From SAR116 cluster alpha proteobacterium HIMB100 (lineage in GTDB: Bacteria > Pseudomonadota > Alphaproteobacteria > Puniceispirillales > Puniceispirillaceae), in NCBI GenBank assembly GCA_000238815.2, contig AFXB01000010.1:562501-626500 (forward strand): 64,000 bases of DNA, in the 5' to 3' direction. Under the pieces are notes generated by a model, which worked only from the letters and a program-made list of their open reading frames with translations, was not told where the DNA came from and did no database searches. This document shows, one piece after another, positions 1 through 64,000 of the stretch (position 1 is the stretch's first letter; the number at the start of each line of letters is the position of its first letter). Both the position numbers and the translations under genes were made by a program.

Positions 1-59
1 ACAGCCTGACCCCTGATTATGCCGGGGTGACCCTGCAGCAGGCCGCCCTGGAGCGCTGA
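1..59 (+). CDS. C-terminal tail of an unidentified protein (partial)
   Basis: An open frame enters from the left edge (codons from base 3) and stops with TGA at 57-59, giving 18 residues ending AALER. The next gene starts nine bases later, so the two may share a transcript. The tail is too short to assign a family and no function is proposed. Confidence 0.4.
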   Translation, partial: SLTPDYAGVTLQQAALER

Positions 60-67
60 GCCGGAAG

Positions 68-847
68 ATGGCAGCTGCGCTGCACAAACAGACCAGCTAT
101 GAGCTGGCGGAAATCTGGCAATTTCCGGTGAAAGGATTTCCCGGTTATCACACGCATACTGTGAGCTTGCAGACAAATCAGCTATTGCCTGTTGATCGCC
201 GGTTTGCGGTCAGTAACGGCCATCCCGCCAGCCATAAAAAACTTGATGAAGGCTGGCTCAGCAAACGGCATTTCGTTCAGCAACTGTCTGAAGAACGTCT
301 GGCCGGACTGTCTTTTATGATAGATGAAGAAAACGGCTGCATTCATCTGTCTGACCGAACTGGTCTGCAAGCCGAGGCCCCGCTCGATGAAGCTGGACCG
401 GTCATGGCGCAGCTGCAGGCCTTATTGCCAGACAGATTTGAGGAACGACCGCGTCTGTGCCGACTGGACACAGCAGGCTATACAGATACAAACGCGCCCT
501 GGATCACGCTGGCAGGCAGCGCGTCACTGGCCGATTTTGCAGATGTGACACACACCGCCGCTGATAACCGGCGCTTCCGGCTGAACCTGATTATCCGCAC
601 AGATACAGCTTTTGAAGAATTTTACTGGATCGGCAAGCAGGTCAGCATTGGTCAGGTCAGGCTGGAGATTATAGAGCCTGTAGGCAGATGTGCAGCAATT
701 AATGTTGACCCTGAAACCGCAGAACGAAATGCGGATCATCTGCGCACGATGCGACAGGTTTACGGGCATACAGATTTAGGTGTCTTTGCCCGTGTAATCA
801 CGGACGGGCCAATCAGCTTGGGCGATACAGTGACGCTGCTCAGCTGA
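68..847 (+). CDS. MOSC domain-containing protein
   Basis: 259 residues. The N-terminal part (about residues 12-110) resembles the MOSC N-terminal beta-barrel domain, and the C-terminal part carries the MOSC core with the conserved Gly-Arg-Cys (Cys208), a following DP pair and the closing GxISLGD motif (about 243-249). MOSC domains derive from the C-terminal part of molybdenum cofactor sulfurases and are thought to bind or carry sulfur via the conserved Cys; related proteins (mARC, YcbX) reduce N-hydroxylated compounds using Moco. The actual substrate cannot be read from the sequence. ATG at 68 follows a CCGGAAG ribosome site. It converges on the DUF4167 gene with only a few bases between stops. 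Confidence 0.85.
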   Translation: MAAALHKQTSYELAEIWQFPVKGFPGYHTHTVSLQTNQLLPVDRRFAVSNGHPASHKKLDEGWLSKRHFVQQLSEERLAGLSFMIDEENGCIHLSDRTGLQAEAPLDEAGPVMAQLQALLPDRFEERPRLCRLDTAGYTDTNAPWITLAGSASLADFADVTHTAADNRRFRLNLIIRTDTAFEEFYWIGKQVSIGQVRLEIIEPVGRCAAINVDPETAERNADHLRTMRQVYGHTDLGVFARVITDGPISLGDTVTLLS

Positions 848-1402
848 TCAGGCAACAGCCTCGTCTGATGATACAACTGCTTCACCATCTTCAGACTGAT
901 CAGCTGTCTCGGCCTTATCAGCACTGTCTTTCGGGCTGTCTTTTTTAGCAGCTGTGCGGCCGCGCCCACGTTTGGCTGGCCGCTGCTCAGCCTCAGCTGC
1001 TGCTTCGGCGTCAGGTGTGTCTGTTGTTTGTGCAGATGCCTGCTCGCTTGTCTGTTCAGATGCCTCTTCAGCGGGCGCATCTTCAGATTTGCGGGCCTGC
1101 TGGCGTTCTTCATGCGCGCGGCGATGCTGTTCTGCAGCCTGAACAATAGACTGATGTATCCGGTAATAATGGTCAGCAAACTGCGCAAGCGCTTCTGCGG
1201 AGATTCGTTCACCGGCAGCATTCGCATCATGGGCAAGTGCTGTATATTTTTCAAATAACTGTAAGGCGTTGCCCCGCAAACGGCCTTCCGGCCCATTTGA
1301 ATCAAAGGTCGTGTTCCTGTTGAAATTGGTCTGGCCGTGATTGCTGTTACGGCGGCCACGCCCACGTGAACGCTTCTGGTTCTGACCCTGATTATGTCTC
1401 AT
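848..1402 (-). CDS. DUF4167 domain-containing protein
   Basis: 184 residues. The first 90 residues form the DUF4167 domain: an Arg/Asn/Gln/Gly-rich basic start (KRSRGRGRRN) followed by a helical segment with the conserved RLRGNA..LFEKY..LA pattern. The second half is low complexity, rich in Ala, Glu, Asp, Ser and Thr, with a basic patch (KRGRGR) near residue 145. The Arg/Gly-rich start suggests RNA or nucleic-acid binding, which is inference; the family has no established function that I know. It sits downstream of prmC and prfA in the same direction, its usual alphaproteobacterial position. Confidence 0.85.
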   Translation of the reverse strand: MRHNQGQNQKRSRGRGRRNSNHGQTNFNRNTTFDSNGPEGRLRGNALQLFEKYTALAHDANAAGERISAEALAQFADHYYRIHQSIVQAAEQHRRAHEERQQARKSEDAPAEEASEQTSEQASAQTTDTPDAEAAAEAEQRPAKRGRGRTAAKKDSPKDSADKAETADQSEDGEAVVSSDEAVA

Positions 1403-1548
1403 GAATAGTCCAATGCAATGATCTCAGTCGGTGCTGAAACAAATATTTATTGTTGTCTTTCGGAAAACGGGGGAACGGGGCTTGTCTAGTGGCCACCTGC
1501 TCACTTTTTCGTTTTGCCCTGTTCTGAGGGTAAAGGCAAGAAAAAACG

Positions 1549-2394
1549 TTATTTTTTGGTCAAAATTAAACATCTGTTGTTGCCTGACAGGTCCGGAACA
1601 AGCGCACAAAGCTGAAGTCCTGCCGCTTCAGCCAGTTCTGTGACCGGCCGGGCCTGTTCAGAACCAATTTCCAGAAACAAACGGCCCACAGGGCTTAATG
1701 CATCAGCCATCTGAGGCAGCAGAACACGATAGGCATCCAGACCATCTGATCCCGCAAATAATGCCAGCGCCGGATCATGGTCAGCCACATCACGGGAAAG
1801 CCCGGGGGCATCTGTTTCGATATAGGGCGGGTTCGCCAATATTACATCAAATCTGCCCTGAATTTTATCCAGCCAATGACTGCTGATGAAGCGGGCCCGG
1901 CCGCTGAGCCCCAGAAACGCGGCATTGGCCCTGGCCTGAGCAACAGCCTGAGGGGCCAAATCAACCCCGATACCGGTTGCTGCAGGCAGGTGATGTAACA
2001 GGCTGAGCAGAAGACAGCCTGTACCTGTACCAAGGTCAAGGCAGCGCAAAGCTTGCCCATCATCAGTCAGGCTGCGGGCATAAGCCAACGCTTCATCTAT
2101 CAGACATTCACTGTCAGGGCGCGGGTCAAGCGTGTCGTCATTTAAAAAAAAGGGGAGTGAATAAAATTCACGGCATCCCCGCATCCGGCTGATCGGGCGC
2201 CCCTGATTACGTTGGTCGATCAACTGCGCCAGCTCTGATTCCTGTGCAGCAGTCAGGTCGATCATTTCATGACCCAACACAGCCTCATCACGGCCAAGGG
2301 CAATCGCAAGAAGCCAACGCGCATCAAGCGCGCTGTCCGCATGCAGGCGGGCTTTCACCGAACGCAATATGTCACGCGCTGAACGCTTTATCAC
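1549..2394 (-). CDS. prmC: Peptide chain release factor N5-glutamine methyltransferase
   Basis: 281 residues. PrmC methylates the Gln of the GGQ motif in release factors RF1 and RF2 using S-adenosylmethionine. A helical N-terminal recognition domain is followed by a Rossmann methyltransferase with the SAM motif DLGTGTG (120-126) and the catalytic NPPY motif (188-191). The start is GTG at 2394, chosen because a strong AAGGAG site lies nine bases upstream and no nearer in-frame ATG has such a site. It is downstream of prfA, which encodes its substrate, with about 48 bases between them, so the two are probably co-transcribed. Confidence 0.95.
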   Translation of the reverse strand: MIKRSARDILRSVKARLHADSALDARWLLAIALGRDEAVLGHEMIDLTAAQESELAQLIDQRNQGRPISRMRGCREFYSLPFFLNDDTLDPRPDSECLIDEALAYARSLTDDGQALRCLDLGTGTGCLLLSLLHHLPAATGIGVDLAPQAVAQARANAAFLGLSGRARFISSHWLDKIQGRFDVILANPPYIETDAPGLSRDVADHDPALALFAGSDGLDAYRVLLPQMADALSPVGRLFLEIGSEQARPVTELAEAAGLQLCALVPDLSGNNRCLILTKK

Positions 2395-2442
2395 TGATGC
2401 AGGCTCCTTACTATGCGCGCGTCTGAAAGGAACACAGACGTC

Positions 2443-3525
2443 CTAAAGCGTATCCTGACCTTCAGCCAGACGGGCAGCCTGATCTTCTGCAGCCAGCGCA
2501 TCAACAACCTCTTCCAGAGATTCACCTGCCAGAATTTTATCAAGCTTATATAAGGTGAGGTTGATCCGATGATCGGTTACCCGGCCTTGCGGAAAATTAT
2601 AGGTTCTGATGCGCTCAGACCTGTCTCCTGAGCCCACCTGGCCTTTGCGTGAAGCTGCACGTTCGGCCTGTTGGCGCGCACGTTCAGCATCGTAAAGCCG
2701 CGCCCGCAAAATCTTCATCGCCTTGGCCCGGTTTTTATGCTGCGATTTTTCATCCTGCTGGCTGACAATAATGCCCGTGGGCAGATGCGTGATCCGAACA
2801 GCAGAATCCGTTGTGTTCACAGACTGGCCGCCAGGACCAGAAGAACGGAACACATCCACACGCAAATCACTTTCATTGATCTCGATATCCACATCCTGTG
2901 CTTCAGGCAGAACAGCAACGGTTGCCGCTGACGTGTGAATCCGGCCGCCAGTTTCGGTTTCAGGTACACGCTGAACACGATGTACACCTGATTCAAATTT
3001 CAGCCGCGCAAACACATCCTGGCCTGAAATATTGGCCGTTGCTTCTTTATAGCCACCAATACCGGTCTCAGAGACTTCCATCACGTCAAACCGCCAGCCA
3101 TATTTTGCAGCAAAGCGCTGATACATCCCAAATAAATCAGAAGCAAACAGCGCCGCTTCATCACCGCCTGTGCCCGCACGCACCTCAAGGATTGCGTTAC
3201 GTGCATCATCTGTGTCTTTGGGCAGCAGTAATAATTTCAGCTGATGTTCCGCTTCTGGTAATTGCGCGGCAAGCTCTTCTGTTTCAGCCTGGGCCATTTC
3301 GACCAGCTCTGGGTCTGTTTCCTCTTCTATGAGCTGGCGGGCCTCTGTCAGATTCTGCTGAAGCTGGCGGACAATTTCCACCTGCTCAGCAACCGGCCTG
3401 ATTTCAGCTAATTCACGTGACAGCTGAGTAAGCTGATCTGGTGAGAGGCTGCCTGATTCTGCCAGTCTGCCCTCAATTTCCTGACGACGCGCCAGAACCC
3501 TGTCCATATTGGTCTCAAGACTCAT
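2443..3525 (-). CDS. prfA: Peptide chain release factor 1
   Basis: 360 residues, normal length. RF1 recognises UAA and UAG and triggers peptide release on the ribosome. The stop-codon reading tripeptide is Pro-Glu-Thr (188-190, the PxT type of RF1, not the SPF of RF2), and the GGQ catalytic motif is at 232-234. An internal TGG.EAALFA stretch (about 119-128) is typical. The ATG at 3525 is preceded by a near-perfect AAAGGAGG site and overlaps the hisS stop (ATGA), indicating translational coupling with hisS. The prmC product is expected to methylate the Gln of GGQ. Confidence 0.97.
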
Positions 3526-4796
3526 GACAACGCCTCCTTTGTGGCCGCATCACCTTGCTGACGGGCCAAATGCGCAGCAAGCTGATCAACCTGAATTTCG
3601 GTCTGCTCACCATCAGCCATTCGGCGCAGGCTAACTGTGCCGCGGGCCAGTTCATCTGAGCCGGCAATCACCACAAAAGGCGCACCCAGCTTGTTGGCTG
3701 CTTTCATCTTTTTGCCCATATTGCCGCTGATTGCCATCACACAAGACAACCCCGCGGCACGTAAAGAGCTGGCCAGCGCGAACGCCTCTGCCTCTGCTGC
3801 TGCATCCGCAGCAAGAAGCACCAGATCAGGCGGCGCGGCAGTTTGGGCCTCGCCCAGCAAAGCCAGCCGTTCAATCCCTGCAGCAAAACCAACGGCAGGC
3901 AAAGGCGGACCGCCCAGGGTTTCAGATAATCCATCATAACGCCCGCCCCCTAAGACCGTCCCTTGTGCACCCAGCGCATCGGTAATGAATTCAAAGGCAG
4001 TGTGGGCATAATAATCCAGCCCCCTCACCAGAAGCGGATCAGACACAAAGCTGATCCCGGCTTTGTCCAAACAGGCCGTCACCTGATCAAAATGTGTCTT
4101 TGCCGCATCACTCAGATGGTCTGGCAGGCGCGGAGCGTCTTTTAAAATGGCTTTATCTGCTTCTGATTTAGAATCCAGAATTCGTAGCGGATTGGTCTGC
4201 AGACGGCGCTGACTATCTGCGGAAAGCTGATCCTGATACCGGCTCAGATAGTCAATCAAGGCCTGGCGATAGGCCGCCCGGCTGGCCTGGTCGCCAAGTG
4301 AATTCAGATGCAGCTTGGTCTGAGAGAGCACCCCCAATTCATCAAGAATTTGTGCGCCGAGTGCAATAATCTCTGCATCAGCAAGCGGGCTGGCCGGGCC
4401 AATCAGCTCGCAGCCAAACTGATGAAACTGGCGCATCCGGCCTTTTTGCGGACGTTCATACCGGAACATTGGGCCTGCATAAAACCAGCGCAACGGCAAA
4501 GATTGTGTCAGGCTGTTAGAGATCACAGCCCGCATTGCAGAAGCCGTGCCTTCAGGCCGCAAAGTCAGCCCGGTCCCGCCTCTGTCTTCGAAACTGTAGG
4601 TTTCCTTTGAAACAACGTCTGATGAAGCCCCGAGCGGGCGGCTGAATACGTCAGTGAATTCGAATATCGGCGTGGCCATATCCTGAAAACCAGATCGGCG
4701 GGCGACATCCAATGCCACTGAGATGACGTGATTTTGCCGGGCTTTATCTTCGGGAAGTAAATCTGCTGTGCCCCTGACGGGCTGAATCAAATCCAT
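3522..4796 (-). CDS. hisS: Histidyl-tRNA synthetase
   Basis: 424 residues. A class II synthetase that charges tRNA-His. Visible features are class II motif 2 ([17 protein letters not shown], about residues 112-130), the histidine-binding region with [14 protein letters not shown] (about 256-269), GGGRYDGL (about 280-287), and a C-terminal anticodon-binding domain of about 90 residues. The order ispG-hisS-prfA-prmC on one strand is common in alphaproteobacteria. The stop overlaps the prfA start by four bases. The gap to ispG is 95 bases and contains one copy of the CTGTTCAG octamer discussed in the findings. Confidence 0.97.
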
Positions 4797-4891
4797 TTTT
4801 TATCGTCCTCAGTTGTGGCCTGTTCAGCCAATAGCTATCCGCAGAGACGTCCTGCTATCAGACGCCTGCATTTATTGACAAGAGATCATGG

Positions 4892-6007
4892 CTAGTTTTC
4901 AGCAGCTTTGTCCATCTGCTCTACATGGTCTTCGACAAGGCTGACCACATGTTCGACAATATCATCATTCGTCAACCGATGATGCGCGAGCCCGGAAATA
5001 TAGACCTGGTGGTTATCCTTGCCACCGCCAGTCAGGCCGATATCTGTTTCGCGCGCCTCACCAGGACCGTTCACCACACAACCGATAATCGAGACCGTCA
5101 GCGGTTTGTTCACATGAGACAGCCTGTCTTCGATTTCCTGGACTGTTTTAATCACATCAAATTGCTGACGGGCACAAGATGGGCAGGAAATCACCGTAAC
5201 CCCCCGTCGACGAAGCCCTAATGATTTCAGCATCTCATAAGCCACTCTGACCTCTTCAGCCGGATCTGCTGACAAAGAAACCCTGATGGTGTCCCCAATC
5301 CCGGCCCATAACAGATTGCCAAGACCAATCGCGGATTTCACAGTTCCGGCGCGCAAGCCACCTGCTTCGGTAATGCCGATATGAAGCGGACAATCAATAG
5401 CTTCTGCCAGTTGCTGGTAAGCAGCGACAGCCAAAAATACATCAGAGGCTTTGACCGAAATCTTAAATTCGTGAAAATCGAGATCCTGCAGATGGCGGGC
5501 ATGATCAAGGGCTGATTCAACCAGAGCCTCAGGACAGGGTTCAGCATATTTTTCCAGCAGATGTTTTTCCAGCGAACCACCATTTACGCCGATACGGATT
5601 GAACAGCTATTTGCCCGGGCTGCCCGGACCACCTCGGCAACACGGTCAGCATGACCAATATTGCCCGGATTAATCCGCAAACAGGCAGCCCCGGCATCCG
5701 CCGCCTCAAGCGCCCGCTTATAATGAAAATGAATATCGGCCACGATAGGTACAGGACTTTCGCGGCAAATCTGGTGCAGCGCAGCTGTGCTGGCCTCATC
5801 AGGGCAAGACACCCGTACAATATCTGCCCCTGCCTCTGCGGCGGCATGAATTTGGGCCAATGTTCCCGCAACATCAGTTGTCAATGTATTGGTCATGGTC
5901 TGGACAGAGATAGGCGCATCACCGCCTACCGCAACAGAGCCGACCTGTATCTGGCGGCATTTGCGGCGTTCGATTGTTCGGTAGGGGCGGTAAGCCTGTG
6001 CGGACAT
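4892..6007 (-). CDS. ispG: 4-hydroxy-3-methylbut-2-enyl diphosphate synthase (flavodoxin/ferredoxin)
   Basis: 371 residues, usual for the short bacterial form. IspG converts methylerythritol cyclodiphosphate to HMBPP, the penultimate step of the MEP isoprenoid pathway. An N-terminal TIM barrel is followed by the iron-sulfur domain; the cluster ligands are visible as Cys275 and Cys278 (ISCPSC), Cys310 and Glu317 (CVVNGPGEA). The ATG at 6007 begins [15 protein letters not shown]. It lies between the RodZ-like gene and hisS on the same strand. A 125-base gap upstream shows no clear promoter. Confidence 0.96.
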
Positions 6008-6132
6008 GAGTTAAGCTTTATCGATCAGATAGCGGAAATAGCGCCGGCATTCCGGCTTGTCTTTTGTACCTGTTTTGGCGCAGCATTTCCAGCCGAAAGG
6101 CAGTCACCTGTATGACAGGCATCACTGTCTGA

Positions 6133-7269
6133 TTAATAGGTGGCCAGAAGCTGGCGATTTTGAATAGCTTCGCGGTTTAACCGCAGGTCGCGCAAAATCT
6201 CGCCAATCTGTCCGGCATCAAATGCAGCAATATTCGGCATTTCCAAACGCAGTCCGCCTGCATTCCCGGTGCTGAGAAACAGATTTTCGTCAGACGAAAA
6301 CACAAGCTGGTCGCCATTACGCATTAGCTTGGTCAGCAGCACTTCGCCATCCGCACGGGTGACTTCAATCCATGCGCTGGCGGTTGCCTTGATGGTCACT
6401 TCTTCAGCAGGAAGGCGTTGCGTTGCCTGTGCTGCAACACCGGTCACTGGCTCTGCGTCTGCCGGATCAGTTGATACTTGCGGCGCGGTTACTGTGGGCG
6501 CTGCCGGAGCGAGTGAGGCGATCTGTGTTTGAGCTGTGTCAGCCTTAAGGTCTGCAGCCGGAACCGGGGCTTGTGTGTCTGAACTGTCTGCTGCGTCGGC
6601 AAGCTGTTCTGCTGGTGGTAAGATAACAGCTGTTGCAGCGTCTGGCTGTTGGTCCTGCTGTTCAATATTGACCGTCTCTGTGCTCTGTTCAGCATTGCTG
6701 ACCGGCTGGAGCGGTTCATTGGCTGAGCCTGTATCTGCCTCGCTGACACGCTGTTCAGCTTGTGGTTGCGGGCTGTCTGTTGACGCCGGCGAGGTATCAA
6801 GGCCCAGGTCAGGCTGGTCAACAGGCGAGATAGAAGAGGCAATTAACGTCGGCGCATCACTTTGATTATTATTAATCACCGTCCAGCCAACATAGACAGC
6901 CAGCCCAACCAGGACGGCAAACATCGCAATCATGCTGCCGGCAACACGCGGGACTAACGCCTGTACCGGAAAGCTGTATTCAGGTTTTTTGGTCGCGGTA
7001 GAAGACAGCGATTTAAAGCCATCAACATGAGGTCCGGCATCAATGCCGACGGCCTGGCAGTAATTGCGGATAAAGCCCGGCGTATAGCCGATGCCAGGCA
7101 GCCGTTCGAACTGGCCTGCCTCCAACGCTGACAGATGGCTGCCAGAAATACGGGTCCGTTCGGCAACATCCTGTATCGTCAACCCTGATTCTTCTCGCGC
7201 GGATTTGAGCGCCCGGCCGATGGCCTGCGCTATATCTTCACCTGAAATATGTTCGTCTTGCGTGTACAT
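6133..7269 (-). CDS. RodZ-like helix-turn-helix membrane protein (DUF4115 C-terminus)
   Basis: 378 residues. An N-terminal Xre-type helix-turn-helix (about 12-78), one transmembrane segment (about 108-133), a long low-complexity linker rich in Ala, Gln, Asp, Ser, Thr and Pro (about 135-285), and a C-terminal beta-rich DUF4115 domain (about 290-365, with the AWIEVTRADGEVL stretch). This is the RodZ architecture: in other bacteria the cytoplasmic HTH binds MreB and helps to set rod shape. Whether this protein does so is inference from architecture. It sits between lysC and ispG, its usual alphaproteobacterial place. The HTH may also bind DNA. Confidence 0.85.
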   Translation of the reverse strand: MYTQDEHISGEDIAQAIGRALKSAREESGLTIQDVAERTRISGSHLSALEAGQFERLPGIGYTPGFIRNYCQAVGIDAGPHVDGFKSLSSTATKKPEYSFPVQALVPRVAGSMIAMFAVLVGLAVYVGWTVINNNQSDAPTLIASSISPVDQPDLGLDTSPASTDSPQPQAEQRVSEADTGSANEPLQPVSNAEQSTETVNIEQQDQQPDAATAVILPPAEQLADAADSSDTQAPVPAADLKADTAQTQIASLAPAAPTVTAPQVSTDPADAEPVTGVAAQATQRLPAEEVTIKATASAWIEVTRADGEVLLTKLMRNGDQLVFSSDENLFLSTGNAGGLRLEMPNIAAFDAGQIGEILRDLRLNREAIQNRQLLATY

Positions 7270-7407
7270 GTCCCAACCACTTCACACTAACCGTAACGAA
7301 CCATCTTCATTTTTGATTACCTTAAATTGAACAAAAACACCATAAAAAATGTAAAATGTCATTTTTTTGCTGTTTTTTCAGCAGTTGCGCGGTTGTATTT
7401 TTATCAA

Positions 7408-8628
7408 TCAGGCAGTTTCCAAACCAAAAGCATCATGCAGGGAGCGCACCGCCAGTTCGGTATAATCTGCATCTATCAGAACAGAGATTTTTATCTCAGA
7501 TGTGGAAATCACATGCAGATTAATGCCTTTTTCTGCCAGCACAGAGAACATGGTCCGGGCAATGCCGGGCTGTGAGCGCATGGCTGTGCCAATGATTGAC
7601 ACTTTGGCCACATCAAGGTCTGCAACCACTGCCTGATAGTCAAGCTTGTCTTTGATCTCCTCAAGGCAGGCCACCGCCTTGTCCAGATCCAGCGCACCAA
7701 GCGAAAAGGTGATATCTGTATTCTGTTTGTCAGCTGAGGCAGACTGGACAATCATATCCACATTAATATGGCGTTCAGCAAGGCTGCCAAACACCGTTGC
7801 GGCAATACCGGGCCGGTCAGGCAGGCTGACCAATGTAACCTTGGCTTCATCACGGCTGTAGGCAATACCGCTGATTTTCTGTTTTTCCATATTATCATCC
7901 TCATCAATGACAAGCGTTCCCGGCTGGTTTGAAAAGCTGGAGAGCACCTGAAGATTCACATTATGCCGCATCGCCATCGCCACAGACCGGGTCTGCAGAA
8001 CCTTGGCACCAGCTGAGGCCATCTCCAGCATTTCTTCAAAGGTAATCTGCTCCAACTTGCGCGCTTTCGGCATAATCCGCGGGTCTGTGGTATAGACCCC
8101 ATCCACATCTGTATAGATATCGCATCTGTCTGCTTTCAGTGCCGCTGCCAACGCCACAGCAGAGGTATCCGAGCCACCGCGGCCAAGTGTGGTGACCCGG
8201 CCTTCAGGGCTGATCCCCTGAAACCCAGCGACCACAGCAACCTGACCCTGATTGAGCCGCTCTTCAAGCTTTTCAACATCAATATCCTCAATCCGGGCAG
8301 ACCCATGAATATCATCTGTTTTCACCGCTGTCTGCCAGCCCAGCCAGGACCGGGCATCCACGCCGATATTCTGCAGAGCGATTGCAAGCAGCCCAACAGT
8401 GACCTGCTCACCGGTGGCGACAATCACATCATATTCGCGGGCATCATGAAGCGGGCCGATATCCCGGGCCCATTCCACCAGCTGGTTTGTTGTGCCTGAC
8501 ATGGCAGAGACCACAACAGCCACCTGGTTCCCCGCATCAACCTCTGTCTTGACCCGTTGGGCAACCGCCCGAATCCGATCAAGATCAGCTACAGATGTAC
8601 CCCCGAATTTCTGAACAATACGCGCCAT
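7408..8628 (-). CDS. lysC: Aspartate kinase
   Basis: 406 residues, the monofunctional form. It phosphorylates aspartate, the entry step to lysine, threonine, methionine and diaminopimelate. The N-terminal kinase domain starts with the KFGGTSVAD motif (residues 6-14) and includes GRGGSDTSAVALAA (about 149-162); tandem ACT regulatory domains follow (from about residue 265), so feedback control by lysine and/or threonine is likely. lysA, the last step to lysine, is at the right end of the window. It is divergent from ubiG, a common alphaproteobacterial pairing. The T-rich hairpin after the stop is not a good terminator on this strand. Confidence 0.97.
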   Translation of the reverse strand: MARIVQKFGGTSVADLDRIRAVAQRVKTEVDAGNQVAVVVSAMSGTTNQLVEWARDIGPLHDAREYDVIVATGEQVTVGLLAIALQNIGVDARSWLGWQTAVKTDDIHGSARIEDIDVEKLEERLNQGQVAVVAGFQGISPEGRVTTLGRGGSDTSAVALAAALKADRCDIYTDVDGVYTTDPRIMPKARKLEQITFEEMLEMASAGAKVLQTRSVAMAMRHNVNLQVLSSFSNQPGTLVIDEDDNMEKQKISGIAYSRDEAKVTLVSLPDRPGIAATVFGSLAERHINVDMIVQSASADKQNTDITFSLGALDLDKAVACLEEIKDKLDYQAVVADLDVAKVSIIGTAMRSQPGIARTMFSVLAEKGINLHVISTSEIKISVLIDADYTELAVRSLHDAFGLETA

Positions 8629-8764
8629 TTTTCATCCATCGTTTTCTGCTTACCCAGAGACGAGACCGCGCGTGTCTGAGTATCTGTTGCCAGCAGTGCT
8701 TTGTTGTTTTGAAAAACCGAAACCACCTGTTACACGAATTCTGGGGAAGAGAAAAGAGGCGGTT

Positions 8765-8793
8765 TTGAATTCGCTTGAGATTCTGCGTACAAT
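8765..8793 (+). promoter_or_regulatory. Sigma-70-type promoter of ubiG
   Basis: TTGAAT at 8765-8770 and TACAAT at 8788-8793 are separated by exactly 17 bases. The predicted transcription start near 8800 lies about 40 bases before the ubiG ATG. Both hexamers match the consensus at five of six positions. Seen by eye only. Confidence 0.55.
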
Positions 8794-8841
8794 CTGAGAA
8801 GTAGAAAAACCAGAACCGCCCGACATCCAGAGGCATAAAAG

Positions 8842-9600
8842 ATGAGCCAGACAACGATTGATGCAGACGATATTGACCGGTTTGACCGTCAGGCCGACCA
8901 ATGGTGGAGCCCCGACGGGCCAATGAAGCCCTTGCATCTGTTCACGCCGGTGCGGATTAATTATATCCTGACCGTTGCCCGGCGGGCAGGTCTGAGCGGC
9001 GCTGCTGGGCAGGCCGCCCCGCTTGACGGCCGCAGATTTTTGGATGTGGGCTGTGGCGGTGGCCTGTTGGCCGAACCTCTGGCCAGACTGGGCGCGCAAA
9101 TGACCGCAATTGATGCTTCAGCAGGCGCAATCACAGCCGCGCAACATCATGCAGAGCAGCAGGGTCTGGAGATTGATTACAGGCATATGCCGGTAGAAGA
9201 GCTGGCCGCGCAACCAGATAAGACAGGGCATTTTGATCTTATCTATGCGTCAGAAATTATCGAACATGTCAGTGACAGAGGTATGTTTTTGCAATCCATA
9301 GCCCGGCTGTTGGCCCCGCAAGGGGTAGTTGTTTTCACTACAATCAGCAAAACTGTGCCAGCGCTGATGCTGGCAAAATTTGCCGCAGAATATGTATTGA
9401 ATCTGGTCCCGCGCGGCACGCATGAATTTGATAAATTTATCCGTCCTGAACAGTTAAGCTGTGAATGTGCAGCAGCTGGCATTCTGATTGATGATGTCAC
9501 CGGCTTCATTCCCACCCCCGGTGGCGGGTTCCGGTTTTCGTCTGTTACAGCGGTGAATTACGGTGCATCAGGCCAGCTGGCCCCGGCGAGCCGGCCCTGA
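8842..9600 (+). CDS. ubiG: Bifunctional 2-polyprenyl-6-hydroxyphenol methylase / 3-demethylubiquinol 3-O-methyltransferase
   Basis: 252 residues. UbiG performs both O-methylations in ubiquinone synthesis. It begins with the family pattern DRFDRQADQWW (12-22), followed by the SAM-binding motif FLDVGCGGG (66-74), the MPVEEL acidic region (about 115) and SEIIEHV (about 136-142). The C-terminal HEFDKFIRPEQL segment (about 194-205) is also typical of UbiG. Start at ATG 8842 with an AGAGGC-like site upstream. Divergent from lysC. Confidence 0.95.
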   Translation: MSQTTIDADDIDRFDRQADQWWSPDGPMKPLHLFTPVRINYILTVARRAGLSGAAGQAAPLDGRRFLDVGCGGGLLAEPLARLGAQMTAIDASAGAITAAQHHAEQQGLEIDYRHMPVEELAAQPDKTGHFDLIYASEIIEHVSDRGMFLQSIARLLAPQGVVVFTTISKTVPALMLAKFAAEYVLNLVPRGTHEFDKFIRPEQLSCECAAAGILIDDVTGFIPTPGGGFRFSSVTAVNYGASGQLAPASRP

Positions 9601-9627
9601 AAAACTGGCCTGACCTTGAACCGGTTT

Positions 9628-10149
9628 TTAATGCTCAGGCGGCAGGTCAGGAAGCGGCAGGACCTCTATACCGTCTTCTGCCAGTTCGCTCTGGTCTTCT
9701 GGCGTACAGGTCCCGTAAATATTCTGTTCTTCAGATTCGCCATTATGAATCTTGCGGGCTTCATCAGCAAATTTATCGCCGACATCGGTAAATTCAGTCT
9801 TAATTTTCTGATGCAAGGCACGCACCATCATCTGTAAGGCTGCTACGCCTTCGCCAGCAGACGGGCCAGCCACTGAAGCAGCCTTTTGTGTTGCCGCGGG
9901 CGCAGCCGGAGCCGAAGCTGGCGGCGGAACCGGAGCCTGGCTTGTGCTTTTGGCTTGTTCAGCGGCAATTCGGGCTTTTGTTTTGGGTGTCGATAAATTC
10001 GGGGCAGACAGCCGCTTTTCAAGCTTTGTGCTGCCGCAATATGGACAGTCCAACAAGCCATGCGCTATCTGTTGCTGGATCGCACCCGCATCTGCAAACC
10101 AGCCTTCAAATTCATGATCATGTTCACATCCGAGCGTGAATTTTTTCAT
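9628..10149 (-). CDS. DUF1178 family zinc-ribbon-like protein
   Basis: About 173 residues. The start shows MKKFTLGCEHDHEFEGWF, followed by CPYCGSTKLEKRLSAP: two Cys pairs that look like a zinc ribbon, as in DUF1178. The middle (about 55-90) is Ala/Pro/Gln-rich and low complexity. The C-terminal part is helical and ends acidic. Function is unknown. The start could be GTG 10155, ATG 10152 or ATG 10149, since GTG-ATG-ATG occur in tandem; the last gives the usual M-[KI] family beginning. It lies 24 bases downstream of secA on the same strand and converges with ubiG. Confidence 0.85.
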   Translation of the reverse strand: MKKFTLGCEHDHEFEGWFADAGAIQQQIAHGLLDCPYCGSTKLEKRLSAPNLSTPKTKARIAAEQAKSTSQAPVPPPASAPAAPAATQKAASVAGPSAGEGVAALQMMVRALHQKIKTEFTDVGDKFADEARKIHNGESEEQNIYGTCTPEDQSELAEDGIEVLPLPDLPPEH

Positions 10150-10179
10150 CATCACCCCGCGGGTCAGCTTATATCCGTG

Positions 10180-12786
10180 TTAAAGTTTACCATGACAATG
10201 TTTGAATTTCTTGCCTGAACCACAAGGGCATGGCGCGTTCCGGGGCACTTTGCTGTTCGGCCCAGCAGGCGCAGCTGCCGGCGCTGCCTCTGGTTCAGCC
10301 TGCTCAGTATCCGGCTGGCGGAGCTCAACATGTGACAAGGCCATGGTCACCGTCTGCCGCATCGAATTCAGCATGGTGTCAAACATGTGAAAGGCTTCAC
10401 GTTTATATTCGTTTAGCGGGTCCTTCTGGGCATAGGCACGCAGATTAATCCCCTGGCGAAGCTGTTCCAGCTGCAGCAGATGTTCTTTCCACTGTTGATC
10501 AAGAACCTGAAGCAACAGGGATTTTTCTGCCATCCGCATAATGTCAGGGCTGAAGCGTACGGCCTTTTCGGCCATGAATGTGTCTGACAAATCCTGCAGC
10601 CGTTCGGTGATCTCTGCCTCGGCAATGCCATCTTCTGCCACCCAGTCTGCAGCCGGGACATCAAGACCAAGAACCCGTTGTGAGGCAATTTTCAGCGCGT
10701 CAGCATCCCACTGTTCAGCAAAGCTGTTTGCGGGAATTGCCTCTGCAACAATCTGGTCAATCGCATCGTGACGCATATCACGCACAGTTTCATGCACATT
10801 TGGCGTTTCCATAATTTCCTTGCGCTGAGAGAAGATCACCTGCCGCTGATCATTCATCACATCATCATAGCGAAGAAGCTGTTTACGGATTTCAAAATTG
10901 TGCGCTTCAACTTTTGACTGGGCTTTTTCAACTGCCTTATTAATCCAGGGGTGAGTGATTGCTTCGCCTTCTTCAAGGCCCAGTTTCTGGAGCATCCCAT
11001 CCAGCTTTTCAGAGCCAAAGATGCGCATCAGATCATCTTCCAGAGACAAGAAGAATTTTGATGCCCCCGGGTCGCCCTGACGGCCGGTCCGGCCGCGCAG
11101 CTGGTTATCGATACGGCGGGATTCATGACGTTCAGTGCCCACCACATATAATCCGCCTGCATCCAGCGCTTTGGCTTTCAGCTGATCAATTTCAGCAGTG
11201 ATGGCAGCAGCTTTAGCCTCGTTAATCTGGCCGTCCTTATCGGTGGCTTCGGCAGCGATCCGCATATCCAGATTGCCTCCCAGCTGGATATCGGTGCCGC
11301 GCCCCGCCATATTAGTGGCAATCGTCACAGCCCCCGGCACACCGGCAAGCGCGATAATTTTTGCCTCTTCTTCATGGAAGCGGGCATTGAGAACCTGATG
11401 CGGAATTTTACGAGCAGTCAGGGCCTGGGACAACGCTTCTGATTTTTCGATCGTGACTGTACCAACCAAAACCGGCTGGCCGCGTGATTGGCCATCTGTG
11501 ATCAGGGCGATCACCGCATCATCACGCTCTTTAGAGGTCCGGTAAACCTCATCATCATGATCCACACGCTGCACATTCAGATTTGTCGGGATAGCCACAA
11601 CATCAAGGCTGTAAATTTCAGAAAATTCGCCAGCCTCGGTAAGGGCTGTACCGGTCATGCCTGCCAATTTGTCATAAAGGCGGAAATAATTCTGGTAGGT
11701 CACAGATGCCAGAGTCTGGTTTTCGGCCTGAATAGCCAGCCCTTCTTTTGCTTCAATCGCCTGATGCAGACCGTCTGAATAGCGCCGCCCATCCATCGCC
11801 CGGCCGGTAAATTCATCAATGATCACTACCTGACCGCCGCGGACCATATAATGAGTGTCACGCTGGAACATTTTATGGGCCCGCAGGGCCTGATTCATGT
11901 GATGCAACAAGCTGACATTGGCAATATCATACAGGCTGCCTTCCTGCATCATGCCAGCGTCTGTCAACAATTGTTCAGCATGCTGGATTCCGGTTTCGGT
12001 CATAGTGACGCTGCGGACTTTTTCATCCATTTCAAAATCAACATCATCAAGGGCGGCCACCAAACGGTTGGTCCCCTGATACAGATCAGCAGAGGTTTCC
12101 GCCGGACCAGAAATAATCAGCGGTGTTCTGGCTTCATCAATTAAGATTGAATCAACCTCATCCACTATTGCAAAATGATGCGCGCGCTGGACCATCTCTT
12201 CTAGAGTAAATTTCAAATTATCGCGCAGATAATCAAACCCGAATTCGTTATTAGTGCCATAGGTCACATCCGCCTGATAAGCAGCACGGCGCACATCATC
12301 TTCAATACCCGGAACCACGCACCCAACGCTCAGCCCAAGGAAGCTGTAAACCTGACCCATCCATTGCGCATCACGGCTGGCTAGATAATCATTGACAGTG
12401 ACCACATGCACACCTTTGCCGGTCAGCGCATTCAGATAGACCGCCAGGGTTGCAACAAGCGTCTTGCCCTCGCCGGTTTTCATTTCAGAAATACGGCCTT
12501 CGTGAAGGACGATACCACCCATCAGCTGGACATCGAAATGACGCTGGCCAAGCGTACGCACAGCGGCTTCACGGACAACAGCAAACGCATCCACAAGAAG
12601 CTCATCAAGGCTTTCTCCAGCCTCATAACGGCCTTTCAACCTGGCCGTCATTTGCTGCAGCTCATCATCGCTCATCGCCTGATATGTCGGCTCAGCCGCG
12701 TTAATCGCGTCAACACGTGCACGAAGCCGCTTTATGTCCTTGTCGCTGGACTCCCCGAACAGGCTTTTGGCGAGTGATGAAAACAT
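10180..12786 (-). CDS. secA: Protein translocase ATPase SecA
   Basis: About 868 residues. SecA drives preproteins through SecYEG by ATP hydrolysis. Visible are the Walker A MKTGEGKT (about residue 100), the [15 protein letters not shown] helicase/DEAD motif (about 207-221), the [12 protein letters not shown] region, [12 protein letters not shown] (motif VI, about 490-501), [18 protein letters not shown], and the C-terminal zinc-binding SEC-C tail [14 protein letters not shown] used for SecB and lipid contact. ATG 12786 is preferred over an upstream TTG (12795) because AGAGGA lies ten bases before it. A promoter with an overlapping inverted repeat is proposed about 100 bases upstream. Confidence 0.97.
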
Positions 12787-12881
12787 GTCCTTCAATTCCT
12801 CTTATCCGCTATTCTGACGCCATACGGTCTATCCCACAGACAACCGCCCTTTGGTGACTGACATCAGGCCTTCATCCCTTG

Positions 12882-12911
12882 CAGATAGGCATTTGACCGG
12901 TCTTTGTCAAA
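12882..12911 (-). promoter_or_regulatory. Predicted secA promoter with overlapping inverted repeat
   Basis: On the minus strand, TTGACA (12910-12905) and TATCTG (12887-12882) are 17 bases apart. The -35 box lies inside an inverted repeat TTTGAC-N8-GTCAAA (12892-12911) that could be an operator. The secA ATG is about 96 bases downstream. The -10 match is only moderate, so this is tentative. Confidence 0.4.
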
Positions 12912-13074
12912 CAAAAGCCGGGCAGTGACAGGCTGCTGAGCAAGCAGGGCATGGCCGCGCAGACCCCTACATCACCAGCAACCGGAATTTAGCATGCTTG
13001 CCAGTTGCCGCAACAACCCACAATATGCTAAGCGATCAGCATCATTGACGTCTGCCACAAGAAAGAAACACCAG

Positions 13075-13992
13075 ATGAACACATCACGCTTTAGAAATAT
13101 TCTGCCGCGGCGGCTTATGCCACGCGCGCTGCCTGCAGTCAGAGTTCTGATGATCGCATTAGGGCTGGCAACAGGGTTGGCCGTGACACCGGCGCTGGCG
13201 CAGGAAGAGCCGAAGATACCGGTTGCCACTGTCAATGGAGAAGATATTTTTCTGGATGAAGTAATGGCGCTGACAGATCGCCTGCCGCCTGAGTTACGCC
13301 AACAGCCGCTGGAAGCTTATTTTGACCGGCTGGTTGATGATATTATTGACTCGCGCCTGGCTGCAGCAGCAGGGAATGAAGCTGGCCTGACTGAAGATCC
13401 TGATGTTCTGCGGCGGATGAGTATCGCCGCCCAACGTGTTCTGGCTGAAGCCTGGATCGGGCGCGAAATCAGGCAGCGCGTAACAGACGCAGAGCTGAAA
13501 GCCGCTTATGACACCTACATCGCTGATACAGGGTCACGTGAAGAAGTGAAAGCCCGTCATATTCTGGTTGCTGAAAAACAAACAGCCGAAGAGATCATTA
13601 ACCAGCTGAATGGCGGGGCTGATTTCATCACACTGGCGAAAGAAAAATCAACCGGACCAAGCGGGCCAAACGGAGGCGATTTGGGCTATTTCGGCCGTGG
13701 GGCGATGGTTCCTACATTTGAAGCTGCTGCCTTTGCGCTGGCCGCCGGCGATTATTCCAAAACCCCGGTACAGACGCAGTTTGGCTGGCATATTATCCTG
13801 CTGGAAGATAAACGGACAGCAGAGCCGCCAAGCTATGCTGAACTTGAGCCGCAATTAAGGCAAAATCTGATCAGCCAGAATTTAGCCCGCCTGTTAGATG
13901 GCCTGAGGCAAAACGCAAGCTTGAGCAGACGGAGTTTTGACGATATCCGTAATGATGCGCAGTCAGCCGCCCAAGGCGCGTCAGCCAATTAA
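13075..13992 (+). CDS. Periplasmic parvulin-type peptidyl-prolyl cis-trans isomerase
   Basis: 305 residues from ATG 13075. A basic start and hydrophobic stretch (about residues 21-40) ending in PALAQ are a signal peptide; cleavage after ALA is likely. A SurA/PrsA-like N-terminal helical region (VATVNGEDIFLDEV onward) precedes a PpiC rotamase domain with KARHILVAEK, the GGDLGYFGRG motif and FGWHIILLED. It should help fold outer-membrane or periplasmic proteins. A longer frame opens at 12994, but the added residues do not look like a signal and the family begins near here. It is divergent from secA and 12 bases before argJ. Confidence 0.9.
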   Translation: MNTSRFRNILPRRLMPRALPAVRVLMIALGLATGLAVTPALAQEEPKIPVATVNGEDIFLDEVMALTDRLPPELRQQPLEAYFDRLVDDIIDSRLAAAAGNEAGLTEDPDVLRRMSIAAQRVLAEAWIGREIRQRVTDAELKAAYDTYIADTGSREEVKARHILVAEKQTAEEIINQLNGGADFITLAKEKSTGPSGPNGGDLGYFGRGAMVPTFEAAAFALAAGDYSKTPVQTQFGWHIILLEDKRTAEPPSYAELEPQLRQNLISQNLARLLDGLRQNASLSRRSFDDIRNDAQSAAQGASAN

Positions 13993-14004
13993 GGATAAAT
14001 CAAG

Positions 14005-15240
14005 ATGACAATGGCTACGCCTTCTCCGCTGGCCCCGGCCAGATTTGCTGAGCTGTCAGACGTGTCAGGCATTCGTCTGGCGACAGCAGCAAGTGGGCTG
14101 AAATATAAAGGACGTGATGATCTGCTGTTGATTGTTGCTGATGAGGGGACCAGCTTTGCCGGTGTGTTCACGAAGAGCGCAACCGCTGCTGCTCCTGTTC
14201 TGGTCTCGCGGGCGGGCCTGGCCTCAGGACAGGCCAGAGCCATTTTAACAAACGCAGGCAATGCAAATGCCTTTACAGGTCGTGCCGGAGATAGAGCGAT
14301 ATCAGATTACCGGTCTGTATTTGCAAGACAGCTCAGCTTCAATGAAGATCAGATCCTCATCGCCTCAACCGGGGTTATTGGCGAGCCCCTGGACGGACAG
14401 GCTGTGGCAGAATATGCAGGCCAGATGACAGCAGATTTGGGCACGGCCAGCTGGCAGGATGCAGCCCTGGCCATTCGCACCACAGATACCTTTGCCAAAG
14501 GGGCCAGCAGAACCACAGAGATTGACAGCCAGACCATCACCGTGAATGGCATCGCCAAAGGGTCAGGCATGATCGCTCCGGATATGGCCACTATGCTGGC
14601 GTATATCGCAACAGATGCCTGTATTGCCCCGGCTTGTCTGCAGCAGATGCTGGAGGCAGCTGTACCGACAAGCTTTAATGCCATTACCGTCGACAGTGAT
14701 ACCTCGACCTCTGACAGCCTGTATCTGATGGCAACAAACAAGGCCGGACACGAAACCATAACAGACATCAACAGTTCAGCCGGTCAGGCCTTTGTTACCC
14801 AGCTTCATGCGCTGATGGTTGATCTGGCCCAACAGATTGTCCGTGATGGTGAAGGGGCGCGTAAATTTATCACTGTAGAAGTAACAAACGCTGCCACAGA
14901 CACAGACGCCCGAACAATTGCCTTTGCCATTGCCAACTCGCCGCTGGTCAAAACAGCTATCGCTGGCGGTGATGCCAATTGGGGGCGGATTGTTATGGCC
15001 GTGGGCAAGTCAGGCGCACGGGCAGAACGTGACCGGCTGCAGATCAGTATTGGCGGGGTGATGATCACACAAGATGGCCAGCGTCTGCCAGACTATGATG
15101 AAACCCCGGTTGCCGCACATATGGCCGGAGACGACATCATACTGTCTGTTGATATCGGCCTGGGTCAGGCCTGCGCAGAAGTGTGGACCTGTGATCTGAC
15201 CCATGGCTATATCCAGATCAACGCGGATTACAGAAGCTGA
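14005..15240 (+). CDS. argJ: Bifunctional glutamate N-acetyltransferase / ornithine acetyltransferase
   Basis: 411 residues. ArgJ moves the acetyl group from N-acetylornithine to glutamate, closing the acetyl cycle of arginine synthesis, and in many bacteria also makes N-acetylglutamate from acetyl-CoA. The self-cleavage site is clear: [14 protein letters not shown] with the nucleophile Thr196 after Ala195, giving alpha and beta chains. The C-terminus is intact. argD, argF and argH occur elsewhere in the window. An AAGGAT site precedes ATG 14005. mutT follows with only four bases between its preferred start and the argJ stop. Confidence 0.96.
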
Positions 15241-15244
15241 ACTG

Positions 15245-15664
15245 ATGGCTGACATGGTAAAGCCTATTTTAATGGTGCCCGCGCTGGCATTGGTTGACCC
15301 AGACGGGCGGGTGTTACTGGCAAAACGGCCAGAAGGCAAGCATATGGCCGGTCTGTGGGAGTTTCCAGGCGGAAAAATTGAGCCACGCGAAACCCCAGAA
15401 GCCGCCCTTATCCGCGAGATTGACGAAGAATTAGGTATAAACACCACACAATCCTGTCTGGCCCCGGTCAGTTTTGCGTCTCATAATTATGATAAATTTC
15501 ATCTGGTTTTGCTTTTATATATCTGTCGGCGCTGGCAGGGGCGAGCAGAGCCGCGCGAAGGCGGCGAGCTGGCCTGGGTAAGGCCATCGCAACTGCGCAG
15601 CTATGATATGCCGCCCGCAAATACAGAATTTATCGCTGTATTACAGGATTTGCTGTTCGCCTGA
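15245..15664 (+). CDS. mutT: (Deoxy)nucleoside triphosphate pyrophosphohydrolase, MutT family
   Basis: 139 residues from ATG 15245. MutT removes 8-oxo-dGTP from the nucleotide pool. The Nudix box is complete (GGKIEPRETPEAAL then REIDEELGI, about residues 39-61) and LAKRPEGKHMAGLWEFPGG before it is typical of MutT. An earlier in-frame start at 15203 would overlap argJ by 38 bases and add residues unlike the family. The stop overlaps a CTGAACAG octamer. The argJ-mutT order is common in alphaproteobacteria. Confidence 0.9.
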   Translation: MADMVKPILMVPALALVDPDGRVLLAKRPEGKHMAGLWEFPGGKIEPRETPEAALIREIDEELGINTTQSCLAPVSFASHNYDKFHLVLLLYICRRWQGRAEPREGGELAWVRPSQLRSYDMPPANTEFIAVLQDLLFA

Positions 15665-15677
15665 ACAGGACGTCAGA

Positions 15678-16604
15678 TCAGCTGTCTTTCAAACCGACTT
15701 CTGTTGTCTCCAGCACGTCTGCCAGACGCTGGGCCGCGCTGCCTGGCCGCAGCGGTTTTGGCTGGCTGGCATCCGGGGCCCAACCGGTCAGCGTAATCAG
15801 CTCTACGCTGGCTGTAATGTGTCCAGCTTCATCTGAATATTTCTGCTGATACAGCTCAGCCGCACGCAAAAATACCGCCCGGGATGTAAAATGTCCCACC
15901 CGCCCGACTAGGCAATTCTGACCGCCCATCGCCCGCAAATCAGCCATCATGCGGAACATGTCAGGATAGGTAATGGTAAGCATCTCTGCATCTGCAACCG
16001 GCAGGGCAAAACCGGCACGTTGCAACAAACTGCCCAAATCGCGAATATCTGCCATTGGCGTGACCCGCGGGCTGAGCCCACCGCACAACTCGGTTTCGGC
16101 TGCCGCCAAACAGCCGCGCAATTCAGACAGGCTGCGCCCACCCAACAAGACCGCCAGAAACAACCCATCTGGCCGCAAAGCCAGCCTGATTTGGGTGAAA
16201 ATGCCCGGCAAATCATTCATCCAATGCAGATAAAGGCTGGATAATACCGCATCACAAGAAGCCTGTTCCACAGGCAACAGCTCGTCTGTCATCACGATAG
16301 AGTTTTGTGCAAAGGGATTTGCGGTCGCTGCCTGCTGAACGAAACAATCAGAAGCATCTGTCTGGGTCAGTCGCAAAGGGTGTTGATGAAACCGCGCCGG
16401 AAGCGCGGCGCCCATCTGGCCACTGTGACAGCCGAGATCCAGAATATCGGTAAAATCCCGCTTCACCAGATCGAGCCGTTCGGCCAGGCGCGTGCAGGCC
16501 AGTTCTTTTAAAAAGGCAGCCTGTGCAAAGCCAGATTTTGCTGCCCGGTCCCGGTTCTGACGCCAGCGGGTGCTGTTAAAAATTTGCGGCGGTGTCTGGG
16601 CCAT
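15678..16604 (-). CDS. SAM-dependent methyltransferase, BioC/NDUFAF5-like
   Basis: 308 residues from ATG 16604 (MAQTPPQIFN), with SAM motif ILDLGCHSGQMGAAL (about 52-66), a DAVLSSLYLHWMNDLPG segment (about 118-134) and a C-terminal extension. This pattern (FN...R.RAA...F) is that of the NDUFAF5 / BioC-like family; mitochondrial NDUFAF5 acts in complex I assembly. The open frame extends 76 codons upstream, but those residues are Cys/Arg-rich and not conserved in type. It is divergent from comF and convergent with mutT, as in many alphaproteobacteria. The true substrate is unknown. Confidence 0.8.
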   Translation of the reverse strand: MAQTPPQIFNSTRWRQNRDRAAKSGFAQAAFLKELACTRLAERLDLVKRDFTDILDLGCHSGQMGAALPARFHQHPLRLTQTDASDCFVQQAATANPFAQNSIVMTDELLPVEQASCDAVLSSLYLHWMNDLPGIFTQIRLALRPDGLFLAVLLGGRSLSELRGCLAAAETELCGGLSPRVTPMADIRDLGSLLQRAGFALPVADAEMLTITYPDMFRMMADLRAMGGQNCLVGRVGHFTSRAVFLRAAELYQQKYSDEAGHITASVELITLTGWAPDASQPKPLRPGSAAQRLADVLETTEVGLKDS

Positions 16605-16759
16605 AAGAGGGGCTACGCGGATTTCCGCGCTCCTGTATCGCAATTTACCGATAATTAATCTGTTCGCGTTATAAGCAGAACAGAAGCAGAAGGCAAACCG
16701 CCGCTTTTTCATTTGGCTGTTTTCCCTCTTTGAGCTGGTCAGCAAGTGAGGCTTTGCGC

Positions 16760-17382
16760 ATGGACACAAAACAGCTTCTGAGCTTTGGGCTGGATATGAT
16801 CTTGCCCCCCAGCTGTGTGATCTGTCGGGCACGGCTGTCTGCGAAGGGCTTATGCGGGACCTGCTGGGCAGGGCTGCAGCCGATTACAGACCCGCTCTGT
16901 TCTGCGTGCGGACGGCCTCTGCCTCATGCGATGCGCACAGATTTATGCGGTGCTTGTCATAATCACCTGCCGATCATAAATCCATTACGGGCCTTATATC
17001 GCTATAATGAGGTGATACGCCGCCTGGTGGTACCCTTTAAGTATAATGACCGTCTTGATATGTTACCTGTCTTGCAGCGGATGCTGGCCCCACTATTTGC
17101 AGACATGACCGAAAACAACCCGCTGGTTGTGCCGGTACCCTTGCACAGATGGCGGTTTTTCACCCGTCGTTATAATCAAGCTGCCGGACTGATCGCGCCG
17201 CCAATGTCAAAGGGGCTTTTCGCACAGATGAGCAGACCCGCCAGCTGGCGGCAGGCCGGAATATCCTGCTGATCGATGATGTGATGACAACAGGAGCAAC
17301 CCTGGAGAGCTGCGCACGGTGCCTGCGCGCGCAGACCACATGCAAAGACATCAGTGCATTGGTCTTTGCCCGTGTCATTTAA
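16760..17382 (+). pseudogene. comF: comF-like phosphoribosyltransferase, broken by an out-of-frame deletion
   Basis: The first frame (16760 to about 17202) encodes the ComF start: a zinc-finger-like region with CVICRARL, CGTCWAGL, CSACGRPL and CGACHNHL, then VPFKYNDRLD, VPVPLHRWR and RRYNQAA. The frame then runs through unrelated residues to a TGA at 17270-17272. The missing end appears in another frame from about 17194 to TAA 17380-17382: RAANVKGAF, then the PRPP-binding LLIDDVMTTGATLES and a normal end. About 30-35 residues normally between RRYNQAA and NVKGAF are absent, so roughly 100 bases, not a multiple of three, were lost. An assembly error is also possible. Confidence 0.8.
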
Positions 17383-17477
17383 GGAGCCGATTTTGACTTG
17401 CACCTTCACCAAACACCCCCCATATCTGGCAAAAGGATAATGTCTGCACCCAGAAGAAGAAGAGGTCACCAGCTGTT

Positions 17478-17753
17478 ATGACAACGCTGCCTGCAAAGAT
17501 TGAAATTTATACAACAATGTTCTGTCCGTTTTGTATCAGAGCCAAACAGCTGTTGAAGGCAAAACAGGTGAGCTATGAAGAAACCGATGTGGGTGCCAAG
17601 CTCAGCCTGAGACACGCGATGTCAGAACGGGCTGGCGGGCGTACCTCTGTGCCGCAGATCTTTATTGATGGACATCATATTGGTGGTTGTGATGAGATGC
17701 TGGCTTTGGACCGGGCCGGACAATTGGATCGCTTGCTGAAAGTCGCCAGTTGA
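17478..17753 (+). CDS. grxC: Glutaredoxin 3
   Basis: 91 residues. A dithiol glutaredoxin with the CPFC active site (Cys16, Cys19), the TSVPQIFI cis-proline loop (about 54-61) and GGCDEML for glutathione binding. It reduces disulfides and deglutathionylates proteins in the cytoplasm. The start is ATG 17478. It follows the broken comF and its stop shares bases with the ATG of the hydrolase gene, so the two are translationally coupled; comF-grxC-nitrilase is a common alphaproteobacterial order. Confidence 0.96.
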   Translation: MTTLPAKIEIYTTMFCPFCIRAKQLLKAKQVSYEETDVGAKLSLRHAMSERAGGRTSVPQIFIDGHHIGGCDEMLALDRAGQLDRLLKVAS

Positions 17754-18577
17754 TGACCGGGTCAATTCAGGTTGCTGTTCTGCAATATTGCGCTGGTGCT
17801 GACCAGAGCGTAACCCTGCCTCTTGTCAGGCGTCTGGTGACAGAGGCCGCCAAAAGCGGAGCAAGATTTATCTGTCTTCCAGAATGTGCCAATTTCCTGG
17901 CTGCTGATAAAAAATCACTTCGCATGCTGGCTGAAGAAGAGGCCGGCAGCCAAAGCCTTGCGTGTTTAACTGAACTGGCCAAAACACATCACATTTTTAT
18001 CAGTGCAGGGTCCCTGATGATGCGGACAGATAGTGAGGACAAGCAGGCAAACCGCAGCTATCTTGTCGGCCCGCACGGCAGCATTCTGGCCCGATATGAC
18101 AAAATTCATATGTTTGATGCTGATGTCGGGGACGGAAAACAGTATCGCGAGTCAGAGCATTTCAAACCCGGGGCAAAACTGGTTCATTGCCAGACAGATA
18201 TCGGCCATATTGGACTGAGCATCTGTTATGATATTCGTTTTCCCCGATTATATCGCCAGCTGGCACAGGCAGGAGCGGAAATGATCACCATTCCTGCAGC
18301 CTTTACCCAGACAACCGGGCAGGCCCATTGGCATATCTTGCAGCGGGCCCGCGCAATTGAAACTGGCTGCTTTGTGCTGTCATCTGCACAATGCGGAATT
18401 CATGCAGATGGCCGCCGCACCTATGGTCACAGCCTGATTGTAGGGCCATGGGGAGAGATTCTGGCAGATGCGCAAGATACAGAAGAGGGCTTTGTTCAGG
18501 CCGAGATTGATTTAAAAGAGGTACAAGCGGCGCGGGCCGCGCTGCGTCATCTGCAGCATCAGCCTGAATACCAATAA
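17753..18577 (+). CDS. Carbon-nitrogen hydrolase (nitrilase superfamily, Nit1/Nit2-like)
   Basis: 274 residues. The catalytic triad is visible as Glu44 (CLPECANF), Lys117 (YDKIHMFD) and Cys158 (SICYDIRFP). The KIHMFD motif and size place it with Nit1/Nit2-type omega-amidases or deaminated-glutathione amidases, which repair side products of transaminases; the exact substrate is inferred. ATG 17753 overlaps the last base of the grxC stop. It converges on accA with 22 bases between stops and no terminator seen. Confidence 0.88.
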   Translation: MTGSIQVAVLQYCAGADQSVTLPLVRRLVTEAAKSGARFICLPECANFLAADKKSLRMLAEEEAGSQSLACLTELAKTHHIFISAGSLMMRTDSEDKQANRSYLVGPHGSILARYDKIHMFDADVGDGKQYRESEHFKPGAKLVHCQTDIGHIGLSICYDIRFPRLYRQLAQAGAEMITIPAAFTQTTGQAHWHILQRARAIETGCFVLSSAQCGIHADGRRTYGHSLIVGPWGEILADAQDTEEGFVQAEIDLKEVQAARAALRHLQHQPEYQ

Positions 18578-18599
18578 CAGGTGATGATACCGGCCTGCT

Positions 18600-19556
18600 T
18601 CAGGATAAAGACGCTTCACCCATCACGATATATTTATCCCGCCGGTCTGCTTGCAGTGCTTCCGGGCTGAGACCGTCAAGAGACGAAAGCTGTTGGTTCA
18701 CTTCTGCAGACAGGCTGTCCAGGGCTTGGTCAATTTGCCGGTGCGCCCCGCCAACAGGTTCGTCAACAATCGCGTCAATCACGCCAAGCTGCTTCATATC
18801 CTGAGCGGTCAGACGCAGGGCTTCAGCAGCGGTTTGTGCTTTTTCCGCACTGCGCCAAAGAATTGATGCGCATCCTTCAGGTGAAATAACAGAATAGACC
18901 GCATGTTCATACATCACCACACGGTTACCGGTCGCCAGTGCAATCGCACCGCCTGATCCGCCCTCTCCCACTATCGCAGAGATAAAAGGAGTCTTCACCC
19001 CCAGGCAGGCTTGGATGGAACGGGCAATCGCCTCTGCCTGGCCACGTTCTTCTGCCCCGCGTCCGGGATAGGCGCCCGCAGTATCAACAAAGCTGAGCAC
19101 AGGCAGATGAAACTTATTTGCCAGCTCCATAAGCCGGATCGCTTTACGATAGCCTTCCGGCCGGACCATCCCAAAATTGCGTTTAATCCGCTGTTCAGTT
19201 GTGCTGCCTTTTTCAGTGCCCATCACCACAACCGGACGGCCATGAAACCGGGCAAGGCCGCCGATGATCGCGTAATCTTCCGCATAGTTCCGATCCCCAG
19301 ATAATGGCGTAAAATCGGTAAACAGATGTGCGATAATCTGAACCAGCTTCGGCCGTTCAGGATGGCGCGCTACCTGAACCTTTTCCCACGGCCCCAGTTT
19401 TTGATAGGTTTGCGCCAGCTCTTTATCAATGCGGGCCTGCAGCTTGCCGATCTCATCAGCGATATTCAGCCCTGAATCGCCACCCAAATGGCGCAACTCT
19501 TCTATCTTGCCTTCTAAAGCGGCGATCGGTTTTTCAAAATCAAGAAAATGACGCAT
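18600..19556 (-). CDS. accA: Acetyl-CoA carboxylase carboxyltransferase subunit alpha
   Basis: 318 residues from ATG 19556 (MRHFLDFEKPIAALEGKIEEL), matching the usual length near 319. With AccD it transfers carboxyl from carboxybiotin to acetyl-CoA, giving malonyl-CoA for fatty acid synthesis. The N-terminal coiled region (LQARIDKELAQTYQKLGPWEKV) and the crotonase-like core (MGTEKGSTTEQRIKRNFGM; SFVDTAGAYPG; GEGGSGGAIAL; YSVISPEGCASILW) are all present. A longer frame to 19586 lacks family similarity. It lies downstream of xerD on the same strand. Confidence 0.97.
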   Translation of the reverse strand: MRHFLDFEKPIAALEGKIEELRHLGGDSGLNIADEIGKLQARIDKELAQTYQKLGPWEKVQVARHPERPKLVQIIAHLFTDFTPLSGDRNYAEDYAIIGGLARFHGRPVVVMGTEKGSTTEQRIKRNFGMVRPEGYRKAIRLMELANKFHLPVLSFVDTAGAYPGRGAEERGQAEAIARSIQACLGVKTPFISAIVGEGGSGGAIALATGNRVVMYEHAVYSVISPEGCASILWRSAEKAQTAAEALRLTAQDMKQLGVIDAIVDEPVGGAHRQIDQALDSLSAEVNQQLSSLDGLSPEALQADRRDKYIVMGEASLS

Positions 19557-19616
19557 GAAACCTATCCATGATATGCTGAGCCCCAACCGGGTTCCGTAAG
19601 AACCTGTATACTTGTT

Positions 19617-20573
19617 CTACTTGTTTTTAAAGATTCCCGCAAGCGGATGCGAATCCTTCACCAGGTGTTCCAGCCGGTCCGAACGCGTATGGGTATAGAT
19701 TTGTGTGGTGGCGATATCGGCATGTCCAAGCAGGGTCTGCAAGCTGCGTAAATCTGCCCCCCTGTTCAACATATGTGTGGCAAAGGAATGCCGCAGTACA
19801 TGCGGGCTGACGCGGTCTGCCCGCAGACCGGCATGGCAGGCCATCTGTTTCAGCAAACTGCTGAATTTTTGCCGTGTCATCTCTGATTTATTGTCGGCCA
19901 GAAGCTGATCTGAGTGGGTAAGCGGCCCATCAGCATCGCGGCGGGCTATCCATAGCTGGGTGACCTGGACAGATACTTGTGTCAGCGGCGCCAGACGTTC
20001 CCGCCCCCCCTTGCCGGTTATGATAAGGGTATGTCTGTCTTTGGCGATATCCTGAACCCGCAGATTCAGTAATTCAGAAATTCTGAGGCCTGCAGCATAA
20101 AGCAGTTCCAGGCCTGCCCGCATCCGTAAAGCATCTGATTCAGGCAGATGCTGGCTGGCCGCAATCAAGGTGCTAATCTCGTCCTCGCTGAGGCTTTTCG
20201 GCAGATTTTGGGGCAATTTCGGGCCATCCAGAAACTGCGCAGGGTTATCCTGGCGATACCCATCAGCCACCATCCAGCTCATGAAATGCCGCAACGCAGA
20301 CAGGCGGCGGGCAGTTGTGCGGGCGGTCAGCCCCTGGCTGTGCCAGCCGTGCATAATCTGTCGCAAATCATCTGTACAGGCTGTGACAACACCCGCTTTT
20401 GCAGAGGCTGAAGACAGCCGCCCCAGATCACCAGCGACAATGTTGAGGTCATTTTTATAGGCTGTAAGCGTATGAGCAGCAGCAGCCTTTTCGGCAGCAA
20501 TTGTTTGCAGAAAGCGGGCAATCAGCCTGTTATCATTTTGTTCAGCGTCACGGCGTTGCCTCTGCTCAGCCAT
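19617..20573 (-). CDS. xerD: Tyrosine recombinase XerD
   Basis: 318 residues from ATG 20573. It resolves chromosome dimers at dif with XerC. The catalytic set is complete: Arg164 (GLRISELLNL), Lys188 (TGKGGRER), His258 and Arg261 (HVLRHSFATHML), His284 (LLGHADIATTQ) and Tyr293 (IYTH). The N-terminal SAM-like DNA-binding domain (FLQTIAAEKAAAAHTLTAY) is present. A longer frame runs to 20714 inside the upstream gene but has no family similarity. It is not next to an integrase-type mobile element; its place upstream of accA and near aroK is the chromosomal xerD location. Confidence 0.93.
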   Translation of the reverse strand: MAEQRQRRDAEQNDNRLIARFLQTIAAEKAAAAHTLTAYKNDLNIVAGDLGRLSSASAKAGVVTACTDDLRQIMHGWHSQGLTARTTARRLSALRHFMSWMVADGYRQDNPAQFLDGPKLPQNLPKSLSEDEISTLIAASQHLPESDALRMRAGLELLYAAGLRISELLNLRVQDIAKDRHTLIITGKGGRERLAPLTQVSVQVTQLWIARRDADGPLTHSDQLLADNKSEMTRQKFSSLLKQMACHAGLRADRVSPHVLRHSFATHMLNRGADLRSLQTLLGHADIATTQIYTHTRSDRLEHLVKDSHPLAGIFKNK

Positions 20574-20580
20574 ACCGGCC

Positions 20581-22545
20581 TCAGCTCTCATCAAGGGCGA
20601 AATGATGCCGCAGCAGATAAGAGCGGATAAGCTCGTCTGCCAGCGTTGTTGCTGTGTCATCGAGCCCGGCCTGCTGCAGGGCAGCCAGTACACGAGCACT
20701 ATCTTGAGGGGCAACCCATCCCAGGGTTACAGGCTGCATCAAGCCGGCCGCAATCAGCGCAGTTTCACCAATGCGGCCTGCTGCTGCTGCCTGTTCAAGG
20801 GCGAGCAAAGCTGGCGCTGGCAGGCGGTAGAATGAAACAGCAGAAGCAGGCTGTGCTGGTTCTTCCTGGACAGCTAATTGAGCAACCCAATCACGAGAAG
20901 GCGGGGTCATGCCTCTGGCCTCAAATACTGGCAGCAATTCCCAGCAATCCAGACGGGCAAACAGGTCCGCGTCCCAATGAGGCGCACGCTGACCAGACAA
21001 CAGCGCCCGGACATCATCAGCTTTTCTTGAGGATGGCTGCAGGGCAGCAGGCAAGGGCTGAGAGGGCGCAGCAAGAGCCAACAGCACAGAATAATCCTCA
21101 TCCAGCTGTTCAGGCAATGATGCTGTCTCAGCAGTATCCAGTCTCTGTCTGATCAGGCTTGCATATAGCTCAAGCAACAAATCAATCCGGCCTGTAGCCG
21201 CCTCACGCTGCAGGGCCTGGCTGATCAGCATATCTGTATCATCACCCTGACGGGTCACCAGCCCCACCCACAAAAAGGCTGAATTAAGCCCGTCCTGGCG
21301 TAATGCGGAACGCCCATCAGCCTGGACGCCGTCCAGGCTGGCCAGCGCCGCCTCTGCTGCAACAGGAGCAGATAAAAGCGCCCGCCATACTTGTTCAGTC
21401 TCGCCTGAGTTCTGCAAACCTCTGTCCAGCATCTGATAGCTTGTGCTCAAAGCAGCGTCCGGGGCCAGATAGCGAAAGCTGGAGGCGGCTTGAATCATAG
21501 ACGCGGGAAGATTTTCAAAAGCCGCCATGGAAATTTGTTCATGCGCGGCATCCATCAGGATCAAGTGCAGCAATGACAGATTATCAACATCCAAGGACAG
21601 GCTGGCAGCGCGCCCCAGCAGCTTGTCAACAAGCTGGAAGAAATTCTCGTCCTGCTCACCACTGGCGCGCAAAATATCCGCGGCAAAGCTGGCGGCACCC
21701 TGCTGGCCAGCAAGCAGAGCACAGATGACCCGCGCTTTATGCCAGAACGGCTCCAGCGTCTGCTGGGCAAATCGTTCAGCATCGGTACATGCCGCCTGAT
21801 CAGCCCGGCGAACCAGATCATATTCAATCTGCCATCGTTTCCAGTCAGACCATTCTTCGTCCAATGGCAATAAGCGCACAATCTGCGATAATTTATCAGA
21901 CTGACCAGACCTGGCCAGCCAATCCAGTCGCGCTTTTACAAGCTGTTCGGCCAAAGGCCCGGCATGTTTTGGCGGAACCGCCGTTTGTACAGTGATTGCA
22001 GTGGTCAGTGCCGATAAGGCAGCTGAGCTGCCTCTGGCGGGGGTCGCTGTCACAAGAGCCAAAGCTTGTTCAGCATCTGATTCAGACCAGATAAGAGAAT
22101 TAATGACACTCTGCGCTGGCTGCGGCTGATTCAGGCCGATTGAAGCTAACCCAATTTTAGAAATTGAGCGGCGACCAACCCGGCCAGTCACATTTGACTG
22201 CCGGACTGTTGATGCCTCTGCTGCTGGCGCGGCAACAGGCACGGTTGCGGGCACAGCCAGTTGGCCCGTTGCTGGCGCACTATCCGCAGCAGTTTGATTG
22301 TCTGCAGATGCGGCATCTTCAGTCCCGGGCGGAGTCTCGTCTGTTTGTGGTGATACAGATGTGTTTTCATCAAACCTGCCCAGATCTGTCAGGCTGACAG
22401 GCGCCTGAGATGCGGCATCTGGTTCACGTCCGGTCTGCGCCTCAGCAGGGGCTGAGGTTAACCCTGTTAACAGCCAAACAAAACCCAGACAAAAAACCAA
22501 TTGGCGCCCATAACGCCAGGCTGTGTTAGTTCGTGAAACGCGCAT
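20581..22545 (-). CDS. Large secreted or periplasmic protein of unknown function
   Basis: 654 residues from ATG 22545. A basic start and hydrophobic stretch (about 14-32) end in PAEAQT, so a signal peptide cleaved near residue 36 is likely. Residues about 40-130 are low complexity (Ala, Asp, Thr, Gln, Pro). The rest is strongly Ala/Leu-rich and helical, with repeated short helix pairs that suggest an alpha-solenoid (TPR- or HEAT-like), but I see no named domain. The gene starts inside the end of a 45-codon membrane-peptide gene and ends seven bases before xerD, so it belongs to a membrane-peptide / this / xerD / accA transcript. Function unknown. Confidence 0.8.
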   Translation of the reverse strand: MRVSRTNTAWRYGRQLVFCLGFVWLLTGLTSAPAEAQTGREPDAASQAPVSLTDLGRFDENTSVSPQTDETPPGTEDAASADNQTAADSAPATGQLAVPATVPVAAPAAEASTVRQSNVTGRVGRRSISKIGLASIGLNQPQPAQSVINSLIWSESDAEQALALVTATPARGSSAALSALTTAITVQTAVPPKHAGPLAEQLVKARLDWLARSGQSDKLSQIVRLLPLDEEWSDWKRWQIEYDLVRRADQAACTDAERFAQQTLEPFWHKARVICALLAGQQGAASFAADILRASGEQDENFFQLVDKLLGRAASLSLDVDNLSLLHLILMDAAHEQISMAAFENLPASMIQAASSFRYLAPDAALSTSYQMLDRGLQNSGETEQVWRALLSAPVAAEAALASLDGVQADGRSALRQDGLNSAFLWVGLVTRQGDDTDMLISQALQREAATGRIDLLLELYASLIRQRLDTAETASLPEQLDEDYSVLLALAAPSQPLPAALQPSSRKADDVRALLSGQRAPHWDADLFARLDCWELLPVFEARGMTPPSRDWVAQLAVQEEPAQPASAVSFYRLPAPALLALEQAAAAGRIGETALIAAGLMQPVTLGWVAPQDSARVLAALQQAGLDDTATTLADELIRSYLLRHHFALDES

Positions 22546-22663
22546 TCGGGATAACCTTAGATATTGTTTTTTCCGGTGCAGGGATAGGCCAGGTAGACAA
22601 AAATGCCAACCCGCCAAAGCCAAACACCAGAATAAGAACAAGGAAAATTCTTACACCACTCAT
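22526..22663 (-). CDS. 45-residue single-pass membrane peptide of unknown function
   Basis: ATG 22663 to TAA 22526-22528. The peptide starts MSGVRIFLVLILVFGFGGLA, a single hydrophobic segment, and continues with a short tail STWPIPAPEKTISKVIPNARFTN. An AGGAAAG site lies about 12 bases upstream. It overlaps the start of the large secreted protein gene by 20 bases, which implies translational coupling. From memory, short proteins of this shape (one membrane helix then W-x-I-P-x-P..... PN-x-RF) occur beside similar genes in other alphaproteobacteria; that should be confirmed. Function unknown. Confidence 0.7.
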   Translation of the reverse strand: MSGVRIFLVLILVFGFGGLAFLSTWPIPAPEKTISKVIPNARFTN

Positions 22664-22938
22664 CTCAGACTTCTTTCCTGTGAATTTTTAACGTTCTGCG
22701 TAAAACCTATATCAAATCTGCGCCCAAACTGGACTGGTCCTGATGGCGCAATCCCCTGATACGCTCTTGTATTCGATCGCATATCATACCGTTATACACG
22801 GACATTATGGCAGTGATGAGGCAGTGTGAAAAGCCTTCAAAGGCACTTAAGCATGTGAATTTGATGACTTACCTTCAGGCTGAGAGTAGATTATATACAG
22901 ACCACATCGCCATCATTGCCGCCGGTTCATAAAAAGAA

Positions 22939-23580
22939 ATGTTTACATTCACGCCCGAACAACGCCGCGAATTTTCCGCAGATATTGACAGCCATTACAG
23001 TGCGAACACAAATAAGACGATTGTTCTGGTCGGGCTTATGGGGTCTGGAAAAACCGCACTTGGCAAACGGCTGGCTGTTGCGCTGGACCGGCCATTCATT
23101 GACAGCGATCAGCTGATCGAACATGAAGCAAGCTTGTCAGTGCGTGATATTTTTGAGCTCAGCGGTGAACCAAAATTCCGCGAAATCGAGCGTAACACCA
23201 TATTGAAACATGTAACCGGCGCACCGGTGATTTTATCCACAGGAGGTGGCGCATTCTGCGATCCCAGAACCAGAGCTGAAATCATCGAACATGCCATCAG
23301 CATCTGGATTGATTCAACGCCAAAGAATCTGCTGCGCCGGATTGGCAACACGGCCTCGCGTCCCCTGCTGACAACCGGAGATCCATTGGAAATTCTGACC
23401 AGGCTGCGCGAGACCCGTCTGGCAGATTACAAACAAGCAGAACTGCATGTGAGAACCGGCCGGCATACACGGCGGGTATCGATGAAAAAAATACTCAATA
23501 TTCTGGAGCAAACCGGCTATATTACCTGTCTGTCAGACAAGCAGACTGGCGACAAACCGGCAGATAAGGCCTTAAGATGA
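22939..23580 (+). CDS. aroK: Shikimate kinase
   Basis: 213 residues. It phosphorylates shikimate at the 3-hydroxyl, the fifth step of the chorismate pathway. The P-loop GLMGSGKT is at 32-39, followed by the DSD motif (DRPFIDSDQLIE), the shikimate-binding FREIE and STGGGAF, and the RPLL lid. A tail of about 25 residues beyond the usual length follows. ATG 22939 has an A/G-rich site upstream. Its stop overlaps the aroB start (ATGA), the usual aroK-aroB coupling. Confidence 0.96.
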   Translation: MFTFTPEQRREFSADIDSHYSANTNKTIVLVGLMGSGKTALGKRLAVALDRPFIDSDQLIEHEASLSVRDIFELSGEPKFREIERNTILKHVTGAPVILSTGGGAFCDPRTRAEIIEHAISIWIDSTPKNLLRRIGNTASRPLLTTGDPLEILTRLRETRLADYKQAELHVRTGRHTRRVSMKKILNILEQTGYITCLSDKQTGDKPADKALR

Positions 23581-24689
23581 TGACCAGCCCCTCTTCGCGT
23601 ATTTATGTTGATGTAAGCGACAATGCCTATGATATCCATATTGGCACAAATCTGTTGCAGGAAGCAGAAGCAGAGCTGACCGCTCTTTTAGGTGGTCGTC
23701 AGGTCGTGATTGTCACAGATACAAATATTGCGCCTCTGCATCTTGAGCAGACAAAAAATGCCTTGTCTGCCCATGCAGCATCATGCACAAATTTCATTCT
23801 GCCTGCTGGTGAGGCCAGCAAGTCATTTTCCGTTTATGAGCAGCTGGTCAATAACATTCTGGCGCTGCCAATCGACCGCCAGACCGTTCTGGTGGCTCTT
23901 GGTGGCGGGGTGATTGGCGATCTGGTTGGATTTGCCGCAGCCAGCCTGTTACGAGGCCTTGATTTTATCCAGATTCCCACCAGCCTGCTGGCGCAGGTCG
24001 ACAGCTCAGTCGGTGGCAAGACAGGGATCAACACCCCAGCAGGAAAAAATCTGGTCGGGGCATTTCACCAGCCGCGTTTGGTTCTGGCAGATATCGGGAT
24101 ATTAGCCAGCCTGCCTGAACGAGAAGTCAAGGCAGGCTATGCTGAGGTGGTGAAATACGGGCTGCTGGGCGATGCGGCGTTTTTTGAGTGGCTGGAGCAG
24201 CATGGCCGCGATGTGATCACTGGACAACCAGACGCACAGGCAGAAGCTGTAAGGCGGTCTTGTCAGGCAAAAGCCGATATTGTCGCCGCGGATGAACGCG
24301 AAGCAGGCAAGCGCGCCTTATTGAATTTAGGACATACCTTTGCACATGCTTTTGAGGCTGTTGCCGGTTATGACGGGCGGCTGTTACATGGTGAAGCGGT
24401 CAGTGCTGGTCTTGGTTGTGCTTTTGCCTTTTCCCGCCAGCTTGGGTTATGCTCAGGACAGGATGTGGAACGCGTCAATGCACATCTTGCAGCTATGGGC
24501 ATGCCAACCAGCGCACAAGACCTGCCTGCCGGACAGGCGGCCCCGCAGGTTTTAATTGACCATATGCGAAAAGATAAAAAAGCACGCCAGGGCAAGCTGA
24601 CCTTTATTTTGGCCCGGCAAATTGGTGAGGCCTTTGTGGACCGGAATATTGATGAGGCTGAACTGAATAAATTTCTGGAGAGCTTATGA
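23577..24689 (+). CDS. aroB: 3-dehydroquinate synthase
   Basis: 370 residues. It cyclises DAHP to 3-dehydroquinate, the second step of the shikimate pathway. Key patterns are GGGVIGDLVGFAA (NAD-binding, about 106-118), PTSLLAQVDSSVGGKTGIN (about 138-156), the GLLGDAAFF region and the metal-binding His of NLGHTFAHAFE (about 246-256) and HGEAV. The start overlaps aroK and the stop overlaps the corC start (ATGA), so aroK-aroB-corC form one operon. Confidence 0.97.
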   Translation: MMTSPSSRIYVDVSDNAYDIHIGTNLLQEAEAELTALLGGRQVVIVTDTNIAPLHLEQTKNALSAHAASCTNFILPAGEASKSFSVYEQLVNNILALPIDRQTVLVALGGGVIGDLVGFAAASLLRGLDFIQIPTSLLAQVDSSVGGKTGINTPAGKNLVGAFHQPRLVLADIGILASLPEREVKAGYAEVVKYGLLGDAAFFEWLEQHGRDVITGQPDAQAEAVRRSCQAKADIVAADEREAGKRALLNLGHTFAHAFEAVAGYDGRLLHGEAVSAGLGCAFAFSRQLGLCSGQDVERVNAHLAAMGMPTSAQDLPAGQAAPQVLIDHMRKDKKARQGKLTFILARQIGEAFVDRNIDEAELNKFLESL

Positions 24690-25981
24690 GTATTCTGTTT
24701 TCAACAGCCCTACTCGTTTTCATCATCATTCTGCTGATCATGATATCAGCCTTCTTTTCCAGCGCGGAAACCGCCCTGACCGCGGCTTCCGAAGCACGTA
24801 TACGCCAGCTGGCCAAGACCAAGGCAAACCGGCAAGCTGGGCGTGTTGAAAAGCTGCGCAAAAATAAAGAAGAGCTGATCAGCACAATTCTGGTCGGCAA
24901 TAATCTGGTGAATATTTTGGCCTCTGCGCTGGCCACATCCGCGGCCATTTCGCTGGCCGGTGATGGCGGGGTTGCGCTGGCCACAGTGGTGATGACCGTG
25001 ATTATTGTTCTGTTTGCTGAAGTGTTGCCGAAAAGTTACGCCTTCAGTAACGCGGACAGGCTGTCTTTGAAAATCGCTCTGATTGTACAAATCATCGTCT
25101 GGCTGCTGAAGCCCATCACCTGGAGCCTGCGGATGATTGTGGTCAGATTCTTAGGCACTAAAAATGATGACGACACATCGCGAGAAGAGGAATTGCGCGG
25201 GCTGATTGACCTGCATAGCGAGGATTCTGACGAGGATGGCCGGGAAACCGGTGCAATGCTGTCATCTGTGCTGGACCTGGGTGAACTGACTGTTGAAGAG
25301 ATTATGACACATCGCGCCTCTGTATCTTCAGTCAATGCAGATGATGATCCTGAGGAAACTTTGCGGTTTGTGCTGCGTTCGCCCCATACGCGCCATCCGG
25401 TTTATTCTGGCAAGCCTGAGAATATTGTCGGGGTTCTGCATGTAAAAGCCTTGCTGCGGGCAATTGAGGAAAATGCGGATCGTGATTTGCGCGGCCTGTC
25501 CGTTGCGGATATCGCCACTGAACCGTTCTTTGTGCCAGAAACCACACCCCTTTTTGCACAGCTTCAGGCCTTCCGCGCCCGCCGTGAACATTTTGCTGTT
25601 GTGATTGATGAATATGGCGACCTGCGCGGCATTGTTACGCTGGAAGATATTTTAGAAGAAATTGTCGGGGATATTGATGATGAAACCGATATTGATCTTC
25701 CCGATCTGAAGCAACAGCCAGATGGCTCTTACATGGCTGAAGGCACAGTCACGTTACGTGATTTAAACCGGCTGTTGGGACTGCAGCTGCCGGATGATAA
25801 GGCTTCTACTCTGGCCGGGCTGATAATTTATGAAAGTCGTCATATCCCGTCTGTTGGTCAGGAATTTAAATTCCATGATATGCGCTTTAAGATCACCTCT
25901 CGCCAAGGCAACCAGATCACTTCTGTACGCCTGTGGCCGCCACAAAAAAAACAAAGTGATGATGATAAGGACACAGAATGA
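24686..25981 (+). CDS. CorC/HlyC-type CNNM transmembrane protein with CBS domains
   Basis: 431 residues. An N-terminal DUF21/CNNM membrane domain (hydrophobic segments about 5-28, 70-92, 95-115, 130-155) with the FFSSAETALTAASEARI pattern, a CBS pair (about 215-335, with EIMTHRASV and IVTLEDILEEIVGDI) and a C-terminal CorC_HlyC FAD-like domain (about 350-420). Such proteins are implicated in magnesium or cobalt efflux; the older name hemolysin is misleading. It overlaps aroB upstream and the DUF2889 gene downstream by four bases each. Confidence 0.9.
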   Translation: MSILFSTALLVFIIILLIMISAFFSSAETALTAASEARIRQLAKTKANRQAGRVEKLRKNKEELISTILVGNNLVNILASALATSAAISLAGDGGVALATVVMTVIIVLFAEVLPKSYAFSNADRLSLKIALIVQIIVWLLKPITWSLRMIVVRFLGTKNDDDTSREEELRGLIDLHSEDSDEDGRETGAMLSSVLDLGELTVEEIMTHRASVSSVNADDDPEETLRFVLRSPHTRHPVYSGKPENIVGVLHVKALLRAIEENADRDLRGLSVADIATEPFFVPETTPLFAQLQAFRARREHFAVVIDEYGDLRGIVTLEDILEEIVGDIDDETDIDLPDLKQQPDGSYMAEGTVTLRDLNRLLGLQLPDDKASTLAGLIIYESRHIPSVGQEFKFHDMRFKITSRQGNQITSVRLWPPQKKQSDDDKDTE

Positions 25982-26517
25982 AAACCCTGCATTTATCTGA
26001 ACCCGCACCCCGTGAAGACAGGCATGACCGTCAGATTACCTGCCGCGGTTTTGCCCGCAAAGACGGGTTGCTTGATATTGAGGGCGAATTAATCGATACC
26101 AAAGCTTATGATTTTCCCTCGTCCACTCATGGGGTAATCAAACAAGGCACGCCGGTACATCATATGCAGGTGCGCATCACCATTGATTTTGATCTGGTCA
26201 TTCAACATGCAGAAGCTGTGACCATTCATGGGCCCTATGCCATTTGTCCGAAAGGCGCAGACAATATCAACGGCCTCATCGGTCTGCAAATTGGGCCAGG
26301 CTGGAAGAGAAAGGTGCAAACCGCTATTGGCGGGCCAGAGGGCTGTACACATATCACAGAATTAATGGGGCCGATGGCCACCACCGCTTTTCAGACGCTA
26401 TATGGGGAAAAAGCACGACAAAAACGCGATATAAAAGGGGCTGATCAGACTCAGCAGCTGAAGACACCGCTGCCCAGCCTGACCAACAGCTGTATTGCTT
26501 ATGCCGAGCGCGATTAG
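25978..26517 (+). CDS. DUF2889 domain-containing protein
   Basis: 179 residues. Residues about 15-155 match DUF2889 in pattern: CRGFARKDGLLDIEGEL, DTKAYDF, then HHMQVRITIDFDLVI, and a GCTHITELMGPMATTAFQT segment with conserved Cys-Thr-His. The family is found in proteobacteria with no settled function. It overlaps corC by four bases and is the last gene of the aroKB operon; a bolA gene converges from the other side with 12 bases between stops. Confidence 0.8.
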   Translation: MKTLHLSEPAPREDRHDRQITCRGFARKDGLLDIEGELIDTKAYDFPSSTHGVIKQGTPVHHMQVRITIDFDLVIQHAEAVTIHGPYAICPKGADNINGLIGLQIGPGWKRKVQTAIGGPEGCTHITELMGPMATTAFQTLYGEKARQKRDIKGADQTQQLKTPLPSLTNSCIAYAERD

Positions 26518-26529
26518 GGGCTGAGGCGT

Positions 26530-26808
26530 TCAGCTGGTGCGGCGGATTGTGATTTGAAGCGCGTGAACCGGGCCTGCCAGAAACTCGGCCAGAAGGGTGT
26601 TGATTTTTCGATGCGCGGCGACCCGGCTGAGGCCATCCAGCGCCGGAGCAGCAATTTCCAAATTAAAGTGGCTCTGCCCACCCGGACGGGCACCAGCATG
26701 ACCCGCATGCTGCCAGCTGACATCTTCAATCTTCAGCACAGACGGCGATAAAGCAGACGCCAGAAGGGCTGTCATTTGATCGGCAATATTTGTATCTTCA
26801 TGAACCAT
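26530..26808 (-). CDS. BolA family protein
   Basis: 92 residues. The BolA fold is recognisable by the HAGHAGARPGGQSHF segment (about 35-49) followed by DGLSRVAAHRKINTLLAEFLAGPVHAL. BolA proteins pair with monothiol glutaredoxins in iron-sulfur trafficking and some act as DNA-binding regulators; which applies here cannot be told. An AAGGAT site precedes ATG 26808. It is divergent from the J-domain gene, as in other alphaproteobacteria where bolA, dnaJ, cobS and cobT lie together. Confidence 0.9.
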   Translation of the reverse strand: MVHEDTNIADQMTALLASALSPSVLKIEDVSWQHAGHAGARPGGQSHFNLEIAAPALDGLSRVAAHRKINTLLAEFLAGPVHALQITIRRTS

Positions 26809-26874
26809 CTGGTGATCCTTTTTTACACTGCTGAACAGGCAGCAAGACTATCATCTTTTTATGCGGCCTGTAAC

Positions 26875-26902
26875 TTGTAAAGCCTTGTTCTTGACTTATA
26901 CT
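26875..26902 (+). promoter_or_regulatory. Possible promoter of the J-domain gene
   Basis: TTGTAA (26875-26880) and TATACT (26897-26902) lie 16 bases apart. The predicted start near 26909 would be almost at the ATG at 26911, giving a leaderless or nearly leaderless message. No good ribosome site is seen. The -35 match is four of six, so confidence is low. Confidence 0.3.
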
Positions 26903-26910
26903 GGAAACTG

Positions 26911-27495
26911 ATGAGACGGAAACAGAAAATCGATCCTGACTTCGCGGTAAAACCCGGCGAACAGATACTGTCAGACACCGGCCAGCATATCTGCATGGCC
27001 GAGGGGTGTTTTGATGTCGGCGCGCATCCGGCACCGAAAAACAGACAGGAATTGCGCAGCTATATCTGGTTCTGTCTGGATCATATCCGCATGTTCAACA
27101 GCCAATGGAATTATTATGACGGGCTGGAGGGTGATGCGCTGGAGCGTGAGATCAGGCGCGCCACAACATGGGAGCGACCAAGCTGGAAATTCGGCACAGG
27201 CCCGTCTGCAAAATTGGCCAGTTCTGATCCGTTCGAGGATAAATTTTCATTCTTTGACGAAGCAGATACCCCGGCACATGCCGCTGCCCAAAATCTGACC
27301 ACTGAACAGAAAAAAGCCTTTGCTTTGTTTGAGCTGACACCTGATTCAGATCAGGACACAATCAAGAAGAGATATAAAGAATTAGCCAAAAAGCTGCATC
27401 CTGATCATAACCGGTCAGACCCAAAAGCCGAAGAACAGCTGAAGGAAATAAATCTTGCTTATGCTGTGCTGCGTAAAAGCAATGCACACGTCTGA
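26911..27495 (+). CDS. J-domain (DnaJ-class) co-chaperone with N-terminal Cys-containing region
   Basis: 194 residues. The J domain is at the C-terminus (about 130-192): FALFELTPDSDQDTIKKRY, then the HPD motif in KLHPDHNR (about 160-167), and INLAYAVL. The N-terminal 95 residues contain CMAEGCFDVGAHPAP and a WFCLDHIRMFN segment (Cys28, Cys33, Cys56), possibly a metal site. This reversed layout differs from canonical DnaJ and is typical of an alphaproteobacterial family found beside cobS. It may deliver substrates to DnaK; a specific link to the CobST ATPase is inference from position only. Confidence 0.85.
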   Translation: MRRKQKIDPDFAVKPGEQILSDTGQHICMAEGCFDVGAHPAPKNRQELRSYIWFCLDHIRMFNSQWNYYDGLEGDALEREIRRATTWERPSWKFGTGPSAKLASSDPFEDKFSFFDEADTPAHAAAQNLTTEQKKAFALFELTPDSDQDTIKKRYKELAKKLHPDHNRSDPKAEEQLKEINLAYAVLRKSNAHV

Positions 27496-27640
27496 TCAAC
27501 GCGGAATTCCCCGCATAGGCAGATTACAAAATAAGAGGCTGGTTTGCCTGCTTTTGTTTCGTCTTTTGCCGTTGCATTTTCCCGATTTGCCTGATAACTG
27601 CTAACCTTTAGAGTAAAGTTTACGATTCGGAGATATATTC

Positions 27641-28645
27641 ATGTCCGCAGAAACAACCCATGGCCAAGCTGCACATTCCCTTTCCGCCCCCGACACACAA
27701 GTCGATGCAAGAGAGGTGTTCGGTCTTGATATTGACCTGAAAGTACCGGCATTTTCGGTTGGTTCTGCCTATGTGCCTGCTGTGGACCCTGATTACCAGT
27801 TTGACCATGACACCACATTGGCGATCTTGGCCGGATTTTCTCATAACCGCCGCGTAATGGTTCAAGGCTATCACGGGACAGGAAAATCCACCCATATTGA
27901 GCAAGTGGCGGCGCGGTTGAACTGGCCATGTATGCGTGTCAATCTGGACAGCCATGTCAGCCGAATAGATCTGGTCGGCAAAGATGCCATCGTGTTGAAA
28001 GATGGCAAGCAAGTGACTGAGTTCCGGGAAGGTATCCTGCCCTGGGCGCTACAGAATTGTGTGGCACTGGTATTTGATGAATATGACGCTGGCCGCGCCG
28101 ATGTAATGTTTGTGATTCAGCGCGTTCTGGAAGTGGATGGCAAATTGACCTTGCTGGATACCAGCCGGGTGATCACGCCAAATCCGAATTTCCGCTTATT
28201 CGCCACTGCAAATACTGTGGGCCTTGGCGACACCACTGGCCTGTATCATGGCACACAGCAAATTAACCAAGGCCAGATGGACAGATGGTCTGTTGTCACC
28301 ACATTGAATTATCTGCCGCATGAAGATGAGGTCAACATCATCCTGGCGAAACAAAAAGCCTATCAGACAGATGAAGGACGCAAGCAGATTGACCAGATGG
28401 TGCGGATGGCCGACATGACCCGTAAAGGATTTATGGCAGGCGATCTGTCTACATTGATGTCCCCGCGTACAGTGCTGACATGGGCAGAAAATGCGCTGAT
28501 TTTTGATGATATCACGCTGGCTTTCAGGCTGAGCTTTTTGAATAAATGTGATGAAATTGAGCGCCCGACCTTAGCCGAATATTACCAGCGGATCTTTGGC
28601 ATTGATCTGCCAGAAGCACCGGCGATGACGCAAAAAGCATCATAA
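27641..28645 (+). CDS. cobS: Cobaltochelatase subunit CobS (AAA+ ATPase)
   Basis: 334 residues. CobS is the AAA+ motor of the aerobic cobaltochelatase CobNST, which inserts cobalt into hydrogenobyrinate a,c-diamide. The start shows the CobS-type leader ([15 protein letters not shown]). Walker A is GYHGTGKST (76-84), Walker B VALVFDE (141-147), and a sensor region [19 protein letters not shown] follows. A good CGGAG site precedes ATG 27641. cobT follows 43 bases later. No CobN subunit is in the window, and many bacteria carry cobST away from cobN, so a role in cobalamin synthesis needs cobN elsewhere. Confidence 0.93.
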
Positions 28646-28688
28646 GCCGCGCTGACCCGCACCACCAACCAAAAAGGATTGCAGCACG

Positions 28689-30551
28689 TTGAGCCAGAAC
28701 GAGCCATCTGAATTTTTGAAAGCCAATGCGGCTGCTTTGCGTGCCCTTGCTGGTGGTGTGGACAGGCCTGTACGGTATGCAGGCCAGGACACCCATATTG
28801 GCAAGACTGAGATCAGGTTACCTGCATTGCCGCGGGAAACCGGCAAGAAGATGCGTTCCGACAGTCGCGGTGCAGCTGATTCTGCTGGCCTGTGGCTGGC
28901 TCATCATAATGAAAAAATGCATAAGACCCTGTGCCCGACTGCGCCAGCGGCAAAGGCGATTTTTGAAGCTGCGGAAACCGCACGTGTTGAAGCTGTTGGG
29001 GCGAATCAGATGGCTGGTGTTGCCCAAAATCTGAGCGCGCGGCTGGATAAAAAATACGCCACCGCCACAATTGGTGCACCTGATTCAGGTGATGATGGCG
29101 CTGTTGTTGAGGCAGTCCGTCTGATGGTTCGTGAAGCCCTGACCGGTGAATCACCGCCCGCATCAACGGCTATGGTGATGGATTTATGGCGGCCCTGGAT
29201 CACCGCCCGTGCAGGTGATTTGCTTGAAGAGATGCGGTCTTGTGAGACCAATCAGGCTGATTTTGCAGAGCTGGCAAGACGCCTTATCGGCGCATTACAG
29301 TCCGATTTGGGTGATGCGGCTGATCAGAATGAAGATGGCGAGGAGTCTGATGAGGATAATGATGACAATGCCGCACAGGATGACGGCCAGTCAGATGAGG
29401 CACAATCGGCAAGCGGCGAAGATGACAGTGATGGTGATGACAGTCAAGGCGTAGAGCAAGATGGTGAAGCCGCGGGCATGGCGTCTGATGACAGCACCGA
29501 GATTGATGCTGATTCGGACATGGACGGGATGACAGATGGCGAGTCACCCGGCGGGGAGCCAGGACAGAACCCGTATCAGATGCAACCTGACCCGGATGCC
29601 TATCGGATTTTCACTGACCAGTATGATGAAATCGTGGATGCGGCTGATTTATGTGATCCAGAAGAGCTGGAACGGCTGCGCGGAATGCTGGACAGGCATC
29701 TGGAAAATCTGAATCAGATGATCGGTAAATTAGCGAACAGGCTGCAACGTAAGCTGATGGCTTTTCAAAACCGATCCTGGGATTTTGACCTTGAAGAAGG
29801 GTTGCTGGATGCAGGCAAATTGCACCGGGTAGTCACCCAGCCCTTTAGCGCGCTGTCCTATAAACAAGAACAAGATACAAAATTCAGAGACACCATAGTC
29901 ACCCTGCTTCTGGATAATTCAGGCTCTATGCGCGGCCGGCCCATCACCATCGCCGCAGTGACTGCCGATATCATGGCCCGGACCCTTGAGCGATGCGGGG
30001 TAAAGGTGGAAATTCTGGGCTTTACCACAAAAGCGTGGAAGGGAGGCCAGTCCCGTGAGGCGTGGCAGGCCGCAGGCAAGCCTGCGATGCCCGGCCGGCT
30101 GAATGATTTGCGGCATATTGTCTATAAATCTGCTGATCAGCCTATGCGGCGCGCGCGCAAATCACTTGGCCTGATGTTAAGAGAAGGCATTTTGAAAGAA
30201 AATATTGATGGCGAGGCTCTGATCTGGGCACATGATCGTCTGATCAGCCGGCCTGAAGACAGGCGCATCATGATGGTGATTTCTGATGGTGCACCGGTTG
30301 ATGATTCTACACTGTCTTCGAACAGTGGCAATTATCTGGAAAAACATCTGCGCCAGACCATTTCGATGATCGAAACAAAATCGCCGGTGCAGTTGCTGGC
30401 GATCGGCATTGGCCACGATGTCACCCGCTATTATAAGAGGGCTGTGACCATCACTGATGTTGACCAGTTAGGCGGGACTGTAATTGGTGAATTAGCTGAT
30501 TTGTTTGATGAGGATAAATCATCCGGGCCCTTGCGGCGGTTTAAACGCTGA
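28689..30551 (+). CDS. cobT: Cobaltochelatase subunit CobT (VWA/MIDAS protein)
   Basis: 620 residues. CobT pairs with CobS as the MIDAS partner in the cobalt chelatase. A helical N-terminal part (1-205) is followed by a very acidic low-complexity stretch (about 208-290) and a C-terminal von Willebrand A domain with the metal-binding DNSGS motif (409-413) and a later [11 protein letters not shown]. The start is TTG at 28689 with AAAAAGGA ten bases upstream; I see no in-frame ATG nearby. A bidirectional terminator follows at 30589-30618. Confidence 0.92.
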
Positions 30552-30588
30552 ACACGTCTTGCCGGGGCTCACCCCTTCATGAACACAT

Positions 30589-30618
30589 AAAAAACCCTGC
30601 TTTTTCAGCAGGGTTTTT
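30589..30618. terminator. Bidirectional rho-independent terminator between cobT and rpmB
   Basis: Stem AAAACCCTGC (30591-30600) pairs with GCAGGGTTTT (30608-30617) across a seven-base loop, flanked by A runs on the left and T runs on the right. It can stop both cobT (plus) and rpmB (minus). Confidence 0.85.
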
Positions 30619-30647
30619 GTTTTCTTCGTATCTGTGTCAGTTACGTT

Positions 30648-30932
30648 TTACGCAGACTGAGCAGCCATAATTTCGCGTTTCAGCGAGCGGGCCTCATCAG
30701 CCAGCTCTGCGTTACGGGCCTGCAGCAAGAAAGCATCCAAACCACCATGCTTTTCAATCGTCCGGATAGCATTCACGGACACCCGCAGGGTCACGTCACG
30801 TCCTAAAATCTCTGAAGACATGCTGGTCCGCTGCAGGTTGGGCAGAAACTTACGGCGAGTCCGGTTGTTCGCGTGGCTGACATTGTTGCCCGACATCACG
30901 CCTTTACCGGTAATTTGACAACGCTTCGACAT
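30648..30932 (-). CDS. rpmB: 50S ribosomal protein L28
   Basis: 94 residues from ATG 30932. It begins [29 protein letters not shown], a clear L28 signature (given here in parts: [11 protein letters not shown], then [14 protein letters not shown]). The C-terminal part [20 protein letters not shown] is also typical. L28 is a large-subunit protein. A longer frame reaches 31016 but runs across the predicted promoter. It is a single-gene unit bounded by a promoter and a shared terminator. Confidence 0.97.
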
Positions 30933-30987
30933 CTGTTGTGTCCTTTCCCGCTGGGCATGCCAGCACCAAAATTCAAATTGTCGCGGA

Positions 30988-31016
30988 GTTATAAAGACAA
31001 ACACAGAAAAGGTCAA
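30988..31016 (-). promoter_or_regulatory. Sigma-70-type promoter of rpmB
   Basis: On the minus strand TTGACC (31016-31011) and TATAAC (30993-30988) are separated by exactly 17 bases, each matching consensus at five of six positions. The start of transcription would be near 30981, about 50 bases before the ATG. Confidence 0.65.
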
Positions 31017-31119
31017 GTCAAACGCACTGATATCCCGTTTACCAAACCGGATAATCTAAAAGACTAAAAATTTTGCCTATATTTACGATTAATTAAGATT
31101 TTGCTGTTAGTCTGAGCAG

Positions 31120-31470
31120 ATGAATACAGCGAAATTGGTTTTAAACACACCTGTTAAGCGCAACATCTATATTGCAGGCAGACGCACATCCCTGCAGCTG
31201 GAAACCTATGTTTGGGACTGTGTAGACAGCATATTGGACTATGAAAACTTAAGTCTGTCGATGCTGTGCACAGAGCTGAAGATCCGGTCAGGCCGATTGC
31301 GTATGGCACAGGCAATACGGCTGTTTATATTGATTTATTTCAGGACCATGTCAAAGGCTATGAACCCGTATCAAGAAGGGGCCGATCTGGTCCGCAGCCC
31401 GCCTGCGGCCAGGTTCAATTGTCTGATTGAGGCGCTTCAGATTCTCTCGCAACGTGCGCCGCGTGCCTGA
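31120..31470 (+). CDS. Ribbon-helix-helix domain protein
   Basis: 116 residues. The central segment GRRTSLQLETYVWDCVDSIL onward (about 22-80) matches the ribbon-helix-helix family (RHH_4 type) of small DNA-binding proteins, with the beta strand RTSLQLE, helix A and the NLSLSMLCTEL turn. It is probably a regulator, target unknown. The C-terminus (about 85-116) is not conserved in type. The last 56 bases overlap the end of pyrD on the opposite strand. It is preceded by an AT-rich stretch (31060-31110) that may hold its promoter. Confidence 0.75.
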   Translation: MNTAKLVLNTPVKRNIYIAGRRTSLQLETYVWDCVDSILDYENLSLSMLCTELKIRSGRLRMAQAIRLFILIYFRTMSKAMNPYQEGADLVRSPPAARFNCLIEALQILSQRAPRA

Positions 31471-32539
31471 CGGCCTGTTCAGCGGTTAAGCCAGCCTGTT
31501 TCAGCTCAGCCACAGCCGATACACCATCTGTTGCCATCATCCGGCGCAATCCAGTTAAAATAGCGCTCACCACACCCGGTCCACGCATAGCGAGAGCCGT
31601 GTAGAGCTGAAGCAGGTCAGCCCCGACCAGCAGCCGCGCATAAGCCTGTTCTGCAGACCCAATGCCGCCCACCCCGATAAGACCAGCGGATATGCCTGTC
31701 TGGCGCAGATGGGCAGCGGCCTCTGCCATGATCTGTTGCGCCATATCGGTAAGCGGCTGACCAGACAAGCCGCCAGTCTCGGTGCGATGCGGCGCACGCA
31801 ATGTGTCTGGCCGCGTTATAGTCGTATTGGTCAGGATGAACCCGGCCACCCCTGCCTGTAGGGCAATATCCATTGACCGGTGTAAGTCATTTACCGCCAA
31901 ATCTGGGGCTAGTTTGACGAATATGGGCGGGCGTTTATCTTTTGCTCCGCCCGCCTCATCTCGGCCCTCGAAAGCCGCATTAAGACAAGCCTTCAGTCCA
32001 TCTTCATGTTGCAAATCGCGCAGACCCGGCGTATTTGGCGAGGACAGGTTGACCGTCAGATAATCAGCATAGCGGCTGAGGTGAGCTGCAGCTTTATGAT
32101 AATCAGCAGATTTATCCTCGCTCAGCTTGTTGGCCCCGATATTCACGCCCAGAACCCCATGTGATGTCGGGCGACGGGCCAGATTATCCGCAGCCACTTG
32201 CATACCTTTTGAATTAAAGCCATAGCGGTTAATGACCGCGTCATCTGCGGGCAGGCGGAACACACGCGGGCGCGGATTTCCCGGCTGAGGCCGGGGCGTG
32301 ATGGTCCCAACCTCAACATTGGCGAAGCCCAGCCGGAACGCGCCTAAATACGCTTCAGCGTTCTTATCAAATCCGGCGGCCAGCCCTAGTGGATTATCAA
32401 AGCTGAGGCCAGCACACTTCACCGGTAATATTATCTGATCTGATACAGGTGACAGACCCAGCCGTAATGCCTGAACAGTCAGGTTATGCGCCAGTTCCGC
32501 TGGCAGAGACCGGGTCAGTTTTGCTGCCAGTTGCCACAT
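31415..32539 (-). CDS. pyrD: Dihydroorotate dehydrogenase (quinone), class 2
   Basis: 374 residues. It oxidises dihydroorotate to orotate in pyrimidine synthesis, passing electrons to quinone. The N-terminal membrane-associating helices (LAAKLTRSLPAELAHNLTVQALRL) mark class 2. NPLGLAAGFDKNAEA, GTITPRPQPGNPRPR, NRYGFNSKGM, VNLSSPNTPGLRDLQ and the FMN-binding IGVGGIGSAEQAYARL are present. It overlaps the RHH gene tail to tail; lysS lies upstream on the same strand. Confidence 0.96.
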   Translation of the reverse strand: MWQLAAKLTRSLPAELAHNLTVQALRLGLSPVSDQIILPVKCAGLSFDNPLGLAAGFDKNAEAYLGAFRLGFANVEVGTITPRPQPGNPRPRVFRLPADDAVINRYGFNSKGMQVAADNLARRPTSHGVLGVNIGANKLSEDKSADYHKAAAHLSRYADYLTVNLSSPNTPGLRDLQHEDGLKACLNAAFEGRDEAGGAKDKRPPIFVKLAPDLAVNDLHRSMDIALQAGVAGFILTNTTITRPDTLRAPHRTETGGLSGQPLTDMAQQIMAEAAAHLRQTGISAGLIGVGGIGSAEQAYARLLVGADLLQLYTALAMRGPGVVSAILTGLRRMMATDGVSAVAELKQAGLTAEQAVRHAAHVARESEAPQSDN

Positions 32540-32590
32540 CTGTTTTCTTCACCTGTCCTGTTTGTTCTCTGCTGGCCCTAACGGCATGTG

Positions 32591-34219
32591 TCACGAGGCG
32601 TCAGCCAGCTCGTCATTCAGCACCTTATCACATAAGGCAACAGATTCGCGAAGCCCGTACAGACAAAAGAAGCTGCCCATACGCGGACCTTGCGTCTGGC
32701 CCAGCATGGTTTCATATAAACAGGTGAACCAGTCACGCAGATTTTCATAATGTTCTTTGCCCGCCGCATAAACAACTGACTGCACATCCTGAGCGGGTGC
32801 ATCAGCAGGCAGAGCCGCCAGCGCATCACGCAAAGCTGTGATATGGGTCTTTTCAGTCGCTGTTGCCAGGCGATATTGTTTGGTTGGCCGCACCCGGTCC
32901 TGATAAAATTGCACCGCATAGCCCGCCAGCCGGTCAAGTTCGGGATGACTATCAGGGCTGGTTTGCGGGGCATAGGCCCGGATATATGCCCATAATGTTT
33001 CTGGCGTTTCAGCAGAACAGACAGCAGCCAGATTCAACAATAAAGAAAAACTGACCGGCATTGTTTCAGCTGCTGTGCTCTGTTCAAGGCGGATATGCCA
33101 GGCAGGGTTTTCCAGCGCCGCCGCCGCTTCAGCATCTGCCAGCTTTTCTTTATGGGTATAAAACTCATCCACTGTTTTTGGGATGAGATCAAAATACAGC
33201 CGTTTGGCCCGTTTTGGCTGGCCATACATAAATAATGCCAGGGATTCAGGATTGCCATAGCGCAGCCAGTCTTCAACAGACAGGCCATTGCCCTTTGATT
33301 TGGAGATTTTCTCGCCATTTTGATCCAAAAACAGCTCATAAGAAAACCCAGCTGGTGGGTCGGCCTTCAGGGCTCGGACGATCTTTGAGGACAAGGTAAC
33401 AGAATCGATCAGATCCTTGCCGCTCATTTCGTAATCCACGCCCAGCGCATACCAGCGCATCGCCCAATCAGCTTTCCATTGCAGTTTGCAACTGCCCCCG
33501 GTGACCGGCACAGTCACCGCCTCATCTGTTTCAGGATCGATGTAGGTGATTTCACCGGTGTCGCTGTTTTGTCCTATCACCTTCGCCTGCAAAACCCGTC
33601 CTGTACGCGGACAGACCGGCAGAAACGGGCTGTAGGTTTCGCGGCGCTCAGGGCCAAGCGTTGGTAAAATCACATTTGTCACAGCATCATAATTCGCCAG
33701 GATATCCAGCAATGCTGCGTCAAACTGGCCAGATTTATACATATCTGTGGCGCTGATAAATTCGTAATCAAAGCCGAAGCTGTCCAAAAAGGCCTGCAGG
33801 CGGGCGTTATTATGTGCCCCGAAAGAGGAATGCGTGCCAAACGGGTCAGGAACCTTTGTCAGCGGCATTTGCAGATAATCGGCGATCATATCCGGGTTCG
33901 GCACATTATCAGGGACTTTGCGCAGGCCATCCATATCGTCCGAGAAACAGACAAGACGTGTCTGGCGGCCGGTCAGAGTTTCAAAGGCACGGCGCACCAT
34001 AGAGGTTCTGACCACCTCGCCAAATGTGCCAATATGCGGTAATCCGGACGGACCATAACCGGTTTCAAACAAAACCGGCCGGTCAGGCCTGTCATCTTTC
34101 AATTTCGACAGGCGCGCCTGAAGAGCGCGGGCTTCAGCAAAAGGCCAGGCCTTGGCCTGTTCAGCTAGTGATTTAAGTTGGTCTACAGACACGGGGCAGA
34201 TTGATCCTGTTTTTGTCAT
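32591..34219 (-). CDS. lysS: Lysyl-tRNA synthetase, class I
   Basis: 542 residues from ATG 34219. This is the class I form of LysRS, found in archaea, spirochaetes and alphaproteobacteria. The HIGH-type motif is PHIGTFGE within GPSGLPHIGTFGE (about 56-68) and the KMSKS-type motif is KISKSKG (about 283-289). TP and catalytic-core segments (CFSDDMDGLRKVPDN; ALGVDYEMSGKDLIDSV) agree. A longer frame to TTG 34258 is not favoured because AGGGCC lies nine bases before ATG 34219. It is divergent from the helicase gene. Confidence 0.96.
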   Translation of the reverse strand: MTKTGSICPVSVDQLKSLAEQAKAWPFAEARALQARLSKLKDDRPDRPVLFETGYGPSGLPHIGTFGEVVRTSMVRRAFETLTGRQTRLVCFSDDMDGLRKVPDNVPNPDMIADYLQMPLTKVPDPFGTHSSFGAHNNARLQAFLDSFGFDYEFISATDMYKSGQFDAALLDILANYDAVTNVILPTLGPERRETYSPFLPVCPRTGRVLQAKVIGQNSDTGEITYIDPETDEAVTVPVTGGSCKLQWKADWAMRWYALGVDYEMSGKDLIDSVTLSSKIVRALKADPPAGFSYELFLDQNGEKISKSKGNGLSVEDWLRYGNPESLALFMYGQPKRAKRLYFDLIPKTVDEFYTHKEKLADAEAAAALENPAWHIRLEQSTAAETMPVSFSLLLNLAAVCSAETPETLWAYIRAYAPQTSPDSHPELDRLAGYAVQFYQDRVRPTKQYRLATATEKTHITALRDALAALPADAPAQDVQSVVYAAGKEHYENLRDWFTCLYETMLGQTQGPRMGSFFCLYGLRESVALCDKVLNDELADAS

Positions 34220-34365
34220 CGCTTTGGCCCTAACAGGCCTTATGGCCAGCCCAGCCAATATTCGCCAGTATTTGGATTAGGTGATAAGTGGTCAGCCAGA
34301 TGCGGTCAAGCCTTCGCGTCAGAAAAGCTGGGCAAAACAGGCCGCTCTGGTCTATAGTGCCGGTT

Positions 34366-37125
34366 ATGAACACCCCGTTAGATGTGAACGAATTTCCCGT
34401 TCTGTTTCCCGATGTTAATGGCCTTGTGATGATCTCGCCTGATGGCGAGATTACACATCCAAACTTAACACAAGCTGCCGAAATAAGTCGCCGGAAGCGG
34501 GTGCTGATTTGTCACCGCAAATGGACCGAAGCCAGGCTGAATGCAGAAGTGGAGAAACCGGCAGATGTGTTGGAATTATTCGCGTTTGTGCGGCCTGCTC
34601 AATTTTGTCTGCCTACTCCTGCGGGTCTGGCCAGCCGGTTAGGCCTTGCTGCACCAGGTTCAGCAGAAGATAAAGCCATGACCATTCTGAGGGCTGCACA
34701 AAGTTTGATTGATGAGCTGGCTTTACTGCCGGATAAAGATAAACAAAAACTGGCCCGTCTGGCGGATATGATGGGTCGGGGCGGATGGCAATGGGCCGGG
34801 CCAATCTTAAGCTGTTTCGGTGCGTTGTCCGGCCCGCCTGGACCGCCTGATGGCCGCGCTGGCGCAATCTGGGCTGATCTGGATGAAATTGACGACATCC
34901 CGCCGCGCGGTGAGCCCGGCACGCGCCCTGTAATGCCAGATGAAGCGCGGGCCCGGCTGGCAGAGATGCTGGGCAAGGCAGCAGAAATCCGGCAAAGTCA
35001 GTCAGATTATGCCGCTGCGCTAAGTCCTGTTTTTGCCAGTCCTGAAGCCACTCCCGGGCCAGCTTTATTGCTGGCTGAGGCAGGAACCGGAACCGGCAAA
35101 ACACTGGGCTATCTGGCCCCAGCCAGCCTGTGGGCAGATGCCAACAAGGCCTCTGTCTGGGTGTCGACCTATACCCGCACCCTGCAACATCAAATTGCTG
35201 ATGAGCTGTCACGGCTGTATGACCGGGACAAATCAGCAGAGAAAAAAGTCGTCATCCGCAAAGGCCGTGAAAATTACTTATGTCTGTTGAATCTGGAGGA
35301 GGCCTTATCGCGTCTGCCCGGCCAGCCTGCAGATGCAGTGGCGCTGGGGCTGATGGCCAGATGGGCTGCCACCAGCCAGGACGGAGATTTGACCGGAGCC
35401 AGCTTTCCAGCCTGGCTGATTGATCTGATCGGCACACGTGCCAGCCTAGGTCTGGCCGACAGGCGTGGTGAATGTATCCATTCTGCCTGCAGCCATTATC
35501 ACAAATGTTTTGTTGAACGATCCATCCGTACCGCCCGTCAGGCCGATATCGTCATCGCCAATCATGCGCTGGTGATGATCCAGGCCGCATTAAGCGGACC
35601 TGAAGATAAATTCCGGCCAACCCGTTATATATTTGACGAGGGCCATCACGTATTTGATGCCGCAGACAGCGCCTTTGCTGCCGCCCTGACCGCAGGTGAG
35701 GCAGCAGAGCTGAGGCGATGGGTCAGAGGGGCTGAAGATGGCCGCCGCGGACGGGCACGTGGCCTGGAAAAACGCCTGTCAGAGCTGGTCGCAGATGATG
35801 AGGGCGCCTTGGCGGCCTTGGAAGCGGCCAGTGAAGCTGCCCGCATCCTGCCGGGGACAGGCTGGCGCAAACGGCTGAATGAAGCCAGTCCTGCTGGCCC
35901 TGCAGAAGCCTTTTTTGCTGCTGTCCGGCAGGCAGTTTATGACCGGGCTGCCAGCCCTGACAGCCAGTATGATCTGCAGGCTGATCTGTATCCTGTACCG
36001 CAGGCGGTCATTGATACAGGCCTTGTCTTCAAAGACAGTCTGGCACAATTGTCAGACCCGCTGATGAAGCTGGCCAGCTATCTGCAGGGGTTGCTGGATG
36101 AGGAGGCAGACAGTCTGGACAGCCAGACCCGGACACGCATAGAAGGGGCTGCCCGCGGGCTGATCAGGCGGGCAAGCGGACCCGTAGCGGCCTGGATGGT
36201 GATGCTGGCTGATCTGGTCGGGGACGGGCGGGACGGTTTTGTTGACTGGATGCAGATAGACCGGCGGGATGGCACAGATATTGATCTGGGTTTATTGCGG
36301 CACTGGCTGGACCCAACCATACCGTTTGCGCAACAGGTCCTGGATAATGCACATGGGGTTGCGGTCACCTCAGCAACCTTAAAGGATGAAACAAAACCAC
36401 AGACAGAGATGACGGCTGTACACACAAACCAGGATGGCTGGGCCGCCGCCAAAATGCTTTCAGGGGCAGCTCATCTTGCGCATCCGGCCTTACTGAGCGA
36501 ACATGCCTCTCCTTTCGATTACGCCAAACAAGCCCGCATTTATATCGTAAATGATGTGGCCAGAGATAGAGCAGATGGTGTGGCCGCCGCCATGGCCGCG
36601 CTGATGATTGCTGCAGAGGGCGGCGCGTTGGGCCTGTTTACCTCTATCATGCGGCTGCGCAGTACCTGGCCAGAATTGATGCGCCGGCTGACGGCCGAAA
36701 ATATTCCGCTCTACGCCCAGCATATGGACCGGATGAATTTACAAACGCTGTTGCAACTGTTCAGAGAAGACCGCCGGTCTGTTCTGATTGGCACAGATGC
36801 CGTGCGTGACGGGGTCGATGTACCTGGTGATGCGTTAAGGATGATGATTTATGACCGGGTGCCTTGGCCGCGCCCGGATATGCTGTTCCGTGCCCGGGCG
36901 GCCTGGCAGGGCCGTGATGCCTGGACTGATCGGATCACCCGTATGAAACTGCGCCAGGCCTTTGGGCGGCTGATCAGGCGGGCTGATGATAAGGGTGTGT
37001 TTATTATGCTGGACAGCCGCCTGCCGACCCGGCTGACCTCGGCGTTTCCGCCTGATGTGGAAATTGTGCGCACCGGGCTTGCCGACGCCATTGAAAGAAG
37101 CAAGGCGTTTTTAAAAACAGAGTGA
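34366..37125 (+). CDS. ATP-dependent DNA helicase, DinG/XPD-like (superfamily 2)
   Basis: 919 residues from ATG 34366. Walker A is AGTGTGKT (239-246) and the DEAH-type box reads DEGH (FDEGHHVFDAAD). Four cysteines between them (NYLC; ECIHSAC; KCF) are placed as the iron-sulfur cluster ligands of XPD/DinG enzymes. C-terminal motifs include GTDAVRDGVDVPGDALRMM and the QAFGRLIRR motif VI. A non-conserved N-terminal 200 residues precede the core. Likely role: unwinding of damaged or structured DNA. The more upstream start at 34288 adds 26 unlikely residues. Confidence 0.88.
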   Translation: MNTPLDVNEFPVLFPDVNGLVMISPDGEITHPNLTQAAEISRRKRVLICHRKWTEARLNAEVEKPADVLELFAFVRPAQFCLPTPAGLASRLGLAAPGSAEDKAMTILRAAQSLIDELALLPDKDKQKLARLADMMGRGGWQWAGPILSCFGALSGPPGPPDGRAGAIWADLDEIDDIPPRGEPGTRPVMPDEARARLAEMLGKAAEIRQSQSDYAAALSPVFASPEATPGPALLLAEAGTGTGKTLGYLAPASLWADANKASVWVSTYTRTLQHQIADELSRLYDRDKSAEKKVVIRKGRENYLCLLNLEEALSRLPGQPADAVALGLMARWAATSQDGDLTGASFPAWLIDLIGTRASLGLADRRGECIHSACSHYHKCFVERSIRTARQADIVIANHALVMIQAALSGPEDKFRPTRYIFDEGHHVFDAADSAFAAALTAGEAAELRRWVRGAEDGRRGRARGLEKRLSELVADDEGALAALEAASEAARILPGTGWRKRLNEASPAGPAEAFFAAVRQAVYDRAASPDSQYDLQADLYPVPQAVIDTGLVFKDSLAQLSDPLMKLASYLQGLLDEEADSLDSQTRTRIEGAARGLIRRASGPVAAWMVMLADLVGDGRDGFVDWMQIDRRDGTDIDLGLLRHWLDPTIPFAQQVLDNAHGVAVTSATLKDETKPQTEMTAVHTNQDGWAAAKMLSGAAHLAHPALLSEHASPFDYAKQARIYIVNDVARDRADGVAAAMAALMIAAEGGALGLFTSIMRLRSTWPELMRRLTAENIPLYAQHMDRMNLQTLLQLFREDRRSVLIGTDAVRDGVDVPGDALRMMIYDRVPWPRPDMLFRARAAWQGRDAWTDRITRMKLRQAFGRLIRRADDKGVFIMLDSRLPTRLTSAFPPDVEIVRTGLADAIERSKAFLKTE

Positions 37126-37129
37126 AGAT

Positions 37130-37163
37130 AAAAAAACGGCCGGGGGATATGCCCGCCCGGCCG
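37130..37163 (-). terminator. Rho-independent terminator of groESL
   Basis: On the minus strand an eight-base stem CGGCCGGG / CCCGGCCG (37163-37156 with 37144-37137) is followed by seven T residues (37136-37130). It lies 33 bases past the groEL stop and before the helicase stop on the other strand. Its plus-strand T tract is weak. Confidence 0.9.
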
Positions 37164-37196
37164 CATTGAAATTTTGATGTCTTGACGACAGGCGGT

Positions 37197-38867
<1,671 letters not shown>

Positions 38868-38899
38868 CTAAATCTTATCGTCAGGCGGCATCAGGCTGT

Positions 38900-39187
38900 T
38901 CAGCCAATGATACCCATAATGTCTGATTCCTTCATAATCAGGTAATCAGTGCCATCCAGCTTGATTTCTGTGCCTGACCATTTGCCGAACAGAACGGTAT
39001 CGCCTTCTTTGACGTCCAGCGGGGTGACTTTGCCCTGCTCATCTCTGCTGCCTGAACCAACAGCAACGACTTTGCCCTGCATTGGCTTTTCTTTTGCTGT
39101 ATCTGGAATGATGATTCCGCCAGCTGTTTTTTCTTCTGATTCTTCGCGCTCAACAAGAACACGGTCGTGAAGCGGCCGAAATTTCAT
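38900..39187 (-). CDS. groES: 10 kDa co-chaperonin GroES
   Basis: 95 residues from ATG 39187 ([20 protein letters not shown]). The mobile loop [18 protein letters not shown] (about 22-39) and the roof segment are typical. GroES caps GroEL. A GGAGGC-rich stretch upstream gives a good ribosome site. A longer frame to 39244 would run into the CIRCE operator and is rejected. A CTGTTCAG octamer straddles the stop codon. Confidence 0.97.
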
Positions 39188-39237
39188 GCCTTTGCCTCCA
39201 AACTTTTTCCAAAACGATTTATTATGTTTCGCTGGTG

Positions 39238-39264
39238 CTAGCACTCTGTAATTGAGAGTGCCAG
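39238..39264 (-). promoter_or_regulatory. CIRCE operator (HrcA site) upstream of groESL
   Basis: On the plus strand CTAGCACTC (39238-39246), nine bases, then GAGTGCCAG (39256-39264). The consensus is TTAGCACTC-N9-GAGTGCTAA; the left arm has one mismatch and the right arm two. It implies repression by HrcA, which is not encoded here. A minus-strand TTGACT (39308-39303) might be the -35 box, but I find no convincing -10. Confidence 0.88.
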
Positions 39265-39500
39265 TCTCTGCTTGGGCCCTAGGTGGGGGGTAATGGGAAA
39301 AGAGTCAAGACAAGCATCCACAAAAAATGAAATTTTTTGAAAATAGCGGTCTTGAACACAGACTATCGCGACAGAATATGAGCGGAGTGAAGTTGCGGCA
39401 TAATATCGCTCATTATGTGTTCATGCTTTTGTCACTGTCCAGATTGCGGTAGGACTTCATCATTCACCACAGCATTAACTTGACGATTCAGCATAAGCAT

Positions 39501-40529
39501 ATGACAGGACTGACCCCTTCCTCACCTTCCTCTGATTTTGACCGCCTCCTTGTCTGGTGGTTGTTTGGCATGGCTATTCTGGTTGGCATAATGGTTGTCA
39601 TCGGCGGGGTGACTCGCCTGACCGGCAGTGGGCTGTCCATGGTGGAATGGCGCCCGCTCATGGGTATCCTGCCGCCTTTATCTGATGCCGAATGGATCCG
39701 GGTCTTTACGCTGTATCAGGCTTCACCAGAATTTCAGGAAATCAATTCAGATATGGATCTGGCTGGATTTAAGGTGATTTTTTTCTGGGAATATGTGCAT
39801 CGAGTCTGGGGACGGCTGTTGGGGCTGGCTTTTGGCCTGCCGCTGGTGTTTTTTTGGTTATCTGGGCGAATCCCAACAGGCTATGGGTTGCCCTTGCTCG
39901 GCCTGTTGCTGCTCGGCGGTCTGCAAGGCGTTATCGGCTGGTGGATGGTCACCTCGGGCCTGTTGGATAATCCTGCCGTCTCACAATATCGTCTGGCCAC
40001 GCATCTCAGCATGGCCTTGATAATTTTATGCCTGTTATTATGGACCGCGCTCAATCTGCGCTATGGACGGGCAAAACCGCCTTCTGGTCACGCCGCAGCA
40101 ACAATTTTCCTGGTCGGGCTGACCATTATTGCCGGCGCGTTTGTCGCCGGGATGGATGCCGGGCTTTTATATAATGAATATCCGCTCATGGGGGATGGCC
40201 TGATGCCGGTTGAATATGGTGAATCCGGATGGGCTGACCCGTTTGAAAACCCCGCCTCTGCTCAGTTCCATCATCGTTGGGTTGCGGTCCTGGCGATGCT
40301 GGCTGTGATCGGCCTGTGGTTTACTGCCCGGCGCAGGGGGTTAAGGTTGGCCGCGCATATTATGGCTGTCGCTGTTCTGTGCCAGTTTGCCCTGGGCCTG
40401 ACCGCCTTATTATTGGGCGTGCCGGTCTGGGCAGGGGCCTTGCATCAAGCCGGAGCGGTTGTGCTGTTATGTGCTGTGCTGGTGGTCACGCATCATTTAT
40501 GCGCGCGTCACGCGTCCTTGCCTGACTGA
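39501..40529 (+). CDS. ctaA: Haem A synthase (COX15/CtaA family)
   Basis: 342 residues from ATG 39501. It oxidises the C8 methyl of haem O to give haem A for cytochrome aa3 oxidase, in the membrane. Eight hydrophobic segments are visible. Conserved elements are GGVTRLTGSGLSMVEW, EYVHRVWGRLLG (His ligand), GGLQGVIGWWMV, THLSMAL and QFHHRWVAVLAM, ALHQAGAVVLL. A TTG start seven codons upstream (39480) is possible; neither has a clear ribosome site. It converges with aspS. Confidence 0.93.
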   Translation: MTGLTPSSPSSDFDRLLVWWLFGMAILVGIMVVIGGVTRLTGSGLSMVEWRPLMGILPPLSDAEWIRVFTLYQASPEFQEINSDMDLAGFKVIFFWEYVHRVWGRLLGLAFGLPLVFFWLSGRIPTGYGLPLLGLLLLGGLQGVIGWWMVTSGLLDNPAVSQYRLATHLSMALIILCLLLWTALNLRYGRAKPPSGHAAATIFLVGLTIIAGAFVAGMDAGLLYNEYPLMGDGLMPVEYGESGWADPFENPASAQFHHRWVAVLAMLAVIGLWFTARRRGLRLAAHIMAVAVLCQFALGLTALLLGVPVWAGALHQAGAVVLLCAVLVVTHHLCARHASLPD

Positions 40530-40545
40530 CCACAGCCCCGGCCGG

Positions 40546-42318
40546 TTAAGATGATTTGCGCGGCAGCTGGCGTCTGATATGTAATTCGCGAAGCGCGGTA
40601 TCATCCACTTCTGACGGGGCGTTCATCATCAGATCTTCAGCCTTGCCATTCATTGGGAACAAAATCACTTCACGGATATTCGGCTCGTCAGCGATCAGCA
40701 TCACCATCCGGTCAATACCCGGCGCGATCCCGCCATGTGGTGGCGCGCCAAATTTAAACGCATTGATCATGCCTGCAAATTGATCATCAACCACTTCCGG
40801 GCCATACCCAGCGATTTCAAAGGCTTTATACATCACCTCTGGGAGATGGTTCCGGATAGCGCCACTTGACAGCTCCACCCCGTTACAAACCAAATCATAC
40901 TGCCAGGCCTTAATCGTCAACGGATCCTGGCTGTTCAGAGCCTCAAGCCCGCCTTGCGGCATTGAAAAAGGGTTATGTGAGAATTCAATTTTGCCTGTCG
41001 TTTCATCCAGTTCATACATCGGGAAATCAACAATCCAGCAGAATTTGAACATTGAGTCATCGATCAAATTCTGCTCAGCGCCAATCCGCAGACGCGCCCG
41101 CCCTGCCAGGCTGGCTGCCTCGCCAGCAGGCGCGCAGGCAAAAAACGCGGCATCGCCATCTTTCAGATTAAGGCGGCTGCGAATCTCTTCTGCTTTTTCC
41201 GAGCCAAGGGCTTTTGCCAACGGTCCACGCGCCTCACCTTCACCAAAAATGATATAGCCCATTCCAGGGGCACCTTCGCCCTGCGCCCAGCTGTTCATCC
41301 TGTCGGCAATCGCCCGGCTGCCACAACCCGGGCCAGGTACAGCACGCACCACAGCGCCTTTTTCAATATTTTTAGCGAAAATCGAAAAACCAGAGCCGGC
41401 AAAAATGTCGGTCACATCAGCGATTTCAATCGGAATCCGCAAATCCGGCTTGTCTGAGCCATATTTCAACATCGCTTCATCAAACGGGATATGCACAAAA
41501 TCAGGATCAATGGATTTGTCTGAAAATTCTTCAAATACACCGCGAATAACAGGTTCAACGGCATCAAACACGTCTGCCTGTTCAACAAAACTCATTTCAA
41601 GGTCAAGCTGGTAAAATTCACCGGGGCTTCGATCAGCACGGCTGTCTTCATCACGGAAACAAGGCGCAATCTGGAAATACCGGTCAAAACCAGAGACCAT
41701 GATCAGCTGTTTGAATTGCTGAGGGGCCTGCGGGAGTGCGTAGAATTTGCCCGGATGCAGGCGGGCCGGCACCAGAAAGTCGCGTGCACCTTCAGGTGAT
41801 GACGCTGTCAGAATAGGGGTTTGAAATTCAGTGAACCCCTGTTCAACCATGCGCTGACGGATAGACTGGATCACCTGTGCCCGCAGCATAATATTGGCAT
41901 GAGGCCGGCTGCGCCGCAGATCAAGATAGCGATAGCGCAAACGCACATCCTCTCCTGAATCTTCGTCAGTATTGACCTGAAGCGGCAATGTGTCAGCTGC
42001 TGACTGAACCGTAAATTCGTCAATATGAACTTCAATCGCACCGGTGGGCAGGCTGGTATTCACGGTGTCCTCGGAACGGGCCCGCACTGTACCTGTTACA
42101 GTGACAACTGATTCATTGCGTACCGCTTCTGCGCCGGAGAAGGCGGCATCAGTGCTATCCACAACACATTGAGTCAGACCGTAATGATCGCGAAGATCAA
42201 TAAACACAACCCCGCCATGATCGCGCTTGCGATGCACCCAGCCGGATATCCTGACGGTCTGGCCAATATCAGCGGGCCTTAATGCCCCACAATGATGTGA
42301 GCGATATGCATGCAACAT
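40546..42318 (-). CDS. aspS: Aspartyl-tRNA synthetase (likely non-discriminating, Asp/Asn)
   Basis: 590 residues from ATG 42318, chosen over a GTG at 42333 because CGGAGA lies about five bases upstream and the product then starts [14 protein letters not shown] as in the family. An N-terminal OB-fold anticodon domain with [19 protein letters not shown], a class II core ([19 protein letters not shown] motif 2) and a bacterial GAD insertion are visible. In alphaproteobacteria it usually charges both tRNA-Asp and tRNA-Asn with Asp, needing GatCAB; that part is inferred. Confidence 0.95.
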
Positions 42319-42428
42319 GTCAGTCTCCGTCACTTAAGAATCACCAGTCAAAAAACCTGCCGCAGTATGCATCAAAACAAGTAAACTGCAAGTCTTAGTC
42401 TATGATTTGCGTGAATGGTGTATGGTGA

Positions 42429-43433
42429 TCAGCCCCGCCGCCGCCGACGGCGCCGCTCAGCTTGTTCAGATGTTGGTTTTTCCGGTACATTGCTCCACGC
42501 CTCACCCAGCTTTGCCGCAACATCCTGACGTGTGGCAGAACCAGCAGGAGGCGTAGTCCGCAAAGCATGAGCCATCGCCTTGACGTGCTCTGGGCTGGTC
42601 CCACAGCAACCACCGATGATCTTCACGCCGGAGTCCCGGGCCAGAACCGCGTAATCCGCCATCAGCTCTGGTGTGCCATGATAATGAATTTCCCCATCCA
42701 CATAGGCAGGGATACCGCAATTTCCCTTGGCAACCATGAGCAGTTCAGCTTTATGCTCAACAAATCCATGAATGGAATCCAACAGCTCAGCCGGACCGAT
42801 TCCACAATTTGCTCCAAACGCATCCAGGCCAAGATTGGCCGCAACATCAGCATAAGCGGCCGGGGTGATGCCCATCATGGTCCTGCCTGCAGTATCAAAT
42901 GTCATTGTCGCGGCAACAGGCAAATCTGCATGGCGTGCACCTTTAACCGCAGCCTCAATCTCTTCCAGAGACGACATCGTCTCTATCCACAGCAAATCCG
43001 CGCCTCCGGCAGCCAACGCGATCGCCTGTTCAGCAAAGGCCTGTTCGGCCTCATCAGGGGTGAGCGCGCCCAATGGTTCAAATAATTCGCCAGTCGGGCC
43101 CATTGAGCCAGCCACCAGAACAGGCTTGTCCGCTGCATCAGCAACAGCACGTGCCAGACGTGCAGCAGCTTCATTTAATTCTGCGACACGCGTTTCCGCC
43201 TGATGCAGCTTCAGCCGGTGGGCAGTACCGCCAAATGAATTGGTCAGAAGGATATCTGCACCTGCGTCTATGAACGCGCTGTGCAAGCCAGTCACCCGGT
43301 CAGGATGTTCAACATTCCAAAGTTCAGGAGGATATCCCGTTTCCAGTCCAGCACGAAACAGATTGGTGCCTGTGGCCCCATCCGCCAACAGCCAGTCGCG
43401 CGAAGCGCATAAGTCAGCGAATGAAGTTTTCAT
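42429..43433 (-). CDS. bmt: Betaine--homocysteine S-methyltransferase-like protein
   Basis: 334 residues. The homocysteine methyltransferase TIM barrel is complete with the zinc-binding cysteines Cys210 (FGANCGIG) and Cys276-Cys277 (IGGCCGTSPEH). LLADGATGTNLF at the start and NSFGGTAHRL are typical. Methyl donor is probably glycine betaine or a similar compound, by family, not seen. The last nine residues are Arg-rich (ERRRRRRRG), an unusual basic tail. The gene starts 12 bases after the DUF1289 gene stop, so they are likely co-transcribed. Confidence 0.85.
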   Translation of the reverse strand: MKTSFADLCASRDWLLADGATGTNLFRAGLETGYPPELWNVEHPDRVTGLHSAFIDAGADILLTNSFGGTAHRLKLHQAETRVAELNEAAARLARAVADAADKPVLVAGSMGPTGELFEPLGALTPDEAEQAFAEQAIALAAGGADLLWIETMSSLEEIEAAVKGARHADLPVAATMTFDTAGRTMMGITPAAYADVAANLGLDAFGANCGIGPAELLDSIHGFVEHKAELLMVAKGNCGIPAYVDGEIHYHGTPELMADYAVLARDSGVKIIGGCCGTSPEHVKAMAHALRTTPPAGSATRQDVAAKLGEAWSNVPEKPTSEQAERRRRRRRG

Positions 43434-43445
43434 GTCTTTCCCCTC

Positions 43446-43649
43446 TCAGCGGCGACGTTTGGATATCCTGGCATTCACGCCTGTTTTTTCGGCCCGGCGT
43501 TGTTTCAGCTGCTGCAGCAGAAATTGTTGTTCATCTGCTGTCATTGCAGGCCATCTGGCGATTTCCTGGCGGGTCCGGTAACAGCCCATGCAATTCTGGC
43601 TGACCGGGTCAATCTGGCAGATGCTGATACATGGCGATGGCAGTTTCAT
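43446..43649 (-). CDS. DUF1289 domain-containing protein
   Basis: 67 residues. A small Cys-rich protein: PSPCISICQIDPVSQNCMGC shows the conserved DUF1289 cysteines (Cys7, Cys11, Cys19, Cys22), likely a metal site, followed by R-T-x-x-E-I-x-x-W and a basic C-terminus (KQRRAEK...SKRRR). Function unknown. It is 12 bases upstream of the betaine-homocysteine methyltransferase gene on the same strand. Confidence 0.88.
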   Translation of the reverse strand: MKLPSPCISICQIDPVSQNCMGCYRTRQEIARWPAMTADEQQFLLQQLKQRRAEKTGVNARISKRRR

Positions 43650-43712
43650 ACTCTTCGCATCCTGAACGGTCTTCCCCCTAATTTGCGGACCAGCCGTTTT
43701 CGTTCTGACGAC

Positions 43713-44237
43713 CTAGGCAGCAGCGCTGTCGTCACTATTATCTTCCAGGCAGGTGGATACAAATTCCCTGGTGATGGTTGACATGGCTGTATCAGCTGCC
43801 GCCCATAACAGACGATTATGCCGTCCGGTCTCTCCTTGGGCCTGCAACGCATCTATCTGGATGCTGCTGTCAATCTCGCTGATCAGATTCAGCGCATCAG
43901 CCTGTGCCAGAACAGGCATATTTTCTCGCAAGAAAGCCCTAATGATACGCGCTGCGTGTAATTCTTCAGCCAGAACAGACAAATGGGCTTCCCCAAACGG
44001 GATGATCAGCGCGTCATAATCAACCGCCAACGTTTCAGACAGAAGAGAATCAACCGGATAAGACATGCCCAACTGTGTACCGGTCCGCCCATGGACCAGA
44101 CCTGCAACGGGCGAAATCACCTTCAGTTGTGCATTTTGGCCCATCAGCATTTTCTGGACTTCAATGAAATTCTGTTCATCAAATCCAGTGGCGACCATGA
44201 TTGCAATTTTCTGACCTGAAAGTGTTGTCTTTGTCAT
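43713..44237 (-). CDS. DJ-1/PfpI-like protein lacking the nucleophilic cysteine
   Basis: 174 residues from ATG 44237, preceded by CGGAG at the right distance. The start KIAIMVATGFDEQNFIEVQKML and YDALIIPFGEAH match the DJ-1/PfpI flavodoxin-like fold, closest in style to the C-terminal domain of large catalases. The nucleophile elbow, normally Ala-Ile-Cys-His-Gly, reads VLAQADAL (109-116), so the Cys is absent and the only Cys (163) is near the end. A catalytic protease or glyoxalase role is therefore unlikely; a regulatory or binding role is possible. Upstream of it is a 316-base stretch before the tRNA gene. Confidence 0.75.
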   Translation of the reverse strand: MTKTTLSGQKIAIMVATGFDEQNFIEVQKMLMGQNAQLKVISPVAGLVHGRTGTQLGMSYPVDSLLSETLAVDYDALIIPFGEAHLSVLAEELHAARIIRAFLRENMPVLAQADALNLISEIDSSIQIDALQAQGETGRHNRLLWAAADTAMSTITREFVSTCLEDNSDDSAAA

Positions 44238-44553
44238 TAATGTCACTCCGTTTGTGGTTTTGTTCAGTCTGTGGTTATGCCCGCCCTGATTGTGAAGGGC
44301 CCTGGTGCTGGCACTGTCTGTGTCCTTCACAAAGCCTGTGTGTGTCCTGCGATTCGAATCTGAAAAGCGCTATATAACTGCAAGCGCTGTTTATTGTTCG
44401 GGTAAGCGGGAAATCGGCCTGAGCGGCACAACTACAATTGCGATGACCATATTGGTGCTCTTTTATACAGACACCAGCCGAAAATTTCAACCGTTTTGTG
44501 TAACTGAAATAAAAAACGGGCTGCCCTGGCAGCCTTCGCCAATGGCATTGAGA
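44238..44553. other. 316-base intergenic region with no gene
   Basis: No plausible coding frame or RNA gene is seen here. It holds the leader of the DJ-1-like gene, an AT-rich TATATAAC stretch near 44371 between two AGCGCT palindromes, and at its right end the terminator of the tRNA-Gly gene. Confidence 0.5.
44511..44534 (-). terminator. Terminator of the tRNA-Gly gene
   Basis: On the minus strand GGCTGC-CAGG-GCAGCC (44534-44519) is followed by CG and six T residues (44516-44511), 20 bases past the tRNA 3' end. A standard hairpin plus T tract. Confidence 0.8.
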
Positions 44554-44629
44554 TGGAGCGGGCGACGGGTCTCGAACCCGCGACCTCAAGCTTGGGAAGC
44601 TTGCGCTCTACCAACTGAGCTACACCCGC
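44554..44629 (-). tRNA. tRNA-Gly (anticodon CCC)
   Basis: 76 bases with CCA encoded. The acceptor stem GCGGGTG pairs with CGCCCGC (one T-G pair), the D arm GCTCAGTTGGTAGAGC, the anticodon stem CAAGC/GCTTG with loop TTCCCAA, and the T arm GCGGGTTCGAGACCCGT are all present. Anticodon CCC reads the GGG glycine codon. It is expressed alone: promoter just upstream, terminator just downstream. Confidence 0.96.
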
Positions 44630-44644
44630 ATTTGTGAAGATAGG

Positions 44645-44672
44645 GGTATCTGGCTTCCCCCCCTTTTGTCAA
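44645..44672 (-). promoter_or_regulatory. Predicted promoter of tRNA-Gly
   Basis: On the minus strand a perfect TTGACA (44672-44667) is 16 bases from GATACC (44650-44645), with a GC-rich stretch before the tRNA that could be a stringent-type discriminator. The -10 match is weak. Confidence 0.45.
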
Positions 44673-44896
44673 TAGCCAGAGACTTTGCCGACAGGGCCTC
44701 TGCCCGTGTTGCCGGTTTACCTGAAGCCGCTTTTGGCTTAAGCTCGGGCGCGCGGTTCTGACTCTCGCTGATCTCCAGAACAAGAAACAGCGTATAGTGA
44801 ACAGGAATAGCCCGCAGACAGGGTAAAGCAGAGCAACATTATGACCGGCCCACCGACGTTGCCGTCTCAGACTTATTTCAAGATCGGACTTTAGTC

Positions 44897-45523
44897 ATGA
44901 CCCCATATGACAGCACAAACCCAGATAGCCAAGCCACCGCCTCACAAGAGGACAACCGACCAAGCCGTGCTGAAGCTGAACAGGCAGTGGATGTTTTGCT
45001 GCGCTGGGCCGGAGACGACCCGTCTCGTGAAGGGTTGATTGACACGCCTGCACGTGTGGTGCGGGCCTATGAGGAATTTTTCTCTGGATATGCAGATGAT
45101 CCAGAAGACATGCTGGCCCGCACCTTTGAAGAAGTTGAAGGCTATGATGACATGGTGATGCTGCGCGGCATTGATTTGCAGTCACATTGTGAACATCATA
45201 TGGTCCCGATTTTGGGTCAGGCTCATATTGCTTATCTGCCTGACAGACGGGTAGTTGGCATTTCCAAACTGGCCCGTGTGTTGGACAGTTTTGGTCGGCG
45301 GCTGCAGACCCAAGAAACCATGACAGCTCAGGTGGCAAATGCGATTCAAAACGCCCTCAAGCCGAAAGGCGTGGCAATTCTGGTTGATGCCCAGCATCAG
45401 TGCATGACAACCAGAGGTGTGAAAAAACAGGGGGTATCAATGGTCACAACCCGCTTCACAGGCGCGTTCCAGACCGATTCAGACTTGCGTGAGCGGTTCT
45501 ATCAGCATATCAAACTTGGCTAG
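44897..45523 (+). CDS. folE: GTP cyclohydrolase I
   Basis: 208 residues. It turns GTP into 7,8-dihydroneopterin triphosphate, the first folate step. Zinc ligands are visible: Cys98 and His101 in [10 protein letters not shown] and a later Cys in [33 protein letters not shown] near the start is typical. The leader is unusual: a 17-codon open frame (44841-44894) stops two bases before the folE ATG and a GCAAC/GTTGC hairpin spans its start. I could not recognise a folate riboswitch there. Confidence 0.97.
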
Positions 45524-45579
45524 TTTGGCTGGACATCTGCCCTAAAACACGCCTATAACCTCGAACACCCCGCGGAAAA

Positions 45580-45600
45580 CAGACTGGCCTTGCCAGTCTG
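45580..45600 (+). repeat. Perfect 21-base inverted repeat in the trkH leader
   Basis: CAGACTGGC-CTT-GCCAGTCTG forms a nine-base-pair stem with a three-base loop. There is no T tract, so it is a poor terminator for folE. It lies 31 bases before the trkH start and could be an operator, an RNA element or a folE message end. Confidence 0.6.
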
Positions 45601-45630
45601 AACGGATGAGGATGAGGCGAGATACCGCTG

Positions 45631-47076
45631 ATGCATGCTGCACCTGTTCTCAAAATATTGGGCCTTTTACTGAGCATTCTGGCTGTATCAATGCTGATTC
45701 CGATGAGCTTTGATTTGGCCAGCGGTAATCCAGACTGGCAGGCCTTTGCCGCAGCGGCCCTGTTTACCGGCTTTATCGGCATTTGTTTGTGGCTGGCCAA
45801 TGGCCGGATCCAAGGTGCCGATCTTGGCCTGAAAGAAGCTTTTCTGCTGACCAATGGGGCCTGGGTCCTGATCGGCTTGTTTGGCGCGTTACCGTTTTAT
45901 TTTTCAACGTTAAATCTGTCGGTTGTGGATGCGGTGTTTGAATCCACATCCGGAATCACCACCACAGGGTCAACAATTTTAAGCGACATTGAGCAGGCTT
46001 CATCAGGCCTGTTGATTTGGCGGGCCTTGCTGCAATGGCTGGGGGGTGTAGGCATCATTGTGATGGCAATGGCGGTTCTGCCGATGCTGTCTGTCGGCGG
46101 AATGCAGCTGTTCAGAACAGAATCCTTTGAGACCGCAGATAAGGTGATCCCAAGAGCAACACAGCTGGCAGGCGGAATTTTTGCTGTATACACTGGATTA
46201 ACCATTTTGTGGACAGCGATGCTGGCCGGGGCAGGTATGCCGTCTTTTGATGCGCTGGCTCATGCGATGACAACCCTGGCGACAGGGGGATATTCAACAC
46301 GGACTTCCTCTATCGGCGCCTTTGACTCGCATCTGATCGAGCTTATTGTCATTGGCGGCATGATCGTTGGCAGCCTGCCTTTTGTGCATTATCTGGCCCT
46401 GACCCGCGGCGGCTGGCAGAGCCTGGGAAAAGACCCGCAGGTCAGATGGTTTGCTGTGTTGATGGCTGCGGTGATTTTGCTGATCACTTTTGATTTGAAC
46501 AGAGACGGACATAGCTGGGCAGAGGCATTGCGTCTGTCGTCTTTCAATGCGGTATCTGTGATGACCGGCACAGGCTATGGCACCGCTGATTTCGCCTTAT
46601 GGGGCGGCTCGTCCACAACTTTGCTTTTAATCTGTATGTTTATTGGCGGCTGTGCCGGATCGACAACCTGTGGCATCAAAATGTTCAGACTTCAGGTATT
46701 GGCGGCAAATATCAAAGTCCAGCTGGCACGGCTGTTGCGGCCACATGCTGTCGTGCTGGCCTATTACAACAAAAGACCTGTTCCAGAACCTGTTCTGGAT
46801 GCAGTGATGGGCTTTTTCTACTTATATATTCTTTGTTTCGTCGCGCTGACCATGATCCTCGGACTGTTTGGCCTTGATTTCCAAACAGCCTTGTCCGGAG
46901 CCGCGACATCAATTTCAAATGTGGGTCCGGGGCTGGGAGATGTTATCGGTCCGGCAGGGGACTTCAGCAGCTTGCCCGCCGGCGCAAAATGGGCCATGTG
47001 TGTCGGCATGCTGTTGGGCCGGCTTGAGCTGTTCACCGTTCTGGTGATGCTGAGCCCACGATTCTGGAACGCCTAA
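45631..47076 (+). CDS. trkH: Trk system potassium uptake protein TrkH
   Basis: 481 residues. A potassium-translocating membrane subunit with repeated TM-pore-TM units; about 11 hydrophobic segments are visible. Pore-loop selectivity motifs are seen as STSGITTTGSTIL (first), ATGGYSTRTSSIGAF (second), MTGTGYGTADF (third) and ISNVGPGLGDVIG (fourth). TrkH works with the NAD-binding regulator TrkA, not found in this window. An ATG at 45631 follows a GAGGATGAGG-rich region. The gene converges with a lipoprotein gene. Confidence 0.95.
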   Translation: MHAAPVLKILGLLLSILAVSMLIPMSFDLASGNPDWQAFAAAALFTGFIGICLWLANGRIQGADLGLKEAFLLTNGAWVLIGLFGALPFYFSTLNLSVVDAVFESTSGITTTGSTILSDIEQASSGLLIWRALLQWLGGVGIIVMAMAVLPMLSVGGMQLFRTESFETADKVIPRATQLAGGIFAVYTGLTILWTAMLAGAGMPSFDALAHAMTTLATGGYSTRTSSIGAFDSHLIELIVIGGMIVGSLPFVHYLALTRGGWQSLGKDPQVRWFAVLMAAVILLITFDLNRDGHSWAEALRLSSFNAVSVMTGTGYGTADFALWGGSSTTLLLICMFIGGCAGSTTCGIKMFRLQVLAANIKVQLARLLRPHAVVLAYYNKRPVPEPVLDAVMGFFYLYILCFVALTMILGLFGLDFQTALSGAATSISNVGPGLGDVIGPAGDFSSLPAGAKWAMCVGMLLGRLELFTVLVMLSPRFWNA

Positions 47077-47086
47077 GCAAAGCGCG

Positions 47087-47695
47087 CTACGGCCTGATAA
47101 TTCCTTCTATAGATGCAACTTTACGGCGGGCTTCTGCGTCGAGCAGCTCAATCACCTCAATCATCGTTTCTCTTATTGCCACCTCACGCACATTCGGCGT
47201 TGAAGATTCGCTCACCGTACGTGTGGTTGTTGCGTCAATATCAACAAGCCCCTGTTTTCCTCCAACAGGCTGTATCCACATCAGCTTGGCCTTAATATCC
47301 ACCCGGATCTTGGTGTCCTGCTGATCAGAAAACACATCAAGCAGGGCTGTGCTTTGTGGCAGATTAGTGACCTTTACACTGGCTTGGGTAATATCCAGCA
47401 CAACCTCACCAGAACCGCCGATAGGCACCAGCGCATATTCGGCCCAATCCACCACCATATCTGATAAATTTGGCATCAGCGTATGTTCAATATAAGGTGG
47501 TGCCATTGGCATCTGCCAATTTTCAATGATTTCAAGCTTGCGCGCATCGACCCGAAGCGAGCTATAGCCAGATGGATCATATTGAGGCTGGGTGGCAGGT
47601 GGGGCAGAAGCGCACCCTGTAAGCATAAAAAAACCGCCAGCAAACAGAATAGCCGCAGCGCATTTGGTCATAAAAAGGCTTTTCATCATTTCCAT
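47087..47695 (-). CDS. Putative lipoprotein of unknown function
   Basis: 202 residues. The start has a hydrophobic stretch ending in the lipobox FMLTGCASAP (Cys about 28), so it is probably lipid-modified and anchored to the outer membrane or inner membrane. The mature part has a beta-rich pattern with repeated R-V-D-A and D-I-x-A segments and a C-terminal helix (RETMIEVIELLDAEARRKVASI). I recognise no domain with certainty. It stands alone between trkH (convergent) and hslO. Confidence 0.8.
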   Translation of the reverse strand: MEMMKSLFMTKCAAAILFAGGFFMLTGCASAPPATQPQYDPSGYSSLRVDARKLEIIENWQMPMAPPYIEHTLMPNLSDMVVDWAEYALVPIGGSGEVVLDITQASVKVTNLPQSTALLDVFSDQQDTKIRVDIKAKLMWIQPVGGKQGLVDIDATTTRTVSESSTPNVREVAIRETMIEVIELLDAEARRKVASIEGIIRP

Positions 47696-47814
47696 TTACC
47701 TCAGGCAGATATGCCAATAATGGAGTTTATGATACCGAAGCCAGATGAAAATTGAAGCAAAAAGTCACCATGTTGCAACCGCGCTTTTACGCGCAGAGTG
47801 CAGGTCTGCTCATT

Positions 47815-48777
47815 TTATGCAGAAAAAGCGGTGTGATGGTAGCTTCGGATGGTCTTGCAGAATTCACAATTCACCACCAAATTACCGCTGTCATCGCTCA
47901 TCTCGATCCGTTGGTCAGCAGATAAGGACTGCAGCATATTTTCAACTTTTTCAGCGGAACAACGGCATGTATCTGTCAGCGGCCGCGATGGCTGCAGATG
48001 AAGGCCGTTGGCGTGAAACAGCCGATAGAGCAGCTGGTCAGGCGGCAAAGAAGGGTCAAGCAATTCCTCTTTTTTCACTGAAGACATCAGCACCATCGCT
48101 GTATGCCATTCTTCTTCCATTGAGCTGTTCACCTGTTTCAGGCCTTCGCCCCCTTCTTCAGCAATCTGCTGCAAAAACAACGCCGCGCCTTGCCAGCCCG
48201 TTGCCGTCTTTTGCGCAGATGTAATCACATGCGTGGCCAGCTGTTCAGAATTTTTGAACCAGGCAACCGCGCAATCTCCCATATGCGGGCCTTCAAGTTC
48301 AACTATGCCCTGATAGCGGTGTCCAGCATCACCATTTGCGGCGGCCTGATCCACAGTGAAAGCAACATAACCTGATCCCATCAGCCGCGGCAGCACAGCT
48401 GGTGCTGTTGGCAGATACTGGTCTGTCAGCTGGTCATCAAAAGCCGCATATGACCGGATATGGCCTTCAGAGGTCACATCCGCAAACAGCGTTTTCAGCG
48501 CCCCATCTCCTTTGGCCTGTACAGTAAATACCCCGTCAAATTTCAGCGTGGTTGACAAACAAGCAGCCAGCCCCATCGTTTCGGCACAAATTTCGCTGAT
48601 GCAATCTGGATAGTCATGGCGGCCCAAAATGGTGCGGGCCGGGTCAAACAAGCGGGCCAGCCGCCCCCGGATCAAGGGCGTTGTGCTTAGTTCATCTTCA
48701 CCTGTCAGGTAAAAGGGGGTTACACAGCTGGCCCCTGCGCCCTGGCCTGCGTCTGTCGGAAAGGAAGAAAATGTCAT
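47815..48777 (-). CDS. hslO: Hsp33 family redox-regulated chaperone
   Basis: 320 residues. A holdase activated by oxidation. The C-terminal zinc switch is complete: CRC (Cys-x-Cys at about 272-274) and CEFC (about 305-308), separated by about 30 residues. The N-terminal domain has GRLARLFDPA and KFDGVFTVQAKGDG. It lies downstream of argF on the same strand, its usual alphaproteobacterial position. Confidence 0.95.
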   Translation of the reverse strand: MTFSSFPTDAGQGAGASCVTPFYLTGEDELSTTPLIRGRLARLFDPARTILGRHDYPDCISEICAETMGLAACLSTTLKFDGVFTVQAKGDGALKTLFADVTSEGHIRSYAAFDDQLTDQYLPTAPAVLPRLMGSGYVAFTVDQAAANGDAGHRYQGIVELEGPHMGDCAVAWFKNSEQLATHVITSAQKTATGWQGAALFLQQIAEEGGEGLKQVNSSMEEEWHTAMVLMSSVKKEELLDPSLPPDQLLYRLFHANGLHLQPSRPLTDTCRCSAEKVENMLQSLSADQRIEMSDDSGNLVVNCEFCKTIRSYHHTAFSA

Positions 48778-48811
48778 GAATTTGTGCCTGACTTATAACC
48801 CGGAAACGCTG

Positions 48812-49711
48812 TTAAAAATTATCGTTCAGAATATGCGCCATAACCGCTTTTTGCGCATGCAGACGGTTTTCGGCCTCGTCAAACACAGCTGACTGCGGAC
48901 CGTCAATCACTTCTGCTGTGACTTCCTGTCCCCGAACGGCTGGCAAACAATGCAAAAATATCGCATCCGGCTGGGCCAGCTGCAGCAGAGATTGGGTTAC
49001 CTGAAACGGGTGCATGTCCTTCAGGCGGGTACCTTCATCATCTCCCATAGACACCCAGACATCAGTAACCAAGACGCTGGCGCCGCGTGCCGCTTCTTCA
49101 GCATCTTCGGTAATGATAATATTAGCGCCCTTTTCACGCGCCCAGGCAATCAGGGCTGCGGGCGGGCGATAGGCTTCCGGCCCGGCAAGGCGAAGTTCAA
49201 ACCCAAACAATGCTGCTGCCTCAATCCAGCTGTTTGCCACATTATTGCCATCACCGAACCAGACGACAATTTCATCTTCCAGCTGGCCATGCTGTTCAAG
49301 GATGGTTTGCAGATCTGCCATAATCTGGCACGGATGAGACAAATTCGTCAGCCCGTTAATAACAGGAACCGTCGCATGTTCAGCCAATTCGGTCACCGTT
49401 TCATGACGTAAGGCCCGGATCATAACCCCATCCAGATAACGAGACAGAACTTTGGCCGTGTCGGCGACCGTTTCGCCCCGGCCCAGCTGAAGATCGCTGG
49501 CCGCCAGTACCACGGGTATGCCACCCAGCTGAGAGATGCCGACTTCAAAAGAAACGCGTGTCCGGGTTGAGGGCTTTTCAAAAATCATTCCAATATGACT
49601 ACCAGACAGAGGCTTATCTGTATATGTGCCCGCCTTCATGTCCCGGGCAGTCTGCAGCATGGCAGCCAACCGGTCTTTATCGAAATCTTTGATATCCAGA
49701 AAATGTCGCAT
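48812..49711 (-). CDS. argF: Ornithine carbamoyltransferase
   Basis: 299 residues. It makes citrulline from ornithine and carbamoyl phosphate. The carbamoyl phosphate site FEKPSTRTRVSFE (about 49-61) and the ornithine site FLHCLPAVRGQEV (about 252-264) are both present, and HPCQIMADLQTI (about 126-137) lies between. It follows argD by 35 bases and precedes hslO by 34 bases, suggesting an argD-argF-hslO operon. Confidence 0.97.
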   Translation of the reverse strand: MRHFLDIKDFDKDRLAAMLQTARDMKAGTYTDKPLSGSHIGMIFEKPSTRTRVSFEVGISQLGGIPVVLAASDLQLGRGETVADTAKVLSRYLDGVMIRALRHETVTELAEHATVPVINGLTNLSHPCQIMADLQTILEQHGQLEDEIVVWFGDGNNVANSWIEAAALFGFELRLAGPEAYRPPAALIAWAREKGANIIITEDAEEAARGASVLVTDVWVSMGDDEGTRLKDMHPFQVTQSLLQLAQPDAIFLHCLPAVRGQEVTAEVIDGPQSAVFDEAENRLHAQKAVMAHILNDNF

Positions 49712-49745
49712 CTCAATAGTATCCTGTATTGACCATCCGTCTGGT

Positions 49746-50948
49746 TCAGGCAGTTTTCTGCTCAGAAAAACAGGCCTCCAGCGCAGAGCGTGCAGTCGCC
49801 AATTCTGTTTCGCTTATGGTCAGAGGCGGCAGTAATCGCAACACATTTTCAGCTGCCGGAACACATAACAGATGGCGTTCCCGCAATGCTGCTGTAACGT
49901 CACCGACGGCTAAATTGTCTGCCAGCCTGAGGCCACGCAACAAACCGCTGCCGCGCACCTCAACAATCTTGTCAGGATAGGCCGCCGCAAGCTCATGAAG
50001 ATGCTGGTCAAGCCTGTCTATCCGGGCCTGAACCGTCTGTAAAAATCCGTCTTCTTCCAGCCCGTCAAGAACAGCATTTGCCACCGCCATGGCCAGCGGA
50101 TTACCGCCAAAAGTAGAGCCGTGACTGCCTGGCCCCATCGCCTCGCCAATATCACGTCTGGCGATCACCGCCCCGACCGGGAAGCCGCCGCCAAGTCCTT
50201 TGGCCAAAACCACAAGGTCAGGCTGAATGTCGGTCGCCTGATACGCAAACAAATGCCCGGTCCGGCCCATACCGCTTTGGACCTCGTCAGCGATCACCAG
50301 ACAGCCAAATTCATCAGCTGCTTTACGCACCCCTTCCAGATACCCTTTCGGAGCAGCATTTGCCCCGCCTTCACCTTGTACAGGCTCGACCATAATCGCC
50401 GCAACCTCATCAGACAGCGCATCACGCAAACTGTTCAGATTGCCAAAAGGCACATGTTCAAAGCCTTCAGGCATCGGTCCGAACCCGTCTCTGAACAGGG
50501 GTTTATCAGTGGCGGCCAGCATTGCCAGCGTGCGGCCGTGGAAAGAGCCGCCTGCACAGATGATCTTATATCTTTGTTCACCTGACTGGCGGTTCTGGAA
50601 CCGACGCGCCATTTTCACAGCAGCTTCATTGGCTTCAGCTCCTGAATTACAGAAAAACACATGATCAAGTCCAGCATGCGCCGCCAGCCGTTCTGCCAAA
50701 CGTTCCTGTTCTGGTATCCGATACAGATTAGATGTATGCCACAACAGAGCTGCCTGGCTGTGTAATGCCTGAACCAAGCGCGGATGATTATGACCAAACA
50801 GATTGACCGCAATACCGGTTGCACAATCAAGATAGGCGGTATCATCAGCAGTGTAGAGCCAGCTGCCCTCACCGCGCACAAAGCTGAGGTCTGCACGCCC
50901 GTAAGTGGGCATCACCGCTGTGTCGGATAAAGGGCTTTGGATTGCCAT
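49746..50948 (-). CDS. argD: Acetylornithine aminotransferase
   Basis: 400 residues. A PLP enzyme that makes N-acetylornithine; in many bacteria it also acts in diaminopimelate synthesis. The PLP lysine is in VLAKGLGGGFPVGA (about 245-258), and GSFHGRTLAML and CNSGAEANEAAVKMAR are typical. Two ATG codons are candidates (50954 and 50948); GAGG is nine bases before the second and too close to the first. argJ, argF and argH are also in the window. Confidence 0.95.
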   Translation of the reverse strand: MAIQSPLSDTAVMPTYGRADLSFVRGEGSWLYTADDTAYLDCATGIAVNLFGHNHPRLVQALHSQAALLWHTSNLYRIPEQERLAERLAAHAGLDHVFFCNSGAEANEAAVKMARRFQNRQSGEQRYKIICAGGSFHGRTLAMLAATDKPLFRDGFGPMPEGFEHVPFGNLNSLRDALSDEVAAIMVEPVQGEGGANAAPKGYLEGVRKAADEFGCLVIADEVQSGMGRTGHLFAYQATDIQPDLVVLAKGLGGGFPVGAVIARRDIGEAMGPGSHGSTFGGNPLAMAVANAVLDGLEEDGFLQTVQARIDRLDQHLHELAAAYPDKIVEVRGSGLLRGLRLADNLAVGDVTAALRERHLLCVPAAENVLRLLPPLTISETELATARSALEACFSEQKTA

Positions 50949-51054
50949 GGTCATCTGCCTCAGCGTTAATCAGAAGAAAGCCGCAAGCTATGATACAAAA
51001 CTGCATTGCCTGTCAAGTAAATTCAGCTGTTCAGCTGCCGGTGAGGCGGGCTGA

Positions 51055-52188
51055 TTATCCCATATGAAAATGTTTCGCCAGCTTCAGCCCTTGCGACTGA
51101 TAGTTTGACCCAGACCCTTGTGCCCCATACAGATATTCAGGTGCTGCGGCCATTGGCTCATAAACCAGCCTGCAGGCCACCTGGCCCTGTTCAATCAGAA
51201 ATGGTACATCATGAGATCGCACCTCAAGAACCGCTCTGGTTGGTGTGGCCCCGATCGCACTTACCCCAAAACCGGGATCAAAAAATCCCGCATAATGCGC
51301 ACGGAATTCGCCAACACGTGTATCATAAGCCCGCATTTCAGCTGCAAAAGCAGACGGTACCGTTACAAATTCACGGCTGGCCAGAATGTAAAATTCATCT
51401 GGATTCAGAACCAAGCCGCCCTTTGATAAATCATCCACAGTGACGGCTTCCCAAAACCGGTTCGCAGGCTGACCACCAGCCACATCAACATCAACTAGCC
51501 CGGCATGTTTTCGGGCCCGCCAGCCAACCAGCTCTGTGCCTGGCTGCGGGGTCAGATTCACAGACAACCCGATACCGTCCTGAATTGAAATCTGTGTTTT
51601 GTCATCAAACTGGACAATTTTCTGGGCCTGCTGCAAATCAGCAAGTTCAGAATCATTCAGGCTTTCCTGTCCCCGGCGCAGACGCAACTGGGATAACCGG
51701 CTACCCTGCCTGACTTTGACAGAAAATGTCCGCGGGGAAATTTCGGCATAAAGCGGACCACTATAGCCTTTGGCAACAGCCTCAAATTCAACGGCCCCGT
51801 CAGTGATCAGACGGGTGAACACATCGAGGCGCCCGGTAGAGCTTTTTGGATTTGCCAGCGCAGATAAACTGTCCGGCAAAGCCAGACGTTCCTGCAGCTC
51901 AACGATATAGACGCAGCCTGTTTCCATCACTGCGCCTTCTGTCAGGTCCAGCTCATACATGGCAAATTTTTCAATTTTATCCTGAACCGTCTGGTTCATG
52001 CCGGGCAAAAATGAGGCCTGAATCCGCCAGGCCCGGTGGCCCAGCCGCAAATCCAGACTGGCTGGTTGTATCTGGCCATCAGCCAAATCGGTCTGAGACG
52101 AAATATAGCCTTTGGCAAAGCAGGTCTGTAATTCTTGTACAGGCAGAATACCGTTCGCAGTCGCCAGATTCGGATCAGTCTGTTTCAC
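51055..52188 (-). CDS. dcd: 2'-Deoxycytidine 5'-triphosphate deaminase (long form)
   Basis: 377 residues, about twice the length of E. coli Dcd. This is the tandem DCD family known in alphaproteobacteria: the N-terminal half has GYISSQTDLADGQIQPASLDLRLG, NPKSSTGRLDVFTRL and the C-terminal half DPGFGVSAIGATPTRAVLEVRSHDVPFLIEQGQ (given in parts). It makes dUTP from dCTP for thymidylate synthesis. The start is GTG 52188 with GAGG nine bases upstream; ATG candidates are absent nearby. Confidence 0.85.
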   Translation of the reverse strand: MKQTDPNLATANGILPVQELQTCFAKGYISSQTDLADGQIQPASLDLRLGHRAWRIQASFLPGMNQTVQDKIEKFAMYELDLTEGAVMETGCVYIVELQERLALPDSLSALANPKSSTGRLDVFTRLITDGAVEFEAVAKGYSGPLYAEISPRTFSVKVRQGSRLSQLRLRRGQESLNDSELADLQQAQKIVQFDDKTQISIQDGIGLSVNLTPQPGTELVGWRARKHAGLVDVDVAGGQPANRFWEAVTVDDLSKGGLVLNPDEFYILASREFVTVPSAFAAEMRAYDTRVGEFRAHYAGFFDPGFGVSAIGATPTRAVLEVRSHDVPFLIEQGQVACRLVYEPMAAAPEYLYGAQGSGSNYQSQGLKLAKHFHMG

Positions 52189-52238
52189 GTGCTTCGCCCT
52201 CTTTTTTTTGCGCAGTTATCCAGCTGCGATACCCGAGA

Positions 52239-53057
52239 TTAGCTTTTCAAACGGAATCCGGACGATAAAATCTTGTAACACAGCACAGCCAGACAAACAT
52301 TAATCGTCAGCGTTACCAGAACAGATGTCAGCAGGTGACCGTCTATCAGTCCCGTCATTCCATATCGGAATCCGTCTATTATCATGAAAAATGGGTTCAG
52401 ACCAGCGATTGTGTCAAACGGCGCAGGCAGACGGTCGATTGAATAAAATGTCCCAGACAAAAACGCCAAAGGCTGAACCACAAAATTAGTGATTGCGGAT
52501 AAATGGTCGAATTTACGTGCCCAAATCCCGGCAATCAGGCCAGCTATCGCCATAACGCTGGCCCCGAGCAACAAAAACACCGCAGCCATAATCAGGTCAG
52601 GCGGCAGAATGATCGCATCAAAAAACCAGAAGGTCACAATACAGACAAATGCGACAAGAACACCTCGTGTAATGGCCGCTGCCACCATTGCTGTCAGCAG
52701 CTCGCCCGGACCCAGAGGCGGCATCAGCAAATCAACAATATTACCTTGGACTTTCGCACTGGTAATTGAAGAGGAGGTATTCGCAAAAGCATTCTGCAAC
52801 ACCGTCATCATGACCAATCCTGGGGCAAGAAACTGAACAAAGCTGTTACCTGCCCCAAGGCCTGCACGTTCACCAACAGCAACGGCAAAAACCATCATAA
52901 ACAAAACAGCTGTGACAACAGGCCCAAGCAATGTCTGGGTCGGCACATTCATAAATCGGCGTACCTCTTTCAAATAGAGCGTTTGCAGACCCACCCAATT
53001 CACCCCTGAGATGCGAAGCGGGCGACGAAGAGAAGGATTATAGGGTGTGCGCGGCAT
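52239..53057 (-). CDS. ABC-2 type transporter permease
   Basis: 272 residues from ATG 53057, or 299 if the ATG at 53138 is used. Six hydrophobic segments with a PVVTAVLFMMVFAVAVG first helix and a SGTFYSIDRLPAPFDTIAGLNPFF motif near the fifth are typical of the YadH/NodJ-like ABC-2 family that exports polysaccharides or drugs. No ATPase gene is next to it here, which is odd. It is divergent from recX. Confidence 0.85.
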   Translation of the reverse strand: MPRTPYNPSLRRPLRISGVNWVGLQTLYLKEVRRFMNVPTQTLLGPVVTAVLFMMVFAVAVGERAGLGAGNSFVQFLAPGLVMMTVLQNAFANTSSSITSAKVQGNIVDLLMPPLGPGELLTAMVAAAITRGVLVAFVCIVTFWFFDAIILPPDLIMAAVFLLLGASVMAIAGLIAGIWARKFDHLSAITNFVVQPLAFLSGTFYSIDRLPAPFDTIAGLNPFFMIIDGFRYGMTGLIDGHLLTSVLVTLTINVCLAVLCYKILSSGFRLKS

Positions 53058-53182
53058 AACAAGAGCTACCTGATGGTCTGAGGGGGGGGCATTAGACAAA
53101 TTTACCTGTTCTCTGCTAGACAAATAGGGTGCCTGCATTCAAAACACAACCCGCAGAGCCGCTATGGCGACAGGACAGGTCC

Positions 53183-53797
53183 ATGACAACAAAAACATCT
53201 GAACCCCCTGTTGGCGAACGATCTGTTGTCAGCCCGTCTGCAGACAAAATCAAAAAGAGGCTGACCAATAAAGCACTGCATTACCTGGGCCGCTATGCCA
53301 CGACATCAGCCCAGCTTGAAGCGGTGTTGCGCAAGTTTGCCGGGCGGAAGTTGGAACAGGCCGATCCCATAATGCTGGATCAGGGCATCAAAGATGTGAT
53401 CGAAAGCTGTATCCGGCTGGGTTATATTGATGATACCGCCTTTATCCGAAGCCAGTTCAGGCAGGGCTTGCGAAGGGGACATTCACAAAAACGCATTTTG
53501 CTGAAGCTTGCGCAAAAAGGGATCAGCCGCGATCTGGCGCTGGCTGTTTTGCAAGAAAGTGATGATGATATTGGACCAGATGAACAATCCGAGCTAGCGG
53601 CAGCGCTGATTTACGCCCGCAAAAAATCAGTTGGGCCATTCGCCTGTCCGCCGCCCAGCTGTCCGGAAGACAGACAAAAACATATGGGGCGGCTGGCCCG
53701 AAACGGATTCAGCTTTGATGTGGTCCGCAAAGTGATGGACCTCAGCTCAAGCGAGGATGCAGACATCCTGCTTGATGCAGTCTATCCACACAGGTAG
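53183..53797 (+). CDS. recX: RecX family regulatory protein
   Basis: 204 residues from ATG 53183 (a GTG at 53129 is an alternative). The three-helix repeats of RecX are visible: ALHYLGRYATTSAQLEAVLRKFA, then IRLGYIDDTAFIRSQFRQGLRRGHSQKRI. RecX modulates RecA filaments. recA itself is not in the window. The family assignment is good but the N-terminal 35 residues are variable. Confidence 0.82.
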   Translation: MTTKTSEPPVGERSVVSPSADKIKKRLTNKALHYLGRYATTSAQLEAVLRKFAGRKLEQADPIMLDQGIKDVIESCIRLGYIDDTAFIRSQFRQGLRRGHSQKRILLKLAQKGISRDLALAVLQESDDDIGPDEQSELAAALIYARKKSVGPFACPPPSCPEDRQKHMGRLARNGFSFDVVRKVMDLSSSEDADILLDAVYPHR

Positions 53798-53955
53798 TTC
53801 TGTTCAGCCCTGATCCAGAAAATCTGCCTTCTGTCTTTTCATTTTTATCCAATCTGCGTAAAACAGAAGCCATATTTTAGAGATCGACACCTGAAATCGG
53901 GTACGTAACGAGGCCGCAGAGAAGACCGGCCTCAATCGGGACCAGGGGGAACCAA

Positions 53956-55899
53956 ATGAGTGAGAACAGAACTTTCCCGCCATCAGCTGAGCTGGCTGCA
54001 CAGGCAAATATTAATGCAGACGGTTATCAAACTGCTTATGCGCAGTCACTTTCAGATAATGAGGCATTCTGGGCCGAACATGGCAAACGGATTGACTGGA
54101 TAAAGCCTTATACAAAAATATCAGATGTCAGCTACACCAAGTCAGATGTGCATATCAAATGGTATGAAGATGGCACCTTAAACGCATCGGCCAATTGCCT
54201 GGACCGGCATCTGGCCACAAAGGGCGATCAGACAGCCATTTTATGGGAAGGTGACGATCCGGCAGATGCCAAACACATCACCTATGCCGAATTACATGAA
54301 GAGGTATGCAGGTTTGCCAACGCGCTGAAAGCCAGAGGTGTGAAAAAAGGAGACCGGGTCACCATTTATATGCCTATGGTCCCTGAAGCCGCGGTGGCCA
54401 TGCTGGCCTGTACCCGTATCGGCGCAATTCATTCTGTGGTCTTTGGCGGCTTTTCACCTGACGCGCTTGCAGGACGGATCCAGGATTGTGCGTCAACTGT
54501 TGTCATTACAGCTGATGAAGGTATCCGCGGTGGCCGGCCGATTCCGCTGAAAGCAAATACAGACAAAGCACTGGCCTCTTGTCCTGACTGCACGACTTGT
54601 TTTGTGGTGCGGCGCACGGGTGCCGATATTGCCTGGCAGGACGGACGCGATGTCTGGTATCACGAGGCTGTTGCGGCCGCAGATGCAAACTGTCCGCCTG
54701 AGGAGATGAATGCTGAAGACCCAATGTTTATTTTATATACATCAGGGTCAACAGGAAAGCCGAAAGGGGTTCTGCATACAACTGGCGGCTATATGGTTTA
54801 TGCCTCTATGACCCATCATTATGTGTTTGATTATCAAGACGGTGATGTTTATTGGTGCACCGCTGATGTGGGCTGGGTAACCGGACACAGCTATATCCTT
54901 TATGGGCCGCTGGCAAATGGGGCCACAACATTGATGTTTGAAGGGGTGCCGACCTATCCTGATTCAGGCCGCTTCTGGCAGGTTGTTGAAAAACATAAAG
55001 TATCTATCTTCTACACCGCACCAACCGCTATCCGGGCGCTGATGCGTGAAGGGGACGAGCCCGTGAAAAAATGGGATCGCAGCTCTTTACGTCTGCTGGG
55101 GTCTGTTGGTGAGCCGATCAACCCTGAAGCCTGGATGTGGTATCATGAGGTGGTAGGCGAAAAACGCTGTCCGATTGTTGACACCTGGTGGCAGACCGAA
55201 ACCGGCGGTATTTTGATCACACCACTGCCCGGCGCCACAACAACAAAACCAGGCTCTGCAACCCTGCCTTTCTTTGGCATTGAACCGGTACTGGTCGACA
55301 ATGAAAATAATGTGCTGACAGGCGCTGCCGAGGGCAATTTATGTATCAACCAATCCTGGCCAGGTCAGATGCGCTCTGTTTATGGCGATCACCAGCGTTT
55401 TATTGATACCTATTTTTCAACCTTCGAAGGGCGGTATTTTTCAGGTGACGGGGCCCGGCGAGATGAAGATGGCTATTATTGGATTACCGGCCGTGTTGAT
55501 GATGTGCTGAATGTATCAGGTCACAGAATGGGGACAGCTGAGATCGAATCAGCGCTTGTAGCGCATCCTAAAGTTGCTGAAGCCGCGATCGTGGGTTATC
55601 CCCACGACATCAAGGGACAGGGTATCTATGCCTATGTAACGCTGAATGTTGGTGAGGAGCCGTCAGAGGCATTGCACACCGCATTGCGGCAATGGGTCAG
55701 ACAAGAAATTGGCCCTATCGCCAGCCCTGATCTGCTGCAATGGGCACCAGGTCTGCCAAAGACACGTTCAGGTAAAATTATGCGCAGGATTTTGCGGAAA
55801 ATCGCTGCAGATGACTTTGCTGAATTAGGCGACACCTCAACCTTGGCAGACCCGTCTGTTGTCGATGATCTGATCGAAAACAGACAAAATAAAACCTGA
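53956..55899 (+). CDS. acs: Acetyl-CoA synthetase (AMP-forming)
   Basis: 647 residues. It activates acetate to acetyl-CoA via acetyl-AMP. The ANL core motifs are all present: [18 protein letters not shown] (about 259-276), [10 protein letters not shown] (about 409-418), [17 protein letters not shown] (about 512-528) and the acetylation lysine in TRSGKIMRR (about 604-612). A strong GGGGGA site precedes ATG 53956. A hairpin lies 39 bases after the stop. Confidence 0.97.
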
Positions 55900-55937
55900 T
55901 CTGAAAAGACCGAATAAAGCTGATTGCCTTAGGTTAT

Positions 55938-55966
55938 GGCCTGACTGTCTTTTCGGCGGTCAGGCC
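55938..55966. terminator. Inverted repeat between acs and the LuxR-type gene, probable terminator
   Basis: GGCCTGAC (55938-55945) pairs with GTCAGGCC (55959-55966) across a 13-base loop. A short TTTT follows nine bases later on the plus strand. The T tract is poor, so termination of acs is likely but not certain. Confidence 0.45.
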
Positions 55967-55975
55967 AATTCAGTT

Positions 55976-56377
55976 TTAAGCAGAGACGCTGTAGTCGTCA
56001 GCCAGTCCAAGTTCTATCGCACGGCATACAGCATGTGTCCTGTTCCGCGCACCAAGCTTTGATCGCAGATTTTTCAGATGATGCTTGATGGTCACCTCAC
56101 TCAGGCCATAAGCAATAGCGATTTCCTTATTTGATTTTCCTGATAAAGGCCCGTTAAGGACATCACGTCCACGCCCGGTCAGCCACCCACCATGATTAAG
56201 GCCGGGTTGTTCTTCCTGATCGAATATTTCCGCTGGCACATATTGCTCGCCAACATGCAGCAACATAAACGCCGCCAAAAGCGCGTCAGCACTTAAAGAA
56301 TAAGTCAGATAGCCTGACGCCCCCGCCGCCACCGCCCAGACATCCTGCAAGTCCGCTTGCAGATAACAGCACACCAA
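55976..56377 (-). CDS. LuxR/NarL-type HTH regulator with truncated receiver domain
   Basis: 133 residues. The C-terminal GerE/LuxR helix-turn-helix (about 66-128) is complete, with KSNKEIAIAYGLSEVTIKHH, though the usual R-E of the first helix reads R-G. The N-terminal part AAGASGYLTYSLSADALLAA matches only the last strand and helix of a NarL-type receiver, so the phosphorylation Asp and most of the receiver are missing. The only starts are TTG 56377 or the next GTG, directly after an in-frame TGA. It may be a remnant, a decayed gene or a constitutive regulator. Targets unknown. Confidence 0.65.
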   Translation of the reverse strand: MVCCYLQADLQDVWAVAAGASGYLTYSLSADALLAAFMLLHVGEQYVPAEIFDQEEQPGLNHGGWLTGRGRDVLNGPLSGKSNKEIAIAYGLSEVTIKHHLKNLRSKLGARNRTHAVCRAIELGLADDYSVSA

Positions 56378-56708
56378 TCAACTTTATGCGTCTCAACCCA
56401 GAATTTTTCACAGTTTTTTCCTTTATTAGGTGTAATGAAAACAGTGTTAAATTTATTAATTATTTCTAAATTAATTTAGTTGGCCAGAATGGTCAGCTGA
56501 TGTCCTGCCAAGGGTGCTGATCATCTGTTTGGCTTATTCGTTCAGCGCAAAACTGTTCGCATAAACCAGCAAGGGTATGTGTTGTCATTTGACGCCGAAC
56601 AGATTATTGTGTGACCACCGCTGGATGAACCCATCGCAGGCCTGCAAACAGACAAGGTCAGGCCGTTATAGCGGATGCCTTTTAAACAACATAAGTGGTG
56701 GCTGAGTG
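56378..56708. other. 331-base intergenic region, AT-rich at its left end
   Basis: The part 56425-56480 is markedly AT-rich (TTAAATTTATTAATTATT). I see no coding frame, no RNA gene and no missing receiver-domain sequence for the truncated regulator. It may carry the divergent promoters of the regulator and yggT. Confidence 0.5.
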
Positions 56709-56987
56709 ATGACCGCTGTTCTGATCCTGATAGATAATATTGTTGATATCTACATTTTCACACTATTGGCCTATGTCATTGCCAGCTGGCTGGTGGCCTT
56801 CAGGATTATCAATCCCTGGCAGCCCTTCGTGCGGTGGCTGCTTCAAGCCCTTGGTCGCCTTCATGAACCTTTGCTGGGCCGTATACGGTCTGTTCTGCCG
56901 GATTTGGGGGGTATTGATATCAGTCCGATCATTGTTCTGCTTGCGGTCCAGTTTGCCCGTAACCTGCTGTTCGAATATGTAGCGTAA
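56709..56987 (+). CDS. YggT family membrane protein
   Basis: 92 residues from ATG 56709. Two hydrophobic segments (about 5-28 and 66-88) with the family motif NPWQPFVRWLLQALGRLHEPLLGRIRSVLP between them (given here in parts: NPWQPFVRWL; HEPLLGRIRSVLP). In E. coli the relative is linked to osmotic or potassium-related growth, function not settled. A GTG three bases upstream is an alternative start. In related genomes a DUF167 gene often follows; here folD follows directly. Confidence 0.9.
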   Translation: MTAVLILIDNIVDIYIFTLLAYVIASWLVAFRIINPWQPFVRWLLQALGRLHEPLLGRIRSVLPDLGGIDISPIIVLLAVQFARNLLFEYVA

Positions 56988-57023
56988 TGGGTCGCCTTCA
57001 GCCAATTATTGACCACCAGACCA

Positions 57024-57059
57024 GCGCATGATGCGCCGACTGGTTGGATGCGACCAGTC
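57024..57059 (+). repeat. Two adjacent inverted repeats in the folD leader
   Basis: GCGCATGATGCGC (57024-57036) is a perfect 13-base palindrome around a central G, followed at once by GACTGGT-N8-ACCAGTC (57038-57059). No T tract follows. They lie 28 bases before the folD ATG and may form RNA structure or protein sites. Confidence 0.5.
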
Positions 57060-57086
57060 TGAATCAAACAGGGGGATGCCGGCATC

Positions 57087-57989
57087 ATGAGCGCACATCT
57101 TATTGACGGAAAGGGCTTTGCTGTTGGCCTGGTAGATAAAATAGCAGCTTCAGTAGCAGAACTGAAATCTGTATATCAGGTCACGCCATGCCTGGCAGTG
57201 GTTCTGGTTGGTGAAGACCCGGCCAGCCAGGTCTATGTGCGCAATAAAGGAGAGCGGACCAGAGCCGCAGGCATGACATCGATTGAACATCGCCTGCCCG
57301 CAGACACCTCTGAAGAGACGCTGTTGGCGTTAATTGATGAAATGAATAAAGATGCTGACATTGACGGTATTCTGGTTCAATTGCCCTTGCCTGATCAAAT
57401 TGACGAAGCAGCCGTGATTCAAGCGATTGCTCCTGAAAAAGATGTTGATGGCTTCCATGTTGTTAATGCCGGTCTTCTGGCTACTGGTCAGAACGGGCTG
57501 GTGCCATGCACACCGCTGGGCTGTCTGTTGTTGTTGCAGGATTATCTTGGCGATCTGTCCGGGGCCAATGCTGTTGTTCTCGGCCGTTCCAATATTGTCG
57601 GCAAACCAATGGCCCAGCTGTTAACATCAGCACATGCAACTGTGACAATCGCCCATTCACGGACACGTGATCTGCCTGCTATCTGTCGTCAGGCTGAAAT
57701 TCTGGTTGCTGCTGTCGGGCGGCCGGAAATGGTCACAGGTGACTGGATTAAACCAGGGGCCACGGTGATTGATGTGGGCATCAACCGGGTAGCTGCACCT
57801 GAACGCGGGGATGGAAAATTCAGGCTGACAGGTGATGTTGATTTTGTCTCAGCCGCAAAAGTTGCCGGTGCCATTACCCCTGTACCCGGCGGGGTCGGCC
57901 CAATGACAATTGCCTGCTTGCTTAGAAATACTCTTGTTGCCGGGTGTCGCCGCCGAAATATCGCCCTAGATGGATATGAGAACAGCTGA
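57087..57989 (+). CDS. folD: Bifunctional methylenetetrahydrofolate dehydrogenase / methenyltetrahydrofolate cyclohydrolase
   Basis: 300 residues. It interconverts one-carbon units on tetrahydrofolate. The catalytic Lys region is [17 protein letters not shown] (about 48-64, with Lys56), and GILVQLPLP, the NADP-binding [14 protein letters not shown] and the ending [19 protein letters not shown] are all present. A GGGGGATG stretch precedes ATG 57087. folE is also in the window. Confidence 0.97.
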
Positions 57990-58034
57990 ACATAACCAGC
58001 TGTATGACGTGTCGGTGGTGAAAGGATAAGCGTT

Positions 58035-58256
58035 ATGAATGCGTTTTCTGTATCTGAATTCGGTTGGTCCGAAATTGTGATGGTCGTCGGGCTGGCCGGT
58101 GTCGCTGGCATCTTATTTTGGGGCGTAATTACAATGGGCCGCGGCGGTGCATATAATAAGAGTCAATCCAACAAGATTATGCGTTATCGTATTATCGCGC
58201 AGGCAGTTGTTCTGCTGGTTTTTCTCACCTTATTATGGCTGAAACGCGAAGCCTGA
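58035..58256 (+). CDS. HIG1-like twin-transmembrane small protein
   Basis: 73 residues. Two membrane helices (about 13-33 and 51-68) flank a basic loop with SNKIMRYRIIAQAVVLL, which matches the HIG1 hypoxia-induced domain in which an R-x-R-x-x-x-Q pattern is kept. Such proteins are linked to cytochrome oxidase in mitochondria; role here unknown. A strong AAAGGAT site precedes ATG 58035. It lies just before the adenosyltransferase gene, a pairing common in alphaproteobacteria. Confidence 0.8.
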   Translation: MNAFSVSEFGWSEIVMVVGLAGVAGILFWGVITMGRGGAYNKSQSNKIMRYRIIAQAVVLLVFLTLLWLKREA

Positions 58257-58298
58257 GATGAGCCCATATAACAACAGGAACAAACAGGCGGTTTAACC

Positions 58299-58874
58299 AT
58301 GGTCAAACTGAATAAAATTTATACCCGTACAGGAGATGACGGGACCACCAGTCTGGTTGGTGGCGGCCGCGTGTCCAAACATGCCCGGCGCCCTTCTGCT
58401 TTTGGTGAAGTTGATGAGCTCAATTCTGTTTTGGGCTTAGCCCGCCTGCATTGTAAAAACGGAACAAATATGGCCGGCATGGATGCGCAACTGGCGCGTA
58501 TTCAAAACGATTTGTTTGACCTGGGTGCGGATCTGGCCACTGCAGATGAAACCGCCCCTGCCTTGCGGATAACAACTGATCAGGTCACGCGCCTGGAGCA
58601 GGAAATTGACGCTGTGAACGCAAATTTGCAGCCCCTGACCTCATTTATTCTGCCTGGTGGCACAGAGCTGGCCGCATGGTTGCATCTGGGCCGGACAGTG
58701 GCCAGACGCGCCGAACGCCAGATGACGGAATTAGCTGTTGAAGAACCTGTTAATGAAGCTGCGATGCAGTATATTAACCGGGTCTCTGATCTGTTGTTTG
58801 TGCTGGCCCGTCATGCTAATGGTGACGGTGAAAGTGATGTTCTGTGGGTTCCTGGAGACAACCAGGCAGATTGA
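58299..58874 (+). CDS. Cob(I)alamin adenosyltransferase, PduO/MMAB type
   Basis: 191 residues. It adds the adenosyl group of ATP to cob(I)alamin to give adenosylcobalamin. The N-terminal ATP-binding IYTRTGDDGTTSLVGG (about 6-21), GEVDELNSVLG (about 36-46) and the later RRAERQM motif are complete. The cobS/cobT genes lie 28 kb away. A good AACAGG-type site is weak; ATG 58299 is supported by the family start. Confidence 0.93.
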   Translation: MVKLNKIYTRTGDDGTTSLVGGGRVSKHARRPSAFGEVDELNSVLGLARLHCKNGTNMAGMDAQLARIQNDLFDLGADLATADETAPALRITTDQVTRLEQEIDAVNANLQPLTSFILPGGTELAAWLHLGRTVARRAERQMTELAVEEPVNEAAMQYINRVSDLLFVLARHANGDGESDVLWVPGDNQAD

Positions 58875-58949
58875 TAAAGGACGTTTTGGAACGACCGGCT
58901 GACAAACATGTCAGGCTTGTCAGTTGAAGTGAAAAAAAAGGATGAGCAC

Positions 58950-59699
58950 ATGAAAATTTTGGTACCTGTAAAACGGGTCATTGATTATAACGTCAAAGTC
59001 CGTGTCAAACCAGACCAGTCTGGTGTTGAACTGGCAAATGTAAAAATGGCGATGAACCCGTTTGATGAAATCGCGGTAGAGCAAGCCCTGCGCATCAAAG
59101 AAGCTGGTCAGGCTGATGAGATTGTTTTGGTGTCTGTAGGCCCGACACAAGCTCAAGAAACCATCCGCACTGGCCTGGCGATGGGTGCTGATCGCGGCAT
59201 TCATATCGAAGCCGATCAGGATGTTGAGCCGCTGGCCGTCGCCAAGCTGCTGAGGGCGGTGGTTGATAAAGAAACCCCAGGGCTGGTGATTTGTGGTAAG
59301 CAAGCAATTGATGATGACAGCAACCAAACAGGTCAGATGCTGTCTGCACTGCTGGGCTGGGCACAAGCCACATTTGCATCTGGTGTAGAGCTGGCCGGCG
59401 ATAAAGCGAAGATCATCCGTGAGGTTGATGGCGGGCTTGAACATATTGAAGTATCCATGCCAGCCGTGATCACTGTTGATCTGCGTCTGAATGAGCCACG
59501 CTATGCCTCACTGCCAAACATTATGAAGGCGAAGAAAAAGCCGATTGACAGCATGAGCGCAGATGAACTGGGCGTAGACACAGCCCCGCGTCTGAAGGTG
59601 GTAAAGGTTGAAGAACCGGCCGCACGGTCGGCAGGTATCAAAGTCGGTTCTGTTGCTGAGCTGGTGGACAAACTGAAAAATGAAGCAAAGGTGATATGA
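58950..59699 (+). CDS. etfB: Electron transfer flavoprotein subunit beta
   Basis: 249 residues from ATG 58950, preceded by AAGGA. EtfB holds AMP and passes electrons from acyl-CoA dehydrogenases to ETF-ubiquinone oxidoreductase. Start [39 protein letters not shown] and [21 protein letters not shown] are typical. A longer frame from 58908 adds a non-family leader. The stop overlaps the etfA start. Confidence 0.97.
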
Positions 59700-60631
59700 T
59701 GAGCATTCTTGTTGTTGTTGAACATGATAATGGTGCTGTAAACGGCGCCACACTGAACACCGTTGCCGCAGCGCAAGCGATCGGCGGGGATATTGATCTG
59801 CTGGTTGCCGGTCACGGATGTGACGCTGCTGCGTCTGCTGCTGCTGCGATTGCGGGTGTGGCTAAAGTCATCGTGGGAGACGCCCCTGAAAATGCACATG
59901 GTCTGGCAGAAAATATTGCCCCTCTGATTGCCGGTATGGCAGCAGGCTATTCGCATATTCTGGCCCCAGCCACGACATATGGCAAAAACATCATGCCACG
60001 GGTCGCCGCGCTGACAGATACAGCCCAGATTTCGGACATTATCGCGGTGATTGATGCTGATACGTTCCAGCGGCCCATTTATGCAGGGAACGCCTTGGCT
60101 ACGGTGCAGTCAGGTGACGCGCTGAAGATCATCACTGTCAGAAGCACAGCCTTTGAGCCTGTTGCAGAGACAGGCGGATCAGCCGCTATCGAACAGGCAA
60201 GTGCAACAGGTGATGCTGGTCTGTCAAAGTTTGAGAAATCAGAACTGTCAAAGTCTGAACGGCCTGAGCTGACGTCAGCTGGTATTGTTGTGTCAGGCGG
60301 ACGGGGCATGCAAGATGGGTCAAACTTTGTCATGCTGGAACAAGTTGCTGACAAATTGGGTGCCGCGGTTGGCGCATCAAGAGCAGCTGTGGATGCCGGC
60401 TTTGTGCCAAATGATTATCAGGTTGGCCAAACCGGCAAAGTGGTGGCCCCGGATCTGTATATGGCAGTTGGTATTTCCGGTGCGATTCAGCACCTGGCTG
60501 GCATGAAAGACAGTAAAGTCATCGTGGCGATCAATAAAGATGATGAAGCCCCGATTTTCCAGGTTGCGGATTATGGCCTGGTGGCTGACCTGTTTGATGC
60601 GGTTCCTGAATTGGATTCAGAGCTCGGCTAA
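59696..60631 (+). CDS. etfA: Electron transfer flavoprotein subunit alpha
   Basis: 311 residues. EtfA binds FAD. The C-terminal FAD domain shows [47 protein letters not shown] and [20 protein letters not shown] 59696 overlaps the etfB stop; a second ATG follows at once. The two genes form a translationally coupled etfBA operon. An unusual [17 protein letters not shown] stretch (about 178-194) lies between domains. Confidence 0.97.
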
Positions 60632-60670
60632 GACAAATATAACGATTGGCCTTGCCAGCCTCTATCTTGT

Positions 60671-61240
60671 TCAGCCTAGATAAGCAATTACCTGATCAAG
60701 AACAGCTGGCGAGGCCCATTCCGCTGGGCCTGTATGAAAACGATACCCTGACAAGCCTTGTTTAATCAGTAAAGTCGTAGGCAAGCCGCGCAGTTTCAGC
60801 GCCCGCGCCCACTCACCGTCTGGATCGTAAGCAGATAAAGGAGTGTTGATTTGGCGTTGATCTAAAAAGGGCTGGGCAATGTCTGCTCCGCCGCGATCCA
60901 CATTAACCAAAACCACCGTTACGCCGCGCTCACGAAGCTGAAGGGCTGCTGTTTCAAGGGCAGGCAATTCAACCACACATGGCCCGCACCAGGTTGCCCA
61001 GAAATTCACCAGCAACGCTTGTTCTGCTGCTTTTTTCAGATGCAAAAGCTGGCCGGTTTGTGTCTGAAGAGGGCTGTCTGGTAGTGGCTGCTCGCCTTCA
61101 TTCAGTGTCAGGGGCACCGCGCCTGAACGCACCGTTGAAAAGGGCAGGCCAATGATAGCTGATGTGGCCAACAGACAGGTCAGGCGGCGGCGGGTAAAGA
61201 TTTGGGGCTGATCATTTCTCATTTCTGTCCTATAAGACAT
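60671..61240 (-). CDS. TlpA-like thioredoxin-fold protein
   Basis: 189 residues. After a twin-Arg-like start (TRRRLTCLLATSAIIGL, about 16-32) that suggests export, the thioredoxin fold carries FWATWCGPCVVELP (CxxC about 93-96) and the LRGLPTTLLI cis-Pro loop. This matches TlpA/ResA proteins that keep periplasmic cysteines reduced, for example in cytochrome c or oxidase assembly. Whether Tat or Sec is used is not clear. It is convergent with etfA and divergent from argH. Confidence 0.88.
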   Translation of the reverse strand: MSYRTEMRNDQPQIFTRRRLTCLLATSAIIGLPFSTVRSGAVPLTLNEGEQPLPDSPLQTQTGQLLHLKKAAEQALLVNFWATWCGPCVVELPALETAALQLRERGVTVVLVNVDRGGADIAQPFLDQRQINTPLSAYDPDGEWARALKLRGLPTTLLIKQGLSGYRFHTGPAEWASPAVLDQVIAYLG

Positions 61241-61343
61241 AAAACAGGCACCTTTAACTTCATAAGTGAGGGCGGCAGGGTCAACCCTAGCATAGCCTTA
61301 ATGGTTATTAAATTCCGGGACACCCTGTCGATGGGGATTTCGT

Positions 61344-62777
61344 ATGACATCATCTAAACCACATCAATCTGGCAAAAAAAAGGCTTCTTCGATCTGGGGT
61401 GGCCGGTTTGCTGGTGGACCATCACAGCTCATGCAGGAAATTAATGCCTCTATCAGCTATGATAAAACCCTGTACCGTCAGGATATTGCCGGATCAATTG
61501 CGCATGCGCGCATGCTGGCTGATCAAAACATCCTAACCGCCGAGGACAGAGATCAGATCATTGCTGGCCTTGAACAAATTGAACAAGAAATTGCGTCTGG
61601 GGCATTTGAATTTTCAGAACAGCTGGAAGATATTCATATGAATGTTGAAACGCGGCTGGCAAAATTGATCGGCGATCCAGCACGGCGCCTGCACACCGCC
61701 CGTTCGCGCAATGATCAGGTGGCAACAGATATCCGGTTATGGTTGCGAGACGCTCTTGCAGAGACTGACAAGCTGCTGGCTGGCCTGCAGAAAGCGCTTT
61801 TGGATCAGGCAGACACCCATGCCGGAACGGTTATGCCAGGATATACACATCTGCAGACCGCCCAGCCAATTACCTTTGGCTTTCATCTGATGGCTTATGT
61901 TGAAATGCTTGGCCGTGACCGGGGCCGGTTTGCTGATTGTGCGAAGCGGGTTAATGAATCGCCGCTGGGCTCTGCTGCTCTTGCCGGAACGTCACATCCA
62001 ATAGACAGGCACAAGACCGCCACCCTTTTAGGATTTGACAGACCGATGGCAAATGCAATGGATGGTGTCTCCGCACGTGACTTCGCCGTGGAATTTATGT
62101 CTGCTGCTGCCATTTGTGCGACGCATCTGTCACGGCTGGCAGAGGAAATTGTGATCTGGTCAACCGACAGATTCGCCTTTATCAGCCTGTCTGATGCTTA
62201 TACCACAGGTTCATCTATCATGCCGCAGAAACGAAACCCTGATGCTGCTGAATTGATCCGGGCCAAGCCAGGCCGGATTATTGGCGATCTGGTCAGCCTG
62301 CTGACAGTCCTTAAAGGGCTGCCGCTGGCTTATGGCAAAGACATGCAAGAAGACAAAGAGCCTGTATTTGATGCTGAAAAATCGCTTTCAATCAGCCTGA
62401 TGGCGATGACCGGCATGATAGAAGATATGACCGCCCATCCAGAGGCCATGCGGCAAGCTTTAAGCAAAGGTCATCCTGCAGCAACTGATCTGGCAGACTA
62501 TCTGGTGGCTGAGCTGAATATACCGTTCCGAAATGCGCATCATATTACCGGTTCGCTGGTGGCACTGGCTGATCAGAAGGGATGCGGGCTGGAGGATTTA
62601 TCGCTGGCTGAGCTGCAAACTGTTGAACCCCAATTAACAGAACAAGCCAAAGCCGTTCTGCTTATTGACAATGCAGTTGCGGCACGAACAAGCTATGGCG
62701 GCACAGCCCCTGATGAGGTAAGGGCCCGTCTGGCTGAGGCAAGAGCCCGGTTTTTAACCACAACCAGCACGCCATAA
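61344..62777 (+). CDS. argH: Argininosuccinate lyase
   Basis: 477 residues. The last step of arginine synthesis, splitting argininosuccinate to arginine and fumarate. The fumarase/aspartase-family signature [16 protein letters not shown] (about 290-305), [29 protein letters not shown] and [12 protein letters not shown]-like motif (MPGYTHLQ) are all present. A GGGGATTTCGT site precedes ATG 61344. argH, a small lipoprotein gene and lysA follow in the same direction. Confidence 0.97.
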
Positions 62778-62804
62778 CAGACTTAGGTGAGGATGACAGC
62801 TATC

Positions 62805-62918
62805 ATGCGTTTAACAATTTTTCTTCTTTGTGCGTTGGTTTTAACCGGCACGCTGACCGCCTGCGGCAAGCGCGGCGATCCGTTGCGCCCGTCTGAAGTG
62901 ACCGAACAACAAAGCTGA
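62805..62918 (+). CDS. lptM: Small lipoprotein, LptM (YifL)-like
   Basis: 37 residues. A signal peptide of about 19 residues (MRLTIFLLCALVLTGTLTA) ends at a lipobox LTAC (Cys20), followed by GKRGDPLRPSE, the pattern of LptM, which helps to mature the LptD/LptE lipopolysaccharide translocon in E. coli. The gene sits between argH and lysA, its usual place. GAGGA lies 11 bases before the ATG. It is too short to be caught by ordinary gene finders. Confidence 0.8.
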   Translation: MRLTIFLLCALVLTGTLTACGKRGDPLRPSEVTEQQS

Positions 62919-62934
62919 CACTATCTGAAAAAAC

Positions 62935-64000
62935 ATGACACAGATTACAAGAGATCAACAAGGCCAGCTGGTCATTGGCGGCCACAAGGCAGCTGAACTG
63001 GCCGAGGCCTATGGCACCCCGCTCTATGTCTATTCAGGAGATGGGTTTGTTGCGCATTTTACAGCTTTTACCGCAGCGGTCTCGCCGCTTGACTGTACCG
63101 TGCATTATGCGGTGAAAGCCAATTCATCACTTGGCGTACTTGGTCTGTTGGCCCGCCAGGGCGCTGGCGCAGATATAGTGTCTGGCGGGGAAATGAAGCG
63201 TGCTCTGGCTGCCGGTATAGCTGCCGAAAAAATCGTGTTTTCAGGAGTCGGTAAAACAGATACTGAAATCAAACAAGCATTGCAGGCGGGTATTGGTCAA
63301 TTTAACGCCGAATCAGCAGCGGAGCTTAATCACATTAGCGCCATTGCTGCTGATTTGGGCGTCACTGCCCCGGTTGCATTGCGGGTGAATGTGAATGTTG
63401 ACCCGGGCAGCCATGCCAAAATTTCCACCGGCCAGCGTTCAACAAAATTCGGCATTCCTGTAGCAGAAGGAGAAGCCGCCGCCCTGTACCGGAAAGTTTG
63501 CGCTGATCCAAATCTAATCCCGCGCGGTCTTGCTGTTCACATCGGCTCACAATTGCGCCAACTGGCCCCGTTCGAGCAAGCCTATCACGAGCTGTTGCAC
63601 CTGGCGGACAGCTTGCGTGCTGAGGGGCTGGATGTGCCCATATTGGATTTAGGCGGCGGTCTGGGGATTGATTACGAAACCGGCACCAAGCCTGATTTTA
63701 CCGCCTATGGTCAGATGGTCACCCGTATTTTTGGGAATCGGGCCTATAAATTGGGATTTGAACCTGGCCGGTCAATTGCAGCAGATAATGGTGTGTTTCT
63801 GACCAGAACAATATTTGTCAAACAAGGTGAAAATAAGCGGTTCATCATTGTTGACGGCGCCATGAATGATTTGATCAGACCAACACTTTATGAAGCCTGG
63901 CACAGGATTGAGCCTGCCGGGCCTGTCCAGCCGGCAACAGGTATTGCAGATATTGTTGGCCCAGTCTGTGAGACAGGCGATTATTTAGGCCAAGGCCGCA
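62935..64000 (+). CDS. lysA: Diaminopimelate decarboxylase (partial, right edge)
   Basis: At least 355 residues before the window ends. A PLP-dependent enzyme that makes lysine from meso-diaminopimelate, the last lysine step. The start GHKAAELAEAYGTPLYVYSG, the PLP lysine in HYAVKANSS (about 58-66), SGGEMKRAL, and GGGLGIDYE (about 239-247) are typical, and the frame stays open to base 64000. ATG 62935 starts 16 bases after the small lipoprotein gene, so the two are probably co-transcribed with argH. Confidence 0.95.
   Translation, partial: MTQITRDQQGQLVIGGHKAAELAEAYGTPLYVYSGDGFVAHFTAFTAAVSPLDCTVHYAVKANSSLGVLGLLARQGAGADIVSGGEMKRALAAGIAAEKIVFSGVGKTDTEIKQALQAGIGQFNAESAAELNHISAIAADLGVTAPVALRVNVNVDPGSHAKISTGQRSTKFGIPVAEGEAAALYRKVCADPNLIPRGLAVHIGSQLRQLAPFEQAYHELLHLADSLRAEGLDVPILDLGGGLGIDYETGTKPDFTAYGQMVTRIFGNRAYKLGFEPGRSIAADNGVFLTRTIFVKQGENKRFIIVDGAMNDLIRPTLYEAWHRIEPAGPVQPATGIADIVGPVCETGDYLGQGR

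Follow-up and report, generated by a model that had tools for sequence, protein, structure and literature searches.

The window analyzed here, the whole stretch of 64,000 nucleotides from the SAR116 cluster alphaproteobacterium HIMB100, carries on its minus strand a gene row that consists, in this order, of a 45-residue microprotein gene, the gene for a 654-residue, apparently exported protein, xerD, and accA. We refer to the microprotein and the larger protein as SP and LP, respectively. The features of the locus are as follows.

18600..19550, minus strand: accA, next in the gene row after xerD (Pfam PF03255, E = 1.7e-136)
19617..20573, minus strand: xerD, tyrosine recombinase (Pfam PF00589 and PF02899)
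20581..22545, minus strand: gene for LP, the 654-aa apparently exported protein (open reading frame with ATG at 22545 and stop at 20581)
21721..21789, minus strand: LP residues 253-275, bounded by two invariant cysteines (38-sequence class alignment)
22526..22545, minus strand: 20 nt shared by the SP end and the LP start (read from the sequence)
22526..22663, minus strand: gene for SP, the 45-aa microprotein (ATG start, TAA stop; open reading frame read from the sequence)
22939..23580, plus strand: aroK, divergent neighbor (Pfam PF01202)

The 20 bases that SP shares with the LP start had been reported in a first-pass annotation of this DNA. Its placement of both genes upstream of xerD and accA likewise holds, with xerD starting at 20573, 7 nt past the LP stop on the same strand, and accA coming next. 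Pfam confirmed the neighbors in the window as a XerD-type recombinase, AccA, shikimate kinase, 3-dehydroquinate synthase, a CNNM protein, and a nitrilase-type protein; aroK, aroB, and the CNNM gene point in the direction opposite to the SP-LP-xerD-accA row. XerD functions in chromosome-dimer resolution and AccA in membrane-lipid supply. The ribosome-binding site that had been called good for SP is present as a Shine-Dalgarno-like AGGA, 12 nt before the ATG at a fair spacing; another Shine-Dalgarno-like sequence, AAGG, lies 9 nt 5′ of the LP ATG, within SP codons (both judged by eye). A hairpin that resembles a terminator and carries a T-rich tail is found at 22518-22502 of the minus strand, just past the SP stop and inside the LP signal-peptide region, and it may have arisen by chance; the scan returned 11 such sites where 4.7 were expected.

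Conservation of SP and of its overlap with LP

Used alone as a query, SP matched 35 of 61 genomes at E < 1e-3, its own genome included, and these represent 35 of the 37 genomes of the window's own family, f1. In families f3 and f4 of the same order, a related small open reading frame (ORF) occupies the same place at all 10 loci. Comparison of related SP genes gave 45 valid pairs, in which dN/dS over the 37-40 codons outside the overlap ranged from 0.04 to 0.38, with dS above 1 in several of the retained pairs; pairs with one locus (L091) at which the wrong ORF had been picked, and five pairs with saturated dS, were left out. We thus looked for a conserved 45-residue frame in relatives and found it: SP is a real gene whose protein is under purifying selection. 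The SP of the window has no Pfam or NCBIfam family at E ≤ 10, and a comparison of 42 SP members with the two libraries yielded scattered weak matches, each in one or two members (best E, 0.0018).

The arrangement of the genes is conserved as well. Among 60 class loci picked for SP, LP is present at 52, and at 38 of these an LP-frame ATG lies at exactly the 20-nt overlap; 55 of the 60 regions carry AroK on the strand opposite to SP. Within the window's own order, SP overlaps LP by 17-41 nt at 37 of the 45 loci with an assigned SP, and by exactly 20 nt at 19, a count in which the choice of LP start favors overlap and two of the eight non-overlapping loci are artifacts. At one locus (L086), the LP start falls in a run of N. 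A XerD-like gene follows LP at 138 of 144 assessable loci, with two more at contig ends.

We also examined LP starts by a procedure that makes no use of the SP sequence, scoring ORFs of 35-60 residues that contain a hydrophobic helix and whose end falls in the span from 60 nt upstream to 45 nt downstream of a start codon. Counted over genomes that include related, hence non-independent ones, 118 of 141 LP loci had such a small membrane ORF at the LP start; 51 of the 141 had been picked for SP. Broken down by selection, the ORF was present at 48 of the 51 SP-picked loci and at 70 of the 90 LP-picked loci (own order, 41/52; class, 29/38). The same procedure applied to control genes detected one in 0-5% of cases (accA, 2/105; aroK, 3/102; aroB, 1/131; CNNM, 0/115; nitrilase, 0/42; xerD, 7/145), the average number of candidate starts per gene being 3.7-5.0 for LP and 1.8-6.2 for the controls. 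With the first ATG only, the ORF was found at 62 of the 90 LP-picked loci vs. 2, 2, 1, 0, 0, and 5 of the controls in the order just given; the LP counts were then 48/51 for SP-picked, 40/52 for own-order, and 22/38 for class loci. The xerD count may include some of the five loci at which SP itself lies ahead of xerD. One locus of family f2 (L110) counts as a match through a 54-residue ORF unlike SP. Even at loci that the SP profile misses or almost misses, for example L231-L236, a one-helix ORF is still in place.

Distribution of the two families and their separate occurrence

Of 288 class genomes searched, 182 were matched by a profile built from 42 SP proteins (E ≤ 0.01) and 192 by one built from 38 LP proteins (E ≤ 0.001). 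Each family is therefore found in about two thirds of the sampled alphaproteobacterial genomes, in a fixed place beside housekeeping genes. Both were detected in 151 genomes, SP only in 31, LP only in 41, and neither in 65, the value of 41 being an upper bound because the SP profile misses divergent SP. Co-occurrence was significant by Fisher's test (p = 3e-14, with genomes treated without phylogeny correction). Among 299 phylum-sampled genomes, a sample whose out-of-class share is not stated, LP matched 54, all of them in the window's class. SP matched 26 of the 299; five of these lie outside the class, and these five matches are weak (E 0.0005-0.008) and fall within frames of 227-626 aa. No match was found among 72,556 plasmid records searched with three diverse LP queries.

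A strict link between LP and MreC, taken as a sign that LP goes with the MreB-type elongation system, was considered and rejected, as 41 mostly reduced genomes show none: MreC was found in 12 of the 15 without LP vs. 23 of the 26 with LP. Among 51 mostly large genomes, MreC scored above the cut-off in 28 of the 29 with LP and in 6 of the 22 without LP, the 16 large genomes that lack both coming from six families (f67 and f152-f156) that may be one clade. One genome (G098) has LP and lacks MreC.

Each gene also occurs without the other. In the sister family f2, LP is found without a recognizable SP at all eight loci with upstream sequence, and two more f2 loci lie at contig ends. SP occurs without LP at 8 of the 60 SP loci, with XerD directly after SP at five of the eight; the XerD N-terminus is supported by Pfam at all three LP-less SP loci tested. 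At two loci (L152 and L193), SP is near consensus though LP is absent. The SP-LP coupling is not obligatory, and neither strictly needs the other. Because each is found alone, SP must do more than hold LP, or else not bind LP. The first-pass annotation had described the two genes as a two-part envelope module. We confirmed that SP and LP are a real pair with a conserved overlap and with envelope signatures on both proteins; in the strict sense of an obligatory pair, a module is not supported, since the f2 loci have LP with no recognizable SP and XerD directly follows SP at five LP-less loci.

Predicted architecture of SP and LP

SP consists of one membrane helix at approximately residues 4-22 and a tail of about 22-23 residues (WPIPAP...SKVIPNARFTN), in which the family alignment reveals the pattern W-x-I-P-A-P and a V-E-K-V-I-P-like element. 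The single helix predicted from the window alone is borne out by the hydropathy of 42 chosen members, in which the best 19-residue value has a minimum of 2.09 and a median of 2.85. The flank N-terminal to the helix is net positive in 40 of the 42 members, and the first eight residues past the helix are net positive in 3 of the 42, as expected for an N-in/C-out orientation of the SP family. In the SP of the window itself, both flank charges are zero. SP thus has the features of bitopic small proteins, with fewer than 60 residues, one helix, and a positive inside, the last of these by family and not by the neutral window protein.

Judged by eye, LP begins with a signal peptide that extends to about residue 36 and a low-complexity linker that extends to about residue 125; it continues as an all-helical solenoid in AlphaFold models. 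For residues 118-654, modeled with 18 sequences, the mean pLDDT was 85.1 and the pTM 0.85, with essentially all secondary structure in helices; residues 410-654 modeled alone gave a pLDDT of 84.9 and a pTM of 0.83. Neither Pfam nor NCBIfam yielded a family for the LP of the window at E ≤ 10, and in the 38-member alignment single members gave scattered weak matches to the two libraries. The earlier description of LP as an alpha-solenoid with no named domain accordingly holds for its core. One of the 38 homologues reaches TPR_19 (E = 0.0037), and we do not assign a TPR sequence motif to LP. The LP profile has no sequence relative among PDB chains at E ≤ 1, and Foldseek returned no match at E ≤ 0.001 for either the core or the C-terminal part. 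The structural neighbors that VIA-align returned have TPR-like and other helical-repeat folds, the highest Z score being 9.0 for the core and 8.2 for the C-terminal part; the tool describes values in this range as common among helical repeats. The top neighbor is the peptide-binding Pex5 TPR domain (145 residues, 3.4 Å), whose Z of 9.0 falls in that common range and short of what the tool regards as meaningful for repeats.

Four LP residues, G137, W153, C253, and C275, do not vary among the 38 aligned class members. The two cysteines correspond to model positions 136 and 158, which lie in consecutive helices (132-145 and 149-161), symmetric about the turn. This placement fits a putative C253-C275 disulfide in an apparently exported protein.

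LP varies in length and in its N-terminal region. In family f4 (L101-L103, L105, and L107-L109), it measures about 554-564 aa, and in the four members aligned the signal peptide is not followed by the long low-complexity linker. At four f61 loci (L243-L246), LP has 439-603 aa and no small ORF ahead of it. Two LP proteins (L110 and L258) have a lipobox-like start by eye, so some lineages may have LP in the form of a lipoprotein. At L254, L260, and L261, where LP begins with a hydrophobic stretch, an SP-LP fusion was considered; on reading, these stretches look like LP signal sequences instead. Elsewhere in the same genome, a 922-aa protein that we take to be caspase-like (L115:5188-7956; G000:C10, about 719,190-721,960) has, close to its N-terminus, a stretch resembling LP residues 246-320, which span the cysteine pair (E = 1.5e-7; profile E = 2.3e-12). 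A second such protein, of 725 aa, is encoded just upstream of it.

Possible roles of the pair

Our findings lead us to propose, tentatively, that in SP and LP the Alphaproteobacteria have an old envelope pair, located in the xerD-accA row, and that the SP tail docks LP at the inner membrane as a scaffold. SP would stay in the inner membrane with its proline-containing tail of about 22 residues in the periplasm, and this tail would dock into a groove of LP, thereby holding LP at the membrane. LP, stabilized by the putative C253-C275 disulfide, would in turn act as scaffold or adaptor to an enzyme of envelope building or of division, and the overlap of the two genes may help keep both proteins in balance via coupled translation. 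The export and location of LP in this proposal are predictions from its sequence. Docking is favored because gene order and overlap are conserved, because a small membrane ORF is frequent at the LP start, including in lineages with a hardly recognizable SP sequence, and because it agrees with the co-occurrence in 151 of 288 genomes, the topology statistics of SP, the helical solenoid with its Pex5 TPR neighbor, and the invariant cysteine pair. It is weakened by the commonness of Z scores up to 9.0 among helical repeats and, most strongly, by the occurrence of LP without a recognizable SP and of SP without LP.

On a wider view that we think less likely than not, the pair could constitute an envelope machine that was born in the Alphaproteobacteria and is confined to them: an inner-membrane-tethered periplasmic solenoid, tied by its operon to dimer resolution through XerD and to lipid supply through AccA, retained by most lineages though lost from others, and without a Pfam or NCBIfam model. 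Should SP and LP form one envelope complex, the Alphaproteobacteria, among which are major ocean bacteria and laboratory models, would have an envelope component specific to their class. At its length, SP can be skipped by gene callers, and genetic studies may have overlooked the pair as a result. What is new here is two families without a library model, in the form of a small membrane protein and an apparently exported solenoid. No title on the SP-LP pair was found among the open-licence PMC titles listed, where absence is not absence in print, and the passages available from PMC1182365, PMC2241609, PMC7901474, and PMC10117765 do not describe the locus, although the 'hypothetical' signature proteins that these papers list could include LP.

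SP and LP might instead never touch, a reading that we take seriously without expecting it to hold. SP would then modulate another inner-membrane protein while LP works alone in the periplasm, the two sharing a transcript with xerD and accA. Small membrane proteins are known to modulate other inner-membrane proteins often, and AcrZ, CydX, and MgtS are single-helix examples that act on larger partners. SP resembles these three in being short and single-helix; it differs from them in having no Pfam or NCBIfam family and in that LP is a putative partner. The LP-less loci with SP directly before xerD, the near-consensus SP at L152 and L193, and the f2 loci all agree with proteins that act apart. 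Against this, co-occurrence above independence (uncorrected for phylogeny) and an overlap kept in divergent lineages suggest that SP and LP share a task.

The helical solenoid of LP, all-helical and apparently exported, also brings to mind a periplasmic adaptor for a protease or a peptidoglycan enzyme, with SP secondary, although we consider this reading unlikely. The soluble lytic transglycosylase Slt70 contains a helical part that forms a periplasmic alpha-superhelix, similar to the predicted periplasmic solenoid of LP. Slt70 appears in the Foldseek list for LP at an E of 0.8, but no lytic transglycosylase family is among the Pfam matches of LP or of its 38-member alignment. In Pseudomonas aeruginosa, according to passages of three papers, LbcA is the lipoprotein partner of the protease CtpA (PMC8764530, PMC11021448, PMC6050968). 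Like LbcA, LP is predicted to be a helical-repeat protein located in the cell envelope, and the CtpA-LbcA entry 8sxf (8sxf_C) is among its structural neighbors with a Z of 8.2, but with an rmsd of 14.9 over 153 residues. The LP of the window differs from LbcA in that, by eye, it starts with a signal peptide instead of a lipobox, and neither a protease nor a peptidoglycan hydrolase is among the Pfam-identified neighbors in the window. The LbcA and Slt70 matches are no better than those of unrelated helical repeats in the same lists, and the absence of a PDB sequence relative for LP also speaks against an adaptor of this type. TPR-like hairpins of BamD and MamA align with short stretches of the C-terminal part of LP (Z 6.9 over 71 residues and Z 6.5 over 77 residues, respectively); these alignments cover about 70-77 residues, and no sequence relation of either protein to LP was found.

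Finally, SP could be a leader ORF with an idle product, its translation serving to open the start of LP or xerD, as the 20-nt overlap with the LP ATG, the AAGG within SP codons, and a 310-aa ORF that starts at the same 20-nt overlap in the XerD place at L205 would allow, but this is very improbable in view of the low dN/dS outside the overlap, the conserved helix, positive N-flank, and tail motif of SP, and an SP sequence that is kept at loci without the overlap.
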